Below are positions 1-64,000 of a stretch of DNA of 64,000 bases, piece by piece (position 1 is the first letter of the stretch; every line of letters starts with the position of its first letter). The position numbers and the translations under genes were made by a program. The notes under the pieces are model-generated. The model worked only from the letters and a program-made list of their open reading frames with translations, ran no database searches and was not told the DNA's origin. This DNA comes from Verrucomicrobiota bacterium (GTDB taxonomy: Bacteria; Verrucomicrobiota; Verrucomicrobiia; Limisphaerales; VHDF01). The stretch spans positions 62,001 through 126,000 of the forward strand of contig VHDF01000001.1 in the NCBI GenBank assembly GCA_016871495.1, written 5' to 3'.

Positions 1-81
1 CCCTACCTGCATCACCGGCAACATCGGGATGCACCGGACTCCGTGCTTGAACGAGCGCCCGGTTTGATGTACCGTTCCAGA

Positions 82-309
82 ATGGACATAGAGGGAATTC
101 GACAAGCGTTGCACAAGCAACCGTTCGATCCTTTTTCGATTCGTCTGGCAGACGGTCGTGCGCTGCCAGTCCCCCATCCCGATTTCGTCGCGGTGTCGCC
201 ACGTCGCATCATTGTCGTCGCGGAAGATGGTTCCTGGTCTGTAGTCGAGCCCATCCTCATCGTCTCCCTCGATCATAATGGTGCACGTTCTGTCCCGCCG
301 CAGGTTTGA
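82..309 (+). CDS. Small conserved-type hypothetical protein (75 aa)
   Basis: No function can be assigned. The reading frame is open further upstream (to position 43), but the ATG at 82 is preferred because the protein then begins MDIEGIRQAL and reads as one compact alpha/beta domain: a short helix, a QPFDPFSIRLADG segment, a PHPDFVAVSP segment and a C-terminal strand pair ending IVSLD. Short proteins of this pattern (N-terminal helix, PFxPFxIRLADGR, HPDFVAVSP) are, from memory, frequent orphan genes in planctomycete and verrucomicrobial genomes, with no known role. There are no membrane segments or cysteines. It lies alone, upstream of another unknown small gene on the same strand. Confidence 0.6.
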   Translation: MDIEGIRQALHKQPFDPFSIRLADGRALPVPHPDFVAVSPRRIIVVAEDGSWSVVEPILIVSLDHNGARSVPPQV

Positions 310-452
310 CGGATCGCCGAACCAAGCGCTCCGCGCGAATCGCCGCCACGAGCCTCCACCCCGGTGCACCAGGGTGATCGGACGCCGGATTCGCTGCCAG
401 CCCCCCTCGCCTGCGGCGGTCGGTGAGCTGAATCGTTCTGTGCATTGACAGT

Positions 453-815
453 ATGGCTGCGGCAAATTCAATGCGTTCTTGGCTTCCGGAGATGCTCGAT
501 GAACTGCAGGAAACGTGGAGTCGGTCCTTGAGGTGGGAGGAATATTTATCGATTTGTGACCGCATGACCACGATTCGGACGCGGATTCGTCAGGAGCGGG
601 GCGTCAAGGGGCCAAAGATGTTCTGTCGTCACTGCCAGGAGGTTCACGAGATGAACCTCGGTCCGGTGACCATTCGGTCGGTGCTGTTTGCGCTCAGTAA
701 GAGAGGATTGCTGACAGATGAGGAACTTCAGAACATGGATGCGGAGTGGCGACGGTATAGATCGAAGCATCGGTTGGATGGCAGTGGCAGAAAACGCGCA
801 GAACCAGGGCGCTGA
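453..815 (+). CDS. Hypothetical protein with CxHC-x3-H cluster (120 aa)
   Basis: Not recognised. The N-terminal half is helical and charged (LPEMLDELQETW, then RTRIRQERG). The middle holds a possible metal site, C58-R-H60-C61 followed by H65. The C-terminal third (about residues 72-105) is another helical stretch with LSKRGLLTDEE and a basic tail. The Cys/His cluster suggests a small zinc-binding or redox protein, but this is inference. A second ATG at 471 would shorten the protein by six residues. It stands alone, about 140 bases downstream of the previous small gene and convergent with the metallo-beta-lactamase-like gene. Confidence 0.55.
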   Translation: MAAANSMRSWLPEMLDELQETWSRSLRWEEYLSICDRMTTIRTRIRQERGVKGPKMFCRHCQEVHEMNLGPVTIRSVLFALSKRGLLTDEELQNMDAEWRRYRSKHRLDGSGRKRAEPGR

Positions 816-996
816 AAACCAGAACAACAGATGAGATGTTTCGCTTCGCGAAAGCTCGAACGACCTCTCCGCCGTCCATGCGGATGCTCGCGCGTTACGA
901 CGAGGATCATGGCGAGTTCGAGGTTGATCTCTGGAAACGTGGCAAGGGCTTCAGCCTGCGCCGCTCTGCCGCCACCCTCGGAAGGCACCGGTCTCC

Positions 997-1632
997 TCAG
1001 TCAAGATCAGCGGACGGCAAGAGTCTTCGAATGACCTCCGAAGCCCGATCCAGCAACGGAGGTCCGTGCGCGAAGACAGCCCGTTGAAAAGCGGGTATTA
1101 TGTCGATCCATTGTCCCAGAGATCGTCGCAGCAAGGCCGCATCCTGACAGTACTTGTCCGGAAGGATCTCGAGTCCGCGCACATTCACCACCGCATCCCC
1201 AAAAACCACCAAGCTTCTGGCGCGATCGAAAAGCACGAGTTCTCCCTCCGCGCCCCCGGGTAGTTTCCATACCTGCCAGCCACCCCCGGGCCATTGGAAC
1301 TCCTCCACTGCTGATCCCCCACCCTTGCTCCAAATCGAGTCAGCCGGAACCCGCACCAGAAGTTTTTCCGATAAGATGGATACTCCCCATCGCGCAGCCA
1401 GTTCCTGAGAAAAGCGAGGGTGATTCGAATTGGTGAGCAAGATCCGCCCCGGCGGGGCCATTTCCATCAATGCGGCCTCGAACTGCGGAGGCAGGGGGAT
1501 CGGATCAATGCAATCCCAACTGCCCGAGCCCAGGACCGCGTGCGAAGTGAGCTCGACGCGATGTTCGCGCGACTCGACCGACCACTCCCACACCCCGTGG
1601 CAAAGTTCTATCACCGGTGAACCCAACTCCAT
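997..1632 (-). CDS. Degenerate metallo-beta-lactamase-fold-like protein
   Basis: The 211-residue protein has the layout of a single-domain MBL-fold hydrolase but with most metal ligands missing. The usual THxHxDH loop is represented by LTNSNHPRFS (about 66-75), keeping one His. The later GD motif is kept (VVFGDAVVN, about 140-148), and a FAHGPPLL segment stands where the family has its last His-Gly motif. LPGGAEGELVLFD resembles the strand before the second metal ligand. A non-catalytic or altered MBL relative is the best reading, with moderate confidence. It is the last gene of a minus-strand operon, six bases after the SDR stop codon. Confidence 0.55.
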   Translation of the reverse strand: MELGSPVIELCHGVWEWSVESREHRVELTSHAVLGSGSWDCIDPIPLPPQFEAALMEMAPPGRILLTNSNHPRFSQELAARWGVSILSEKLLVRVPADSIWSKGGGSAVEEFQWPGGGWQVWKLPGGAEGELVLFDRARSLVVFGDAVVNVRGLEILPDKYCQDAALLRRSLGQWIDIIPAFQRAVFAHGPPLLDRASEVIRRLLPSADLD

Positions 1633-1638
1633 TTCAGC

Positions 1639-2346
1639 TCACCTTCCCGGTGCGGTTAGAGGGGATCCGTTGTCGGCAGGTCCAAGCGCCAGAAGAAAGG
1701 GCACGGCCCTTCGAGCCCAAACCTCGGGCGTCGGATAGTGCGCCGCTCCTTTTCCAAAACAACTTCGCAGCATGTCGGTGTCGATGACCCCGGGATTCAA
1801 CGGCACCGCGCACATGCCCGCGGGCAACTCCTGGGCCAACGCCTGGGTCAAGCCCTCGATCGCCCACTTGGTGGCGCAATACGGCGCGACTTCGCCGGCC
1901 GTCGAACGGCCCCAACCCGAACTGAAGTTCACCACCACACCGGCCCCGCGCTCAATCATCGCGGGGAGAAAATGGCGCAGCACGTTGGCCACGCCTTTGA
2001 CATTGGTGTCGATCACCCGCGAAAAGTCTGCTTCAGAAATCTCCCACAGCCTGGCATTGGCGTTGATCACCGCCGCGTTGTTCAACAACAAATCGGGAAC
2101 GAATCCGACGCTCGCCAGATGCTTCGCCCAATCCGCAACTTCGCGGTCGGAACAAACATCCACTTTCGACCAACGGTGCGGCTCCGGATGGGCCGTGCGA
2201 AGTTCGTCCAGGGCACTCCCTGTCCTCGCGGCCCCGGCCACGGTATGGCCGAGGCGAATCAACTCCCCAACCATGGCCCGGCCCAGTCCGCGCGAGACAC
2301 CCGTCACCAACACACACTGGCGTTGCTTGGAAACGGGTTTGCTCAT
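1639..2346 (-). CDS. Short-chain dehydrogenase/reductase (SDR family)
   Basis: A classical SDR of about 235 residues, predicted to be an NAD(P)-dependent cytosolic oxidoreductase of unknown substrate. The Rossmann glycine motif TGVSRGLG is at 15-22, the NNAA structural motif at about 89-92, the catalytic Ser at 142/143 (NFSSGWG) and the Tyr-x3-Lys pair at Y156/K160 (YCATK). The loop after it, NPGVIDTDM, is typical. The ATG at 2346 is chosen because an upstream in-frame extension would overlap the preceding gene and add residues before the beta-1 strand. It sits 15 bases downstream of the TPR gene and directly upstream of the MBL-like gene, so all three are probably co-transcribed. Confidence 0.85.
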   Translation of the reverse strand: MSKPVSKQRQCVLVTGVSRGLGRAMVGELIRLGHTVAGAARTGSALDELRTAHPEPHRWSKVDVCSDREVADWAKHLASVGFVPDLLLNNAAVINANARLWEISEADFSRVIDTNVKGVANVLRHFLPAMIERGAGVVVNFSSGWGRSTAGEVAPYCATKWAIEGLTQALAQELPAGMCAVPLNPGVIDTDMLRSCFGKGAAHYPTPEVWARRAVPFLLALGPADNGSPLTAPGR

Positions 2347-2360
2347 GAGCGATGGCCGCG

Positions 2361-3767
2361 TCACTTCTTCCCCGAACGAATCGACTCCATCCACGCCACG
2401 ACAGCTTGGGCGTTGTCAGGATGGGTGCTGACATACGTCTGAAGGATTTGAATCGCTTCCCCGGCCCGGCCTGATGAGGCAAGCCACTGAGCCAGCCGGT
2501 GCGCGGCCTGACCGCTGTCAGGCGCCAGCTCCGCCGCCGCCCGATAAAGGGTTTCGGCCTCGGTGCGGCGATCCGCCGAAGCCAGCACACTCGCCTGGCC
2601 GATGGCCATTTCCGCCCAGCCTTCGCGAACCGCGGGGGCGGTCGAGAGGGCCGGATCGAGCCGCAGCCGTTCCGCCGTTTGCTGCCAATAAGTGACGCTT
2701 CGAGCGGCTTCTTCCGGACCCACCTTGGGAGCCTTCCCGTCCCCCCCGGCACCCAGCACCATCAGCGGCCCCGCCAATTCCGCCCCGGCATGCGTTGAAG
2801 GCATCGCGTGGGACTCCTGGACGGCGAAGCGAACCTCCGGATTCTTGGCCTGAAGGAAAGCCACCAGTTTTTCGTTGATGGCCGTAACCGCATCCTGGCC
2901 CCCAACCATCACCACCCCGTTCGCGTCCGGTTTTCCATGCTCGCGGACCACAGCCTGAAACGCTTGCTCGACCTCGCCCGGGTCCGGCAGGTGCAGCCTT
3001 TCACCGGCCTGGAAGCGCGCATAATTCATGTACATTCCATCCGCGAAACTCGACTGGGCGAGAATGAGGCGCCCGTCACCTTCCCCATTGTTTTCCATCA
3101 GCGTGGGCACGAACCTGGCCGCATCGCCTCCCGCCAGCAACACGGTATTGGGGCCCAGGGAGTCTTGCAAAGCGCGCCCAAATTCGAGCAGCGCGGGAGC
3201 CGGCCAATTCCGGGTGGCTTCGGCGACCCCTCGAGCTTCCTCAACCACCGGCCAGAGCGCATCCAATCCAGGTGCCGAAGAGCCCTGCTGGACGTTGCGA
3301 AGAGCGTCCAGTCTTTCGGCGCGCCGGACCGCCTCCTCCACATTGCCCGACTCGAGGCTGGTGAAAAACTGATCCACATCTTGAAGCACCGGCACCCCTA
3401 AGTGCCTGGCATAGGCATGCAGCACCGCGCGCTGGCGCTGGCTGTATTGCACCAATCGATCCTTCACCTCCGCGTTCGCCCGCGCCAGGGCCTCCTCGCT
3501 AAGTCCCGGCCGGAAACCCCGGTCCAACTGGGGGGAACGGCTCGAGACCCTCCTCTCCCCCGCGCCGCCTGACTCCCCGGACGAAACTGGATCCGGCCCG
3601 GCGCCGGCAGAGGGCGGACTCGAGACATCGCGCCGCACCCAAATGAAGAAAGCGACCACCGCAACGACAGCGACCGCGAGCGTGAAGAAGAGCTTCTTGG
3701 ATCCGCCGGATTCTGGGGCTGGCCTGGACACGCTTTGAATCGTCCTGAACCCGCCGCGCGAATTCAA
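2361..3767 (-). CDS. Membrane-anchored TPR-repeat protein
   Basis: Predicted single-pass inner-membrane protein of 468 residues: a short basic N-terminus, a hydrophobic segment at about 26-44 (LFFTLAVAVVAVVAFFIW), then a periplasmic or cytoplasmic region. The centre is helical and of unknown fold. The last 80 residues hold TPR-like helix pairs (ASADRRTEAETLYRAAAELAP, then SSGRAGEAIQILQTYVSTHP). TPR regions generally bind other proteins. The frame is open to a GTG at 3803, but TTG at 3767 is preferred because a perfect GGAGGT lies six bases upstream of it. First gene of the TPR-SDR-MBL operon and divergent from the DUF971 gene. Confidence 0.7.
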   Translation of the reverse strand: MNSRGGFRTIQSVSRPAPESGGSKKLFFTLAVAVVAVVAFFIWVRRDVSSPPSAGAGPDPVSSGESGGAGERRVSSRSPQLDRGFRPGLSEEALARANAEVKDRLVQYSQRQRAVLHAYARHLGVPVLQDVDQFFTSLESGNVEEAVRRAERLDALRNVQQGSSAPGLDALWPVVEEARGVAEATRNWPAPALLEFGRALQDSLGPNTVLLAGGDAARFVPTLMENNGEGDGRLILAQSSFADGMYMNYARFQAGERLHLPDPGEVEQAFQAVVREHGKPDANGVVMVGGQDAVTAINEKLVAFLQAKNPEVRFAVQESHAMPSTHAGAELAGPLMVLGAGGDGKAPKVGPEEAARSVTYWQQTAERLRLDPALSTAPAVREGWAEMAIGQASVLASADRRTEAETLYRAAAELAPDSGQAAHRLAQWLASSGRAGEAIQILQTYVSTHPDNAQAVVAWMESIRSGKK

Positions 3768-3773
3768 TCTTGA

Positions 3774-3779
3774 ACCTCC
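3774..3779 (-). promoter_or_regulatory. Shine-Dalgarno GGAGGT deciding a TTG start
   Basis: A perfect GGAGGT on the minus strand ends six bases before the TTG at 3767-3765. Few genes in this window have such a strong ribosome-binding site. It argues for initiation of the TPR protein at TTG rather than at the GTG 36 bases upstream. Confidence 0.65.
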
Positions 3780-3835
3780 GTGAGAACTTGATTGCCAACC
3801 CACGTCCCTCTCTGGTTAGTCAGGCGTGACGAGGC

Positions 3836-4138
3836 ATGCGCCCCGATGAACTGCAAGTGATCGGATCAGAGCTCGCCGTCCGCTGGCCGGACGGAACGGA
3901 AACTTTTCTTCCACTCGCCGCCTTGCGCCGGGCCTGTCCCTGCGCCGGCTGCAAAGGCGAAATGGACGTGATGGGAAACCTTTACAAGGCCCCGGAGAAA
4001 GCCCTGAGTGAAGCCAGTTTCCGCGTCAAACACCTCGGATTGGCCGGCGGTTACGCCGTTCAACCCGTTTGGGAGGATGGACATTCCAGCGGCCTTTACT
4101 CCTGGGATTACCTCCGGACGGTCGCAAAAAATCTTTAA
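3836..4138 (+). CDS. DUF971 (gamma-butyrobetaine hydroxylase N-terminal-like) protein
   Basis: A 100-residue stand-alone DUF971 domain. The family signature is visible: LAVRWPDGTETFLPLAALR near 13-31, a Cys cluster C34-P-C36-A-G-C39, and the C-terminal GYAVQPVWEDGHSSGLYSWDYL. In eukaryotes the domain precedes the catalytic part of gamma-butyrobetaine hydroxylase. In bacteria it occurs alone or near iron-sulfur genes, and its exact role is not settled; a zinc or Fe-S related function is usually suggested. It starts a tight plus-strand cluster with carbonic anhydrase and an ABC exporter, about 70 bases from the divergent TPR gene. Confidence 0.85.
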   Translation: MRPDELQVIGSELAVRWPDGTETFLPLAALRRACPCAGCKGEMDVMGNLYKAPEKALSEASFRVKHLGLAGGYAVQPVWEDGHSSGLYSWDYLRTVAKNL

Positions 4139-4186
4139 GTGAGGCTTGGCGCAACCGCGCCGTCTCGCCTATCCTGCGCGCCGCGT

Positions 4187-4837
4187 ATGCTCCAGTTGAT
4201 CCAAGGCGTTCACCGGTTTCACGCAAAGGAATTCGGACGCTATCGAGAGTTGTTCCGGCGGCTTTCCCATGAGGGACAAAAGCCGCACACCCTTTTCATT
4301 ACCTGCTCCGATTCCCGCGTTCTCGCGGAACTCGTCACCCAAAGCCGGCCTGGGGATCTTTTCGTCGTCAAGAACGTCGGCAACATCGTCCCTCCCAGCC
4401 AAGTCGTCGGCGAAACCAATTCCACCGCCGCAGCCATCGAATTTGCCGTGGAGATCCTGGGCGTCCAGGACATCGTGGTTTGCGGACATTCCCAGTGTGG
4501 AGCCATGCAAGCCTTGATCCAAGGATTGCCCGCTCCCCGGGATCGAGCCCACCTGGCCCGATGGATTGAAATCGCCGCCCCCGTTCGTTCCACGATCGAA
4601 TCCAAATACACCCATTTGTCCGATCCCGAATCCAAATTGCGAGCCGCGGAAGAGGAGAATGTTCTCTTCGCCCTCGAAAACCTCAAGACCTACGCCTGCG
4701 TGGAACGTAGATTGAAGGAGGGCGATTTAAGGCTGCACGGATGGTTCTTCCAAATTGCCGGAGCAGAACTCTTCGCCTATGATCCCGTCGCCAGCCAGTT
4801 CGCTTCCCTGATTCATCCCGGTGCCGGCGCTCCTTGA
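4187..4837 (+). CDS. Beta-class carbonic anhydrase
   Basis: Zinc enzyme interconverting CO2 and bicarbonate, cytosolic, 216 residues. The ligands and catalytic dyad of the beta class are all present: C40-S-D42-S-R44 (TCSDSRV), H101 and C104 (GHSQCGA). D42 and R44 form the gate/catalytic pair. GDLFVVRN-type sequence (here GDLFVVKNVGN) and the NSTAAAIEFAV helix are also typical. An in-frame GTG at 4139 directly follows the DUF971 stop, but the ATG at 4187 gives the usual family N-terminus (MLQLIQGVHRF). Its stop overlaps an in-frame TTG of the downstream ATPase gene. A gamma-class homologue is present at 30.4 kb. Confidence 0.93.
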   Translation: MLQLIQGVHRFHAKEFGRYRELFRRLSHEGQKPHTLFITCSDSRVLAELVTQSRPGDLFVVKNVGNIVPPSQVVGETNSTAAAIEFAVEILGVQDIVVCGHSQCGAMQALIQGLPAPRDRAHLARWIEIAAPVRSTIESKYTHLSDPESKLRAAEEENVLFALENLKTYACVERRLKEGDLRLHGWFFQIAGAELFAYDPVASQFASLIHPGAGAP

Positions 4838-4857
4838 ACGCCGATCCGTTCCCCGCG

Positions 4858-5607
4858 ATGCAGAGTTCTCCCATCCTCGAAGTGCGACGGCTCACGCGCG
4901 GCTATCCCAACGGGACCGCCACGCTCACCGTCCTGAACGAAGTGAGCTTCTCCGTGCAGTCCGGAGAAACCTGCGCGATCCTCGGCCCCTCCGGCAGCGG
5001 GAAGACGACCCTGCTTGGACTTTGCGCCGGGCTCGATGCGCCCAGCTCAGGCGACGTCTTGCTGGCCGGGCGCCCGCTGGCCGGGCTCGATGAGGATGGA
5101 CGCGCCAAAGTTCGCAACGACGTCGTCGGCTTCGTCTTCCAGAATTTCCAGCTCATTCCCACCCTCACGGCGCTGGAGAATGTCATGGTTCCCATGGAAC
5201 TCCGCGCCGAGGGTTCCGCGGTCAGGCGGACGGTGGAGAAGGAGGCTGGAGAGCTTCTCCAACGCGTGGGCTTGGGTGAGCGACTGCATCACTATCCCAC
5301 CCAGCTCTCCGGGGGCGAACAGCAGCGCGTCGCGCTGGCCAGAGCTTTCATCAATAAACCCAAAATCCTGTTTGCCGACGAACCCACGGGCAATCTCGAC
5401 GCCGACACCAGCCATCGCATCGTCGATCTGCTCTTCGCCATGAACTCGGAATGGGGGACCACGCTGATCATCGTCACCCATGACATTGAACTGGCCGCCC
5501 GCACGGGACGCATTCTCCGGCTTCGCGGCGGCCAGTTGGTTTCCGACGAACGCCATCGCATGCTGGCCGGCGGCCCGGCCGCGCCCCCCCTCGAAGCCCA
5601 CGCATGA
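4858..5607 (+). CDS. LolD/YbbA-type ABC transporter ATP-binding protein
   Basis: ATPase subunit (249 aa) of an FtsX-type exporter. Walker A GPSGSGKT is at 43-50, the Q-loop FVFQNFQ near 93-98, the signature LSGGEQQR at 150-157, Walker B ILFADEP at 170-176 and the switch His in VTHD near 208. The strong match around the signature and the GNLD D-loop place it with the LolD/MacB/YbbA subfamily, which energises lipoprotein or peptide extrusion rather than import. The TTG at 4834 overlaps the carbonic anhydrase stop; the ATG at 4858 is chosen as the likelier start. Its stop overlaps the start of the permease gene by four bases (ATGA), so the two are translationally coupled. Confidence 0.92.
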   Translation: MQSSPILEVRRLTRGYPNGTATLTVLNEVSFSVQSGETCAILGPSGSGKTTLLGLCAGLDAPSSGDVLLAGRPLAGLDEDGRAKVRNDVVGFVFQNFQLIPTLTALENVMVPMELRAEGSAVRRTVEKEAGELLQRVGLGERLHHYPTQLSGGEQQRVALARAFINKPKILFADEPTGNLDADTSHRIVDLLFAMNSEWGTTLIIVTHDIELAARTGRILRLRGGQLVSDERHRMLAGGPAAPPLEAHA

Positions 5608-8153
5608 TGGCGCTCCTTCAGGCGCTCTTTTCCCCTTGGACCTGGGTGATGGCGTGGCGAGACAGCCGCACCAGCCGGGCGCGCCTCTTCCTCTTCTCCA
5701 CCACCATCGTGCTCGGCGTCTCAGCTCTGGTCGCCATCGGATCCCTCGGACGCAACCTTCACGAGGCCATTCAAGAGCAAGCCAAAGGATTGCTCGGAGC
5801 CGACCTTGTCCTGCAATCCCGCTCGGCGTTCACACCCGCGATGGAAGAGTTTTTTCGCGGACTTCCCGCCGTCGAACAATCCCGCGAGGTCAGTTTCTCC
5901 TCCATGGTCTATTTCCCCAAAAGCCAGGGTACGCGTCTGGTCCAAGTGCGCGCCTTGGCCGGCGGCTTTCCCTACTACGGCGGACTGGAAACCGCCCCCG
6001 CCTCCGCTCGCGATGCTTTTCGATCGGGCCAGGGCGCGTTGGTGGAAGAAAGCCTGATGATTCAATACCGCGGCGCCATGGGAGACCCGATCAAGGTGGG
6101 CAACGCGGAAACGCGCATCGCCGGGACGCTGCTGAAGATTCCGGGTGAAACAGTGGCCTTTGCCACGGTCGCACCCCGCGTTTACATCACCATGGATGAG
6201 GCCGAGAAAAGCGGCCTCCTCAACCGCGGAAGCCTGGTGCGCTACAAAGCGGCATTCAAATTGCCCGCAGGCATGGATGCTCCTTCCTTGGTCCGTCGCA
6301 TCCGGCCCCAACTCGAAGAATTTCGGCTGAGCCATGAAACCGTCGAACGCCGGCAGGAAGACTTGGGCCGGTCCATGGAAAACCTCAATCGCTTCCTCAA
6401 TCTTGCCGGATTTGTCTCCCTGCTGTTGGGCGCGGTCGGCATCGCCAGCGCCATTCACGTTCACATTCAACAGAAACTCGCTTCCGCCGCCATCCTTCGT
6501 TGTTTGGGTTCGACCGTGGCGCGATCATTCGCCATTTATCTCGCGCAAGCGATTGGCCTGGGGGCCGCCGGCGTGCTCCTTGGCACGGTGCTCGGGCTGG
6601 CAGTCCAACAGGCCATCCCCCACCTCATCGCCGATTTTCTCCCTTTTACCGTCGCCTTCAAAATCCATCCCTGGCCTGTCCTCCAAGCCATGGCTACGGG
6701 ACTGGGCGTCTGCATCCTTTTTGCGCTGGGGCCTTTGCTCGCCGTCCGCCGTGTTTCACCGCTGGCGGTGATTCGCGGCGGCGAATTGGGCGCCGCTGAA
6801 AAAGATCCGGCGCAATGGGCCGTGGCCCTGGCCCTGGCGGCGGCCGTCATCGGCTTCGGCATCTCGCAAACGCACAAGTGGGAGCAAGGGTTGGGCTTCG
6901 CCGCCGGACTCGGCGCCGCCTTTGGCGTGCTCTCCATGGTGGCCAAGGGCCTGACTCGAGCGGCCCGCGCTTGGACTCCGCGGAGCTGGCCTTACCTGCT
7001 TCGGCAGGGCCTGGCCAACCTGTACCGCCCTCAAAACCGCACGCTCCTGCTCATGGTTTCCCTGGGATTGGGCACGTTTCTCATCCTCACTTTATACCTG
7101 GTGCAGCGCACGTTGCTCACGCAATTGATCCCCCAGCACGACGCGTCCCGGCCCAACGCGGCCCTGTTCGACATTCAAATGGATCAAAAAGACGCCGTCG
7201 CGGAAATCGTGAGGGCGCAGGGACTCCAAGTGATCCATCTTTCGCCGGTTATTTCCATGAGACTCAAGTCCGTGAAGGATCGCCCGATCGAGGAGATTCT
7301 CAAAGACCGGGCCCGAGCCATTCCAAACTGGGTGCTGCGACGCGAGTATCGATCGACGTACCGCGATCATCTCACCGATTCTGAAAACCTGGTAAAAGGG
7401 CAATGGATCGGCACGGCAACGCCAGGCGCGGAACCCTTTCCCATTTCCCTCGACGAGGGCATCGCTCGCGACCTGCACGTCACGCTGGGCGATTCCCTGG
7501 TCTTCGACGTGCAAGGCGTGCCGGTGAAGACCACCGTCGCCAGCCTGCGGCGGGTGGATTGGCGCCGGGTGCAATCCAACTTTTTCGTCGTCTTCCCGAA
7601 GGGTGCCATCGACGACGCGCCCGGATTCGCCATTCTCACCACGCGGGTCGAAAGCAGCGAGGCGTCCGCCCGATTGCAAAGGGCGGTCGTGCGTGAATTT
7701 CCAAATGTGTCGGCGATCGATTTGACCCTCATTCTCCAAACTCTCGATCAGGTGCTCGGCAAGATCTCCCTCGTCGTGCGTTTCATGGCGTTGTTCACGG
7801 TGCTCACCGGATTTCTGGTGCTCGTCGGCGCCGTGTTGACAGGACGCTTTCAACGGGTGCGTGAAAGTGTGCTGTTGCGCACCCTGGGCGCGAGCCGTCG
7901 GCAAGTCCTCGGCATTCTTCTCGCCGAATATACCTTGCTGGGGCTCATGGCGAGCGCGACGGGCGTCTTGCTCGCCGCCCTCGCGGGCTGGGTCCTGGCC
8001 CGTTTCGTTTTCGAAGTTTCGTTCGCCTTCGTCGCCATCCCACTGCTGGTGGCCGTCATCGCCGTCACACTCGTGACCGTGGTCACCGGCCTTCTCATGA
8101 GCCTGGGTGTGACCCGCCATCCTCCTCTCGCAGTTCTCCGCGCCGAAGGCTGA
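5604..8153 (+). CDS. FtsX-family ABC permease (YbbP-like)
   Basis: Large inner-membrane permease of 849 residues that partners the preceding ATPase. Layout: an N-terminal membrane helix (about 27-50, FLFSTTIVLGVSALVAIGSL), a periplasmic domain to about 265, a first block of FtsX helices (about 268-390), a central helix pair and second periplasmic domain (about 400-700), and a terminal FtsX block (about 710-845). The duplicated FtsX core and length match the YbbP type (about 800 aa) rather than LolC/E (about 400 aa). Such pairs extrude lipid-linked or hydrophobic cargo; the substrate cannot be inferred here. The four-base overlap with the ATPase gene supports a stoichiometric complex. Confidence 0.9.
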   Translation: MMALLQALFSPWTWVMAWRDSRTSRARLFLFSTTIVLGVSALVAIGSLGRNLHEAIQEQAKGLLGADLVLQSRSAFTPAMEEFFRGLPAVEQSREVSFSSMVYFPKSQGTRLVQVRALAGGFPYYGGLETAPASARDAFRSGQGALVEESLMIQYRGAMGDPIKVGNAETRIAGTLLKIPGETVAFATVAPRVYITMDEAEKSGLLNRGSLVRYKAAFKLPAGMDAPSLVRRIRPQLEEFRLSHETVERRQEDLGRSMENLNRFLNLAGFVSLLLGAVGIASAIHVHIQQKLASAAILRCLGSTVARSFAIYLAQAIGLGAAGVLLGTVLGLAVQQAIPHLIADFLPFTVAFKIHPWPVLQAMATGLGVCILFALGPLLAVRRVSPLAVIRGGELGAAEKDPAQWAVALALAAAVIGFGISQTHKWEQGLGFAAGLGAAFGVLSMVAKGLTRAARAWTPRSWPYLLRQGLANLYRPQNRTLLLMVSLGLGTFLILTLYLVQRTLLTQLIPQHDASRPNAALFDIQMDQKDAVAEIVRAQGLQVIHLSPVISMRLKSVKDRPIEEILKDRARAIPNWVLRREYRSTYRDHLTDSENLVKGQWIGTATPGAEPFPISLDEGIARDLHVTLGDSLVFDVQGVPVKTTVASLRRVDWRRVQSNFFVVFPKGAIDDAPGFAILTTRVESSEASARLQRAVVREFPNVSAIDLTLILQTLDQVLGKISLVVRFMALFTVLTGFLVLVGAVLTGRFQRVRESVLLRTLGASRRQVLGILLAEYTLLGLMASATGVLLAALAGWVLARFVFEVSFAFVAIPLLVAVIAVTLVTVVTGLLMSLGVTRHPPLAVLRAEG

Positions 8154-8366
8154 CGCACACTCCGGAATCGAGAGTCCCGCGACGTCCTCAAATCAGGCCT
8201 CTCGACGAGCGTCGTTCACCCCACGGGTGGCATGGCCCCCGTCGTTCTGTTTCCAATCAACCCCTGGAACAGAGTCAACACCGCGCTCCCCAAAATGACA
8301 AAGGCGGCCACTTTTACGTTCCCAAATTCCGAATTCCGTTGCTCAATCCCTGCCTCGAACTTTCGC

Positions 8367-10073
8367 ATGAAATCACCGCTCCTCGCCATGAGCCTTGCCA
8401 CCGTCGCGTTCCTCACCCCCGAAGCGCAAGACCGCTCGCAAACCCGATCCATGGTCCTTTCGCGCGATGGCATCGTGGCAAGCGAACATCCCCTGGCGTC
8501 CCAAGCCGGCGCAACCGTGTTGGCCCAAGGAGGACACGCCGTGGATGCCGCGCTCGCCGCCAACGCCATGATGTCCGTCACCGCCCCCATGATGTGCGGC
8601 CCCGGCGGCGATCTTTTCGCACTCGTCTACGACGCCAAGACAGGCCAGACGTTTGGGCTCAACGCGAGCGGATGGGCCCCTCAAGCCCTCAACGCGGAAT
8701 ACCTCCGGCGTCTCGGCCACACCAACATGCCCCAGTCCGGCATTCATTCCGTCACCGTGCCAGGCGCCGTCGACGGATGGCTGGCGCTGCACCGCCGCTT
8801 CGGCAAGATCGGACTGAAGCAGGTGCTGGCTCCCGCCATCCTGACCGCGGAACAGGGAGTCCCCCTGACCGAATGGGTCGCCGCCTATTGGAAAGAGTCC
8901 GAAGCCAAGTTGCGCACGAACGCGGAATGCGCCCGGGTTTATCTGCCGCAAAACCGGGCACCCCGAGTCGGGGAGGTTTTCAAAAACCCCGATCTGGCGC
9001 GCACCTATCAACGCATCGCGAAATCCAAGCGTGCCGGGTTCTATGCTGGTTCCACCGCTCGCGCTTTCTTGAAGCTTTCTCGGGAACTCAAAGGGACCAT
9101 CACTTCGGCAGACCTTGATGCTTTCACCTCAGAATGGGTCACCCCCATCTCCACAGATTACCGTGGCTGGACCGTCCAAGAAATCCCGCCTGGCGGCCAG
9201 GGCATTGCCGCTTTGCTCATGCTCAACATCATGGAGACCTTCCCCCTGAAGGGCTACGGAGCAGGTTCCGCCGACACGATCCACACCATCATCGAAGCGA
9301 AGAAGCTGGCCTATGCCGACCTTCTCCAATACATCGCCGATCCACGCCAAGCCAAAGTCCCCACGACTCATCTTCTGAGCAAAGCCTACGCTCATGCCCG
9401 CGCGAAATTGATCCACCCAAGCCGCGCCATGACCGGCCCGGAACCCGGACGGCCTTTCCACCCAGGAACCGACACCACTTACCTCTGCGCGGTGGATGCC
9501 GAAGGCAACATGGTGTCCTGGATTCAAAGCATCTATTCCGGTTTCGGTTCCGCCTTGGTCCCGGAAGGAACGGGAGTCCTGTTGCACAACCGCGCGGGCC
9601 TTTTCTCGCTCGAATCAGGCCATCCCAACGAACTGGCGGGACGCAAACGTCCCTTGCATACCATCATTCCCGCCATGATGATCAAGGACTCCCGCCGCAT
9701 CGCCTTTGGCATCATGGGTGGCTTCAACCAAGCCCAAGCCCACGCTCAGTTTGTGTCCCATATCGCCGATTTTGGATTGAACATCCAGGAGGCCCTGGAA
9801 GCCCCGCGCTTCACCAAGTTGACCTTTGCCGGACGCGACATTCGCATCGAGGACCGCGTACCAGCCGCGGTCAGGGAGGAACTGAAGCGACGCGGGCACG
9901 AACTTCAAGTCCAGGGCCCTTTCTCTTCCGTGGTTGGCGGCGGCCAGGCCGTGATGAGAGACGAGAGCACTGGGGTCAATTACGGAGCCTCAGATCCTCG
10001 CAAGGACGGCGCCGCCCTTCCGCAACCCTTCTGGACACGACAGTCCTCAGCCGCCTCCCCGCGCAAGCGCTGA
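8367..10073 (+). CDS. ggt: Gamma-glutamyltransferase (Ntn hydrolase)
   Basis: Secreted enzyme that hydrolyses or transfers the gamma-glutamyl group of glutathione and related compounds, made as a precursor that cleaves itself. The catalytic Thr of the small subunit is expected at T370 (GTDTTYLCAVDAEGN, codon at 9474). Other family blocks are IVASEHPLAS near the N-terminus, GGHAVDAALAAN, the substrate-binding GPGGD, and GFNQAQAHAQ in the small subunit. ATG 8367 is chosen because it yields a plausible signal peptide (MKSPLLAMSLATVAFL). The frame extends upstream to 8232 but without such a signal. Length 568 aa fits the family. It is transcribed alone, about 210 bases after the permease. Confidence 0.93.
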   Translation: MKSPLLAMSLATVAFLTPEAQDRSQTRSMVLSRDGIVASEHPLASQAGATVLAQGGHAVDAALAANAMMSVTAPMMCGPGGDLFALVYDAKTGQTFGLNASGWAPQALNAEYLRRLGHTNMPQSGIHSVTVPGAVDGWLALHRRFGKIGLKQVLAPAILTAEQGVPLTEWVAAYWKESEAKLRTNAECARVYLPQNRAPRVGEVFKNPDLARTYQRIAKSKRAGFYAGSTARAFLKLSRELKGTITSADLDAFTSEWVTPISTDYRGWTVQEIPPGGQGIAALLMLNIMETFPLKGYGAGSADTIHTIIEAKKLAYADLLQYIADPRQAKVPTTHLLSKAYAHARAKLIHPSRAMTGPEPGRPFHPGTDTTYLCAVDAEGNMVSWIQSIYSGFGSALVPEGTGVLLHNRAGLFSLESGHPNELAGRKRPLHTIIPAMMIKDSRRIAFGIMGGFNQAQAHAQFVSHIADFGLNIQEALEAPRFTKLTFAGRDIRIEDRVPAAVREELKRRGHELQVQGPFSSVVGGGQAVMRDESTGVNYGASDPRKDGAALPQPFWTRQSSAASPRKR

Positions 10074-10112
10074 GGATCGCCCGCGTGAGACCTCCACGGC
10101 GCACCGTCGCCG

Positions 10113-10135
10113 CGCCCCCTCACGGAGCGGGGGCG
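10113..10135 (+). terminator. GC-rich hairpin downstream of ggt
   Basis: CGCCCCC (10113-10119) pairs with GGGGGCG (10129-10135) around a nine-base loop, 40 bases after the ggt stop codon. No T-run follows on the plus strand, so this is at best a weak or Rho-assisted terminator, or simply a stem that protects the transcript end. Confidence 0.3.
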
Positions 10136-10284
10136 ACCCGCCGACCCACGGACCTGCTCATCCGCTTGTTCCGCCCAATTTCACCCGGTCGCCGCCAGCA
10201 CGGACACTTCTTCACGATCGCAAGCCTTCAAGTCCTCACGAGGCGCGCTCGACAGTCCTGCCACGCCCGTGCGAAGCTCCTTCC

Positions 10285-11139
10285 GTGTTGGATGTCAAAT
10301 TGCGCCGTCTCGAAGAAATGCTCGCCGGTTACGAGAGTTGCTTGGTGGCGTATTCGGGCGGAGTGGATTCGGTCCTGCTCGCGGCCATGGCGAATAAGAT
10401 CCTGGGTCCCCGATCCCTCGCTGTGATCGCAGATTCTCCCAGCCTCCCGCGCCGAGAGCTGCAGGAGGCCTTGGACATTGCCCGAAGGTTCAACATCCCC
10501 GTCCGCGTTACCCGCACCTCGGAATTCGACAATCCCAACTACCTCGCGAATCCCGTCAATCGCTGCTATTTCTGCAAACACGCGTTGTTTACAGAGCTTG
10601 AACCCATCGCCAAGGCCGAAGGTTTCAGGGTCATTGCCTACGGAGAAAACGCTTCCGATCTCGGCGATCACCGCCCTGGAGCCACCGCCGCCGCCGAGTT
10701 TCAGATCCGGGCCCCGCTCAAAGAAGCCGGTTTGACCAAGAACGAGATCCGCGAACTCTCCACTCGATTGGGTTTGCCAACCGCCGACAAGCCTCAACTG
10801 GCCTGCTTGAGCTCGCGCATCCCATACGGCGAAGCCGTCACTCCCGAAAAACTGGCCATCATCGAACGGGCCGAAGAAGCCATTCGCCAGCTTGGTTTCA
10901 AAGAATTCCGAGTCCGCCACCACCAAGCGTCCGCCGGACTTCCCCTGGCCCGCATTGAACTCGCCCCGGCTGAAATGGAGCACTTCCTGGAATCCGGCGT
11001 GCGGGAATCCCTCGCCAAAGCGTTGCAATCCGCTGGCTATCAACACGTCACTTTGGACCTGTTGGGATACCGCCGCGGCAGTCTCCTGGAAGCGGCACCC
11101 ATTCATTTCCGCCCCGTCCCAACCGATAATCATCGGTAG
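10285..11139 (+). CDS. larE: ATP-dependent sacrificial sulfur transferase LarE
   Basis: LarE adenylylates and then thiolates the two carboxylates of pyridinium-3,5-biscarboxylic acid mononucleotide, giving up its own Cys sulfur (or using a cluster), in synthesis of the nickel-pincer cofactor of LarA. Visible: PP-loop SGGVDS at 24-29, C94-Y-F-C97, and C174 in LACLSSR, the position of the sacrificial Cys of the Lactobacillus enzyme. The 284-residue length fits. Start is GTG 10285; a TTG at 10288 is equally possible. larB and larC are not in the window. The stop codon abuts the ATG of the cytochrome gene, but a LarA-family gene lies at 18.1 kb. Confidence 0.92.
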   Translation: MLDVKLRRLEEMLAGYESCLVAYSGGVDSVLLAAMANKILGPRSLAVIADSPSLPRRELQEALDIARRFNIPVRVTRTSEFDNPNYLANPVNRCYFCKHALFTELEPIAKAEGFRVIAYGENASDLGDHRPGATAAAEFQIRAPLKEAGLTKNEIRELSTRLGLPTADKPQLACLSSRIPYGEAVTPEKLAIIERAEEAIRQLGFKEFRVRHHQASAGLPLARIELAPAEMEHFLESGVRESLAKALQSAGYQHVTLDLLGYRRGSLLEAAPIHFRPVPTDNHR

Positions 11140-14013
11140 ATGCCGGAAACTCTGGTCTGCCCTAACTCAACCCGTTCTCCAAAGCCGTCAAGGCCTGGAA
11201 TTAGAGCCTCCCTTCGCTCGGCACTGCTCCTCTTCCTAGGAATCGCCACTCCTAGCCTGACCCTCACGGCGAGAGCCGAAGTGATTATCCCCGGAATCCA
11301 GGCCGCCCGACTCCAAGGCGTGGAGGCCGGCATCGTCCTCATTCAAGAACTCAACTGTTTCGGATGCCATTCTCCGGGAACAGGGGAAGGGTTCAAATCC
11401 AAGCCGCGTCTCGGTCCCGATCTGGCCGATGCCGGCTCCAGGCTCGAACTTCAATGGATTCGCGCTTTCCTCGAACAACCGCACCAACTCAAGCCCGGCA
11501 CACCCATGCCCAATATGCTGCAAGCCTTTCCCGTGCAAGAGAGGCCCAAAATGATCGACCGGCTTGTCCACTTCCTGGCCGACCAGTCCGGCCACCAACC
11601 GGACGAACCCGTCGCCGCCAGCGATGCCATCATCGAGCAAGGCCGCCAACTCTATCATCGCGTTGGCTGCGTGGCGTGCCATGCCCCTTTCGATACACCC
11701 ACCGGCTTGGCCACCCCCCTCAAACAAGGAGTCAATCCCGAACCCTCCCTCCCCACTTTGGCCGCTTCCATTCCCCTGGGCGATCTCGCCACCAAAACGA
11801 CCGTCCGCTCGCTGGCGCGGTTTCTGATGGACCCCCTCAAAACACGTTCAACCGGGCGCATGCCTTCACTCGGGCTTTCCGACCCCGAAGCCTCCGCCAT
11901 CGCCATGTACTTGGTCCGCGCCCAAGCCGTCTCCGGTTCCGAAGCACCTGCCCGCCAATTGTCCGGTGTCGCTTATCAGTATTTCGAGGGCGATTTCAGA
12001 GAACACCCTCCCGACTTCGCCAAACTGGTCCCCGTCGCCGCCGGCACTTCCACAAACTTTTCACTCGAGATGCGCCAGCGTGATGCCCATTTCGCGTTGA
12101 GATTCTCCGGCACGATCACCATCACCAATGCCGGCACGTACACCTTTTTCACCGATTCCGACGACGGATCCCTGCTCAACATCGGGAAAACCACCGTCGT
12201 CACCAACGACGGTTTCCATGCCGCCACCGAGCGCTGGGGTTCGATCCATCTCGATCAAGGCGAACATCCCATCGAAGTCCTGTATTTCAACGGGGGCGGT
12301 GAATCACTCCTCCGCGTACTCTATCAAGGCCCGCGCCTGCCGAAACGCCCCATTCCCGCCACGGCCCTCAGTCACTTGGCGGTTCCCATGACACCGGCCG
12401 GACGGGTGCCGTTCACCCTCGACATGACCAAAGTCATGGAGGGCCGCGAAGTCTTCTCAACCATCGGTTGCGCTCAATGTCACTCCGTCCCCGGCGGACA
12501 AGCACGAACCCAATTCGCTCCCTCGTTTCGATCGCTGGCCGATTCCAAAGCGGGCTGCCTTTCCGCCGCGCCTCCGGTCAAAGCTCCTCGCTACAACCTT
12601 TCCGAATCTCAACGCATCGCCATCGCCGCCGCGCTCCGCAACCCCTCCTGGCTGGACCGCAACATGCCCCCCTCCACTTCGGCCTCGCTCACCATGGCCT
12701 CCCTCCATTGCTACGCGTGCCATAGCCGCGACGGACTCGGCGGACCTGACGGCGACCGACTCGAGTATTTCCTCACCGAAGGGCAGCTTGATCTCGGGGA
12801 CGAGGGCCGCATTCCTCCACACCTGACCGGAGTCGGCTCGAAGCTTCGTGAGGAAGCGCTCCGCAACGCACTCAACGAAGGCTTCCGCACCCGGCCCTAC
12901 ATGCAAACCCGGATGCCGCTCTTCGGCGACCACCAGGTCTCCGGCTTTCTCGCATGGTTCTCGCTCGCCGACGCCTTCGTCGGCGCCCAACAACCCCCGC
13001 CCTTCTCGGCGGCCTACGCCAAACATGGACGCACTCTGGTCGGCACGGACGGACTCTCTTGTATCTCTTGCCATAACATGGACGGAAAAAGATCGCTCGG
13101 CATTCCCGCCATGGATCTGGCCCACGTCGGACCGCGGCTCCGTTACGATTGGTTCCGACGCTACCTGCTCGATCCCGCCTCGCTCCGGCCCGGCACACGC
13201 ATGCCCGCCTTTTGGACCGAAGGAAAAAGCTCCAAACCTGGCATTCTTGGCGGAGATCCCGAAAAACAAATCCAAGCGCTTTGGACCTACCTGCAATCCC
13301 CCAAACTCACGGGATTGCCCGAAGGACTCATCCAACCCAAACAAGAACTCATCCCTTCTCAGGAACCCATCCTCTACCGCAACTTCATCACCGGTGCAGG
13401 TCCTCGCGCCATCGAGGTGGGCTATCCGGAGAAAGTGAACCTCGCCTTCGATGCCGAAAACGTCCGGCTCGCCCTGGTCTGGCAAGGCGGGTTCATGGAC
13501 GCCTCCCGCCATTGGACCGGCCGGGGCGAAGGATCCGAGCCGCCCCTGGGACACAGCGTGATCCCCATGCCCTCCGCACCGGCCTTCGCCGTCCTTCCCA
13601 GCCCGGACGCCCCCTGGCCCGCCGTACCGGGACGAAACAACGACTTCAAAATGATGGGCTACGAGCTCGACGCCAAACGCCGCCCGAAGTTTCTCTATCG
13701 ATTTGGAACACTCCAGATCGAAGAATCCTTTGAACCCATTCCATCCGACCTCGATCACGGTTTGCGTCGCTCCTTCATCCTCCGCGGTTTGACCAGCGAT
13801 CGATCCGTTTGGATGCGAGCCCTCGAAGGCCGCACCATCGTCACCCACGAAGGACCCACCTGGCTGGCCGATGGCCGAGTCCGCCTCCAACTCTTGCAGC
13901 CACCCACCCACAACGCGGTCGTCCGCAAGCTGCCCGGAGATCGCCGCGAACTCATCGTGCCCATCCCGAAAGACGCCGCTACAACCACGCTTACGATGGA
14001 GATCCAATGGTGA
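11140..14013 (+). CDS. Pentahaem cytochrome c with PA14 domain
   Basis: Exported multihaem protein of 957 residues. Five CxxCH haem-attachment sites are seen: CFGCH (73-77), CVACH (177-181), CAQCH (444-448), CYACH (524-528) and CISCH (641-645). Each is followed by a Met-Pro motif suited to an axial Met (PMPNM, GRMPSL, NMPPS, TRMPLFG, RMPAFW). Between haems two and three (about 275-397) is a PA14-like beta domain (TYTFFTDSDDGSLL), often carbohydrate-binding. A hydrophobic signal lies at about 26-46. The C-terminal 250 residues look like a beta-rich domain of unknown role. The gene starts one base after larE and overlaps the propeller gene by seven bases, so it probably acts with the propeller protein in periplasmic electron transfer. 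Confidence 0.88.
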   Translation: MPETLVCPNSTRSPKPSRPGIRASLRSALLLFLGIATPSLTLTARAEVIIPGIQAARLQGVEAGIVLIQELNCFGCHSPGTGEGFKSKPRLGPDLADAGSRLELQWIRAFLEQPHQLKPGTPMPNMLQAFPVQERPKMIDRLVHFLADQSGHQPDEPVAASDAIIEQGRQLYHRVGCVACHAPFDTPTGLATPLKQGVNPEPSLPTLAASIPLGDLATKTTVRSLARFLMDPLKTRSTGRMPSLGLSDPEASAIAMYLVRAQAVSGSEAPARQLSGVAYQYFEGDFREHPPDFAKLVPVAAGTSTNFSLEMRQRDAHFALRFSGTITITNAGTYTFFTDSDDGSLLNIGKTTVVTNDGFHAATERWGSIHLDQGEHPIEVLYFNGGGESLLRVLYQGPRLPKRPIPATALSHLAVPMTPAGRVPFTLDMTKVMEGREVFSTIGCAQCHSVPGGQARTQFAPSFRSLADSKAGCLSAAPPVKAPRYNLSESQRIAIAAALRNPSWLDRNMPPSTSASLTMASLHCYACHSRDGLGGPDGDRLEYFLTEGQLDLGDEGRIPPHLTGVGSKLREEALRNALNEGFRTRPYMQTRMPLFGDHQVSGFLAWFSLADAFVGAQQPPPFSAAYAKHGRTLVGTDGLSCISCHNMDGKRSLGIPAMDLAHVGPRLRYDWFRRYLLDPASLRPGTRMPAFWTEGKSSKPGILGGDPEKQIQALWTYLQSPKLTGLPEGLIQPKQELIPSQEPILYRNFITGAGPRAIEVGYPEKVNLAFDAENVRLALVWQGGFMDASRHWTGRGEGSEPPLGHSVIPMPSAPAFAVLPSPDAPWPAVPGRNNDFKMMGYELDAKRRPKFLYRFGTLQIEESFEPIPSDLDHGLRRSFILRGLTSDRSVWMRALEGRTIVTHEGPTWLADGRVRLQLLQPPTHNAVVRKLPGDRRELIVPIPKDAATTTLTMEIQW

Positions 14014-15581
14014 TTCGTACGTTCATTCGCCCATCGCCCCTTGCACCGGCGGCCAAAGCCCGTTCTCCTCTTCTTCCCCTCTGGATCACCGCGGGACTCT
14101 TGTCCTCAGCCTGGATGGATCCCCTGCCCTCTCACGCCGCTGAAACCGCCCCCGCCCCGGCCTCGAGCGAGCCTCTTCCCAAGGAGGAGGACTTCTACCG
14201 CATCGTCACTCTGCCGATTCCGCCCGGAATCACCTTGGAAGCCGGGGCCATGGCCTTCTTGCAAAACGGTCAGCTCGCCGTAAGCACGCGACGAGGCGAA
14301 ATTTATCGAGTGAACGGGGCCATGCAGGAGGACCCAGGCAAAATGAAGTTCCACCTCTTCGCCAGCGGACTCCACGAGGTCCTGGGCTTGGCCGAAAAGG
14401 ACGGCTGGCTCTACTGCGCACAGCGCGGTGAAATCACCCGCATCAAGGATCTCGATCAGGACGGACGGGCGGATCGGTTTGAAACGGTTTCCGACAACTG
14501 GGGCCTCACCGGCGATTACCACGAATACGCGTTTGGATCGAAGTTTGACACCGAAGGCTATCTTTGGGTTGTCCTGTGCCTGACCGGATCATTCACCAGC
14601 GACGCTCCGTTCCGGGGCTGGTGCCTCCGCGTGGCGCCCGATGGGAAAACGATCCCCACCGCCAGCGGACTTCGTTCTCCGGGCGGCATCGGTGCCAATC
14701 ATCTGGGCGAAATGTTTTACACAGAAAATCAGGGGCCTTGGAACGGCGCCTGCACCCTGAAGCATTTGGTCCCTGGCGATTTCATGGGCCATCCCAGCGG
14801 CAACACCTGGTACTCGCTCGCCCCCGAGATGGGCCCCAAACCACCAACCCCCGCCAGCGGAGGCCGCCTCCACCTCGAAGCGGAAAAGAATCCCCGCCTG
14901 CGCCCACCCGCCGTGTACTTTCCGTATCCCAAAAAGGGGCAATCCGCGAGCGGCATCGCCTGCGACACCACCGGCGGCGGTTTCGGACCATTCACCAACC
15001 AACTCTTCGTTGCCGATCAAGCTCACAGCACAGTCATGCGGGTCTCCCTCGAGAAGGTCAACGAAGTCACTCAAGGCGCATGTTTCATGATGCGCCAGGG
15101 CTTCGACTCCGGAAATCTTGCCCTCGAATTCGCACCCGACCACTCTCTCATGGTGTATGGCACCGACCGGGGATGGGGCGCCCGAGGAGGCAAACCCTTC
15201 GCCCTGCAACGCCTCGTGTGGAATCAGAAAACACCCTTCGAAATCCGCCAGATGCTCGCCAAACCGGACGGGTTCGAACTCGTCTTCACGACGTCAGTTC
15301 AAACCGCCACCGCATCCAACCCGGCGGACTTCCAACTGAAAACCTACACCTACATTTACCAAAGCCGGTACGGCAGTCCCGAGGTCGATCCCACCCGGCT
15401 CAAGGTATTGTCGGCAACCCCAAGCCCGGACGACCTCCGCGTCAGGCTGAAAACAAACAAGCTCATGGCGGGACACGTCCACGAACTGAAGATCACAGGG
15501 TTACGTTCCGCCAATGGCCTGCCGCTCCTTCACGGGGAAGCCTATTACACGATGAATCAAATTCCCAAAGTGACGAACTGA
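14007..15581 (+). CDS. Secreted beta-propeller protein (sorbosone dehydrogenase-like)
   Basis: A 524-residue exported protein. After a signal-like N-terminus (LLPLWITAGLLSSAW, about 23-37) it shows repeated propeller blades resembling the soluble glucose/sorbosone dehydrogenase and PVC-specific membrane-bound dehydrogenase families: MAFLQNGQLAVSTRRGEIYR, then LDQDGRADRFETV (an EF-hand-like calcium loop) and SGLRSPGGIGAN. Such proteins often accompany c-type cytochromes that take the electrons. ATG 14007 overlaps the cytochrome stop by seven bases, so coupling is likely. An upstream in-frame extension (to 13809) lies inside the cytochrome gene and is rejected. Substrate and use of PQQ are unknown. 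Confidence 0.8.
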   Translation: MVIRTFIRPSPLAPAAKARSPLLPLWITAGLLSSAWMDPLPSHAAETAPAPASSEPLPKEEDFYRIVTLPIPPGITLEAGAMAFLQNGQLAVSTRRGEIYRVNGAMQEDPGKMKFHLFASGLHEVLGLAEKDGWLYCAQRGEITRIKDLDQDGRADRFETVSDNWGLTGDYHEYAFGSKFDTEGYLWVVLCLTGSFTSDAPFRGWCLRVAPDGKTIPTASGLRSPGGIGANHLGEMFYTENQGPWNGACTLKHLVPGDFMGHPSGNTWYSLAPEMGPKPPTPASGGRLHLEAEKNPRLRPPAVYFPYPKKGQSASGIACDTTGGGFGPFTNQLFVADQAHSTVMRVSLEKVNEVTQGACFMMRQGFDSGNLALEFAPDHSLMVYGTDRGWGARGGKPFALQRLVWNQKTPFEIRQMLAKPDGFELVFTTSVQTATASNPADFQLKTYTYIYQSRYGSPEVDPTRLKVLSATPSPDDLRVRLKTNKLMAGHVHELKITGLRSANGLPLLHGEAYYTMNQIPKVTN

Positions 15582-15710
15582 CGGGAAGGGCTCGTCCGTA
15601 AGATTGGCCCTCCGTTGAGCTCACCGGCGGTCGACCCGGTCATGCCGTCGAAGTTCCGCCTCATTCCAAAGATGCTGCGACTCAAGACAGCGAAACCGCA
15701 CGGAGAGTAG

Positions 15711-15733
15711 GCCAATTTCACCCTGAAAATGGC
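15711..15733. repeat. Imperfect inverted repeat in convergent spacer
   Basis: GCCAATTT and AAAATGGC flank CACCCTG, with one mismatch between the arms. It lies in the 290-base spacer between the convergent propeller gene and the broken DUF4412-like gene. No terminator T-run follows on either strand and no coding remnant is recognisable around it. It could be the end of a lost insertion element or an intergenic repeat; a genome-wide search would tell. Confidence 0.35.
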
Positions 15734-15872
15734 AATTCAGCAGCGTCGAGATGCGCCAAACCCGCCACCAACCGCAGAAGGATCGAAGGAACCAGGGCGC
15801 TCAAGGCAGACCCTGCCTCCGCGTTGCCCCCGTCATGGATGAGCGCAGACGTTCCTGCGGCCCCCAGACCCG

Positions 15873-16718
15873 TCAAAAAGGCAGCAGCTTCTTCTTGAGC
15901 AAATCCCCCACTTTGCGCCCATCCCGTTTCTTGGTGGATTTCTCGGACTCCCCGCGTCCGGGTTCCTCCTCTTCCCGGGCCTGCTTCGTCATCTCCGTCA
16001 TCATCATCTCCTGCATGTTGGCGTAACGGGTGTAACCCGAGGGAATCTCGAAAAGTTCCCCCGCGGGCTTCGCAAGCTTCACCTCCTGAAAATCCAGGCG
16101 CATCGACTGCCCCTGACTCATGGTTTCAATGCGAACGGGAAACTGCTTCAGATCCGTCGCATTCCAAACGGTCGATTCATGACGCGTCCCCTGTGCATCC
16201 GTCACGACCACCCGGTTCTTCTCACAGGGATGGCCGTCCACCGTCTCTTTCCCAATCAAAGTAACCTCCATCTTGGATGCGTTCGGGACCGCGGATTCAA
16301 CCGTCCCCGTCAACGCGGTCTCCAGGTAGCTTTTCAATCCCGGCCAGACGGAATAACTCAAACGTTTGTCAGGACGCGTGATCGCGATCATTTTGTCCAT
16401 CCCGGCCGCCGCCGCATCCTCCGCCGCCTTCGCTCGCCCTCACTGCATGCCCGCCAAATCCATCTCGAAGCGAGTCTTGCTCTCATCCACGAACATCTTG
16501 CCCGGAATCTTGATGGATTCCGTTCCATCCTTGGTGGACATCACCATCGTGGCCGAAAAAGCAGAATGGTCACCAAACAGCCGCCCCGCCGCTCCCTGAA
16601 AATCCGGACCACTCGGCATTTTCCCAAACTGGGCAAAACCCGCCGTGGGGATCAACCCAAGGCATCCCGCCAACACCCATCGTAAGATCCATGAAGCCGT
16701 CGCATTTCGAGCACGCAT
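15873..16718 (-). pseudogene. DUF4412-like exported protein interrupted by in-frame TGA
   Basis: Two consecutive reading frames in the same phase (16718 down to 16440, and 15873-16439) make a single 281-codon gene with a TGA at 16442-16440. The N-terminal part has a signal peptide (WILRWVLAGCLGLIPTAGFA) and the strand IPGKMFVDESKTRFEM. The part after the TGA continues with GMDKMIAITRPDKRLSY, as expected of one DUF4412-type outer-envelope protein (GKMY..KMRME, then MIxIxRPDK). The stop falls in the linker GMQ-stop-GRAKAAED. Either the gene is recently inactivated, the base is a sequencing error, or two separate products are made. It follows the MFS gene on the same strand. Confidence 0.75.
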
Positions 16719-16854
16719 AAGTCAAAACTCCCATGAAGTGTTCTACCGCGATCTGGAATGACTCGCTCATTTCTGACAGGGGAAACCTCGCTCGAACCTC
16801 GACGATTGTCGATGCGAACTTCAACCGCATCACCGCTACCCCCATCATCCCCCC

Positions 16855-18045
16855 TCAGTCCAAGCTCACCCGCCTCCCCCGGTCCCGCCGCCACACCACA
16901 ACCAAAGCCACCCATCCCACCAGCAACAATCCCCCCACCGTCCAGGTGCCCACGTCCGGATGGTCTGGAGCCAGCCAGAGCGAAGCGGCCCCGGCGGCCG
17001 GACCCGCGAAAATGCCCACGCCCAGCGCCGCTTCGTGCAACCCGCCGTGCTCCCCATGCGCATCACCGGCATCCATCGAATAGAAAAGCGAGGAGTAATA
17101 AATCAATCCCAATGCCAGTCCGAAAACCAACTGCGCTCCCACCGCAACCGCCAGATTCGGAGCCAGCAACAATCCCATAAATCCCGCGATCAATCCGGCA
17201 TAGGCGGTAAAAAACCAGGAGCGCCGGTAATGCCATCCGGTCCACTTCCACAAAATCGCAAAGGCCGCGAACCGCCCGAAAAACCACAGCGAACAGAAGA
17301 AACCCACCGCAGACGGCGGCAGGGCAAAGCGCTCCGCCAGTGTCGGAATTACGGGCAGCACGGAATTGATCGCGATGTAGGCAAAGGGATTCGCCAGCCA
17401 GGCCATGTGCAGAAAGGACTTCGCCTTCGCGATGGGACGCGGATTCAACTCACGCCCCGCCCCTTCAAGGGCTCGCCCGGCTCCCAAAGGCCGGCAGTCG
17501 ACAGGTCGGATCAACAGCACGAGTTGCAGGGCGTGCAAAAGTGCCGGCACCCAGAAACGCGAGTTCTCTCCCAACGCCTCGATCAAAGCGCCCCCCGCGA
17601 AATAAGCCACCGAACACGAAGCGGCCCACACGAGATTGTAAATGCCCAGCGCCCGCTGCAATCCCAACGGCGTCTCCTTCGTGGACGCCATCGCTTCCAA
17701 GGCCGGCCACGTGAACGCCATGCCAAAGGACCACACCGACACGACCGCCACATGCACGGCCAAATCCCGGCTGAAACTTGCGGCCAGCATGGAAAGACCC
17801 ATGACGCTGAAACCCAAGCGCAGCGACTTCTCGTATCCTTGGCGCTGCGCATAACGCCCCGCCAAAATCGAAAACGCCGCGTAAATCAACCCGTGCCAGG
17901 CCGCCAGGGCCAGATTGGCCCGGTCCCCAAACCCGAAGTGCTCACGGGTGAAGAAGAAATAGTAAAGAAAGTAAATCGAAGTCGCGAAAGAGTTCAGGCT
18001 CTCCAACACGAACACCCTCGCCTTTCCGCCCCAGAGGAACCTCAA
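16855..18045 (-). CDS. MFS transporter
   Basis: Integral membrane carrier of 396 residues with about 12 hydrophobic helices, a GRYAQRQGYEKSL loop between helices 2 and 3 (the MFS motif A region) and a central hydrophilic loop at about residue 195-225 (RPVDCRPLGAGRALEG). The substrate is not evident from sequence. It lies 69 bases downstream of the LarA-family gene on the same strand, and the SDR-LarA-MFS order suggests uptake of the hydroxy acid or sugar acid that those enzymes use. This link is inference. Confidence 0.8.
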   Translation of the reverse strand: MRFLWGGKARVFVLESLNSFATSIYFLYYFFFTREHFGFGDRANLALAAWHGLIYAAFSILAGRYAQRQGYEKSLRLGFSVMGLSMLAASFSRDLAVHVAVVSVWSFGMAFTWPALEAMASTKETPLGLQRALGIYNLVWAASCSVAYFAGGALIEALGENSRFWVPALLHALQLVLLIRPVDCRPLGAGRALEGAGRELNPRPIAKAKSFLHMAWLANPFAYIAINSVLPVIPTLAERFALPPSAVGFFCSLWFFGRFAAFAILWKWTGWHYRRSWFFTAYAGLIAGFMGLLLAPNLAVAVGAQLVFGLALGLIYYSSLFYSMDAGDAHGEHGGLHEAALGVGIFAGPAAGAASLWLAPDHPDVGTWTVGGLLLVGWVALVVVWRRDRGRRVSLD

Positions 18046-18114
18046 ACGTTACCCTTTCGTCTCCGCGCGGAACTCCCGCACCGCATGCTCACGCGCATTC
18101 TCAAAAAAAGAACA

Positions 18115-19389
18115 CTACACCATCGCCCAAGCGGGTGGATGCTCGAGCCGGAACAACCGTTCCCCAGCCTTGGGCACCCACAACACCCCCTCGTCCTCGC
18201 GATGAGCAAAGGTCTCAGCCTGAATCGTCGCCGGATCGCGATATCCCAAATTGATGGAACGGCACTTGGCCTCCGAGATCGCGGTCGCCAGCGTGACACG
18301 CGCCCGTGGTGTCTCCACCCCGTTCTCAAAAGTGCCGAGCCCATAAACATGAATCGAGTGCGCCAAAACTCCCCACGGGAACGACTGAAATCGCTCCCAT
18401 TGCTTCAAAAAATAGTCCCGGCAATGATACCCCACCTGCTCGATCACCCGCCCGTGCGTGAAGCTCACTTCGCGAATGTGCGGCGCGTAAATGATCAACT
18501 CCCCGCCATCCGCCAGCACCGGCTCCAGCTTGTACATGCACTTGCCACCCGTCCAAATCTCGTCATACATCGCAGGCGCGCAGGCCAAAATGGTCTTGAA
18601 CGGACGCGGCTTCAGCGTGATGTGCAAAAGGGCCGATAAATCCGCCGCGGCCGACCACGCTTCCTCCGGCGTGCCGGCGTACAAGCCCGACAACTCCCCT
18701 TTCGCCCCAACCACAAGGCAAAAACAAAGCTTGGGAACGTTCACCATCGACCCCGCGTGATCGATCACGCGCCGCACCGGAGTCCACTTGTTCCCAATGA
18801 TCTTCGGCGTGCTGATCACCGCCCCCAGCCAATGAAAGAAATTCAACACTTCGGGCCCGGCCACTCCCGGAAATAAATATTTGTTCCCTCCCGAGAATCC
18901 CACGACCTCGTGCGGAAACACCGGCCCCACGATCACCACCTGATCGTAATCGAAGAGCATCTTGTTCACCCGCACCGGCACGTCCATCGCAAAACGGCCC
19001 TCCGACAACCGGTGAATCTCCGCCGCGGAAATCGTCCCGAGGGTCCACAATGCCGCCTCATCGTCCCAGGCATGGTTAAAAAACCGTACCGCCCCATAGG
19101 GACCCCTCCGTTCTTCCACGGAAATCTCAAGCCGACCGCAAATCGCTTCCTCGCTCATCGGTTGGTGGGTGCCCAGCGCCACCAGCACGTCCAATCCCGC
19201 CACCTCAGTCCGCAATTCAGCATGGATCGCTTTAAACAACATCCCCACCGGCGCGGTCCGCGTTCCGTCGGGAATGATCAATAACACGCGCTTCCCCCGC
19301 CAATCCCCGCCCCGGCATGCGGCCGAAACAATGTCGCGCGTCTGCCCCTCGTCCAACCCTGCCTCCGCCATCCTTCCTGTTGCCGCCAT
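18115..19389 (-). CDS. LarA-family nickel-pincer racemase/epimerase (DUF2088)
   Basis: Member of the lactate racemase superfamily, 424 aa. Comparison with LarA of Lactobacillus plantarum finds every cofactor residue: D41 and R44 (PDGTRTAP), H75 (ALGTHQP), H160, K170 (GFSGGNKYLFPG) and H186 (NFFHWLG). The 10- and 16-residue spacings of H160-K170-H186 are the same as H174-K184-H200 of LarA. The enzyme should carry the pyridinium thiocarboxylate-nickel cofactor and move hydride at an alpha-hydroxy acid carbon. The substrate is probably not simple lactate, given the SDR and MFS neighbours. ATG 19389 is eight bases from the SDR stop. LarE, needed for the cofactor, is encoded at 10.3 kb. Confidence 0.88.
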   Translation of the reverse strand: MAATGRMAEAGLDEGQTRDIVSAACRGGDWRGKRVLLIIPDGTRTAPVGMLFKAIHAELRTEVAGLDVLVALGTHQPMSEEAICGRLEISVEERRGPYGAVRFFNHAWDDEAALWTLGTISAAEIHRLSEGRFAMDVPVRVNKMLFDYDQVVIVGPVFPHEVVGFSGGNKYLFPGVAGPEVLNFFHWLGAVISTPKIIGNKWTPVRRVIDHAGSMVNVPKLCFCLVVGAKGELSGLYAGTPEEAWSAAADLSALLHITLKPRPFKTILACAPAMYDEIWTGGKCMYKLEPVLADGGELIIYAPHIREVSFTHGRVIEQVGYHCRDYFLKQWERFQSFPWGVLAHSIHVYGLGTFENGVETPRARVTLATAISEAKCRSINLGYRDPATIQAETFAHREDEGVLWVPKAGERLFRLEHPPAWAMV

Positions 19390-19396
19390 AAAATTC

Positions 19397-20203
19397 CTAA
19401 ATGGTCTGCGCCAAAAATCCTCCGTCCACGCGCAGATCGGTCCCGGTCACAAAACTGCTGGCCTTCTCGCTCGCCAGGAAAACCGCCGCCCCGATCAATT
19501 CCCGCGCTTCGCCAAACCGCCCCATCGGAGTATGCGCCCAAATCGATTTCGTCCGCGGAGTCGGCGAACCGTCCTCGTGAAACAGCAGCTTGCGGTTCTG
19601 CTCCGCCGGAAAAAAACCGGGCGTAATCGAGTTGACCCGCACTCCCGACGCCGCCCATTCCCTCGCCAGAAACTGCGTCAAGCTGAGGACCGCCGCCTTG
19701 GCCGCCGAGTAGGCCACGACGCGCGACAGCGGGATGTGAGCGGAAACGCTCGCAATGTTGATAATCGAACCCCGGCCCCGTGCCGCCATCCCCGCCCCAA
19801 ATTCCTGGCAGGGCAGCAACACGCCACCCACCAGATTCAAATCAAAATTCGCCTGCCACGCCGCCAACCCCAACTGCTCAAAAGGCCGCTCCGGCGTCAC
19901 CGTGGCGTTCGGATCGTTTCCGCCCGCCGCATTCACCAATATGGTCGTGGCTCCCAAGGCCTTCTGCACCTCGGCATGCGCCCGCGACAAACTCTCCAAC
20001 TTCAAGGCGTCCGCCGCGAAGTAATGGGCGTCCCCCCCCTTCTCGCAAATCCGGTCCGCACGCTCGCGGCCCTTGTCGCCATTGCGACCCAGGATCGCCA
20101 CGTGCGCACCCGCCAAAGCCAGTCCCTCGGCCATGGCACCGCCGAGGACCCCCGTCCCTCCAAGCACCACCGCCACTTCTCCTTTCAAACTAAAAAGATT
20201 CAT
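19397..20203 (-). CDS. SDR oxidoreductase, D-mannonate oxidoreductase-like
   Basis: A 268-residue classical SDR: GGTGVLGG (15-22) binds the dinucleotide, NAAGGND is the structural Asn motif, catalytic Ser is in NIASVSAH, Tyr and Lys in YSAAK (about 165-169), and the protein ends with the DLRVDGGF signature of the gluconate/mannonate dehydrogenase group. The loop NAAGGNDPNATVTPE is typical of SDRs annotated as D-mannonate oxidoreductases, so fructuronate/mannonate is a reasonable guess at substrate, unproven. Its ATG overlaps the stop codon of the upstream sensor-like gene (ATGA), and LarA-family protein follows within eight bases, so this is an operon. Confidence 0.85.
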   Translation of the reverse strand: MNLFSLKGEVAVVLGGTGVLGGAMAEGLALAGAHVAILGRNGDKGRERADRICEKGGDAHYFAADALKLESLSRAHAEVQKALGATTILVNAAGGNDPNATVTPERPFEQLGLAAWQANFDLNLVGGVLLPCQEFGAGMAARGRGSIINIASVSAHIPLSRVVAYSAAKAAVLSLTQFLAREWAASGVRVNSITPGFFPAEQNRKLLFHEDGSPTPRTKSIWAHTPMGRFGEARELIGAAVFLASEKASSFVTGTDLRVDGGFLAQTI

Positions 20204-21009
20204 ACTGAACTCGCCAAACCTTCCGCCGTTTTCCTCAACAATGCCTCCACCGAAAACGGTTTGACCAACCGCCCCAGCCTCAACCCATTCGACGCCATCA
20301 GCATTTCCTCCTTCTCATCCACTTCGCTCAACAAAATGATCCTCGCGTCTTGTCTCAAATAGCGCATCGCCCGCGCGGTCGTCACGCCGTCCAACACCGG
20401 CATGCGAAAATCAATCAGGGCCAGCATGACCTCGGCCGGCTGCCGGGCAAACAACGCCACCGCTTCCGGACCCTCCTTCACCGCCGCGCGCGCCATGTGC
20501 ACCGCAAGCAGGATCGGCGTCAGGCTGTCCTTCAAATCGTGGGCGATGCCGCCGGCCAGCGTGCCCACGCTCTGCAGACGCTGCATGCGCAGGAACTGGC
20601 TCTGCAAACGCTTCTTCTCGGTCACGTCGCGCACCAGGATCTCGACAGAAGGCGCGGTATCCCACTCGAAATACCCCGCCGTGATTTCCGCCGCGAAAGG
20701 CTCGCTCCCAGGCGGTTCAAACACCGTCTCGAGCGAGACGGGTTCGGCGTCCTTTTGAGTCAAAGGCGCAATCTCCCGGGCAAACGCATCCCGCTTGCCT
20801 CGCGCCACCAACCCAATCACCGATTGCCCGATGAGGCTCTGGTCGTCACGCCAGCCCAGCATCAAGCGAAACGCCTGGTTCGCCACCCGGATATGCCCAA
20901 CCTCGTCCACGAACTCCAGCGTGTAGCCATCCGCGGCCAGAAAGGTCTTCAGGATCTGCTGGGAAATGATGTCGTCCTCGGCGATTGAGATGGTGCGTGG
21001 CGTTTCCAT
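20200..21009 (-). CDS. Composite, shrunken PAS-HisKA-receiver protein
   Basis: The 269 residues look like a hybrid sensor kinase with pieces missing. The order is: start of a receiver domain (TISIAEDDIISQQILK), a PAS domain (GHIRVANQAFRLMLGW to VRDVTEKKRL), the HisKA H-box (GTLAGGIAHDLKDSL, His present), no HATPase domain at all, then only the second half of a receiver: phosphoacceptor Asp in ALIDFRMPVLDG and Lys in VKPFSVEALL. Both junctions are in frame. It could not autophosphorylate by itself. Start ATG 21009 is chosen because the residues before it are not domain-like. Its TGA overlaps the SDR ATG, so translation of the SDR may depend on it. Divergent from the aldo/keto reductase gene. 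Confidence 0.7.
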   Translation of the reverse strand: METPRTISIAEDDIISQQILKTFLAADGYTLEFVDEVGHIRVANQAFRLMLGWRDDQSLIGQSVIGLVARGKRDAFAREIAPLTQKDAEPVSLETVFEPPGSEPFAAEITAGYFEWDTAPSVEILVRDVTEKKRLQSQFLRMQRLQSVGTLAGGIAHDLKDSLTPILLAVHMARAAVKEGPEAVALFARQPAEVMLALIDFRMPVLDGVTTARAMRYLRQDARIILLSEVDEKEEMLMASNGLRLGRLVKPFSVEALLRKTAEGLASSV

Positions 21010-21170
21010 ATCCTTCAAGATCGACACGGTTCGCTCCCGTGGCTCAAGCGATAACTCTCCGCGCTTCACTCGCGCGCGGCAAGGCGAAAGGCACTTCGAC
21101 ATCGAGGCAAGTTTCGGCTTTCGCACACTCATCGCTCCGCTATGCTGCCGACCGCATCCTCCGCCACATC

Positions 21171-22115
21171 ATGAAAACGATCACCCTCGGAAAAAGCACC
21201 CTCCATCCAAGCCGCCTCGCCTACGGATGCTGGCGCCTCGGCGGCTCCTGGGAACCCAGCGAGATTTCCCCCGAACGCGAAGCCGTCGCCCGCAAAGCCA
21301 TCCTCACCGCCTTCGAACAAGGATTCACCTTCTTCGATCACGCCGACATCTATTGCCACGGGCACTCCGAAACGCTCTTCGGCAAAGTGCTCCACGAGGT
21401 CTCCGGCATGCGCGATCAAGTAACCCTCGCCACGAAATGCGGCATCCGCCGCAAAGGCGAACCCAACCCCGACAGCCCTTACCGCTACGATTACTCCTCG
21501 GAGCACATCATCCAGGCCTGCGAGGGATCGTTGCGCCGACTGGGCGTGGACACCCTCGATCTGTTCCAACTCCACCGCTACGACCTGCTGACGCATCCCG
21601 AAGAAGTCGCGCGCGCCTTCCAAACGCTCCGTCATCAGGGCAAAGCGCGCTGGTTCGGAGTCAGCAATTTCACGGCCTCCCAGTTTCGCACCCTCCAATC
21701 CTTCCTCAACGAGCCGCTCATTTCCAACCAGGTGGAAATCAGTTTGATCCGGCTCGATCACCTGCTCGATGGCACTCTCGACCTGTGCCTTTCCGAGAAA
21801 GTTTCGCCACTGGCCTGGAGTCCTCTCGCCGCCGGACGCCTGGCCAGCCACTCCGCCATCGATCTCAACTCCCCCGATCATGCCCATCGCGCCCAACTGC
21901 GCGAACGCCTCGACGTCGTCGCCCACGCGCGCCATACCTCCCGATCAGTCATCGCCATCGCCTGGCTCCTCGCCCACCCCGCCGGCATCATTCCCATCAT
22001 CGGCGCCACCACACCCGACCACATCGTGGACGCCGCCAAGGCAGAGTCGCTCGAACTCACGCGCGAGGAATGGTACGGGCTTTACGAAGCCGGCCTCGGC
22101 CATCGCCTGCCTTGA
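21171..22115 (+). CDS. Aldo/keto reductase (YdhF-like)
   Basis: NADPH-dependent oxidoreductase of 314 residues with a TIM-barrel fold. The catalytic tetrad is visible: Asp and Tyr in FFDHADIYCHGHSE (D56, Y61), Lys in LATKCGI (about 91) and His in LFQLHRYD (about 139). GVSNFTASQF and the C-terminal IPIIGATTPDHI complete the family pattern. The FDHADIY form is that of the E. coli YdhF subgroup, whose physiological substrate is not known. The frame is open upstream to 20985, but ATG 21171 gives the family N-terminus (MKTITLGKSTLHPSRL). Divergently transcribed from the shrunken sensor gene. Confidence 0.9.
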   Translation: MKTITLGKSTLHPSRLAYGCWRLGGSWEPSEISPEREAVARKAILTAFEQGFTFFDHADIYCHGHSETLFGKVLHEVSGMRDQVTLATKCGIRRKGEPNPDSPYRYDYSSEHIIQACEGSLRRLGVDTLDLFQLHRYDLLTHPEEVARAFQTLRHQGKARWFGVSNFTASQFRTLQSFLNEPLISNQVEISLIRLDHLLDGTLDLCLSEKVSPLAWSPLAAGRLASHSAIDLNSPDHAHRAQLRERLDVVAHARHTSRSVIAIAWLLAHPAGIIPIIGATTPDHIVDAAKAESLELTREEWYGLYEAGLGHRLP

Positions 22116-22134
22116 ATTCTTTCACGGCCTGGGC

Positions 22135-23286
22135 ATGCTCCGCGCCGTGCCATCCGCCCGTTCGCATTCCCCTCCCGCTTCTGCTGGCTTCTTCATGCCC
22201 GCGGAATGGTCGCCCCACCGCTCCACCTGGTTGACTTGGCCCCGCCCGGCCGGGATCAGCTTCCCGGGACGCTACGACGAGGTGCCGCCCGTCTACGCCA
22301 AATTCATCCGTGAATTGACCCACGGCGAAGACGTCAACATCAACGTCTGGGACGCCACCATGGCTCAAGACGCCGCCTCGCGCCTCCTCCGCCTTGGCGC
22401 GGCGATCGACCGGGTCCACTTCCACACCTTCCCATCGTACGAACCCTGGTGCCGCGACCACGGTCCGATCTTTCTCAACCGCATCCCATCCTCGCCGGAT
22501 ACATCGCCCGAAAACCAAGCCATCGTCGATTGGCGCTACAACGCCTGGGGCGGTAAGTACCCTCCCTTCGATCTGGACGACGCCATTCCTCAGCACGTCG
22601 CCAACCTGCGCCGCCTTCCCCTCTACAGCCCGGACATGATTCTCGAAGGCGGCGCGATCGATGTGAACGGACAAGGCGATTTGCTCACCACCGAAGCCTG
22701 CCTCCTCAACCCCAATCGCAATCCCAACCTCACTCGGGACGCCATCGAGACCTTCCTGCGCTCCTACCTGGGCGTGCAGCGCGTCCATTGGCTCGGCGAA
22801 GGCATCGTCGGGGACGACACCGACGGCCACGTGGACGATCTTTGCCGGTTCGTCGCGCCGGACACCATCGTCACCATCATCGAGGAAGATCCCGCCGACC
22901 CAAATTATGCACGGTTGCGGGACAATCGCGAGCGGCTTGATCATCTCCGCGGAGCCGAAGGACGTCCCTTCCGCATTCTCGAACTGCCCATGCCTGGCGT
23001 GGTGGAACACGACGGGCAGCGGCTTCCCGCCAGTTACGCCAATTTCTACATCGCCAACGCGGCCGTCATCGTCCCGACTTACCGCCATCCCAATGACGCC
23101 AAGGCGATCGAAATCTTAAGCCGCTGTTTTCGCGACCGGCCTGTCATCGGACTGGACTCCATGAATCTCATCTGGGGCCTCGGTTCCTTCCACTGCATCA
23201 GCCAGCAGGAGCCGCTTCCCCTGCCGCCCCCGTCCGCCCACCCACCACCCCATTCCCCGATTGCCAGTCCAAGAGTTCAAGGCTAG
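22135..23286 (+). CDS. aguA: Agmatine deiminase (peptidyl-arginine deiminase family)
   Basis: Hydrolyses agmatine to N-carbamoylputrescine in putrescine synthesis or agmatine use; about 383 residues. Family marks are MPAEWSPHRSTWLTWP at the N-terminus, the substrate Asp in EPWCRDHGPIF, the Asp-Gly motif ILEGGAIDVNGQGDLL, the catalytic His in DTDGHVDDLCRF and the nucleophilic Cys in FHCISQQEP near the C-terminus. Two ATGs (22135 and 22195) are possible; 22135 gives the usual 20-residue lead before MPAEW. No N-carbamoylputrescine amidase gene is adjacent. Encoded 19 bases after the aldo/keto reductase. Confidence 0.9.
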   Translation: MLRAVPSARSHSPPASAGFFMPAEWSPHRSTWLTWPRPAGISFPGRYDEVPPVYAKFIRELTHGEDVNINVWDATMAQDAASRLLRLGAAIDRVHFHTFPSYEPWCRDHGPIFLNRIPSSPDTSPENQAIVDWRYNAWGGKYPPFDLDDAIPQHVANLRRLPLYSPDMILEGGAIDVNGQGDLLTTEACLLNPNRNPNLTRDAIETFLRSYLGVQRVHWLGEGIVGDDTDGHVDDLCRFVAPDTIVTIIEEDPADPNYARLRDNRERLDHLRGAEGRPFRILELPMPGVVEHDGQRLPASYANFYIANAAVIVPTYRHPNDAKAIEILSRCFRDRPVIGLDSMNLIWGLGSFHCISQQEPLPLPPPSAHPPPHSPIASPRVQG

Positions 23287-23439
23287 TTTCTCCCAGACCG
23301 GTTTGAAATCGGATGGTTGCGTTCTCCGACATGCCATGCGGATGAATCAACTCGAAACCCACGCGCCCATGCGCCCCGTCCCAGGACGAGCGGCCAACTC
23401 TCGCGTCGCTCATCCAATGACCCACCGGTCGTTTGTTCC

Positions 23440-24846
23440 ATGCTCGCTCAAATACTGACCTATCTGTACGTCATCGCGGCCGTTGTTCTCCTGTTCGGCG
23501 CCGCCGTCTTCGTCCACGAATTCGGCCACTACTGGGTGGCCCGCAAACGGGGCCTCAAAGTCGAGGCCTTCGCGATCGGATTTGGTCCCAAGATCTTCGG
23601 ATGGACCAAGGATGGCATTGAATACTCCTGGCGTTGGATCCCTGCGGGAGGTTACGTCAAACTCCCTCAGATGATCACCTCGGAGGCCATCGAGGGGACG
23701 CACCAAGGCGAACCCCTTCCCCCCGCCTCTCCGTGGTCCAAAATCCTCGTGGCGTTCGCCGGTCCCCTGATGAACGTGGTCTTCGCCTTCGCCATCGGCA
23801 CCTTCATTTACTTCGTCGGACTCCCGGTTCCCGTCAACCCCTCCATCATCGGCTATGTGAAAACGGACAGCCCGGAGGGCAAACTCGGCATCCAAGCCGG
23901 CGATGCCATCGTCGAGGTGGACGGCAAACCCACGCGCTCCTGGGAGGACGTTTACCAAATCACGGCTCTCGCCCGAACGAATGTGCTCAAAGTCGTTCTC
24001 GATCGCGCGGGCACTCGCTCGACCTACAACCTCGAAACACGCGAAAACACGCCCCTCCCGCTCAAGGTCCTCAACCTGAATCCCCAAGACCATCCCGTCA
24101 TCTTCAAAGTCGAACCGGACGGACCCGCCGACAAGGCCGGCCTCAAAACGCAGGACAAATTCATGTCCTTCGCCGGCATTCCGGTCCACAGCCAGGAACA
24201 ATTGGTGGACCTCATCCGGAAGCGCGGCGGTGAACCCAGCGAGGTCGTCGTGGAACGAAACGCCCAATCGCTTACCCTCAACGTGACCCCGATGTTCGAT
24301 CCCCAAACCAAACGCGGACGCATCGGCGTCGGCCTTTCCTCGGGCTCCATTCGATACGAGGTCCAAAAGCCGGGTCCAACGCCCTGGGCACAAGTCAAAG
24401 AGACGCTGGACCTCATGTACAACACGTTTAGCGCGCTGGTGCATTCGGAACAAACGGGAGTCGGGGCCAAGGACCTGAGCGGTCCCGTCGGAATCCTCAC
24501 CATCATGGCCGCTCACGTCAAAACCGATTACCGGCTGGCCCTCAAGTTCCTCGTCCTCCTCAACATCAATCTCGCGATTCTCAATCTCCTCCCCATTCCC
24601 GTGCTGGACGGCGGCCACATCGTCATGTCGGTCATCGAAAAAATCCGTCAGCGCCCGCTCAGCATCAAATTTGTCGAATACACCACCACCGCCTGCGCGC
24701 TGGCGCTGATCTCCTTCATGCTCTACGTGACCTTCCACGACTTCCGCCGCTTCTCCCTCTTCAAATCCTTCTTCCAACGCGAAACTCAAATCGAGCAAAC
24801 CCCACCCCCCTCCCCCATTCCCGCTCCTGCTCCCGCCCCACGATAA
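23440..24846 (+). CDS. rseP: RseP-type site-2 zinc metalloprotease
   Basis: Intramembrane protease that cuts membrane-bound anti-sigma factors or signal-peptide remnants. 468 residues: TM1 with the zinc motif H26-E-F-G-H30, an LPQMITSEA loop, TM2 after it (LVAFAGPLMNVVFAFAIG), two PDZ domains (about 140-205 and 225-300), and the C-terminal TM pair with the third zinc ligand in NLLPIPVLDGG. A proline-rich tail (PPPSPIPAPAPAPR) ends the protein. ATG 23440 is used; upstream in-frame sequence is not protein-like. It lies 59 bases before ispG; a rseP neighbourhood with isoprenoid genes (dxr/ispC) is common in bacteria. Confidence 0.93.
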   Translation: MLAQILTYLYVIAAVVLLFGAAVFVHEFGHYWVARKRGLKVEAFAIGFGPKIFGWTKDGIEYSWRWIPAGGYVKLPQMITSEAIEGTHQGEPLPPASPWSKILVAFAGPLMNVVFAFAIGTFIYFVGLPVPVNPSIIGYVKTDSPEGKLGIQAGDAIVEVDGKPTRSWEDVYQITALARTNVLKVVLDRAGTRSTYNLETRENTPLPLKVLNLNPQDHPVIFKVEPDGPADKAGLKTQDKFMSFAGIPVHSQEQLVDLIRKRGGEPSEVVVERNAQSLTLNVTPMFDPQTKRGRIGVGLSSGSIRYEVQKPGPTPWAQVKETLDLMYNTFSALVHSEQTGVGAKDLSGPVGILTIMAAHVKTDYRLALKFLVLLNINLAILNLLPIPVLDGGHIVMSVIEKIRQRPLSIKFVEYTTTACALALISFMLYVTFHDFRRFSLFKSFFQRETQIEQTPPPSPIPAPAPAPR

Positions 24847-24905
24847 CCACTCGCGAGCGTGCATCAGCTCCACTCCCAGTCGGAACAATCGCCCCCCTCC
24901 TTGCC

Positions 24906-26696
24906 ATGAACTTTTGTTCATCCCTCTTCCGCTACCAACGACGCCCGACACGCGAAGTCGTCGTGGGCGACCCGAATCGTGGCGGTGTGGTCATCGGCGG
25001 ACACCACCCCGTGGTCAAACAGTCCATGCTCACCTGCGACACCATGGACACCGCCTCCTGCATCAGCCAAACCCTCGATCTCGTCGCCGTCGGCTGCCAA
25101 ATCGTCCGCATCACCGCTCCCACGGTGAAAGACGCCGCCAACCTCGAAGTCATCACCCGCGAACTCCGCGCCCGCGATTGTTTCGTTCCCCTCGTGGCGG
25201 ACATTCACTTCAAACCCGAAGCCGCCCTCGAGGCCGCCCGCTGGGTCGAAAAGGTCCGGATCAATCCCGGCAACTACGCCGATTCGAAGAAATTCGCCAT
25301 CAAAGAATACAGCGAGCAACAGTACCAGGCCGAACTGGCCCGCATCGACGAACGTTTCACACCGCTCGTCCTGCTCTGCAAACAACTCGGTCGCGCCATG
25401 CGCATCGGGACCAACCACGGTTCCCTCAGCGACCGGATCATGAATCGATTCGGCGATTCCGCCCTGGGCATGGTCGAAAGTGCCCTCGAGTTCGCCCACA
25501 TCGCCCGCCGGCATGACTTCCACAACTTCGTGTTCTCCATGAAGTCAAGCAACCCCAAGGTCATGATCCAATGCTACCGGCTGCTCGTCGCCCGCCTCCA
25601 TGCCCTCGGACCGGATTGGAACTACCCCATCCATCTCGGCGTCACGGAAGCCGGGGACGGAGAAGACGCCCGCATCAAGAGCGCCATCGGGATCGGCTCG
25701 CTCCTCTGCGACGGCGTCGGCGACACGATTCGCGTCTCCTTGACCGAGGATTCGCCCAACGAGATTCCCGTTTGCAACTCCCTCCTGGCGCAAGTCTCGA
25801 AGCTCACCCAAACCCAGGCCGACTTTTCCGCTTCACTCGTCCCTTTCCAGCCTTTCGAGTATTCACGCCGCGACACTCCTGAAATTGAGCTGAACGAAAC
25901 CGTCCGCTGCGGCGGCCAGCAAACCATACGCGTCGTCGTCACCCAAGCCGTGTTCGATCAATTGGCTCCGAAAATCCGACCGCGCGATGATGTGCGCCCG
26001 GAAGCCGTTTATGAAGAACTCCAAGTTCAGGAGGTCGACCCCACCGAAGACTTTACCACGGCTTGCGACGCACAACTCATCACCGTCCGTGACGGCGTCG
26101 CCCTGCCCACCCTCGCCGCCTTCCGCCTCTTGGCCGCGAAACTCCGCCAACTGGGGTTCCGTAATCCCATCCTTCTCAAAGATTGCCTCCATTTTGAATC
26201 GACGCCCCCCCCACCCGATGTCGCCCTCCTGCGCGCCTCGGTCAACCTAGGCTCCCTGCTCGCCGACGGGATCGGCGACGCCATCCTCGTTCGCGGCGAA
26301 TGCGGTGCCGGACAATCCCTCCGTCTCGCGTTCAACATCCTCCAGGCCGCCGGTTGCCGTTCCTTCAAAACCGATTACGTCGCCTGTCCCTCCTGCGGAC
26401 GCACCCTTTTCAATCTCCAAACGGTCACCGCACGGATCAAGTCCCGCACGGACCACCTCAAGGGGGTCAAAATCGCCATCATGGGATGTATCGTCAACGG
26501 CCCCGGAGAAATGGCCGACGCCGATTTCGGATACGTCGGGGGCGCTCCCGGCAAAATCAATCTCTACGTCGGAAAAAAGCCGGTGAAATTCAACATCCCG
26601 GAAACCGAAGCCGTGGATCGGCTGGTGGATCTCATCCGGGAACACGGTAAATGGGTGGAACCAGACCTCGTGCCCGCCCTTGCCCCGGAGTCCTGA
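24906..26696 (+). CDS. ispG: 4-Hydroxy-3-methylbut-2-enyl diphosphate synthase IspG (long form)
   Basis: Converts MEcPP to HMBPP in the methylerythritol phosphate pathway with a [4Fe-4S] cluster. At 596 residues it is the long type with an extra domain between the TIM barrel and the cluster domain, as in chlamydiae, Bacteroidetes and plants. The barrel is seen from [13 protein letters not shown] to [15 protein letters not shown], and the inserted domain covers about 300-480. The cluster ligands are in [12 protein letters not shown] (about 493-500) and [11 protein letters not shown] (about 527-535, with the Glu ligand). UvrB follows directly, its GTG start one base after the stop codon. Confidence 0.94.
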
Positions 26697-26697
26697 G

Positions 26698-28767
26698 GTG
26701 GAGTCCTTCGAACTCGCCGCCCCCTACCAACCCGCCGGCGATCAACCCGCGGCCATCCGAGCCCTCACGGAGGGTCTCCGTCAGGGCCATCCGCACCAAG
26801 TTCTCCTCGGCGTCACCGGTTCGGGAAAAACATTCACCATCGCCAACGTCATCCGCAACGTCAACCGCCCCGCGCTCGTCATCTCCCACAACAAGACCCT
26901 CGCCGCCCAGCTCTACGCGGAATTCAAATCCTTTTTCCCCCGCAACGCGGTGGAATACTTCGTCAGCTACTTCGACTTCTACCAGCCCGAGGCTTACATC
27001 CCCCGCACCGACACCTTCATCGAGAAGGACTCCAGCGTGAACGAGGAGATCGAGCGCCTGCGCCTCTCGACCATGAGCTCCCTGTTCTCCAGGCGCGATG
27101 TCATCGTCGTCGCGAGCGTCTCTTGTATCTATGGCATCGGCAGCCGTGAGGACTACGAGGCTTCCATCATCCCCGTCCGCGTGGGACAAGCCCTCAACCG
27201 CGATCAACTCCTCTGCCGGCTCGTCGATCTCCAATACCACCGGAACGACATGGAGTTTTCCCGGGGTCATTTCCGCGTTCGCGGCGACGTCGTCGAACTC
27301 TGTCCCTCCCACTCCGAAGACGCGCTCCGCTTCGAATTCTTTGGCGACGAGGTCGAGCGCCTCACCCGCTTCGATCCCCTCACCGGCGAAACCCTCGAAC
27401 CGCTCGAAAGCCTCACGATCTATCCCAGCAAACAATACGTCACCCCCATCGAAAAAACCAAGTCCGCCCTCCTCACCATCCGCGAGGAACTCGGCGAACG
27501 CGTCGCCTGGTTTGAAAGCCAGGGCAAACTCCTCGAAGCCCAACGCGTCAAAATGCGAACCGAATATGATCTCGAAATGCTCGAGGAGATGGGGTTCTGC
27601 ACCGGCATCGAAAACTACTCCCGCCACCTCAGCGGTCGCCCCCCCGGCTCCCGCCCCTACACACTCTTCGATTTCATGCCCGCGGACTATGTCCTCATCA
27701 TCGACGAGTCCCACGCGACCCTCCCGCAAATCGGCGGCATGTCCGCCGGCGATCGTTCCCGCAAAACGGTGCTGGTAGACCATGGTTTCCGCCTGCCCAG
27801 CGCCCTCGACAACCGCCCTCTCCGCTTCGACGAATTCCAAGCCTGGCAAAAGCAATCCATCTACGTCAGCGCCACCCCGGCCCCACTCGAAACGGATTGG
27901 GCCGGACCCCGGGTCGTGGAACAAATCGTCCGGCCCACCGGGCTCGTCGACCCCAAAATCACGGTGAAACCCCTTCGCGGCCAAATCGACGATCTCATCG
28001 AGGAAGCTCGCAAACGCGTCGAACGCAAGGAACGCGTGCTGGTCACCACCCTGACCAAGCGCAATGCCGAGGAACTCGCCGACTACCTGCGCAACATCGG
28101 AATCAACGTCCGCTATCTCCACAGCGAAATCGACGCCATCGAACGCGTCGAAATCCTCCGCGCCTTGCGAAGGGGGGATTGTGAAGTGCTCGTGGGCATC
28201 AACCTCCTCCGCGAAGGGCTCGACCTGCCCGAAGTCTCACTGGTTGCAATCCTGGACGCCGACAAGGAAGGCTACCTGCGCTCCGCCACCAGCCTCATCC
28301 AAACGGCCGGCCGCGCCGCCCGCCACCTCCACGGCGAGGTCATTCTCTACGCGGACCAGATAACTCGAAGCATTCGCAGATTCTTGGAGGTCTCCAATTA
28401 CCGCCGGGAAAAACAGCTCGCCCACAATCAGGCCCACGGCATCATCCCTCGCTCCGTCAGCCGCGCCATCGAAGGCAGCCTCGTGACCAGGGAAACCGCG
28501 CAAAAGAAATCCGCCTTCGTCCTCAAGGAATCCACCACCCATTTCGACCTGGTCGATACCATCCGGGAACTCAACGCGGAAATGCTCGAAGCCGCCAACA
28601 ACCTCGAATTCGAAAAAGCCGCGCTGCTCCGCGACCAAGTCAAGGAACTCAATCGCCTGCTGGAAGGCGGTGCCGCCGGAACGTCGACCACCAGCCCCCC
28701 TCTCGCGACCTACCCTCGCCCGTCTCGCAAAAAAGCAGGCGCCGCACGACCCACCAGACGCGGTTGA
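26698..28767 (+). CDS. uvrB: UvrABC system protein B
   Basis: DNA-damage recognition helicase of nucleotide excision repair. Walker A GVTGSGKT is at 38-45, the damage-probing beta-hairpin in [17 protein letters not shown] (about 91-107), helicase motifs DESH ([11 protein letters not shown]) and the C-terminal ARAARH, and the C-terminal UVR motif for UvrC contact ([20 protein letters not shown]). A basic tail ends the protein. GTG 26698 is chosen over TTG 26680 because it starts at the usual [14 protein letters not shown] and lies just after the ispG stop, with GGAG eleven bases upstream. Length (about 689 aa) is normal. Confidence 0.95.
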
Positions 28768-28867
28768 TCGCTGGGCTTCTGGCTGTCGCCCTCCGGGTTG
28801 GGCCGTCCTCCAACTCCACCGAAAACAGCGAAGAACCGATCGATGCAGATCAATGGCCGTTGCCAGG

Positions 28868-30262
28868 TCAATCCAACCTCCCCGCCGGTCGAACACCCCT
28901 CCCCACCTCGCCGGTCAGGCTGTCGCCCAAATCTCGCCGCACCCGAACCGCCGCCTCCTCCAGCCGATTCGCCATGTCCGGCCTTTGATCAATCAAATTC
29001 TTTCGTTCCGCAGGATCCTCTTTCAGATGGTAGAGAGCCCGCTCCTGACGCTGCGTCCGCAGAGTCCCCGGTTTTCCACCACGCCCCGGAGGCATCGGCT
29101 TCAGATAGGCGTGAGGAAAGTGGAGCTTCCAATCCCCGACGCGAATGGCCTGCAACTCCTTTCCCCAATAATAGGCGAAAGCTTCCCTCCCGGGATCGCC
29201 GCCCGCCTTCCCGGTCAAAATCGGCCAAAGGTCGCGTCCATCCAGGATCCTTCCGGGCGAAAGCACAGCACCCGCCCTCGCCGCCACCGTGGGAAACCAG
29301 TCCATGCTCGAAACCCAATGCCAGATCTTCTTTCCCTTCGGCAAAACACCAGGACAGGACACGATGCATGGCACTCGAACCCCACCCTCAAACGTCGTCC
29401 CCTTGCCCTCCCTCAATCCCGGCGCCCATCCCGCGTGATCGCCATAGGACAACCAGGGTCCGTTGTCCGATGTAAAAATGACGAGGGTGTGCTTTCTCAG
29501 CCCCAACCTCTCCAACGCCTCGACCATTCGCCCCACGGAATGATCCACTTCCTCCAACACGTCGCCGAACAATCCCCGCTTCGTCCTCCCCCGAAAACCT
29601 TCCCCCGCAAACAACGGCACATGAGGCATGCTGTGCGCCAAATAAATGAAAAAGGGCCGTGCCCGGTGCGTCTCCATAAATCGAATGGCCCGATCCGTGT
29701 ACTCCCCCGTCAATCGCGACTGGTCCGGATTCAACGCCACCACTTTCTCGCCCTCCATCAGCGGCAAGTCCGGATACGTTCCGGTCGGATGCCTCGGCCA
29801 CATGTCGTTCGAATAAGGAAGTCCGTAATACTCATCAAACCCGTGCCGCAAGGGGGAGAATCTCGGATGATCACCCAGATGCCACTTCCCCAATACCGCC
29901 GTCGCGTAGCCTCGCTGCTTCAGGATCTCGGCCATCGTGATCTCCTCTTCGTGGATCCCCGTTTTCGACCCGGGTCCCAGAGCGCCAAGAATCCCCACCC
30001 GGTTGGGATAACACCCCGTCAGCAGCGCCGCCCGAGAGGCCGAACACACGGCCTGCGGCACAACATGCCGCTTCAAGATTACGCCTCCTCTTGCCAAGCG
30101 ATCCAAATGCGGAGTGCGATACCCCTTCGCCCCATAACAACCAAGATCACCAAAACCCAAATCGTCCGCAAAAATCAGCACCACATTCGGAGGGTTCCGC
30201 CCCGCGTCCGCATGGGCAACCATCCAGCCCCCCAAAACCACCACCACGAGGAATAGGTTCAT
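28868..30262 (-). CDS. Exported type I sulfatase
   Basis: Secreted arylsulfatase-family enzyme of 464 residues, likely acting on sulfated polysaccharides. It has a signal peptide (MNLFLVVVVLGGWMVAHADA), calcium-binding Asp pair (FADDLGFGDLG, 33-34) and the formylglycine motif C73-S-A-S-R that needs an FGE maturase (not encoded here). Other sulfatase blocks are GKWHLG and the late TSDNGPWLSYGDHAG. Verrucomicrobia carry very many such sulfatases, so a substrate cannot be given. ATG 30262 is preferred over upstream in-frame sequence. Divergent from the gamma-carbonic anhydrase gene and convergent with uvrB. Confidence 0.92.
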   Translation of the reverse strand: MNLFLVVVVLGGWMVAHADAGRNPPNVVLIFADDLGFGDLGCYGAKGYRTPHLDRLARGGVILKRHVVPQAVCSASRAALLTGCYPNRVGILGALGPGSKTGIHEEEITMAEILKQRGYATAVLGKWHLGDHPRFSPLRHGFDEYYGLPYSNDMWPRHPTGTYPDLPLMEGEKVVALNPDQSRLTGEYTDRAIRFMETHRARPFFIYLAHSMPHVPLFAGEGFRGRTKRGLFGDVLEEVDHSVGRMVEALERLGLRKHTLVIFTSDNGPWLSYGDHAGWAPGLREGKGTTFEGGVRVPCIVSCPGVLPKGKKIWHWVSSMDWFPTVAARAGAVLSPGRILDGRDLWPILTGKAGGDPGREAFAYYWGKELQAIRVGDWKLHFPHAYLKPMPPGRGGKPGTLRTQRQERALYHLKEDPAERKNLIDQRPDMANRLEEAAVRVRRDLGDSLTGEVGRGVRPAGRLD

Positions 30263-30390
30263 GGCCAAAGCCTGGACCTTTTCTCCCCTTGACCCAACCC
30301 GAATCCGCCGAACTCCGCTCACCTCCAAACGCTCGAAATAGTGTCACAACAGGCTTCTTCCCAACCTCGCTTTCTCACACCATCCCCTCC

Positions 30391-30999
30391 ATGCACGACG
30401 TCATCGCCCGCCTCGAAAAGCACCTGGAGTCGCCGCCCCGCGTCGGACAGTGCGTTTATATCGCCCAGTCCGCCACCGTCCTCGGCGACGTGGAACTCGG
30501 TGACCACTCAAGCATCTGGTACCAAGCCACCCTTCGTGGGGATATCGAAAGGATCGTGGTCGGACACCATAGCAACATCCAGGATAACGCCGTCGTCCAC
30601 CTCGCCGATGATCTCCCCTGCATCATCGGCCATCACGTCACGGTCGGACATTCCGCCATCGTCCACGCATGCACCGTTGGAGACGAAACCTTGATCGGGA
30701 TGGGAGCCATCGTGCTCGATGGGGCCATCATCGGAAACCAGTGCCTGATCGGCGCCGGAGCGCTCGTCACCCCCGGCACTCGCATTCCCGATGGATCTCT
30801 GGTTCTGGGAAGGCCGGGAAAGGTCGTTCGAAAACTCCCGGAGTCAGAACGAGCAAGTCTCAAACTTTGGGCAGAAAAATACGTGGCCAATGCCGCTTAC
30901 TGCCTGGCGCGTGGAATCCAGGTCGGCACGCCGCTCACCGTGCCTCCCCGAGGCATCCCATCCCAAACCAGAGGCGCTGGTCACGAGCAGGGCGGGTGA
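30391..30999 (+). CDS. Gamma-class carbonic anhydrase family protein
   Basis: Left-handed parallel beta-helix of hexapeptide repeats, 202 residues. The zinc-binding triad is present: H70 (NAVVHLADD), H87 and H92 (VGHSAIVHACTVGD), with R49 in LRGDIE and Q64-D65 in IQDNA also as in Cam and YrdA-type proteins. Many members are active only as zinc or iron enzymes, or are cofactor-binding proteins, so activity is not proven. ATG 30391 gives the family N-terminus. A short C-terminal helix follows the beta-helix. It complements the beta-class enzyme at 4.2 kb. Confidence 0.88.
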   Translation: MHDVIARLEKHLESPPRVGQCVYIAQSATVLGDVELGDHSSIWYQATLRGDIERIVVGHHSNIQDNAVVHLADDLPCIIGHHVTVGHSAIVHACTVGDETLIGMGAIVLDGAIIGNQCLIGAGALVTPGTRIPDGSLVLGRPGKVVRKLPESERASLKLWAEKYVANAAYCLARGIQVGTPLTVPPRGIPSQTRGAGHEQGG

Positions 31000-31446
31000 T
31001 TCCTTCCTGCGATCCGCGGGCGAAAGAGGGTTGGCGCCTCACCGAAAGTTCACCCAATCCTCGTTCCAACTCTCGAATGAGACCTCGCATCCTCTTGGAC
31101 CTCGCCACCGACCCCCTCCTCGCCACCCACGAGTTCTTCGCCATCGGCGACCAGGATTTCCTCCGTTCATCCACGCCATTTCCACCGCGAGCACCGGAAC
31201 CGAAATAACCTATTCTTGCCTGTTTTATCATCAGACAAGCGAAATCACTCTTGGAAAGACGCAGCCAGGGAAGAAAATCGGTTTCTTGCGGTCTTGGATG
31301 AAACATTCTTGGCGAATTCTTGTCATGAATTCGAACCGCAATCGTGGTGGTTGTGCCATTCGCGACAAAATCGACGGATTGGCGAAGCATGAGTGAACAA
31401 GGCTCCGTTCGCTCTTCAGCGAGGTTCCTGACTGTGTGGACCAGCC
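31000..31446. other. 447-base gene-free spacer upstream of the AraC-type gene
   Basis: No convincing reading frame is seen; a 43-codon frame from 31078 has no recognisable features. The second half (from about 31200) is more AT-rich than the neighbourhood and carries ATTCTTG three times (31212, 31305, 31316), two of them exactly 11 bases apart. Such a layout fits a promoter and operator region for the regulator gene starting at 31447. Confidence 0.4.
31305..31326 (+). promoter_or_regulatory. Tandem direct repeat, possible AraC-type operator
   Basis: ATTCTTGGCGA is followed at once by ATTCTTGTCAT: two copies of ATTCTTG in direct repeat with an 11-base period, one helical turn. A third ATTCTTG is at 31212-31218. 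It lies about 120 bases upstream of an AraC-family gene. AraC-type monomers bind direct half-sites on one face of DNA, so autoregulation is possible. No -10/-35 pair was securely identified. Confidence 0.35.
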
Positions 31447-32361
31447 ATGACCGCAAAACGAGAACTGCTCTTCGACCCCAAACTCGGCAAGACACGCCCC
31501 TTCTTCCCTCACGAGCCTTCCATCACCAGCGCCGCCGCGGATTGGCAAGGCATTCTCTTGGAACAGATTCGATTTTCCCAAGTGGAATGCAAAGACGTTT
31601 ACTGCGTCAACCACGTCGTCTTTCTCCAACTCAACCAAACCACGGAGGTCGAATACGAATGCAACGGCAAGACCGCTCGCCAATTCCTCCAACCCGGGCA
31701 AATAACATTTATGCCCGCCGGCGTCATCCACTCCGCCCGATGCCGTCAGGGCGGGGAATACCTGTCGGTCTCCGTCTCTCCACAGTTCTTGGAATGTGCA
31801 ACCCATGAACTGGCCTTCGAAAGCAAGTTGGAACTCACTCCCCAATGGGGCGTTGAAGACCCGCTCCTCAGCGCCCTCATCGTCACCCTGAAGCAGGAAG
31901 TCGAATCCGGAAATCTGCGCGGACGCGCCTGCGCCGAGGCCCTCGCCACCGCCATCGCCTTCCAAATCGTGCGCCGCTTCGCCACCACCCGCGATGCGCA
32001 ACCGCGCGAAGTCAAAGGCGGACTGGCCCGATACCAACTCCGCAAAGCCCTCGACTTCATCCATGCCCACCTCAAAGAAGACATCTCGCTCGCCGTCCTC
32101 GCTTCCCAGGTCAAAATGAGCGCGTTCCATTTCGCGCGTTCCTTCAAACAATCCACCGGACTTCCTCCCCACAAATACATCGTCCGCTGCCGCATCGAAA
32201 AGGCCAAGGAAATCATGATCGCTCAAGTCATGCCGCTGGCGGATGTGGCTCAAGCCGTCGGCTTCTGCGACCAAAGTCACTTCACGTTCCATTTCAAGAA
32301 AGCCTACGGCCTTCCCCCCAAACAATTCATCCGCCAGGCCAAAGCGATCTCAACGCCCTAA
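31447..32361 (+). CDS. AraC-family transcriptional regulator
   Basis: DNA-binding regulator of 304 residues. The N-terminal half is cupin-like (QLNQTTEVEYECNGK, then LQPGQITFMPAGVIHSARC), which suggests sensing of a small ligand. The C-terminal 100 residues form the double helix-turn-helix: first helix-turn-helix in SLAVLASQVKMSAFHFARSF (about 215-235), second in PLADVAQAVGFCDQSHFTFHF (about 262-282) ending KKAYGLPPKQF. Ligand and targets are unknown; candidate self-binding repeats lie upstream. Its stop overlaps the 3' end of lptD, transcribed toward it, by 12 bases. Confidence 0.92.
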   Translation: MTAKRELLFDPKLGKTRPFFPHEPSITSAAADWQGILLEQIRFSQVECKDVYCVNHVVFLQLNQTTEVEYECNGKTARQFLQPGQITFMPAGVIHSARCRQGGEYLSVSVSPQFLECATHELAFESKLELTPQWGVEDPLLSALIVTLKQEVESGNLRGRACAEALATAIAFQIVRRFATTRDAQPREVKGGLARYQLRKALDFIHAHLKEDISLAVLASQVKMSAFHFARSFKQSTGLPPHKYIVRCRIEKAKEIMIAQVMPLADVAQAVGFCDQSHFTFHFKKAYGLPPKQFIRQAKAISTP

Positions 32362-34596
32362 CAACAGCGAAGGCTCGTCGCTATCCTTCCCCACCTTGTA
32401 ACTCGGAAACGCCTTCAAAGAAAACGTCAGCGCCACCGTAAAATCATCCGGGCGCTCCCCGCGATGATCCCTCACCCGGAACGTCAATCCTCCGGTCCAA
32501 CTCCGAAAATCCCGGTAAACGGTGTAATACTGTTCCTCCATCGTGCCATCTCTCGCCTCGAAATGGTGGGACAGACGGAGCCCCCAATTCGGATTCAATC
32601 GGAAATAGATGCTGCTGATGATCAAATTGTTCCCCAGTCCGTAACTCGCGACATCGTCCCTCAGATAACGGTGCCCCACACTCCAGTTCCAGAGGTCCCC
32701 TGGAAGGATCGTCGCCTTGTGGTTCGCCTCACGCCACCGCTCCTCCGCCACGTCGAACCTCACCTCCGAACTCAAGGTCAACCAGGATCGGGGGCGCAAA
32801 TCGAACTCCGAATACAAGTCCGCAAAAGTCGACTGCCCCCTCCGCGGATGCAGCCGCCAGTCCGTGTAGAGCGCCCAATGAATGAGGTTGTCGGCCCCCC
32901 AATCGCCCCGCCGTGTCTGCACTTTGTTCCTCAACGCGAATCGCAACACGTTCTGGCTGTCCACGGAATCAATCGCGTGATAATCGGGAAACTCGATCGG
33001 AAGCAGCCGGAGGGTCGGCAACTCATAATCGAACTGAGGCAGTTCGCGGGGAGCCCGGCTCGGCGAGGGCACATACACATAGTTGATCGAAGGCTGCAAA
33101 ATATGCCGCAACCCATCCACTTCCCAGAATGAGCTCCGGGCTCCTCGCCACACGCGCGAAGCCTTCCAGGACACTTCCGCCCCGGTGTTCAACACCCATC
33201 GATCCGTCGAATTCAGCGTGGTATGCTCGCCCTCCGTTTCTCCGTAATGCGTGAAGCGGCCCCCGACTCTCGGAGTCACATTCAACCATCCCCACAAAGT
33301 CTTCGGTGCCACAATCTGATGGTACGTGTCTCCCCTCCACGCCGCGTAATCATTGGTCCACCCCTCCGCGAATCGTCTCCGAAAATATCCCATCGAGCTT
33401 TCCGACTCGTAGTAAAGCGGCAGAATGCCCAACGACTGCCGCCATCCCGTCAGCTTGATGTCCGGCAGCCGCTCCACCGTTTCATAAAAATCGTTCAACT
33501 GCGGCTGCGCGAGAATATCCAGGCTGAAATTCGGCCAGGAGTACGTGGCCTCCAAGAACGACGAAGGCTGATTGTTGCGCCGGTATTCCGCCTCGAAAAA
33601 GTCCCGAATGATCTGGGCATCGCTCTGCTCGCGCACCACCACTTTCGCCACCAAGTTCGACCCGTGCTCAATCATGTGCCAAAACGAGGCGCGATGACGG
33701 TCGTCCACGATCATTCGGCGTTGAAGATCCAATCCCGGATCCTCGTCATGAGCATAGTAAAACTCCGCGTGCCCCTCCCCCCAGGCCCCCAGGTCATACC
33801 GGAATTCAGGCCCCGCCCCCACCCCGCGCTTTTGCCGGTAATCCAAATGCACCGCGCCCCAAAGCCGCTCATCGTAAACCCAATTGTAGGTCCCCAACAA
33901 ATACGGCCCGTGCAAACTCCGATAGCCCGGAGTAAACTCGAAGTTGTTCGGATGCCTGCGGAAACTCTTGTGGTAGTAAGGCAAATACAACACCGGCACA
34001 TTCCCCAGCACCAAAACCGCGCCCCTCGCCTCGATCGATTCACCCGGTTTCAAGATCAATTCCCGCGCGCGAACCCGGTATCCGGGATTCGAGACGTCAT
34101 CTCCGGTCACATAGCCACCCTGCGCCCGGTACACCCGATTGCTGGTGTCGGCCGCCAATCCCAGCCCTGCCGCATAGAATGGGCTCCTCCCAGTGCGAAA
34201 GGATTCGCCACTCACCTCCCCCGTCTTGAAATGGTACGCCAGCTTCTCCCCCCTCCACACCTGCCCCTGCGATTGAATCACCACCGCCCCCTCCGCCTCC
34301 GCGTGTCCGCGCTCCTGATCCAGCTTGGCGCGTTCCGCCGTCAAAAGGGCGCTTCGTCCTTCGGCAGGGTCCTCATAGCGAATCACCACCCCGCCCCATG
34401 CCTCCGCCACCCCGCGATCCGGATCGAATTCCAACTCGCTCCCCGCGTCTCGTCGCTCCAGCTTCCAAAACGCCGAGGCCGGAGCGGCCGCCGGCTTCAC
34501 CGGCTCCGATACCTGTCCGATGACCCCCAGCACCCACCCGAAACAACACGCCCAAATCATCCCCATTCGCCAGCCCTGAATTGAATCGTTGCGCAT
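32350..34596 (-). CDS. lptD: LPS-assembly protein LptD
   Basis: Outer-membrane beta-barrel that inserts lipopolysaccharide in the outer leaflet, together with LptE. 748 residues: signal peptide (MGMIWACCFGWVLGVIGQ region), an OstA/LptA-like jellyroll domain (about 45-190, with AEGAVVIQSQGQVWRGEKL), a linker VPVLYLPYYHKSFRR typical of LptD, and a C-terminal barrel of alternating aromatic strands (about 210-748). Only few cysteines are seen, so the disulfide pattern of E. coli LptD is not conserved. It shows that the organism has an LPS-type outer membrane. Located directly after the prepilin-like gene. Confidence 0.9.
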   Translation of the reverse strand: MRNDSIQGWRMGMIWACCFGWVLGVIGQVSEPVKPAAAPASAFWKLERRDAGSELEFDPDRGVAEAWGGVVIRYEDPAEGRSALLTAERAKLDQERGHAEAEGAVVIQSQGQVWRGEKLAYHFKTGEVSGESFRTGRSPFYAAGLGLAADTSNRVYRAQGGYVTGDDVSNPGYRVRARELILKPGESIEARGAVLVLGNVPVLYLPYYHKSFRRHPNNFEFTPGYRSLHGPYLLGTYNWVYDERLWGAVHLDYRQKRGVGAGPEFRYDLGAWGEGHAEFYYAHDEDPGLDLQRRMIVDDRHRASFWHMIEHGSNLVAKVVVREQSDAQIIRDFFEAEYRRNNQPSSFLEATYSWPNFSLDILAQPQLNDFYETVERLPDIKLTGWRQSLGILPLYYESESSMGYFRRRFAEGWTNDYAAWRGDTYHQIVAPKTLWGWLNVTPRVGGRFTHYGETEGEHTTLNSTDRWVLNTGAEVSWKASRVWRGARSSFWEVDGLRHILQPSINYVYVPSPSRAPRELPQFDYELPTLRLLPIEFPDYHAIDSVDSQNVLRFALRNKVQTRRGDWGADNLIHWALYTDWRLHPRRGQSTFADLYSEFDLRPRSWLTLSSEVRFDVAEERWREANHKATILPGDLWNWSVGHRYLRDDVASYGLGNNLIISSIYFRLNPNWGLRLSHHFEARDGTMEEQYYTVYRDFRSWTGGLTFRVRDHRGERPDDFTVALTFSLKAFPSYKVGKDSDEPSLLLGR

Positions 34597-34649
34597 GCGG
34601 CGCGGCCAGAGTATGCGGAGCTCCCGCTCGCGGCCAGCGGGATTTTGAT

Positions 34650-35477
34650 CTACCTCCTCACGCTGGTCCGGTCAGCCAGCCAATCGAAATCAGTCGAAGG
34701 CACCGCTGCAAACCCGCCGCCCGCCCCACCCTTCACCGGCGGCTTTGCCGTCCCCCCCGGCCCCGTCACCACCCAGCGCCGATTCTCAGAATGGCCATCG
34801 ACAAACGTGAAACTGGTGGCACCCCCATGATACGTCGCGGGAAGGTTTCCCCAGCTCTTCTCATGCAACCGGTTCATGAAAAAGCCGTCGTTGATCGTGT
34901 CCGGATGCTCATCCAAAAAAAGAAAAGTCATCGAGGGATGGCGAACGTCCGCGGATTTGAAAAATTGAATGTAGTCAGGATTGAACCGGTTGGTCAAAAC
35001 CCCCGGATCCCCCACGAGCGAATTCATCGACATGCTCCGGTTTCGCGCCCCATTGTCAGCCCTCGACCGGTCCGCCGGACATTTGAAAATCCGCACCGAC
35101 TTGCCCACGTAGCTCCCTAACTTCGCCTCCGTGAGATACGTTTCGTTGGTGTTCTCCTCAATCGGCCCCCAATCGAGCACGTTGTTCACCCAGTTCAAAC
35201 GTGTTTCCCGCGTCTCGTCCCGTCCGTGATTGTTGACATAACGATCCGCTTCGTCGTCGGCGTACATCCCCCACCCTAACGTCAATTGCCGAAGGTTGTT
35301 GGCGCAACCCGCCGCCTGCGCGCGTGCTTTCGATTTGCCCAACGCGGGCAACAGCATTCCCGCCAGCACCGCGATGATGGCGATCACAACCAGCAGTTCA
35401 ATGAGGGTAAAAGCCCTCCTCCTCCGGACTCGCTCGCCGGCGTTCGTCCGCAAACCTCTGACCTGATCGCTCTTCAT
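34650..35477 (-). CDS. Type II secretion/pilin-like prepilin protein
   Basis: A 275-residue protein with a type IV prepilin leader: a basic N-terminus, cleavage site A22-F23 and [20 protein letters not shown] with Glu at +5, processed and methylated by a PilD-type peptidase. The mature part is a beta-rich globule ending in the motif FTFVDGHSE (H-x9-DG type), as in the huge pseudopilin families of planctomycetes and verrucomicrobia. No other pilus or secretion gene is nearby, so its machine is unknown. ATG 35477 is chosen; the in-frame TTG at 35489 would add four residues. It begins seven bases past the T-run of the terminator of the ribosomal operon. Confidence 0.85.
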
Positions 35478-35483
35478 GCTCCA

Positions 35484-35523
35484 TCCCAAAAGAAAAACAG
35501 GAGGAATTGACTTCCTCCCGTTT
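35484..35523 (-). terminator. Intrinsic terminator of the ribosomal super-operon
   Basis: On the minus strand GGAGGAA and TTCCTCC pair around a five-base loop, with an outer AAAC/GTTT extension across one mismatch, followed by a T-rich run (TGTTTTTCTTTT). The stem occupies 35495-35523, 33 bases beyond the rplQ stop. It has all features of a Rho-independent terminator and closes the run of ribosomal genes. Confidence 0.85.
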
Positions 35524-35555
35524 CCGTGACGTTCAATCTCAACTCTTTCCCTCGA

Positions 35556-36068
35556 TCAGGGTTTGGATGCTTCGGAGGCAGGGGGCGCCGCCGTGGCGGC
35601 CGCGGGTGTTGCCGGAACCACCGCCGCTGAGGCCGGCACCGGCAAGTCCACCCACTCCAGGATGGCCTGGGGAGCAGCGTCGCCTTGCCTCGATTCCAAC
35701 TTCAGAATTCTCGTGTATCCGCCCGCGCGGCTCTTGAAAACCGGCGCCAGTTCCTCGAACAGGATCCGCACCACGTCCTCATTCTTCTTCCAAGCCTCGC
35801 GGACCACCTTGCCTTTCAACGTGGGAGTTCCACGGTGAAGCGACTTGGCCTGCTGGCGCAAGCGCGCCGCCGCCAATCGACGGGCGTGCAGGGTGCCCTG
35901 CTTGCCGAGAGTCACCAGCTTTTCCGCCACGGGCCGCACCGCTTTCGCCTTGGCCAGGGTGGTGGTGATGCGCTTGTGCTTGATCAAACTGCATACCAAG
36001 TTCGCAAGCATCGCGTTGCGATGCGATCCGGTCCGGCCCAGCTTGGCCGTTCTCTTCAAATGGCGCAT
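35556..36068 (-). CDS. rplQ: 50S ribosomal protein L17
   Basis: Large-subunit protein near the exit tunnel. The N-terminus MRHLKRTAKLGRTGSHR and the helix RPVAEKLVTLGKQG are diagnostic. At 170 residues it is about 40 longer than the E. coli protein because of an Ala/Pro-rich tail (about 140-170). Last gene of the alpha cluster, ten bases after rpoA. The tail resembles those on S3, S12 and S11 of this organism. Confidence 0.96.
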   Translation of the reverse strand: MRHLKRTAKLGRTGSHRNAMLANLVCSLIKHKRITTTLAKAKAVRPVAEKLVTLGKQGTLHARRLAAARLRQQAKSLHRGTPTLKGKVVREAWKKNEDVVRILFEELAPVFKSRAGGYTRILKLESRQGDAAPQAILEWVDLPVPASAAVVPATPAAATAAPPASEASKP

Positions 36069-36077
36069 ACAGATTCC

Positions 36078-37097
36078 TTAAACTGAGGGCAAACGGTTCT
36101 CCTCTTTCGGAGCTTCCAACAAGGCCATGTCAATGTTCATGCCCAGGGTCAACCCCAATGCCTGCAACTTCTCCTTGATCTCGTTCAGCGATTTCTTTCC
36201 AAAATTGCGGTACTTCAGCATCTCTGCTTCCGTCTTCATCGCCAACTGGCCCACGGTGGTGATGTTCGCGTTGTTCAGGCAGTTCGCCGCGCGCACGCTC
36301 AACTCGATCTCGTTCACACTCATGTTGAGCAGCTTCTTCTTCTTCGCCTTCTCGTCGTCCTGCTTGTCCTCAACTTGCTCAAATTCGACGGCGTTCTTGT
36401 CATAGCCGACGAAAGGATCGAGATGGTGCTGCAGAATGGCGGCCGCCTGGGTCAAGGCATCGTCCGGGGTCAGCCGCCCGTCCGTGGTCACTTCCAAAAT
36501 CAGCCGGTCATAATCCGTCCGCTGTCCTACCCGCGCGCTTTCCACCGCGTATCGAACTCTCGAGACGGGCGAAAACAACGAATCGATCGCCACGACCCCG
36601 ATGGGCTGATCCGTTTTCTTGTTCTCATCCCCGGGGCAAAATCCGCGCCCCACCTTGACCTCGAACTCCATCTCGAGCTTCTTCTTCTTATCCAGCGTGC
36701 AGATGATCTGCCCGGGATTCACCAGCTCGATGTTTTGGTTCAATTTGATGTCCGCCGCCGTCACCGGACCATCCTTGTTCACCGACAACAACAGCGTTTG
36801 AGGTTCACGCGAGTGGGCCTTGAAAAGAATCTTCTTCAAGTTCAACACCACGTCGGTCACGTCTTCAACCACCCCGTCGATGGTCGTAAACTCATGCATC
36901 GCACCGTCGATCTTGACGGACGTGATCGCCGCGCCTTCCAGGGAAGACAGCAGCACCCGCCGAAGCGAGTTGCCGACCGTGTGCCCGTAGCCCGTTTCAA
37001 AGGGCTCGGCCACAAATCGCGCGTAGGTGGTTGTCGCCGTCGCCTCGTCTTTGACAAGGCGTTTTGGCATTTCGAATCGTCCTAATCGTACTGGCAT
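36078..37097 (-). CDS. rpoA: DNA-directed RNA polymerase subunit alpha
   Basis: 339 residues. The N-terminal dimerisation domain shows PFETGYGHTVGNSLRRVLL and FTTIDGVVEDVTDVVLN; the C-terminal DNA- and activator-binding domain shows ELSVRAANCLNNANI and YRNFGKKSLNEIKEKL, with the conserved Arg for UP-element contact (SVRAANCL). The start at 37097 has GGAG 11 bases upstream; M10 would be an alternative. A 106-base spacer with a hairpin separates it from rpsD, so its output may be tuned separately from the ribosomal proteins. Confidence 0.97.
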   Translation of the reverse strand: MPVRLGRFEMPKRLVKDEATATTTYARFVAEPFETGYGHTVGNSLRRVLLSSLEGAAITSVKIDGAMHEFTTIDGVVEDVTDVVLNLKKILFKAHSREPQTLLLSVNKDGPVTAADIKLNQNIELVNPGQIICTLDKKKKLEMEFEVKVGRGFCPGDENKKTDQPIGVVAIDSLFSPVSRVRYAVESARVGQRTDYDRLILEVTTDGRLTPDDALTQAAAILQHHLDPFVGYDKNAVEFEQVEDKQDDEKAKKKKLLNMSVNEIELSVRAANCLNNANITTVGQLAMKTEAEMLKYRNFGKKSLNEIKEKLQALGLTLGMNIDMALLEAPKEENRLPSV

Positions 37098-37128
37098 ATC
37101 GTGTTCTCTCCGTCGGCAATTTTAAACT

Positions 37129-37158
37129 GACCTGGCAACTTCCCGCCCGCGCCAGGTC
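37129..37158 (-). terminator. Hairpin in the rpsD-rpoA spacer
   Basis: GACCTGGC (37129-37136) and GCCAGGTC (37151-37158) form a perfect eight-base stem with a 14-base loop. On the minus strand it is followed by AGTTTAAAATT, only a weak T-run. It may be an attenuator or RNA-processing signal that sets the rpoA level; readthrough must be large because rpoA and rplQ follow. Confidence 0.4.
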
Positions 37159-37203
37159 CATATAACTGCCCGCCCCCTGAACTCCAGGGAGCTCTGGGTT
37201 CCA

Positions 37204-37812
37204 TTAGCGGGAATAAAATTCAACTACGGCCTGCTCGTTGGCAATGGGCTGAATCTCCTCGCGACTCGGCACGCGCACCACCTTGCCTCGAAAGGCGTCC
37301 TTCTCCAACGCCACCCAGTCGGGCACCACCCGGCTGGTGGACATCTCCAGATTCTTCGTGGCCAACTGACGTGAAACGCTCTTGTCTTTCACTTCAACCA
37401 CGTCGTTCACTCTCAAAGCACAACTCGGAATCGTCACCTTCCGGCCATTTACTCGAACATGTCCGTGCGCCACCAGCTGCCGGGCCGCCGGACGTGTCGT
37501 GGCAAAGCCCAAATGATAGACCACGCTGTCCAATCGCAGCTCCAAAATCTGCAGCATGGTCACGCCCGTCACGCCCCGGCGCTTCAGGGCCTTCTCGTAC
37601 ACTCCCCGGAATTGGCGCTCCATCAACCCGTAGTAATAGCGAAACTTCTGCTTCTCCAGCAGCCCCTGTCCGTAATCGGTCACTTTCCGGCGCGACTTGG
37701 GGCCGTGAACGCCCGGACCGTAATTGCGCCGCTCGAGGTATTTCGAAGGGCCGAAAATCGGAAGACCAAAGCGACGGCTGATGCGCGTGCGCGGACCTGT
37801 ATATCTTGCCAT
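37204..37812 (-). CDS. rpsD: 30S ribosomal protein S4
   Basis: Primary 16S rRNA binder, 202 residues, start supported by AAGGA seven bases upstream. RRNYGPGVHGP and the S4 RNA-binding domain (LELRLDSVVYHLGFATT, VRVNGRKV; about 95-155) are clear. No N-terminal zinc cysteines are present, so this is the metal-free form. In E. coli S4 is the translational repressor of its operon; no matching leader is evident here. Confidence 0.97.
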   Translation of the reverse strand: MARYTGPRTRISRRFGLPIFGPSKYLERRNYGPGVHGPKSRRKVTDYGQGLLEKQKFRYYYGLMERQFRGVYEKALKRRGVTGVTMLQILELRLDSVVYHLGFATTRPAARQLVAHGHVRVNGRKVTIPSCALRVNDVVEVKDKSVSRQLATKNLEMSTSRVVPDWVALEKDAFRGKVVRVPSREEIQPIANEQAVVEFYSR

Positions 37813-37842
37813 AGGTGTTTCCTTTTAAATTGCCAATGTCCT

Positions 37843-38436
37843 TTACACGCGACGTTTCTTCCGGGGACGGCATCCGTTGTGCGGCACCGGCGTCACATCC
37901 TTGATCGTCGTAATCTCCAGTCCAATCGCCTGCAACGCCCGGATGGCCGACTCGCGACCCGATCCCGGTCCGTTCACCTTCACTTCCACCTCCTTCACCC
38001 CGTGCGACATGGCCTGGCGAGCCGCATCCTGGGCCACTTGCTGGGCCGCGAATGCCGTGCTCTTGCGGGACCCCTTGAATCCGACCCGCCCGGCGCTGGA
38101 CCAGCCAATCACATTGCCATGCAGATCGGTGATGCTGACCAAGGTGTTGTTGAACGTCGCCAAAATGTTGGCCACGGCCGAAGTAATGTTCTTCGATCCC
38201 TTGGCCTTGATAATCTTCTTCGAGGCGGCGTCATCCGCCAGCAACTCCGCCGCCGTCAACGCCGCGGGTACCGCCGGCGCGACCGCAGGGGCCGCCCCCG
38301 ACCCGGCATCCGCCGGCTTCTTGGCCGGTTTAGCCGCTTCCGCCGCTGCCGGTGCTCCTGCCGGCGCCGCTGTCGCAGCCTCCGCTTTCGTGTCTTTCTT
38401 TGTCGCCGGCTTCTTCGCCTTGGTCTCTTCTGACAT
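37843..38436 (-). CDS. rpsK: 30S ribosomal protein S11 with long N-terminal extension
   Basis: The conserved S11 core starts at about residue 85 ([15 protein letters not shown]) and runs to the C-terminus ([15 protein letters not shown]). Before it lies an 80-residue low-complexity extension rich in Ala, Lys and Pro, where most bacteria have about ten residues. Start ATG 38436 has AGGAG nine bases upstream, and there is no internal ATG before the core, so the extension is probably translated. S11 sits on the 30S platform near the Shine-Dalgarno helix. Gene order rpsM-rpsK-rpsD is standard. Confidence 0.93.
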
Positions 38437-38490
38437 ACTGCAATGCTCCTGGTTCGGGATTAATCGATCTGCGCCAATCGCTCTGAACAA

Positions 38491-38886
38491 TTAGTGGATG
38501 CCGGTCTTGGCATTCGGATTCCGCTGCACACCGACAGTCTTCCGCGGCCCCTTCCGGGTTCGCGCGTTGGTGGACGTGCGCTGTCCACGCACCGGCAGGC
38601 CGCGCAAGTGCCTGACACCGCGATAACTCTTGATCGCTTGCAAACGCTTCAGATTCAATCCCAGTTCCCGGCGCAGATCACCTTCGATGACATACTTGCC
38701 GTCCTGGATCGCATGCACGATCTGAGACAACTGCTGCTCATCCAGGTTCTTGGCGCGAATCGCCGGGTCGATCTTCGCCTTGTTCAGTATTTCCACGGCA
38801 TTCGTCGGTCCGATGCCGTAAATGTACCGGAGCGCGATGTCGATGCGCTTTTCACCGGGAATGTCCACTCCTAGAATTCGAGCCAT
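38491..38886 (-). CDS. rpsM: 30S ribosomal protein S13
   Basis: Head protein that contacts the P-site tRNA and L5. [16 protein letters not shown] at the N-terminus, the helix-two-turn-helix [14 protein letters not shown], and the basic tail [18 protein letters not shown] are diagnostic. 131 residues, normal length apart from a slightly long tail. Start preceded by AGGAT. Confidence 0.97.
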
Positions 38887-38913
38887 ATCTATCCTGTTTG
38901 AGGTTCAATCCGA

Positions 38914-39027
38914 CTAAGCCTGGCGTTGTTTGTGGCGGGCATTCGTGCAGATCACACGAATCACACCCTTGCGACGCACAATCTTGCAGTGCTCGCACAA
39001 TCGTTTCACTGATGCACGTACCTTCAT
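38914..39027 (-). CDS. rpmJ: 50S ribosomal protein L36
   Basis: A 37-residue gene. It reads [20 protein letters not shown] and ends RHKQRQA. The zinc ligands C11, C14, C27 and H32 are all present, so this is the zinc-binding form. It lies in its usual place between infA and rpsM, with ten bases to infA. Confidence 0.96.
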
Positions 39028-39037
39028 AAATCGACTT

Positions 39038-39274
39038 TCACTCGACAGGCGACCGGTCCACCGGCACACCCATCACTTTGGCCTTCGACAAATCGAAAGG
39101 AGTTAATCTCACCACAACGCGCGTACCCGCGCAAATCTCATTTTCAACGGCTCGCGCCGCGCGGCTCGCATACGCCAGCACTTCGTGGCCGTTCGACAAT
39201 TCCGCCCGCCACAACCCCGGTTGCAACCGCTCCTTCACACAAGCGATTTCCTGGAAGGGATCGCGGGGCCGCAT
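39038..39274 (-). CDS. infA: Translation initiation factor IF-1 (divergent)
   Basis: A 78-residue OB-fold protein that occupies the 30S A site during initiation. It aligns without gaps over its first 34 residues with E. coli IF-1, and the match is best at [17 protein letters not shown] and [13 protein letters not shown]. Several usually invariant positions differ: the GKMR and IRIxxGD segments are replaced ([16 protein letters not shown]), and the tail is PVDRSPVE. The position between map and rpmJ supports the call. ATG 39274 puts the first 40 bases inside the map gene; the gap-free alignment argues this start is right. Confidence 0.88.
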
Positions 39275-40011
39275 GTCAAAATTTCCGGCAAACCATCCGT
39301 CACCAACACCGTGTGCTCGAAATGAGCCGAAGGCCTCCGATCCTTCGTCACCACGGTCCAGCCATCCGACAACACCGAAACCGCAGTCCCACCCGCGTTC
39401 ACCATCGGTTCGATCGCCAGCGTCATGCCCGCCCGCAGCTTCGGGGAAGGCTTATCTTCCACATGATTCGGAATCTGCGGCTCCTCGTGCATGGTTTTTC
39501 CCACGCCGTGACCCACAAACTCGCGCACCACACTGAATCCGTTCGATTCCACGTGCCGCTGCACGGCCCGCGAAATGTCCACCACTCGGTTGCCGGGCAG
39601 CGCCTGCTCAATGCCCAAATACAACGCCTGCTCCGTCACATCCATCAACTTCTGGCCCAGCGGATCACAGCCGCCCACCGGAACCGTCCGGGCGTTGTCC
39701 CCGATGAATCCGTTCAACACCACCCCGACATCCACACTCACCAGGTCGCCAAACTTGAGCCGCCGCGCTCCCGCCAAACCATGCACCACTTCCTCGTTCA
39801 CGGAAAGGCACACATGACAGGGATACCCTCGGTATCCCAAAAAAGCGCTCTTCGCACCATGCGCCCGCAGCCGCTCGGACGCAAAGTCGTCCACCTGCCG
39901 CGTGGTCAGGCCCGGAGCGATGTGCCGGCAAATCTCATCCAGCACCAGCGCCGCCACCGAGCAGGCCGGCCTCATCAACCCCAGGTCTCGCTCGGTCTTC
40001 AGAACAATCAC
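39235..40011 (-). CDS. map: Methionine aminopeptidase type I
   Basis: Removes the N-terminal Met from new proteins. The five metal ligands are in place: Asp in VSVDVG, Asp in IGDNARTV, His in GHGVGKTMHEE, Glu in LAIEPMV and Glu in SAHFEHTVLV. 258 residues. Start is GTG 40011, with GGAG eight bases upstream; the upstream ATG frame is closed by a stop. A 12-residue C-terminal extension overlaps infA by 40 bases. The adk gene often found between secY and map is absent. Confidence 0.95.
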   Translation of the reverse strand: MIVLKTERDLGLMRPACSVAALVLDEICRHIAPGLTTRQVDDFASERLRAHGAKSAFLGYRGYPCHVCLSVNEEVVHGLAGARRLKFGDLVSVDVGVVLNGFIGDNARTVPVGGCDPLGQKLMDVTEQALYLGIEQALPGNRVVDISRAVQRHVESNGFSVVREFVGHGVGKTMHEEPQIPNHVEDKPSPKLRAGMTLAIEPMVNAGGTAVSVLSDGWTVVTKDRRPSAHFEHTVLVTDGLPEILTCGPAIPSRKSLV

Positions 40012-40095
40012 AGACTCCGCCCCCGCTTCATGATCATCATCAAAGAACGTGCTCGGCGCGCTTGCTCAACTCGCCTCCAGCCGATTCCACTCGAA

Positions 40096-41478
40096 TTAGA
40101 AACGGCCCTTCAGCCGGCCCTTCTTCAAAAAGCCGTCATAATGCCGCATCAACAAATGGCTCTCCATTTGCCGCATCGTGTCCAGCATCACACCCACCGT
40201 GATGAGCATGCTCGTGCCGCCGAAGAACTGCGCCACGTGAAAATCGATGTTCAGCAGATTCCTCATCAAAATGGGAATCACCGCGATGACGGTCAGGAAC
40301 ACCGCCCCCGCCAGCGTGATGCGGCTCATGGTCTGGTGCAGAAAGTCGCTCGTGGCCTGGCCCGGACGCACGCCTGGAACATAACCGCCGTGCTTCTTCA
40401 GGTCATCGGCGATCTGAAGCTCGTTAAACTGGGTCGCCACCCAGAAATAACTGAAGAACAAAATCATGAACCCATAGAGGATCAGATAAAGAGCCGATCC
40501 CTCCTGCAACAACCGGGCGAGCTCCTGGAAAAACTTCAGATCGAATCGCGACCCGATCTCCAACGCGATCAAACTCGGAAACATGAGGATGGCCTGGGCG
40601 AAAATCACCGGCATCACCCCCGCGTAATTCACCCGCAAAGGCATGAACGACTGACCCCCGGCATAAACCTTCCGCCCCACCGCACGCTGGGCATATTGCA
40701 CCGGAATCTTGCGCTGCGCTTGAGTCACCGCGATCACACCCGCCACCACCGCCAACAGGAGCAAAACCAGCGCCGCACCATGCAGCAAGTTGAACTGCCG
40801 TTGCACTCCTTCCGGTGGGAAAAACATCGTGTGCAGAACCTGTCCAGCCTGGGGAAATTGCGCAACGATGCCGATCGTGATCACCAGCGAAACGCCATTC
40901 CCGATGCCGCGCTCCGTGATCTGCTCGCCCAGCCACATCAGAAGCAACGTGGCCGTGGTCAGGATGATCACCGTCTGAAAACGATACCACATCAGGTTCT
41001 CCGCCAACACCAGCTTGCCGGGAAAATTCGAGAAACCCGGAATCTTGGTCGGATGTTCCCAGCCAAAGGCCATGAACAAGCCTTGCCCCAAACAGAGAAG
41101 CACCGTCAGATACCTCCCATACTGAATCATCTTCGCCCTGCCGCCCTCCTCCCTGGCCAGTTTGCTCAACTGGGGCAGCACCGCCGTCAACAATTGAATG
41201 ATGATCGTCGCGCTGATGTAAGGCATGATCCCCAGGGCGCCCACCGCGCACTGTTCAAACGCGCCCCCGGTGAAAAGACTGTACAGCCCCACCAGGGAAT
41301 TCGCCTGCGCGGCGTTCTCTTTCGCGAATTGCGCCAGCGCCGCTCCATCGAGTCCCGGAATCGGAACCATCGAAATCAAACGGCAAATCGCCAGAACGAC
41401 AAGCGTGAAGACAATCCGGGACTTGAGTTCCGGAATCTTGAAACAATTCGAAAAGGTACTGGCGATCTTGGAGAGCAT
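40096..41478 (-). CDS. secY: Protein translocase subunit SecY
   Basis: Channel subunit of the SecYEG translocon, 460 residues with ten predicted membrane helices. Typical blocks are GLDGAALAQFA (plug region), MPYISATIIIQLLTAVLPQL, ERGIGNGVSLVI and the final VGVMLDTMRQMESHLLMRHYDGF. Located between rplO and map as usual in the spc operon, with 16 bases between it and rplO. Confidence 0.97.
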   Translation of the reverse strand: MLSKIASTFSNCFKIPELKSRIVFTLVVLAICRLISMVPIPGLDGAALAQFAKENAAQANSLVGLYSLFTGGAFEQCAVGALGIMPYISATIIIQLLTAVLPQLSKLAREEGGRAKMIQYGRYLTVLLCLGQGLFMAFGWEHPTKIPGFSNFPGKLVLAENLMWYRFQTVIILTTATLLLMWLGEQITERGIGNGVSLVITIGIVAQFPQAGQVLHTMFFPPEGVQRQFNLLHGAALVLLLLAVVAGVIAVTQAQRKIPVQYAQRAVGRKVYAGGQSFMPLRVNYAGVMPVIFAQAILMFPSLIALEIGSRFDLKFFQELARLLQEGSALYLILYGFMILFFSYFWVATQFNELQIADDLKKHGGYVPGVRPGQATSDFLHQTMSRITLAGAVFLTVIAVIPILMRNLLNIDFHVAQFFGGTSMLITVGVMLDTMRQMESHLLMRHYDGFLKKGRLKGRF

Positions 41479-41494
41479 GCGAACGTTTACCCTT

Positions 41495-41953
41495 TCAGAT
41501 GCTCGCGGAACCCGCCGTCTCGCAGGAACCTCCCGCCGCCTCGATCTTCGCCCGCGCCTGCCCGCTAAAAGCGTTCGCCACTACCGTCAACTTGCGTCCG
41601 AGCTCCCCCCCGCCCAAAATCTTCACCCCGTCCGCCCGGCCCGAAACCAGCCCCGACGCCCGCAGTGCCGCCTCGTCCACCCGTGCCCCCGCCTCGAAAC
41701 GGTTCAGCGCTTCCACGTTCACGGGCGCGTAAACGGTCGCATGACGCGCATTGTTAAAACCGCGCTTCGGCATGCGCCGGATCAAGGGCATCTGACCGCC
41801 CTCAAACCCGATTCGGATGCTGCTTCCCGATCGCGCGCTTTGCCCTTTGCCGCCCCGGCCGCTCGTTTTCCCGTGCCCGCTGGACTCGCCCTGTCCGAGC
41901 CGTTTCGTGCGATGTTTGGCTCCCGGACGGGGGCGCAATGTATGTAGTCTCAT
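41495..41953 (-). CDS. rplO: 50S ribosomal protein L15
   Basis: Late-assembling 23S rRNA-binding protein of 152 residues. Gly/Lys-rich N-terminus (GQGESSGHGKTSGRGGKGQ) and GFEGGQMPLIRRMPKRGF are diagnostic. It follows rpsE at once (25 bases), so rpmD (L30), which normally lies between, is missing here. Confidence 0.97.
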   Translation of the reverse strand: MRLHTLRPRPGAKHRTKRLGQGESSGHGKTSGRGGKGQSARSGSSIRIGFEGGQMPLIRRMPKRGFNNARHATVYAPVNVEALNRFEAGARVDEAALRASGLVSGRADGVKILGGGELGRKLTVVANAFSGQARAKIEAAGGSCETAGSASI

Positions 41954-41978
41954 AGCTGTGTACCTTTGGCTTCGAAAC

Positions 41979-42584
41979 TTAGACTCGAGCTTCCGCCGGC
42001 TTCAACCTCGACTCAAGCCCCCGGCTCCGGAAAATGTCCTCGCGCAACCGCAACCGCCGCAGCGCTTGCAAGGTCGCCTTCGCCACGTTGGCCGCATTCT
42101 TCGATCCCAGGGATTTGCTCAAAATGTCCCGCACCCCGGCAGACTCCACCACCGCGCGCACGGTCTTGCCCGCGATGATGCCCGTTCCGGGAGACGCCGG
42201 CTTCAAGAGAACCTTGGCTCCCCCAAAGGCCGATAAAACTTCGTGAGGAATCGTCGCCGCTCGCAGCGATACCTTGACCAGCTTGTGTTTGGCGTCTTCC
42301 CCGCCCTTGCGGATCGCATCCGCCACCTCGCCGGCCTTGCCTAAACCAATGCCCACCCGGCCATTCTTGTCCCCGGCCACCACCAGCGCGCTGAAACTGA
42401 ATCGACGCCCGCCTTTCACCACCTTGGCCGAACGATTGATGTAGACCACACGCTCCACGATCTCGCTGCCCGGACGCCCATCGCCTCCGTCCGCGTTGTC
42501 CGAGGGACCTCGCCCGCGACGGCGTCCTCCCCGCATGTTGCCTCCCCTGGAGTCGCTACTGTGAGTTCGAGTTTCTTCTGCCAC
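41979..42584 (-). CDS. rpsE: 30S ribosomal protein S5
   Basis: Decoding-fidelity protein. Start is GTG 42584, preceded by GAGAGGG. A 40-residue Arg/Gly-rich N-terminus precedes the double-stranded RNA-binding-like fold ([20 protein letters not shown]) and the second domain ([35 protein letters not shown]). 201 residues, about 35 longer than E. coli S5 because of that N-terminus. Confidence 0.97.
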
Positions 42585-42605
42585 AAATCCCTCTCGTATA
42601 AATCG

Positions 42606-42971
42606 TTAAAACTGCAATCCCCCTTCGCGCGCGGCATCCGCCAGCGCCTTCACTTTTCCGTGAAATTTCGCCCCCGACCGGTCGAACACCACCGCCTCGA
42701 TCCCCTTCGCCTTGGCCACTTCCGCCGCCCGTTTGCCAAGCTTCTGGGCGCTCGCCACATTGGCCGAAAGCTTCTCCTGCTGCCCCCCCGCCTGGGTGAT
42801 GGTCGAAACCGCACCCAATGTTTTCCCGGCGGAATCGTCGATAAATTGCACGTGGATGTTCTTGCCCGTGAACCGGACACTCATCCGCGGACGCTGCGCG
42901 GTTCCGATCACCTTCTTGCGAATGCGCCAGGACCTCAGCTGCCTCAATTTCAGTTTCTGTTCCGTTCTCAT
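42606..42971 (-). CDS. rplR: 50S ribosomal protein L18
   Basis: Binds 5S rRNA with L5. 121 residues starting MRTEQKLKLRQLRSWRIRK; core RPRMSVRFTGKNIHVQFIDD and the C-terminal VVFDRSGAKFHGKVKALADAAREGG match the family. A frame open upstream to 43028 is not part of the protein, since ATG 42971 fits the family N-terminus. Confidence 0.96.
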   Translation of the reverse strand: MRTEQKLKLRQLRSWRIRKKVIGTAQRPRMSVRFTGKNIHVQFIDDSAGKTLGAVSTITQAGGQQEKLSANVASAQKLGKRAAEVAKAKGIEAVVFDRSGAKFHGKVKALADAAREGGLQF

Positions 42972-43027
42972 CGATATTCCCAATCTCGCGGTCCGTCCAG
43001 ATTGAAGCCCGGATCGTACCACCAACA

Positions 43028-43564
43028 TTATTGCACGGTCTTGCCTTCCTTGCGGAGGACTTTTTCGTCGCTGTATCGCACACCCTTGCCCTTGTAAGGT
43101 TCGGGAGGATAATAAGCCCTGATCTCCGCCGCCACTCGTCCCACCAACTCCTTGCTCGGCCCCTCGATGGTCAGCTTCGTGTTTTCTTCCACCGTCACTT
43201 TGATCTGGTCGGGAATGGGATATTGGACCGGATGAGAATAACCCAGGCTCAAATTGACCAGCTTGCCTTGCACCGCCGCCTTGAAACCAACGCCCTGAAT
43301 CTCAAGCTTCTTGACGAATCCGTTGGCAACGCCGTTCACCATGTTGTTCAGAATGGCGCGGCTCAACCCGTGCAGGGCCTTGGCTCGCTGATCATCCCCC
43401 TCACGGCTCACTTTCAGCTCCGTTCCGCTCAAGGTCGCCTGCGTCAAGGCAGGCATTTCAAAATCCAGTTTTCCCTTCGGGCCTTCCACCCAAACCTTGC
43501 GGCCCTTGACTTCCACCTTGACCTTTGGCGGAACCGTAATCGGTATGCGTCCAATGCGTGACAT
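43028..43564 (-). CDS. rplF: 50S ribosomal protein L6
   Basis: 178 residues with the duplicated L6 fold. MSRIGRIPITVPPKVKVEV at the start and GFVKKLEIQGVGFKA in the second half are diagnostic; the conserved YYPPEPYKGKGVRY lies near the C-terminus. It contacts the sarcin-ricin loop. Standard order between rpsH and rplR. Confidence 0.97.
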   Translation of the reverse strand: MSRIGRIPITVPPKVKVEVKGRKVWVEGPKGKLDFEMPALTQATLSGTELKVSREGDDQRAKALHGLSRAILNNMVNGVANGFVKKLEIQGVGFKAAVQGKLVNLSLGYSHPVQYPIPDQIKVTVEENTKLTIEGPSKELVGRVAAEIRAYYPPEPYKGKGVRYSDEKVLRKEGKTVQ

Positions 43565-43598
43565 ATGCTTGTCTCTTGTTTCGTTCAGCCGCCAAATC

Positions 43599-43982
43599 CT
43601 ACCAGATAAAGCACAGGACTTCGCCGCCCACGTTTTGTTTCCGCGCCTGGCCTCCGGTCATGACCCCCTTCGGCGTGCTCAGAATCGCGGTCCCCATGCC
43701 TCCCAAGACCCGCGGAATCTCGCCGGCACCCACATAGCGGCGCAATCCCGGGGAGCTCACTCGTTTCATTCCGGCAATCACACTTCGCCGGCCCTCGAAC
43801 TTCAACTTGACCCGCAATTGCTTGATCTTGGCACCGTCCACCGCCCAGTCAGCGATGTAGCCTTCCTGCTTCAAAATCTTGGCGACACTTTCCTTGAGGC
43901 GCGAATGCCCCATGATCACCTCGGGAATCAGCGCCGTTCCGGCATTCCGGATCCGCGTCAGCATGTCTGCAATATTGTCCAT
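43599..43982 (-). CDS. rpsH: 30S ribosomal protein S8
   Basis: Central-domain 16S rRNA binder, 127 residues. DNIADMLTRIRNAG at the N-terminus and GGMGTAILSTPKGVMTG near the C-terminus are the family marks. Start preceded by AAGGAAAG. In E. coli S8 represses the spc operon at the rplE leader; no equivalent structure was established here. Confidence 0.97.
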   Translation of the reverse strand: MDNIADMLTRIRNAGTALIPEVIMGHSRLKESVAKILKQEGYIADWAVDGAKIKQLRVKLKFEGRRSVIAGMKRVSSPGLRRYVGAGEIPRVLGGMGTAILSTPKGVMTGGQARKQNVGGEVLCFIW

Positions 43983-43991
43983 AGACTTTCC

Positions 43992-44261
43992 TTACCAGCT
44001 CGCCTTGACCACACCGGGGATAAGCCCCGCCAGGGCCGCCTCGCGAAACGTCAGGCGGGAACATGAAAACTTGCGAATGTAAGCGTGCCGACGTCCGCTG
44101 ATCGCGCAACGGTTGGTGACGCGCGTGGGGCTCGCGTTCTTGGGCAATTTCGTCAGGCCCTCATAATCCTTCTTCGCCTTCAACTCGGCCCGCAACGCGG
44201 CGTATTTCTTGACGGTCTCGCGCTTCTTCTTCTCCCGCTCAATCCATGCTTTCTTGGCCAT
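43992..44261 (-). CDS. rpsN: 30S ribosomal protein S14 (zinc-free type)
   Basis: 89 residues with [17 protein letters not shown] and the C-terminal [20 protein letters not shown] and [21 protein letters not shown] blocks. The CxxC...CxxC zinc knuckle of short S14 is absent, so it is the long metal-free form. ATG 44261 is chosen over upstream in-frame codons as it matches the family start. Confidence 0.96.
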
Positions 44262-44274
44262 ACAATGTGTGGTG

Positions 44275-44820
44275 TTACTTGGCTTCCGCAAACGGCATTC
44301 CCATCAATTTCAACAATTCAAACGCCTCCTCATCGGTGCCCGCCGAAGTCACGATGGTGATGTCCATCCCCTGCTGGCGCTTGATCTTGTCCAAATCAAT
44401 CTCAGGAAAAATCGTCTGGTCCGGAATGCCAATGGAATAATTGCCCTTGCCGTCGAAGGACCGCCTCGACACGCCGCGAAAATCCCGGATCCGCGGCAGG
44501 GCCGCCGCGACCAGACGATCGTAAAACTCGTACATCACTTCCCGCCGAAGGGTCACCCGGCAGCCGATCGGCTGTCCCTTGCGCAACTTGAAATTGGCCA
44601 CACTCTTGCGGGATTTGCAGATCACCGGCTTCCGACCCGTGATCATCGACAAATCCTTGGCGGCGTCATCCACCGCGCCCTTTTCCAGAGACGCGCTCAC
44701 CCCCATGTTCACAACAATCTTTTCGATCCTCGGGGCCTGGTGGACATTGCCATACTTCCGCTTCTCCATGAGCGCGGGACGAACGCTTTCCTCGTATTTG
44801 ATTTGCAGCCTCGGCTTCAT
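44275..44820 (-). CDS. rplE: 50S ribosomal protein L5
   Basis: Central-protuberance protein binding 5S rRNA and touching P-site tRNA. 181 residues from ATG 44820. [37 protein letters not shown] and [20 protein letters not shown] are diagnostic. In-frame codons upstream fall inside the rplX gene and are not used. Confidence 0.97.
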
Positions 44821-44849
44821 ACTGGACGTCTTTAATGCCTGGTTCTCGA

Positions 44850-45131
44850 TCAAGATTGCGCGACCTCGGCCGCGGCCTTGGCCCGGCGGGGTTTCGCGTC
44901 GTAAACAGAGGCTCGCATCACCTTGGACCAATGCAACATGCCTTCCTTGGTCACGATGCGGCCTTCAGGATGGGCCTGACTCTTGCGCATGTGGCGTTTG
45001 ATCATGCGGATGCCCTCCACAATGACCCGCTGTTTCCCGGGCATGACCTCAATGATCTTGCCCCGCTTGCCGCGGTCCGCGCCGGAGAGCACGACCACCT
45101 CATCACCCTTTTTGACATGCACACTCGCCAT
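44850..45131 (-). CDS. rplX: 50S ribosomal protein L24
   Basis: Assembly-initiator protein with a KOW motif (KKGDEVVVLSGADRGKRGKI). 93 residues, somewhat short, ending in an Ala/Lys-rich tail; the conserved HMRKSQAHPEGRI follows the KOW domain. Standard position between rplN and rplE. Confidence 0.96.
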   Translation of the reverse strand: MASVHVKKGDEVVVLSGADRGKRGKIIEVMPGKQRVIVEGIRMIKRHMRKSQAHPEGRIVTKEGMLHWSKVMRASVYDAKPRRAKAAAEVAQS

Positions 45132-45156
45132 AACTCGATTATTCCTAAATTCCGTT

Positions 45157-45522
45157 TCAGATCACCTCGGGGGCCAGGGAAATGATCTTCATAAATCTCT
45201 TTTCCCGAAGTTCGCGCGCCACGGGCCCGAAAATACGCGTTCCCTTCGGATTGTTCTCTTTGTCGATGATGACGATCGCATTGGAGTCGAATCGCAGATA
45301 TGACCCGTCGCCCCGGCGAATCGCCTTGCGCGTGCGCACAATCACCGCGTTCACAACATCGCCCTTCTTCACCGACCCGTCAGGAGCCGCCTCCTTGATG
45401 TGCGCCTTGATCACGTCCCCGATCTTCGCGTAGCGCTGATTCCGCCCCAGCACGCCAATCGCTGCCGCCTTGCGCGCACCCGTGTTGTCCGCCACGTCCA
45501 GGATCGATCGAATTTGCAACAT
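45157..45522 (-). CDS. rplN: 50S ribosomal protein L14
   Basis: 121 residues at the subunit interface. [36 protein letters not shown] and [20 protein letters not shown] are almost invariant family sequences. No unusual feature. Confidence 0.98.
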
Positions 45523-45544
45523 AGGATTCTCGCTTTCTCGTTCG

Positions 45545-45841
45545 TTAAACGGATTGAGCCTTCGCCGCGCCTGAGGCCTCTACCACTTCCACCAGACGCC
45601 AGCGTTTGGTCTTCGACATGGGACGCGTCTCCGCGATCTTCACGAGATCCCCGATCTTCGCCTTTCCCTCCTCGTCATGGGCGTAAAATTTGTTGAAGGC
45701 GGTCACCACCTTTTTGAACACCGGATGCCGAAAGCGCCGCTCGACGCGCACCACGATCGTTTTTTGCATCTTGTTCGAGATGACTTCGCCCGTGCGCTCC
45801 TTGCGCGTGGCCCTGCATTCCGCTGATTGCGTCGTTTCCAT
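45545..45841 (-). CDS. rpsQ: 30S ribosomal protein S17
   Basis: OB-fold 16S rRNA binder, 98 residues from ATG 45841 (an in-frame TTG at 45850 is also possible). [20 protein letters not shown] and [19 protein letters not shown] are family marks. A short acidic N-terminus and an Ala-rich tail are added compared with E. coli. Confidence 0.96.
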
Positions 45842-45850
45842 GCTCTCCAA

Positions 45851-46051
45851 TTATCCGTTCGTTTTCATTCGAAGCTGCGAAACCCGGGTCTCCACCCGCG
45901 CAATATCGCGCCGCAGCACCCGCAAACGCGCCGGCTTTTCCAGTTGGCTCGAAGCCTTCTGAAGCAGCAGATTGAACAACTCCTGGCGCAGGTCGCGGCT
46001 CTTCGCCGTCAACTCCGGCAGGGTCAAGTCTTTCAAATCGATCATCTTCAT
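45851..46051 (-). CDS. rpmC: 50S ribosomal protein L29
   Basis: 66-residue helical hairpin at the tunnel exit, the docking area for trigger factor with L23. LTLPELTAKSRDLRQELFNL and the second helix RVLRRDIARVETRVSQLR are typical. ATG 46051 or the ATG two codons later may start it; in-frame codons further upstream lie in rplP. Confidence 0.95.
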   Translation of the reverse strand: MKMIDLKDLTLPELTAKSRDLRQELFNLLLQKASSQLEKPARLRVLRRDIARVETRVSQLRMKTNG

Positions 46052-46073
46052 ACCATCGCCCAAAAATTCCGCG

Positions 46074-46493
46074 CTACGTGCCGTGATGACGGGACACAAA
46101 CTTCGTCCTGATCGGCAGTTTCGCCGCCGCCAGGCGCATCGACTCCCTCGCCACCACTTCGGTCACACCATCCACCTCGAACAAAATGTTGGCCGGCCGG
46201 ATCACGGCCACCCAGGATTCAACTCCGCCTTTGCCGGTGCCCATGCGCACCTCCAGCGGTTTCTTGGTGTAAGATTTGTCGGGGAAAATGCGGATCCAAA
46301 CTTTCCCGCGCCGCTTCATGAACCGTGTAATCGCCACCCGCGCCGCCTCAATCTGCTTGGTGTCCAGCCAGCAACGCTCCATGGCCTGCAACCCAAATTC
46401 TCCAAACGCCACCGTGGCGCCCCGCGAAGCCAGTCCGCGGCGGCTCCCCCGCTGCATCTTCCGATACTTGACCCTTGCCGGCATCATCGCCAT
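46074..46493 (-). CDS. rplP: 50S ribosomal protein L16
   Basis: 139 residues, organises the A-site region of 23S r[34 protein letters not shown] and [20 protein letters not shown] are family marks. Standard order after rpsC; rpmC follows 22 bases downstream. Confidence 0.97.
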
Positions 46494-46546
46494 ATCAGCA
46501 CCTCAATATTTCCGGTTGAAATCTGTTGTTGCTCGCATCCCCAGGT

Positions 46547-47239
46547 TCACGCGCTGGCCGTCAGGGCCGCCGCCGGCGCGGGTCCCCCCGCCGCAGCCTG
46601 TCCTCCCCGTTCCTGCTTCATCTCGCCTTTGCAAATCCAGCACTTCACTCCCAATTTGCCGTAGACCGTGCTCGCTTCCGCGAACCCGTAATCGATGTTG
46701 GCCCGCAAGGTGTGCAGCGGCACTCTTCCTTCATGATACGTCTCCACGCGCGCCAACTCCGCACCCCCCAGCCGCCCCGCGCAACGAATCTTGATGCCGT
46801 CCGCCCCGAAATCCATCGCCGTCTGCACCGCCTTCTTCATGGCTCGTCGGAATGAAATGCGCCGCTCCAACTGCAAAGCCACGTTCTCCGCCACCAATTG
46901 GGCGTCGATTTCGGGACTCTTGACCTCCTGGATGTCCACATAGATCTCCTTGCCGGTCAAACGCCCGAGCTCTTCCTTGATCTTGTCAATCTCGGCACCT
47001 TTGCGCCCGATGACCACGCCGGGACGCGCCGTGAAGATCGTAATCCGGCACCGTGTGGCCGCGCGCTCGATCTGAATTTTCGGAACCGAGGCCGATTCAA
47101 GCTTCTTTTTCAAGATGTCCCGAATCTTGCGGTCCTCCGTCAGCAGTTTGCCGAATTCCTTCTTCCCGGCAAACCACTTCGAACGCCAGTCTTTCGTCAC
47201 CGCGACCCGCAGACCGATCGGATTGGTTTTCTGTCCCAT
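46547..47239 (-). CDS. rpsC: 30S ribosomal protein S3
   Basis: 230 residues at the mRNA entry channel. [18 protein letters not shown] starts the protein; the KH domain has the GxxG loop in [17 protein letters not shown] (about 77-93), and the second domain shows [20 protein letters not shown]. The C-terminus is an Ala/Gly/Pro-rich tail of about 20 residues. Confidence 0.97.
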
Positions 47240-47245
47240 AAGCTC

Positions 47246-47578
47246 TTAGGTATCCGAAACCACGATTTTGATGTGGCAGCTCCGCTTGACGATGGGCCCG
47301 GCCGACCCGCGGGCCTTGGGGGTGAATCGCTTCATGCTGGTCGCCGTTCCCGCCACCGCCTGCACTACCCGCAGCGACTCGGACCGGAGCTGGTTGTTGT
47401 TTTCCGCGTTTGCGATCGCGGACTTCAATGTTTTTGCCACCACGCGCGCCGATTTCCTCGGCACCGCCTCCAGCACTGCAACCGCCTGGACGGCGTTCAT
47501 CCCCTGGATCTGCCGGACCACTTCCCGCATTTTCTGCGCGGACATCCGAACGTTCTTGGTAATCGCTTGAACTTCCAT
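47246..47578 (-). CDS. rplV: 50S ribosomal protein L22
   Basis: 110 residues whose beta-hairpin lines the exit tunnel. NVRMSAQKMREVVRQIQGM and the hairpin TPKARGSAGPIVKRSCHIKI are diagnostic; no macrolide-resistance deletion is evident in the hairpin. A purine-rich ribosome-binding site (GGGGG) precedes the ATG. Confidence 0.97.
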   Translation of the reverse strand: MEVQAITKNVRMSAQKMREVVRQIQGMNAVQAVAVLEAVPRKSARVVAKTLKSAIANAENNNQLRSESLRVVQAVAGTATSMKRFTPKARGSAGPIVKRSCHIKIVVSDT

Positions 47579-47587
47579 GTTCGCCCC

Positions 47588-47869
47588 CTATTTTGCCTCG
47601 GCCTTCGCGGTGTGCGCGCCGTGTTTCTTGAACGTGCGGGTCAACGAGAATTCACCCAGCCGGTGCCCTACCATGTTCTCGGTCACAAACACCGGATTGA
47701 AAACCTTGCCGTTGTGCACGTTGAAGGTCAGCCCGACAAAATCGGGCGTGATCATCGACCGGCGCGACCACGTCTTGATCGGAACTTTCGACTTCGTCTC
47801 TTTTGCCTTCAGGATCTTGCTCATCAGCGGCAAGTCCACAAAGGGGCCTTTTTTGATGGAACGTCCCAT
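47588..47869 (-). CDS. rpsS: 30S ribosomal protein S19
   Basis: 93-residue head protein partnering S13. [38 protein letters not shown] and [18 protein letters not shown] are near-invariant. No unusual feature. Confidence 0.98.
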
Positions 47870-47874
47870 AGGTG

Positions 47875-48723
47875 TTAGGATCTATGCTTCATCGGCCGGC
47901 CATCGCGCCGGACCAGAATAAAACGGTTCGAATATTTGAACTTTTTCCGGGTCTTATACCCCTTTGTAATAACCCCCCACGGGGTCACCGGATGACCGCC
48001 CCCGGAAGTCTTGCCGGCCCCGCCGCCCATCGGATGATCCACCGGGTTCTTGGCGACGCCCCGGCTCAGCGGCCGAATGCCACGGTGACGGGCACGCCCG
48101 GCTTTGCCCAAAATCACATTCTCATGCTCCACGTTGCCCACCTGGCCGATCGTCGCGAAACACAACTCGTTGAATTTGCGGATCTCGCCCGAAGGCAGCC
48201 GCACTTGCGCATAACCTTCGTCTCGCGACATCAACGTGGCCGCGCCACCCGCGGATCGCACCAACTGCGCGCCCCGTCCCGGAACCAGCTCCAGATTGTG
48301 AATGGGCATTCCAACCGGAATGCTCTTCAGCGGAAGACTGTTGCCCAGTTCCGGAGCCGCCGCGTCCCCGCTGCGCAACACCGATCCGACCGACAGCCCG
48401 TTCGGAGCCAGAATGTAGCGGCGCTCCTTGTCCGAGTACTCCAGCAACGCAAGGCGGGCGCTGCGCATCGGATCATACTCGATGGCGATCACCTTGGCAT
48501 CCAGGCCATGCTTCTTGCGCTTAAAATCCACCAGGCGAATCTTTTGCTTGTGGCCCTGCCCAATGCCGCGGCTCGTCACCCGTCCGTAGGCGTTGCGTCC
48601 GCCGGTTTTCTTCTTGATCTGAACCAGCCGGCGCTCGGGGCGCGTCTTCGTAATCTCATCGAACGACGCAATCGTGATGTAGCGCGTCGATGGAGTCAGC
48701 GGTCGGAAAGATTTTACAGCCAT
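47875..48723 (-). CDS. rplB: 50S ribosomal protein L2
   Basis: 282 residues, one of the oldest ribosomal proteins and required for subunit joining and peptidyl transfer. [19 protein letters not shown], the SH3-like domain, and the catalytic-centre loop [20 protein letters not shown] with its conserved His are present. Normal length. Confidence 0.98.
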
Positions 48724-48745
48724 AGCTACCTCAAAAGTGTCCGTC

Positions 48746-49027
48746 TTAAGTCAAACTGATCTTGTCGCCTTCCTTCAAGGTCACCAGCGCCTTCTTCCAG
48801 GAGGGGGAACGCCCCGCGTTCGCAGTCCGTTGGCGACGCGCCTTGCCACGCACATTCAAGGTGTTCACGGCGAGAACCTTCACTTTGAACAATTCCTGCA
48901 CCGCCTGGCGAATTTGCAGTTTGCTCGCCCGGCGATCCGCCACAATCGTGTACTGATTGAAACCCGAGGATTGGCGGGTCCCCTTTTCGGTCAACCTCAC
49001 TGACTTGACGATTTCGAAGCTGTTCAT
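48746..49027 (-). CDS. rplW: 50S ribosomal protein L23
   Basis: 93 residues at the tunnel exit. [20 protein letters not shown] and [17 protein letters not shown] resemble the family; the N-terminus begins [16 protein letters not shown]. Sequence is more divergent than that of its neighbours, but size and position fit. Confidence 0.95.
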
Positions 49028-49033
49028 AATCCG

Positions 49034-49663
49034 TTAAGCTACCCCTTTCAGACGGCTTCCCAAAACTTCCAGGGCTCCCTTGGTAATCACCACATGGTCG
49101 GGTCGCAACACCTGGTAGGTGTTCAGATCGGCTCCCGTCGCGAGCTCAAGATTGGGAATATTGCGGGCCGAGAGCGCGAGATTTCGATCAACTTGCGCGT
49201 CCACGATCAACGTCGTGCCCTTCAATCCCAGCGCCCCCAGGAGTGCCACAAAAGCCTTGGTCTTGGGCGTCTCCAGCTTCACGGCGTCTAACACCAAAAC
49301 ATGACCTGCCCGCAAGCGCTCGCTCAACGCCTTTCGCAGCGCCAGTTGACGGGTCTTCTTGCTGGTCTTGACCCCAAAATCGCGGGGCTTCGGACCGAAC
49401 ACCACCCCGCCGCCACGCCACAACGGCGATTGAAAGGACCCGGAACGGGCGCGGCCCGTACCCTTCTGCCGCCAGGGCTTCTTGCCAGTGCCCGCGACCT
49501 CACCCATGGTCTTGGTGCAGGCCGTACCCATGCGCTGGGCCGCCCGGAATGCCACCACCGTGTCATGCACGGCCTGAGTCCCCTTGCCATCCTCGACGAC
49601 GACAAAGGGAACTTCAATTTCCCCCTGAACGTTGCCTTGAGAATCTTTAACTGAAATTTTCAT
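49034..49663 (-). CDS. rplD: 50S ribosomal protein L4
   Basis: 209 residues with a tunnel-lining loop: MGEVAGTGKKPWRQKGTGRA and SGSFQSPLWRGGGVVFGPKP. AAG-GA ribosome-binding site upstream of ATG. In E. coli L4 represses the S10 operon by an RNA leader upstream of rpsJ; here rpsJ follows fusA and no such leader is seen. Confidence 0.97.
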   Translation of the reverse strand: MKISVKDSQGNVQGEIEVPFVVVEDGKGTQAVHDTVVAFRAAQRMGTACTKTMGEVAGTGKKPWRQKGTGRARSGSFQSPLWRGGGVVFGPKPRDFGVKTSKKTRQLALRKALSERLRAGHVLVLDAVKLETPKTKAFVALLGALGLKGTTLIVDAQVDRNLALSARNIPNLELATGADLNTYQVLRPDHVVITKGALEVLGSRLKGVA

Positions 49664-49681
49664 TCGCTAAGGTCCTTCCCT

Positions 49682-50326
49682 CTACTTGGCGGCCTTCTTG
49701 GGATGCTTCTTCGACTCACGGATGACGACGAAGTCGCCCCGGGCTCCCGGCACCGCGCCCTTGACCAGGAGGAGGTGATCCGCTTCGCGAACCTGGATGA
49801 CCTCCAGGTTTTGAATCGTGCGTCGCACTTGGCCCATATGCCCCGGCATCTTCATGCCTCTCATGACCGTGCCCGGAAAAAGCCGCTGTCCGATCGCGCC
49901 CGAACGACGATGCCACCCCTTCGCTCCGTGGGTCATGTCGCCACCCCTGAATCCATGGCGCTTCACCACGCCCTCGAATCCCCGCCCCTTGGTGACACCA
50001 ATCGCGTCCACAAAGTCTCCGGCCGCAAAAACGTTCACCCCCACCTCGCCACCCTTTTCCACCGGCACCGGAAAATCTCTAAATTCCCTCAGCAAGCGCA
50101 CCGGCTTGGATTCATGCTTCCGCAGGTGTCCCATCGCCGCACGGTTGAGCCTCGACTCCTTCTGGTCCGAAAACCCAAGTTGCACGGCCGCGTAGCCGTC
50201 CTTTTCGGGGGTACGAATCTGCACCACCCGGTTCGGCCCCGCCAAAATCACGGTGACGGGAACCAGCACCCCCTTCGCGTCATAAACGCGCGTCTGGCCG
50301 ATCTTCTTTCCAAGCAAGCCTATCAT
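49682..50326 (-). CDS. rplC: 50S ribosomal protein L3
   Basis: 214 residues, core of the peptidyl-transferase centre support. LLGKKIGQTRVYDAKGVLVP, GFEGVVKRHGFRGGDMTHGA and HRRSGAIGQ (methylated Gln site in E. coli) are visible. AGGA precedes the start codon. Confidence 0.97.
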   Translation of the reverse strand: MIGLLGKKIGQTRVYDAKGVLVPVTVILAGPNRVVQIRTPEKDGYAAVQLGFSDQKESRLNRAAMGHLRKHESKPVRLLREFRDFPVPVEKGGEVGVNVFAAGDFVDAIGVTKGRGFEGVVKRHGFRGGDMTHGAKGWHRRSGAIGQRLFPGTVMRGMKMPGHMGQVRRTIQNLEVIQVREADHLLLVKGAVPGARGDFVVIRESKKHPKKAAK

Positions 50327-50333
50327 AACATTC

Positions 50334-50642
50334 CTAGATCTTGATCGTAATATCCACGCCCGCCGGCAAGTTCAGCTTCTTCAACTCGTCCACCGTCTTC
50401 GCCGTCGGATCGATGATGTCCAGGAGACGCTTGTGCGTGCGCTGCTCGAAGGTTTCATGCGACTTCTTGTCGGCGTGAGGAGACCGCTGCACGGTGTAAC
50501 GTTCCACGCGGGTCGGCAGCGGAATGGGCCCCGCCACCCGAGCGCCGCTGCGTTTGACGGTCTCCACGATGTCGTGAGCCGACTGGTCGATCACCCGATG
50601 GTCGTAGGCTTTGAGCCGGATGCGAATTCTTTGTCCTGCCAT
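50334..50642 (-). CDS. rpsJ: 30S ribosomal protein S10
   Basis: 102 residues (ATG 50642). [20 protein letters not shown] and [22 protein letters not shown] are diagnostic. It also serves as NusE in antitermination. It lies 40 bases after fusA with no tuf gene between them. Confidence 0.97.
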
Positions 50643-50682
50643 AACCAAATTGTGTGCTCTATTGCTTCACTGTTCCGAAATG

Positions 50683-52869
50683 CTAAGTCCGGGCGGCCGG
50701 CCGGGACTTGGCGGAATCCAAAATTGCGGTGGCGATGCTGTTCGGCACCTGCTCGAACGAAAAAGGCTCCATCGAGTAAGAGGCGCGCCCCTTGGAGAGC
50801 GATCGGATCGCGGTAGCGTATCCGAACATCTCAGCCAGGGGAACCTGCGCGTTCAGAATCGTTTGCCCCGACTTCGCGTCGATGCTGACAATGGTCCCCC
50901 GCCGGCGGTTAATGTCCCCGAGCAAGTCCCCTTGGTACTCGTCGGGCGTGGTCACCTCCACCTTCATGATTGGTTCCAGCAGAATCGGCGAGGCCTTCTT
51001 GAAGGCGTCTTTCAAGGCGAAAATGCCCGCCATCTTAAACGCCAGTTCGTTGGAATCTACCTCGTGGAAAGTGCCGTCCACCACCTGCACTTTGACGTCG
51101 ATGACCTGATAGCCCGCGTAAACTCCCCCGCGAATCGCTTCTTCAATGCCGTCGATAACCGCGGGAATGTATTCCTTGGGAATGGCTCCGCCGACAATCT
51201 TGTTCTCAATCTCAACCCCCTTGCCCTTCTCGTTGGGCTGAACCTTGATCAACGCGTGCCCATATTGGCCGCGCCCGCCGGATTGGCGGATGAACTTGCC
51301 CTCCCCATCCGCGGATTTGGTAATCGTTTCGCGATAAGCGATCTGGGGCGCTCCGGAGTTCGATTCCACGCTAAATTCCCGCTTCAAGCGGTCGCAGATG
51401 ATTTCCAGATGCAACTCACCCATCCCGGCAATGATCAACTGGCCTGTTTCCTCGTTCGTAAAACAACGGAACGTGGGATCTTCTTCCGCCAGCCGTTGCA
51501 ATCCTTCGGACATCTTGTCCCGGTCCGCCTTCGTCTTGGGCTCGACCGCCATGCTGATGACCGGCTCCGGGAACGTCGGGGGCTCCAAAATCACTTCGAA
51601 CGACTCGTCGCAAAGGGTATCGCCCGTGGTAATATTCCTCAATCCCACCAGCGCTGCGATGTCGCCTGAATATGCCACTTCGACATCCTTGCGCTCACTG
51701 CCCTGAATGATCATCAACCGGCTCACCCGCTCCCGACGCCGGGTCCGAGGGTTGTAAATCGTGTCTCCCTTTCGGAGCTGGCCGCTGTAGACCCGGAAAA
51801 ACACCAGCTTTCCAGCATAGGGGTCCGTCCAAAGTTTGAACGCCAGCGAACAAAACTTGGAATGGTCGTTCGACGCCACGTCGATCCGGTTTTCCGTGCC
51901 CTGCTCGAATCCCTGGGCCGCCGGAATATCCAGCGGAGAAGGCAGATAATCGATCACCGAATCAATCAGAAATTGCACGCCCTTCTTCTTGAAGGCAGAC
52001 CCGCACAGAACAGGAACCAGCTCGATCTTGCAGGTAAGCCGCCGGATCGCGGCCTTCAAGGTCGGAGCATCCACGGGCTTCTCTTCCAACACCAACTCCG
52101 CCACCTCATCGTCCTTGTTGGCCACCGCGTTGATCAATTCCGTCAACGCCGCCGCCGCCTCCCCCTTCATGGCCTCGGGAATCTCACGAATCTCATACCG
52201 AAGTCCCTCATTCTGAACATCCCCCGGTCCCCACACAATGGCCTTTTGATTGACGAGGTCAATGACGCCTTCGAACCGGTCCTCCGCCCCGATGGGCAGA
52301 CAAATCGGGTAGGCGTAAGCATTGAGCTTGCGCCGCATGTCGTCCAAGGCGTTTTGAAAATTCGCTCCGGTCCGGTCCATCTTGTTGACGAACGCGATGC
52401 GCGGCACTTTATATTTTGTGGCCTGACGCCACACGGTCTCGGACTGCGGCTGCACTCCGGCCACTCCGCAAAACACAGCGACGGCGCCGTCGAGCACACG
52501 CATGGATCGCTCGACTTCAGCCGTGAAATCGACGTGGCCCGGCGTATCGATGATGTTGATGCGATGGGCCACGGTGGCGAAGGACTTGTAAAGTCCCTCT
52601 TCCTTCTTCTGGGTCCAAAAGCACGTCACCGCAGCCGAGGTGATGGTAATGCCGCGCTCGCGCTCCTGCTCCATCCAGTCGGTCACCGTGTTGCCGTCAT
52701 CCACGTCCCCAATCTTGTGAATCAAGCCCGTATAGAAAAGGATCCGCTCGGTCGTGGTCGTCTTCCCGGCGTCAATATGGGCGGCGATGCCAATATTCCG
52801 AGTGCGCTCCAGGGTGTAAGCCCGGTTCGGCGAATTCGGGGACTTCTGAGTTTCGACGGCGGAGGTCAT
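50683..52869 (-). CDS. fusA: Elongation factor G
   Basis: GTPase that drives ribosomal translocation, 728 residues. G-motifs: [19 protein letters not shown] and NKMDRTG. Domains II to V follow, with [17 protein letters not shown] in domain IV. The terminator-like hairpin between rpsG and this gene may limit its transcription. tuf, which usually follows fusA, is absent. Confidence 0.97.
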
Positions 52870-52881
52870 TTTGATTCGGAG

Positions 52882-52918
52882 ACTAAAAGCGCCCCGGGCT
52901 TTCCAGCGACCGGGGCGC
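52882..52918 (-). terminator. Terminator-like hairpin in the rpsG-fusA spacer
   Basis: GCGCCCCGG (52889-52897) and CCGGGGCGC (52910-52918) form a perfect nine-base stem around a 12-base loop. On the minus strand TTTTAGT follows directly. It has the shape of a Rho-independent terminator inside the str operon. Since fusA must be expressed, partial termination or an antitermination/attenuation role is more likely than a full stop. Confidence 0.55.
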
Positions 52919-52936
52919 GGTCAAATAAATTTCAGT

Positions 52937-53410
52937 TTACCAGCGAAAATGGGCGAAGGCTTTGTTGGCTTGGGCCATTTTGTGAACCTCATCGCGTTTG
53001 CGAATCGCGTTGCCCTGGCCCTGGTAAGCCTCGAGAATCTCGGCGGCCAGCGCTTGCTTCATCGGGATCCCTTTGCGCGCGTCGGCAAAATCAACCAACC
53101 AGCGCAAGGCCAGCGCAAACTGACGGTCCGTCGGCACTTCGAGGGGAACTTGATAAGTGGCCCCGCCCACCCGGCGGGCCTTGACCTCGAGCCGAGGCTT
53201 CGCGTTGTCCACGGCTTTCTGCAACACTTCCATCGGGTTGCTGGTGGGGTTCTTGGCCACCATCTCATCGAATGCCCCGTAGACAATGCGCTGGGCCACA
53301 CTCTTGTTGCCACTCCGCATGACCATGCTCACCAGGCGCGAAACCAGGGTGCTGCCGAACTTGCTGTCGGGGGTGATCGAACGTTTGACTGCTTGACGAC
53401 GTCTGGACAT
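52937..53410 (-). CDS. rpsG: 30S ribosomal protein S7
   Basis: 157 residues, head assembly nucleator. SRRRQAVKRSITPDSKFGST at the N-terminus, MVMRSGNKSVAQRIVYGAFD and TYQVPLEVPTDRQFALALRW are diagnostic. Normal length. In E. coli S7 represses the str operon; here the hairpin that follows the gene could be part of control, not shown. Confidence 0.97.
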   Translation of the reverse strand: MSRRRQAVKRSITPDSKFGSTLVSRLVSMVMRSGNKSVAQRIVYGAFDEMVAKNPTSNPMEVLQKAVDNAKPRLEVKARRVGGATYQVPLEVPTDRQFALALRWLVDFADARKGIPMKQALAAEILEAYQGQGNAIRKRDEVHKMAQANKAFAHFRW

Positions 53411-53425
53411 AGGAGCCTTGCAAAA

Positions 53426-53821
53426 TTACTTGGCCGCTGCGGGCTTGGCCGCTTTCGGCCGTTTCACTCCGTATTTGGAACGGCTCACCCGGCGCTTCTC
53501 GACCCCCGCCGCATCAAGCGTGCCTCTCACGATGTGGTAACGCACCCCGGGCAGGTCCTTCACACGGCCCCCGCGGACGAGGACGATGGAGTGTTCCTGG
53601 AGATTGTGGCCTTCATCGGGGATATAAGCGATCACCTCGTAACCGTTGTTCAACCTCACTTTGGCCACTTTGCGCATGGCCGAATTCGGCTTCTTCGGCG
53701 TCCGTGTCATGACCTGCAGACACACCCCCCTGCGAAAAGGGGCGCGCTGCAAAGCCGGGGACTTCGACTTGTAACTTAACTTGTTTCGCCCTTTTCGGAC
53801 GAGCTGGTTGATGGTCGGCAT
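53426..53821 (-). CDS. rpsL: 30S ribosomal protein S12
   Basis: 131 residues at the decoding centre. [39 protein letters not shown] and [17 protein letters not shown] carry the Lys residues where streptomycin-resistance mutations occur; both are wild type. A short Ala/Lys/Pro tail is added at the C-terminus. First gene of the str segment. Confidence 0.97.
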
Positions 53822-53879
53822 TTCAAAAATCGATCGTTAAAACACGGTCACCGCGAACTTCCGGGAAAACGGAGTGCGG

Positions 53880-53930
53880 ACTCTAGCAAAGGAAGTCTTC
53901 GTTGCAACTGTATTTTGAAATATTTTTAAC
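53880..53930 (-). promoter_or_regulatory. Promoter-like sequence with AT-rich UP-element upstream of rpsL
   Basis: On the minus strand TTGCAA (53902-53907) is 16 bases from TAGAGT (53880-53885). An A/T-rich block (53911-53930) sits just upstream of the -35, like an UP element bound by the alpha subunit. It lies right after the rpoC stop codon and about 60 bases before rpsL, so str-S10 genes may have their own promoter within the long cluster. Both hexamers are only four of six matches. Confidence 0.4.
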
Positions 53931-56900
53931 TCGCAGTCGGCTCTTCCGTCATGGTCGGCCCTGTTTCCTCGGGCAACACCTCCACCAGAGGTTTGAGGTT
54001 GACTTTCCGGTGCATGTCAAAACCGGTTCCGGCAGGAATAATGTGACCCATGATCACATTTTCCTTGAAGCCGCGGAGGTAATCCAGCTTGCCCATGGTC
54101 GCCGCCTCCGTCAGCACGCGCGTCGTGTCCTGGAACGAGGCCGCACTCAGGAAGCTTTCCGTCTCCAGCGATGCCTTGGTGATACCCAGCAGGACGGGCT
54201 GCGCTTCGGCGGGCTTGCCGCCCATTTTTTCAACCCGCTGATTCTCATCCTCGAAGGCCAGCTTGTCGATTTGCTCGCCCCACAGGAAGAGCGTGTCCCC
54301 CGGCTCCGTGATGCGGACCTTGCGCAGCATCTGGCGCACAATGATCTCAATGTGCTTGTCGTTGATGGTCACGCCTTGGAGACGGTAAACTTCCTGCACC
54401 TCGTTGACCAAATGCTCCTGCAACTCCTGAGGCCCGCAGACATCAAGAATCTCGTGCGGGACCACCGGACCCTCCGTCAGTTGCTGGCCCTTCTTCACGA
54501 AGTCGCCCTTGAACACGATGACGTGGCGTCCGATCGGGATCAAATGCTCCTCCTCCACGCCTGTTTGCGGATCCTTGATCAAAATGCAGCGCTTCCCGCG
54601 CACGCTTTGTCCGAAATCCACCACCCCATCGATCCGCGAAATTTCCGCGGCATCCTTGGGACGGCGCGCCTCGAACAACTCGGCCACGCGCGGCAGACCG
54701 CCCGTGATGTCTTTGGTCTTGGAGGTTTTTCGCGGTGTCTTGGCCATCAAGGTGCCGGCGACGATCTTGTCGCCCTCGTTCACCACGATATGAGCGCCGG
54801 AGGGAATCGCGTAACTGGCCAGGGTTTCGCGCTTGTCGTTCTGGATGATGATCTGCGGATGCAAATCCTCCTTGTGGTCGATGATCACCATGGCCTCCTG
54901 GCCCGTGGTCTCGTCCACCTCCTGCTTCATCGTGACGCCTTCGATGATGTCGTGGAACTTCACCCGGCCCGCTTTCTCCGAAAGAATGGGGACGTTGTAA
55001 GGATCCCACTGGACGAACGTATCCCCCTTCTTGACCTTGCCCCCATTCGGCACGGAAATCACGGAGCCAATGACGACATTGTGAGTTTCGATTTCGCGCC
55101 CGTCCTCCGTCAGCAGCGACACCGAGCCGTTCTTGTTCAACACGATGTTGTTGCCGTCCTCAAGCTTCACCAGGCGCAAGTCATTGTAGCGAATCACGCA
55201 GTCATGCTTGGACTTGATCTGCGGTTGCTTGAAGACCTGTGAGGCCGTGCCGCCGATGTGGAACGTGCGCATCGTCAACTGCGTGCCCGGTTCGCCGATC
55301 GACTGGGCCGCAATAATGCCCACCGCCTCGCCCATCTTGACCAATCCGCCGGTGGCGAGATTCCGTCCGTAACACGCAACGCAAATGCCATGCTTGCTGT
55401 CGCACGTCAGCACCGAGCGAATCCGGACGCGCTCCACTCCGGAACGTTCGATCTGCTTGGCCCGAACTTCGTCGATCTCATCGTTGGCCCGGATCAATTT
55501 GACCTTGGGTTCGCTCGGATCGGAAATGTCGTCGCAGCAGAACCGCCCCACGATCCGCTCGCTCAGCTTCACAACCTCGTCCTCGCCCTCGTAAATGGCC
55601 TGCACCCAGATTCCATTCGAGGTGCCGCAATCGTGCTCGCGGATAATGACGTCCTGCGCCACATCCACCAGTTTCCGCGTCATGTAGCCGGAATCGGCCG
55701 TCTTCAGAGCCGTGTCAGCCAGGCCTTTGCGGGCGCCGTGCGTGGAGATGAAGTACTCCAGCACCGTCAAACCTTCGCGGAAGTTGGAGAGAATCGGCTT
55801 CTCAATGATGTCGCCGGAGGGCTTGGCCATCAGCCCGCGGACGCCGGCGAGCTGCCGCACTTGCTGGCGATTGCCGCGGGCGCCTGAATCCACCATCAGC
55901 CACACCGGATTGTACTCCCGCTTGCCCTGGTTGTATTCCAGGGTGCGCAACATGACGTTGGCGATCTGGTCGGTGCAGTGGGTCCAGATATCGACCACCT
56001 TGTTGTAGCGTTCGCCGGGAGTGATGACGCCTTTGCGATACTGCTTCTCCACGTCGGCGATCTGCTTCTGCGCGGCTTCGATCTCCTGCAGCTTCTCCTT
56101 CGGGATGATCATATCATCGATGCCGATGGAGACACCCGCGCGAGTGGCCTCCTGGAAACCAAGCTCCTTCAAGCGGTCCAGCGTGGTGACCGTCTTGTCG
56201 TGCCCGCAATGCTTGTAACAATTCCAAATCAACTCGCCCAACTGGGATTTGCCCACCACCCGGTTTGGAAACCCGAGTTCCGGCGGCCAGATCTCGCTGA
56301 AGATCACGCGCCCGACCGTGGTCTCAATGATTTTCTTCTCGGCGTCCCCGTAGACGGTCTTGACGCCATAATCGGGATTCGCGATGCGGATCTTCTCGTG
56401 CGTCCGCACTGCGCCGTCGGCCAGGGCGAACACGACTTCGCTCTTGCCGCCAAAAAGCTTGAGTCTCTTCTCGCCGGACGACTTGCCGATTTCACGGGGA
56501 TTCGCCGTCAGGTAATAGCAGCCCAGCGTGATGTCCTGGGTCGGCGTCATGATGGGCTTGCCGCTCGACGGACTGAAAATATTGTTCGGAGCCATCATGA
56601 GGAGGCGCGCCTCGAGCTGGGCCTCGACACTCAGCGGAACGTGCACCGCCATCTGATCCCCGTCGAAATCCGCGTTGTAGGCGGTGCAGACAAGCGGGTG
56701 AATGCGGATGGCTTCCCCCTCGATGAGCACGGGCTCGAAGGCCTGCACGGAAAGACGGTGCAGCGTCGGAGCGCGATTGAGCAAAACGGAGTGACCCTTC
56801 GTCACCTCTTCCAGAATGTCCCACACTTCCGGAGACTGGCGTTCGATCATCTTCTTGGCCGATCGAACCGTGTGCACATAGCCAAGTTCCTTCAGCCGCC

Positions 56901-58059
56901 GAATGATGAACGGTTCGAAGAGAACCAAGGCCATCTTCTTGGGCAGTCCGCATTGGTGAAGATGCAGCTCGGGGCCGATCACGATCACCGACCGGCCCGA
57001 GTAATCCACACGCTTGCCGAGCAGGTTCTGGCGGAAACGGCCGCTCTTCCCCTTGAGCATGTCGGAAAGAGACTTGAGCGGACGATTGCCCGCTCCCGTC
57101 ACCGCGCGGCCGTGACGGCCGTTGTCGAACAGCGCGTCGATCGCCTCCTGAAGCATGCGCTTCTCGTTCCGGATAATGACCTCCGGCGTCTTCAACTGAA
57201 GCAGGTTCTTCAACCGGTTGTTGCGGTTGATGACCCGGCGGTAAAGATCGTTCAGGTCCGACGTCGCAAAACGACCGCCCTCCAAGGGGACCAAGGGACG
57301 CAAGTCGGGAGGGATCACCGGCAGAACCGTCAGAATCATCCACTCCGGACGCATGTGCGACGACAGGAATCCTTGAAAGAGCTTGATGCGCTTGGCGATC
57401 TTCTTGCGGATCTGCTTGCTCTTGGTTTCGGTCATCGCCTGCTGCAACTGGGTGATCTGCTCTTCGAGTTCGACCTTCCCCAGCGCCTCCCGGACAGCCT
57501 CGGCCCCCATCTTGGCCAGAAAGGTGTCGGGACCGTAAGTTTCACGCGCCTCCCGGTATTCGATTTCACTCAGCAGTTGGTGCTGCTTGAGTGGCGTGGA
57601 GCCGGGGTCGATGACGAGGTAATCCTCATAATAAATCACGCGCTCCAGGTTCCGAGCGGTCATGTCGAGCATCAACCCGATGCGGGACGGCATGCACTTG
57701 AAAAACCAAATATGCGAGGCCGGCACCGCCAGTTCGATGTGCCCCATGCGTTCACGGCGCACCCTCGAGAGGGTCACCTCAACTCCGCAACGGTCGCAAA
57801 CAACGCCCCGGTGCTTGATCCGCTTGTATTTGCCGCAGGAGCATTCCCAATCCTTCACGGGGCCGAAAATGCGCTCGCAGAACAAGCCTCCTTTTTCCGG
57901 CTTGAAGGTTCGATAATTGATGGTCTCGGGATTCTTGACCTCCCCTTTCGACCACGATTTGATGGATTCCGGCGAGGCAACTGAAATGGCGATATGCTCC
58001 ACCAAGTTCACTTTGTCCAAGCCGAGCAGCTCGCGGGCGGATTCTTTGCTGGTCATCAT
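53926..58059 (-). CDS. rpoC: DNA-directed RNA polymerase subunit beta'
   Basis: 1377 residues. The N-terminal zinc ribbon has C73, C75, C88 and C91 (WECSCGKY...CDRCGVEV). The catalytic Mg-binding loop [12 protein letters not shown] lies at about 465. A second zinc site is in [18 protein letters not shown] (about 890-905). The C-terminus has an acidic tail [12 protein letters not shown]. Starts 33 bases after rpoB. The sequence opens with two ATGs (58059 and 58056). Confidence 0.98.
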
Positions 58060-58092
58060 AGGATTCCGTTGGTTTTCGGGTGGATGGCCGGA

Positions 58093-61000
58093 TCAGGCCA
58101 GAGTGGCCAAACTGGGCTGTTGTTGCACCTGATCAACCGGATTGGAATATCCGATTTTCACATCGAGGCCCAGGGACTGCATTTCTTTCACCAGCACGTT
58201 GAACGACTCGGGCACGCCCGCCTCAAGGGCGTTGTCGCCCTTGACGATGCTTTCGTAGATCCGCGTGCGCCCTTGCACATCATCGGACTTGACCGTCAGC
58301 AATTCCTGCAGCGTATAAGCCGCTCCATAGGCTTCCATGGCCCAAACTTCCATTTCGCCGAACCGCTGGCCGCCATATTGTGCCTTCCCACCCAGGGGTT
58401 GCTGAGTGACGAGCGAGTAGGGCCCCACGGCGCGGGCGTGAATCTTGTCCGCCACCAAATGCCCCAGCTTCATCATGTAAATGTAGCCCACGACGATTTC
58501 CTGGTCGAAGGCCTCCCCCGTTCGTCCGTCGTAAAGCATGGTCTTGCCATGCTCCGGAAGCTTCGCCTCTTTCAGGTAATGACGAATGTCCTTCTCTCGA
58601 ATGCCATCGAACACCGGCGTCGCGAAACGCAGCCCCAAGAGCCGCGCCGCCCAGCCCAGGTGCGTTTCCAACACTTGCCCCACATTCATGCGGGACGGAA
58701 CCCCCAGGGGATTCAAGACGATGTCCACCGGAGTGCCATCCGCAAGGAACGGCATGTCTTCCTCGGGCACAATCTTGGCCACCACCCCCTTGTTGCCGTG
58801 CCGTCCGGCCATCTTGTCGCCGACGGACAGCTTGCGTTTCGAGGCGATATAGACTTTCACGGACTTGATGATGCCGGTGTCCACCTCGTCCCCGGACTCG
58901 ACCCGCTCCACATCCTCGTCATGCTGCATTTGCAGCTCTTCGAACTTCTTTTTGAAGCTGCCGATGATTTCGTTGATCTTGTTGCGAATCGGTGAAGGAT
59001 CGATTTCGATGCGGTCGTACACCGCTGCCAGTTTCCGCAGCAGCGTCTTGGTGATTTTCCGGTTGGCCGGAATAATGATTTCCCCGGTTTCGGAGTTCAC
59101 CACGTCGAGCGGAATCTTTTCGCCGAGGAGGATGTTGCTCAGCCCTTCGGTCAATTGTTCCCGCAGATCGTCGAGCTTGCTCTTGTAGCTCTCCTCGACC
59201 TCCTTGGCGTGCTTCTTGGCCTCGCTCGGATTCATCCGGGTCCCGGGCTTTTCATTCTCCTTCTTCGAGGAGACCTTCACATCCATGACAATGCCGTAGG
59301 TTCCCGAGGGAACCTTGAGGGAAGTGTCCTTCACATCGGCGGCTTTTTCGCCGAAAATCGCCCGGAGCAAGCGCTCCTCCGGCGCCAGTTCCGTTTCGCT
59401 CTTGGGCGTGATCTTGCCCACCAGAATGTCTCCCGGTTTGACTTCCGCGCCCACGCGAATCACGCCGTCGGCGCCCAGATTCTTGAGAGCTTCCTCGCCC
59501 AGGTTTGGAATATCCCGGGTGATTTCTTCCGGTCCAAGCTTGGTGTCGCGAGCGCCTACCTCGAACTCCTCGATGTGGATGGACGTGAACACGTCGTCCT
59601 TCACGATGCGCTCGCTGATCAGGATCGCATCTTCGAAGTTATAGCCGTTCCACGGCATGAAGGCGCAAAGCACGTTTCGCCCCAGAGCCAGCTCGCCCCC
59701 GCTGGTGCAGGGGCCATCCGCGACGACCTGCCCCTTCTTCAGGGTATCACCACGGGCCACGAGAATCTTTTGGTTGATGCACGTCGCGGCGTTCGAACGC
59801 ATGAACTTCCGCACTTGATAGACGTGCAACCCCTCGCCGACATCCGTTTTGATCTTCTTCTTGCCCTCAGGCAACTTGCCGTCACGGGACACAATGATTT
59901 GGCTGCCGGTCACCGAGGCGACTTTGCCCGCGTCCTCGGCGACGATCACGGCCCGCGAATCCTTGGCCACCCGATCCTCCAGTCCCGTCGCCACGAGGGG
60001 CGCTTCGGTCACGAGCAAGGGCACCGCCTGCCGCTGCATGTTCGAGCCCATCAACGCGCGATTCGCGTCGTCGTGCTCAAGAAAAGGAATCAACCCCGCT
60101 GCCACCGAGACCAGTTGCTTGGGCGAGACATCCATGTAATCCACCCGGGTCGGCTCCACATCGATGAAGTCCCCTTTGCACCGGCACGTGACCCGGTCGG
60201 TCAGGAAGTGCCCCTTGTGGTCGATGGTGGCGTTGGCTTGCGCCACGATGTACTGCTCCTCGCGGTCGGCGGTGAGGTACTCGATGTGATGGGTCACACG
60301 GCCTTTCTCGACCCGGCGATAAGGAGTTTCGATAAAACCAAAATCATTGACCCGGGCGAAGGTCGCGAGGGACGCGATCAGACCGATGTTCGGACCTTCC
60401 GGCGTCTCAATCGGACAAATGCGGCCATAATGCGAGGGATGCACGTCACGGACTTCGAATCCGGCCCGGTCACGCGACAGACCTCCGGGCCCCAGCGCCG
60501 AAAGCCGGCGCTTGTGGGTCAATTCGGCCAGCGGGTTGATTTGGTCCATGAACTGGGACAATTGGCTTCGCCCAAAGAAGTCGCGCACCACCGCCGAAAG
60601 GGCCTTCGGATTGATCAGCTTCTGCGGCGTCATGGTGTCCATGCCCTGATCAAACAGAGTCATGCGCTCCTTCACGAGACGCTCCGTCCGGGCAAGTCCG
60701 ACCCGGCATTGATTGGCAAGCAACTCGCCCACGGTCCGGATCCGGCGGCTGCCCAAATGATCAATGTCATCCAGCGTGCCTTCTCCCTTCTTCAGCTTGA
60801 GCAGGTACTTGGTGGCGGCAACCAGGTCCTCCTTGGTCAAAATGCGCGACTCGTTGTCTTCTTTCAGACCCAGCTTCTGGTTGATCTTGTAGCGACCGAC
60901 ACGGCCCAAATCGTAGCGTTTGGGATCGAAGAAAAGGCGCTTGATCAAGGCGCGGGCATTCGCCGCCGTGGGCGGATCGCCCGGACGCAGCCGGCGATAG

Positions 61001-61914
61001 ATGTCTTTGAGGGCCTCCTCTTCGTTCTTGGTGGGATCCTTCTTCAGGCATTTGATAATGATGCCATCGTCCACCGCGGTGTCCACCACCCGGATCCTGC
61101 TTTGGCCCAGCTCGGCAATCTGCTTGATCACCGCCTTGGAAAGGGGTTCGAAGGCGCGCGCGACAACGATATCCTTTTTCTCGTCGGTGACGTCCTCAAT
61201 CAAGACCTTGTTCTGGATGTCATCCAGGCCGTCGGCGGCTTTCACGCTCAGCTCCTGAATGTCGTAAAAAAGCGTCAGAATATCGGCATCGGTGCCGTAG
61301 CCCAAGGCTCGGAAAAAAGTCGTGGTCAGAAACTTTCTCCGCCTCTTCTTGCGGTCCAGGTAGACGTAGAGGAGATCGCTGGTGTCGAACTGGGCTTCGT
61401 ACCACGAACCGCGATCAGGAATGATGCGGAACGAGTGGAGCAGTTTGCCGTTGGGATGCTGCGTGGCTTCAAAGGCGAGGCCGGGCGAGCGATGCAACTG
61501 GCTTACGATCACACGCTCTGCGCCATTGATGACGAACGTGCCTTGGGGCGTCATCAGGGGCAGTTCCCCCATGAACACCTTTTCCTCCTTGGCCCCTTTT
61601 TCCTCCTTGAGGATAAAGGTTACATGAAGCGGCGACCCGTAGGTCAGTCCCTCCCGCAAGCACTCCAGCCAATCCTGCTTCGGATCGCCAATCTCGTAGT
61701 CCTTGTAATCGAGGACGGTCTTGCCGTCATAGCTTTCAATCGGAAAGACTTCCGCGAAGACAGCCTGCAATCCGAGATTCGCCCGTTTCGAGGGCGAGAT
61801 CTCGGCTTGGAGAAACTCCCGATAGGAGTTGATCTGAACTTCAATCAGATTGGGAGGGTTGATGATCTCTTTGATCTTCCCGAAATTGATGCGCTCAGGC
61901 ACTCGCGTTGGCAT
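58093..61914 (-). CDS. rpoB: DNA-directed RNA polymerase subunit beta
   Basis: 1273 residues. The rifampicin pocket reads [20 protein letters not shown] with [11 protein letters not shown]526, D516 and S531 (E. coli numbering) are wild type, but N518 is Ile and S522 is Ala. The sequence has the short bacterial layout without the large E. coli lineage insertions. C-terminal [18 protein letters not shown], then [19 protein letters not shown], are typical. The start lies after a 230-base leader with two hairpins. Confidence 0.98.
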
Positions 61915-61932
61915 GATTTCTGACTAAGCTAT

Positions 61933-61950
61933 GGCCGCACTGCTGCGGCC
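61933..61950 (-). repeat. Small hairpin just upstream of rpoB
   Basis: GGCCGC and GCGGCC pair around a six-base loop, ending about 19 bases before the rpoB ATG on the minus strand. No strong Shine-Dalgarno sequence is visible for rpoB, so the stem could affect access to the start site. Confidence 0.3.
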
Positions 61951-62101
61951 GGTTCGACGGCTGAATGTGCAAAGGGCGACCTGCCGGCGTTGCCGGTGGC
62001 CGCTTGAAGCTGAATACCCCGCTGGGAACAGATTCTCCCGCTCAGCATCCGGGAGAACACGGGTGTAAATACCATCGTTCCAATTCTTTTCCGGTCCGCC
62101 C

Positions 62102-62129
62102 AGGCGGCGGGGCGCCAACCCCGCCGCCT
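62102..62129 (-). other. 11-base-pair hairpin in the rplL-rpoB spacer
   Basis: AGGCGGCGGGG (62102-62112) and CCCCGCCGCCT (62119-62129) form a perfect 11-base stem around a six-base loop, 15 bases after the rplL stop. No T-run follows, so it is unlikely to be a standard terminator. In E. coli this spacer holds an attenuator and an RNase III cut site that make rplL mRNA more abundant than rpoBC mRNA; this stem is a fair candidate for the same role. Confidence 0.55.
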
Positions 62130-62144
62130 TGCAAGACCCCAAAA

Positions 62145-62537
62145 TCACTTGACTTCGACTTTCGCGCCGGCTTCCTCAAGCTTCTTCTTGGCCGCATCGG
62201 CGTCGGCCTTGTTGGCGCCTTCCAGAACCGGCTTGGGCGCTTCCTCAACCAGTTTCTTCGCTTCCGCCAAACCCAGTCCCGCTTTGACTTCGCGGACCAC
62301 TTTGATGACTGCGATCTTCTTGTCGGCGGGGACCGAAGCCAGAATCACATCGAAGGCCGTCTTGGCTTCCGCCGCGGGGGCGGCGGCGCCGGCAGCGCCT
62401 CCGGCAGGTGCAGCTGCCACGGCCACGGGCGCGGCCGCGCTGACACCCCACTTGGTTTCGAGTTGTTTGACGAGCTCGGCGGCCTCAAGGACCGTAAGCT
62501 TGCTCAGTTCTTCCACGATATTTGCAATGTCTGCCAT
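62145..62537 (-). CDS. rplL: 50S ribosomal protein L7/L12
   Basis: 130-residue stalk protein that recruits translation GTPases. N-terminal dimerisation helices ([20 protein letters not shown]), a long Ala/Gly/Pro hinge (about 36-58) and the C-terminal domain ([20 protein letters not shown]). AAGGA upstream supports ATG 62537. A 161-base spacer separates it from rplJ, and a strong hairpin follows it. Confidence 0.97.
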
Positions 62538-62698
62538 TTTTCCTTTCAGTCTCGTCGCGATCCCCGGCCAGAGATCGATCAAGTTCGCGGCCCGCGAACC
62601 GGCGATTTACTTTGTTGTTTGTTGCTGTTGTCTCGTTCCGCCGTGGCGACGATGGAACAAATTGGATTGTCGATGGGAGATTCCCCTCGGATTCAAGC

Positions 62699-63211
62699 TC
62701 ACGCGGCCTGATCGGAACGGGCCTTGATCACGCGCGCAAGCTGGGAACCGGGAGCGCTCAGCACCGCAGCCAAACGCGTGGCGGGGGCTTGAATCAGCCC
62801 AACCAATTTCCCCCTCAACACTTCGATCGACGGCAAATCGGCCAGGGCCAGAACATCGGCTGCTTCCAGACGCTGATCCTTCAAGTAACCAAATTGCAGC
62901 TTGGGTTTTTCAAACTCCGTTTGAAAAGTCTTGACGACCTTGGCGGCCGCCGAGACGTCCTGCTGCCCCGTCACGACGGCCACTTGGCCCGACAAACTCC
63001 CTTTCAGGTCTGCCAGTTGCGCCTCATGAGCGGCAATACGGAAGATGGAGTTCTTGACGACGCGAAGTTCGCTGCCGACCTGGCGCAACCGCTTTCGAAG
63101 CTCCGTAAACTGGTGAACCTTGAGGCTGCGATAATCGACCACGATAAAAAACGGGGACGACTTGAGGCGCGCCAAATACTCGTCGCGAATGTATTGCTTT
63201 TCCTGTCTCAT
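62699..63211 (-). CDS. rplJ: 50S ribosomal protein L10
   Basis: 170 residues, base of the L7/L12 stalk. FIVVDYRSLKVHQFTELRKRL and VVKNSIFRIAAHEAQLADL correspond to the rRNA-binding domain; the final third is the helix that carries L12 dimers. AAAGGAG lies seven bases before the ATG. In E. coli L10 represses its own leader; the region upstream is only 19 bases here. Confidence 0.95.
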   Translation of the reverse strand: MRQEKQYIRDEYLARLKSSPFFIVVDYRSLKVHQFTELRKRLRQVGSELRVVKNSIFRIAAHEAQLADLKGSLSGQVAVVTGQQDVSAAAKVVKTFQTEFEKPKLQFGYLKDQRLEAADVLALADLPSIEVLRGKLVGLIQAPATRLAAVLSAPGSQLARVIKARSDQAA

Positions 63212-63230
63212 CGAATGCTCCTTTCAGGTT

Positions 63231-63935
63231 TTAGGCGGCGGCGGAAGCGTTGACGTCCCGCAAATCGATCGAAATCGGCGGACTCATCGTGGCGCTCAGA
63301 GTGCAGGATTGCACGTAGACCCCCCGCACGCTGGAAGGTCGCGCCCGCACCACCGCATCAATCACAGCTCTCGTGTTCTCGGCAATTTGCTCCGCGGAAA
63401 ATGAAGCCTTCCCAACCGGAACATGCACGTTGCCAGCCTTGTCCGTCTTGAATTCGACCCTCCCTGCTTTGACTTCGCGCACCGCCTTCGCCGTGTCTTC
63501 CGTGACCGTGCCGGTCTTGGGATTGGGCATGAGGCCACGCGGACCAAGAACCTTGCCCAACTTGCGAACTTCCACCATCGCTTCGGGGGTCGCAATGGCA
63601 ACGTCAAAATCAGTCCAACCCTCGTTGCATTGTTTAATCATTTCGTCGAACCCGACGAACTCGGCTCCCGCCGCCTTGGCCGCATCCGCCGCAGGTCCGC
63701 TCTTGGCAAAGACCAGCACCCGGACCGTCTTGCCGCTGCCGTGGGGCAGAGGAACCGTTCCGCGAACCATCTGATCCGACTGCTTGGGATCCACTCCAAG
63801 ACGGAAAGCAATTTCGACGGTCTCGTTAAACTTCGCTTTCGGAAATTTGACAAGCACGTCGACGGCAGACTTGAGGTTGTAGGGTTTAGCCTGGTCGATC
63901 AGGGCAAGGGCTTTTTTGTATCGTTTGCTGGGCAT
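63231..63935 (-). CDS. rplA: 50S ribosomal protein L1
   Basis: 234 residues, L1-stalk protein. SKRYKKALALIDQAKPY, TVPLPHGSGKTVRVLVFAK and LGPRGLMPNPKTGTVTEDTA are diagnostic. The gene is complete; rplK, expected just upstream, begins beyond the window. The 65 bases upstream (63936-64000) show no gene. Confidence 0.97.
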   Translation of the reverse strand: MPSKRYKKALALIDQAKPYNLKSAVDVLVKFPKAKFNETVEIAFRLGVDPKQSDQMVRGTVPLPHGSGKTVRVLVFAKSGPAADAAKAAGAEFVGFDEMIKQCNEGWTDFDVAIATPEAMVEVRKLGKVLGPRGLMPNPKTGTVTEDTAKAVREVKAGRVEFKTDKAGNVHVPVGKASFSAEQIAENTRAVIDAVVRARPSSVRGVYVQSCTLSATMSPPISIDLRDVNASAAA

Positions 63936-64000
63936 TTTCTGGAGCGGTGCTGGCGGACTTGGTTGTCGTCCTCCCGCGGGTTTAAGGTTCTATCTCGACT

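Follow-up and report, generated by a model that had tools for sequence, protein, structure and literature searches.

Organisation of the gene pair

Two genes lie on the forward strand of the window (the whole stretch of 64,000 nucleotides that was analysed): a gene for a five-haem PA14 protein of 957 aa with an ATG start (11140–14013), hereafter the partner, and a gene for a propeller protein of 524 aa starting at the ATG of 14007 (14007–15581). The two overlap by 7 nt (ATGGTGA, 14007–14013), so that the start of the propeller gene overlies the partner's final Trp codon and stop codon. Signal peptides are apparent by eye at both N-termini, which suggests that both proteins are exported. A reading made earlier from the sequence alone had described a 957-residue protein combining five CxxCH motifs with a PA14 domain, and a seven-base overlap with the following gene; the open reading frame and the Pfam scan bear this out.

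The partner contains exactly five CxxCH motifs, i.e., CFGCH at residue 73 (11356–11370), CVACH at residue 177 (11668–11682), CAQCH at residue 444 (12469–12483), CYACH at residue 524 (12709–12723), and CISCH at residue 641 (13060–13074). Each is followed by a Met-Pro pair 47–68 residues past its first Cys (M123, M241, M509, M592, and M688, respectively), a spacing as expected for class I His/Met cytochrome c, the putative axial ligands being our own reading. Having CxxCH with a downstream Met and Pfam scores above the cut-offs (Cytochrom_C, 81.5 bits against 21.3; Cytochrome_CBB3, 61.4 against 27), the partner can be classed with the class I cytochromes c. The PA14 domain (residues 314–406, 12079–12357; Pfam, 41.7 bits against 24) is flanked by haems 2 and 3. 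Of the 11 Pfam matches of the partner at E ≤ 1, none is to a PSCyt or PSD family, and the Pfam scan found no 3-keto-disaccharide hydrolase domain (PF06439) in either window protein.

The partner also passes the cut-off of SoxX (TIGR04485; 73.5 against 61, summed over two short stretches). SoxX is a small cytochrome paired with SoxA. This assignment was rejected because the partner has 957 residues and five haems and its neighbours are LarE and the propeller; its own SoxA score is 12.7 bits against a cut-off of 110. That this five-haem protein passes the NCBIfam equivalog cut-off through summed short stretches probably gives rise to wrong SoxX annotations.

The larE gene (10285–11139; TIGR00268, 307.9 bits against 150) directly abuts the five-haem gene and is itself preceded by a gamma-glutamyltranspeptidase gene (8232–10073, E 2.9e-147). 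A LarA-like protein is encoded approx. 2.5 kb past the pair (18115–19389), its best NCBIfam match being a putative nickel-dependent hexonate epimerase, below cut-off. Further along, positions 36078–61914 hold a housekeeping block with rpoA, EF-G, rpoC, and rpoB.

The propeller protein

According to the structure model (pLDDT 78.3, pTM 0.81), the second protein consists of a propeller (residues ~58–407, 14178–15227) and a C-terminal beta domain (residues ~408–524, 15228–15578), and the fold matches span residues 58–407 only. The best match is 3a9g (Z 28.6, 296 residues, 3.0 Å), followed by 7cgz (Z 28.2), 2ism (27.8), 7cdy (27.6), 2g8s (26.9), and 3das (26.7). By title, all six are sugar or glucose dehydrogenases, and the next entry has a Z of 24.5. 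Propellers of the SMP-30, DFPase, and NHL types also match the model (Z 23–24), and the PQQ group is ahead of them by approx. 2 Z units. Thus, by fold search, the model belongs with the propellers of the soluble glucose dehydrogenase (sGDH) type. A direct search of the propeller profile against PDB sequences was uninformative, since designed Pizza propellers, matching through a single short motif, topped the list.

In terms of sequence families, the window propeller falls below three cut-offs: 13.3 bits against 25 for PF07995, 25.9 against 27 for DUF7133 (PF23500), and 26.2 against 122.2 for TIGR02604. Relatives in loci L018 (48.7) and L017 (33.8) exceed the DUF7133 cut-off of 27. In an alignment of 55 sequences (the window propeller and 54 of the 60 relatives found), DUF7133 matches all 55 at E ≤ 0.01, PF07995 matches 15, and PF08450 matches 11. 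The term "sorbosone-dehydrogenase-like", used in the sequence-only reading, therefore holds at the level of fold but not by family score.

The key residues of sGDH, as given in the accessible part of PMC6881810, are the catalytic His144, Arg228-Asn229, and Gly247-Pro248 of the calcium loop, and Arg228 is held there to assist PQQ. Alignment by hhalign of the 55 sequences with sGDH-type sequences (probability 97.2, E 4e-11) places Arg223 (14673–14675; kept in 54/55) on Arg228. His172 (14520–14522; kept in 53/55) is a candidate counterpart of the catalytic base, but the alignment is ambiguous: the His144 column lies three positions off His172 in hhalign, whereas an ungapped reading by eye aligns the two. 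Gln242-Gly243 (14730–14735; kept in 53/55 and 54/55) can be matched by eye to Gln246-Gly247 of the calcium loop, where the Gly is thus retained in 54/55 sequences and the Pro in 17/55. Asn229 is replaced by Ser in 52/55. The earlier reading would have fallen with a predicted propeller that had no active-site pocket; the model instead predicts a sugar-dehydrogenase-type fold with conserved candidate active-site residues.

The C-terminal domain of the partner

The last ~230 residues of the partner (residues 724–957, 13309–14010) form a domain that is retained in all partners and was overlooked in the earlier reading. This C-terminal domain (CTD) appears to be a distant relative of DUF6797 (PF20601), which scores 17.6 bits on the whole partner and 21.1 bits on the CTD alone against a cut-off of 24.9 and matches four of nine CTDs of relatives at E ≤ 0.1. 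Its model (pLDDT 78.5, pTM 0.78) predicts a supersandwich of the kind seen in GH38 mannosidases and PL33 lyases, among related enzymes; the best match has a Z of 11.8 over 182 residues at 3.3 Å. The fold neighbours are mostly carbohydrate enzymes, but the periplasmic domain of YidC is similar at Z 11.5, and a common fold alone proves no function for the CTD.

Co-conservation of the pair

Profiles for the CTD, PA14, the 3-keto-disaccharide hydrolase (KDH) domain, and the propeller were built in this analysis from these families. The propeller was found in at least 20 of 288 genomes of the window's phylum (E ≤ 1e-60) and in at least 64 of 246 genomes of a second phylum, to which the Pirellula MAG of locus L018 belongs; both counts are lower bounds because only the best few candidates per genome were scored in the propeller searches. 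The CTD occurs in 22 of the 288 genomes (E ≤ 1e-8), including all 20 propeller genomes, and the other two (G243 and G271) hold divergent pairs. Within the window's phylum, a CTD is encoded upstream, on the same strand and within 2.5 kb, for 38 of 41 propeller genes. From the second phylum, 40 regions were fetched (the top 20 by E-value following G289, plus 20 chosen lower ones, G471 being passed over at a contig start), and the CTD is adjacent in 33 of them (31 by script; L154 and L163 by eye). The remaining seven regions represent six genomes, all with CTD genes elsewhere, and no propeller lies beside these displaced genes in the seven stretches read.

In total, 104 propeller genes were collected: 12 from a scan of genome contigs, 52 from regions of the window's phylum, and 40 from the second phylum. 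The window pair and the re-fetched loci L126–L130 are excluded from this count, and locus L109 gave no propeller. A partner is adjacent to 93 of these genes, fused to one, and encoded elsewhere in the genome for nine; for one, a second, divergent propeller in L092, no partner was found. By script, 89 pairs were adjacent and one fused; L097, L110, L154, and L163 were set as adjacent by eye. L097 had been a candidate CTD-propeller fusion, as its CTD match falls within the propeller ORF; this was rejected because the N-terminus of the ORF lies in another frame. The genuine fusion, a single chain of 1112 aa in G271 (L119, 5014–8352), comprises a KDH-like stretch, one cytochrome, the CTD, and the propeller, arranged in the same order as when encoded separately. 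The nine split pairs are the seven cases of the second phylum, L017 with L125, and L061 with L109. In the last of these (genome G234), a haem-less partner (L109, 4070–6444) and a hydrolase gene are accompanied by SecA in place of an adjoining propeller, and the orphan propeller (L061, 9213–10880) is found on another contig.

Partner and propeller trees, compared with the truncated propeller of L091 left out and the window pair added, are congruent (r 0.75), a value confounded by species descent. No common operon neighbours emerged, as no family is present in more than 4 of the 64 neighbours scanned (64 of 79). As judged from these comparisons, the pair is real, widespread, and modular, and it recurs in several bacterial groups. 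Co-conservation, on which the sequence-only reading had staked its case, is therefore evident. The pair is not confined to PVC bacteria, the group named in that reading, since Bacteroidota have it too, with the haem moved to the propeller.

Exchangeable electron carriers

Among the 89 adjacent pairs (window excluded), the partner carries five CxxCH motifs in 45, two in 4, one in 21, and none in 19. Eight of the 19 haem-less partners, all from Bacteroidota loci, accompany a propeller with one haem at its C-terminus. In L021 (6737–9007), a plastocyanin/azurin-type cupredoxin (PF00127, E 2.8e-12) at the C-terminus of the propeller replaces the haem domain of the Bacteroidota relatives. Neither protein has a CxxCH in 11 of the 89 pairs; setting aside L021 and the like-sized L022 (the cupredoxin scan covered the former), nine pairs are without a recognised carrier, including two cut by a contig end (L091 and L171) and one with an adjoining cytochrome gene (L070). 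A fused carrier is thus not obligatory, as some pairs show none. The type of carrier follows the propeller tree, requiring 8 changes where shuffled labels need 39 on average.

The constant parts of the pair, as the comparison indicates, are the propeller and the ~230-aa CTD, and its variable part is the electron carrier. The five haems of the window would accordingly represent one setting of a variable module, which may be five, two, one, or no haems on the partner, a haem on the propeller, or a cupredoxin. Of the sequence evidence, the swap of a haem for a copper carrier on one and the same chain most strongly suggests electron exchange by the propeller, and the interchangeability of carriers lends support to the earlier suggestion that the pair is wired to an electron chain.

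The layout found in the window recurs as well. Wherever a PA14 domain was detected in a five-haem partner (22 of 22), two haems precede it and three follow it, as in the window, and the 7-nt overlap is found in 23 of the 89 pairs, 20 of which are among the 45 five-haem pairs. Given this shared order and recurrent overlap, the window layout is not due to chance, and the recurrence of the overlap suggests translational coupling.

Cofactor and substrate

PqqC was absent from all 20 pair-bearing genomes in a profile search, which counts against a PQQ cofactor; as a control, it was over the cut-off in 6 of the 288 genomes of the window's phylum. PqqE was dropped as a marker of PQQ synthesis because no genome was over its cut-off and all 14 controls fell below it; its matches are taken to be generic radical-SAM proteins. 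It should be noted that, in the portion of PMC12124388 available, Verrucomicrobia with the importer PqqU are described as lacking PQQ synthesis genes and scavenging without synthesis as common. PQQ import is thus possible, and another cofactor is equally so.

Clues to the substrate come from associated domains. PA14 is present in 55 of the 89 adjacent pairs. A KDH domain is found in 19 of them (16 on the partner and 3 on the propeller), unevenly distributed: in 11/11 adjacent pairs from the related-loci search vs. 8/78 others, and the window pair has none. In L085 (9378–11768), a ThuA (trehalose utilisation) domain is fused to the propeller (E 4.7e-43); a hydrolase-cytochrome gene lies beside the L097 pair, and a second hydrolase gene adjoins the pair in Rufibacter loci and in L192 and L195. 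The window's genome has 35 matches to 3-keto-disaccharide hydrolase, none of them on the window's contig. The same genome shows distant propeller and KDH matches in same-length ORFs on contigs C45 (~12909–14903) and C35 (~42095–45649), and within each of these frames (1517 and 1291 aa) the two domains are probably fused. Price and colleagues proposed, in the part of PMC9007349 accessible, that 3-keto glycosides which LacABC produces in the periplasm are cleaved by DUF1080 proteins, the 3-keto hydrolases. Taken together, PA14, the 3-keto-disaccharide hydrolase and ThuA fusions, and the supersandwich fold point indirectly to a carbohydrate substrate. A role in 3-keto glycoside metabolism seems plausible for the family and would be conjectural for the window pair.

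Possible function and alternative explanations

The pair is most likely a carrier-wired periplasmic sugar dehydrogenase, perhaps a glycoside 3-dehydrogenase, and sugar oxidation probably takes place outside the inner membrane. On balance, we favour a two-subunit exported complex resembling a carrier-wired sugar dehydrogenase. The propeller subunit would hold the active site, most likely in the central pocket that PQQ sugar dehydrogenases use, and its partner would dock via the C-terminal supersandwich domain, with PA14 and the CTD perhaps holding a glycan. The five class I haem c domains of the partner would relay electrons to the cytochrome pool of the periplasm and to terminal oxidases. Translation would begin with the partner, and the 7-nt overlap would couple translation of the propeller to it. 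The sequences themselves show the domain content, the overlap, the co-conservation, the exchange of carriers, the single-chain fusion, and the predicted folds, whereas complex formation, electron flow, and a carbohydrate substrate are what we infer. Which cofactor is used (PQQ taken up from outside or a different one), whether C3 is the site of oxidation, and whether the pair is coupled to 3-keto-disaccharide hydrolases are matters of conjecture. The pairing of the genes had been recognised in the sequence-only reading, where they were called a "paired oxidase", but "dehydrogenase" would be the more fitting term; overall, that reading finds partial support.

Within this context, it might be asked whether the window encodes a true PQQ quinohaemoprotein, which would oxidise C1 of free aldoses to lactones in the manner of sGDH with scavenged PQQ. 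The top fold matches are indeed PQQ aldose or glucose dehydrogenases, the Arg and the Gln-Gly loop match sGDH, and, in the available text of PMC12124388, scavenging without synthesis extends to Verrucomicrobia with PqqU. Nonetheless, PqqC is missing from 20/20 pair genomes, Asn229 has become Ser in 52/55 sequences, the catalytic His is not cleanly aligned, and the associated domains indicate 3-keto glycosides rather than lactones, so we regard C1 oxidation as unlikely. Also improbable is a propeller without a redox role, serving as an enzyme or a binding scaffold of the lactonase/SMP-30 type and leaving the haem partner to a separate reaction or to electron storage. The direct fusion of both haem and cupredoxin carriers to the propeller chain in Bacteroidota speaks against such a role, and the PQQ group scores approx. 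2 Z units higher than the other propellers; in its favour, SMP-30, DFPase, and NHL propellers match well, PF08450 matches 11/55 and PF07995 15/55 of the aligned sequences, and 9/89 pairs have no recognised carrier.

Alternatively, the partner could be a cytochrome of extracellular electron transfer, with the propeller aiding only assembly or surface binding. The five haems of 45/89 partners would fit this, and multihaem proteins are described as common in these phyla in the accessible parts of PMC11495043 and PMC5615132. However, pairing persists while the haem count drops to one or zero, the invariant parts are the CTD and the propeller, and each haem, as we read it, sits in a class I domain of its own and not in a densely packed multihaem core; this explanation is accordingly very unlikely.

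A bolder version of the sugar dehydrogenase reading, which we offer tentatively and consider rather unlikely, is that the pair is a periplasmic glycoside 3-dehydrogenase built on a propeller, wired to a carrier, and not related to LacABC. It would provide 3-keto glycosides for the DUF1080 and ThuA proteins that abound in Planctomycetota, Bacteroidota, and the window's phylum, and would respire the electrons via interchangeable modules with haem or copper, perhaps with no need for PQQ. If the proposed function is correct, the many uncharacterised cytochrome and propeller genes of PVC bacteria and Bacteroidota would include a unit of two genes that can be clearly defined, in which the docking domain is constant and the carriers can be swapped. 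Moreover, the source of the 3-keto sugars thought to be cut by many DUF1080 proteins would become testable. Literature searches for DUF6797, DUF7133, and the PVC-type names returned nothing, and, by titles and the beginnings of abstracts, no paper on such a pair and no characterised member were found.

Comparison with known systems

The nearest named sequence families are the PVC-type haem-binding propellers of TIGR02604 and DUF7133. Unlike TIGR02604, which is described as a haem-binding CxxCH protein, the window propeller has no CxxCH and would use its partner instead. With sGDH and Asd (PF07995), it shares the predicted propeller fold, the putative Arg and Gln-Gly loop motifs, and apparent export; it differs from them in scoring below the PF07995 cut-off, in having Ser for Asn229, and in the lack of PqqC in pair genomes. 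The wiring to a haem domain is reminiscent of the fungal AA12 quinohaemoprotein, a pyranose dehydrogenase (PMC4332668, as far as its available text goes). However, in contrast to sGDH, Asd, and AA12, the window pair has an extra C-terminal beta domain and a nearly constant, supersandwich-bearing partner.

The five-haem partner also resembles the planctomycete PSCyt1-3 proteins with PSD domains, described in the accessible part of PMC5615132 as cytochromes of PVC bacteria that await characterisation and are fused to domains binding carbohydrates, among them PA14. Unlike these, it has no PSCyt or PSD match, and its own partner is a different one. LacABC of Caulobacter, in turn, is of the flavoprotein type and unrelated to the propeller; it is membrane-bound and contains no propeller. 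Nonetheless, the proposed logic of LacABC and DUF1080, i.e., periplasmic oxidation followed by DUF1080 cleavage (PMC9007349, in the part available), may be similar: DUF1080, absent from the window pair, is fused or adjacent to some of the pairs described here.
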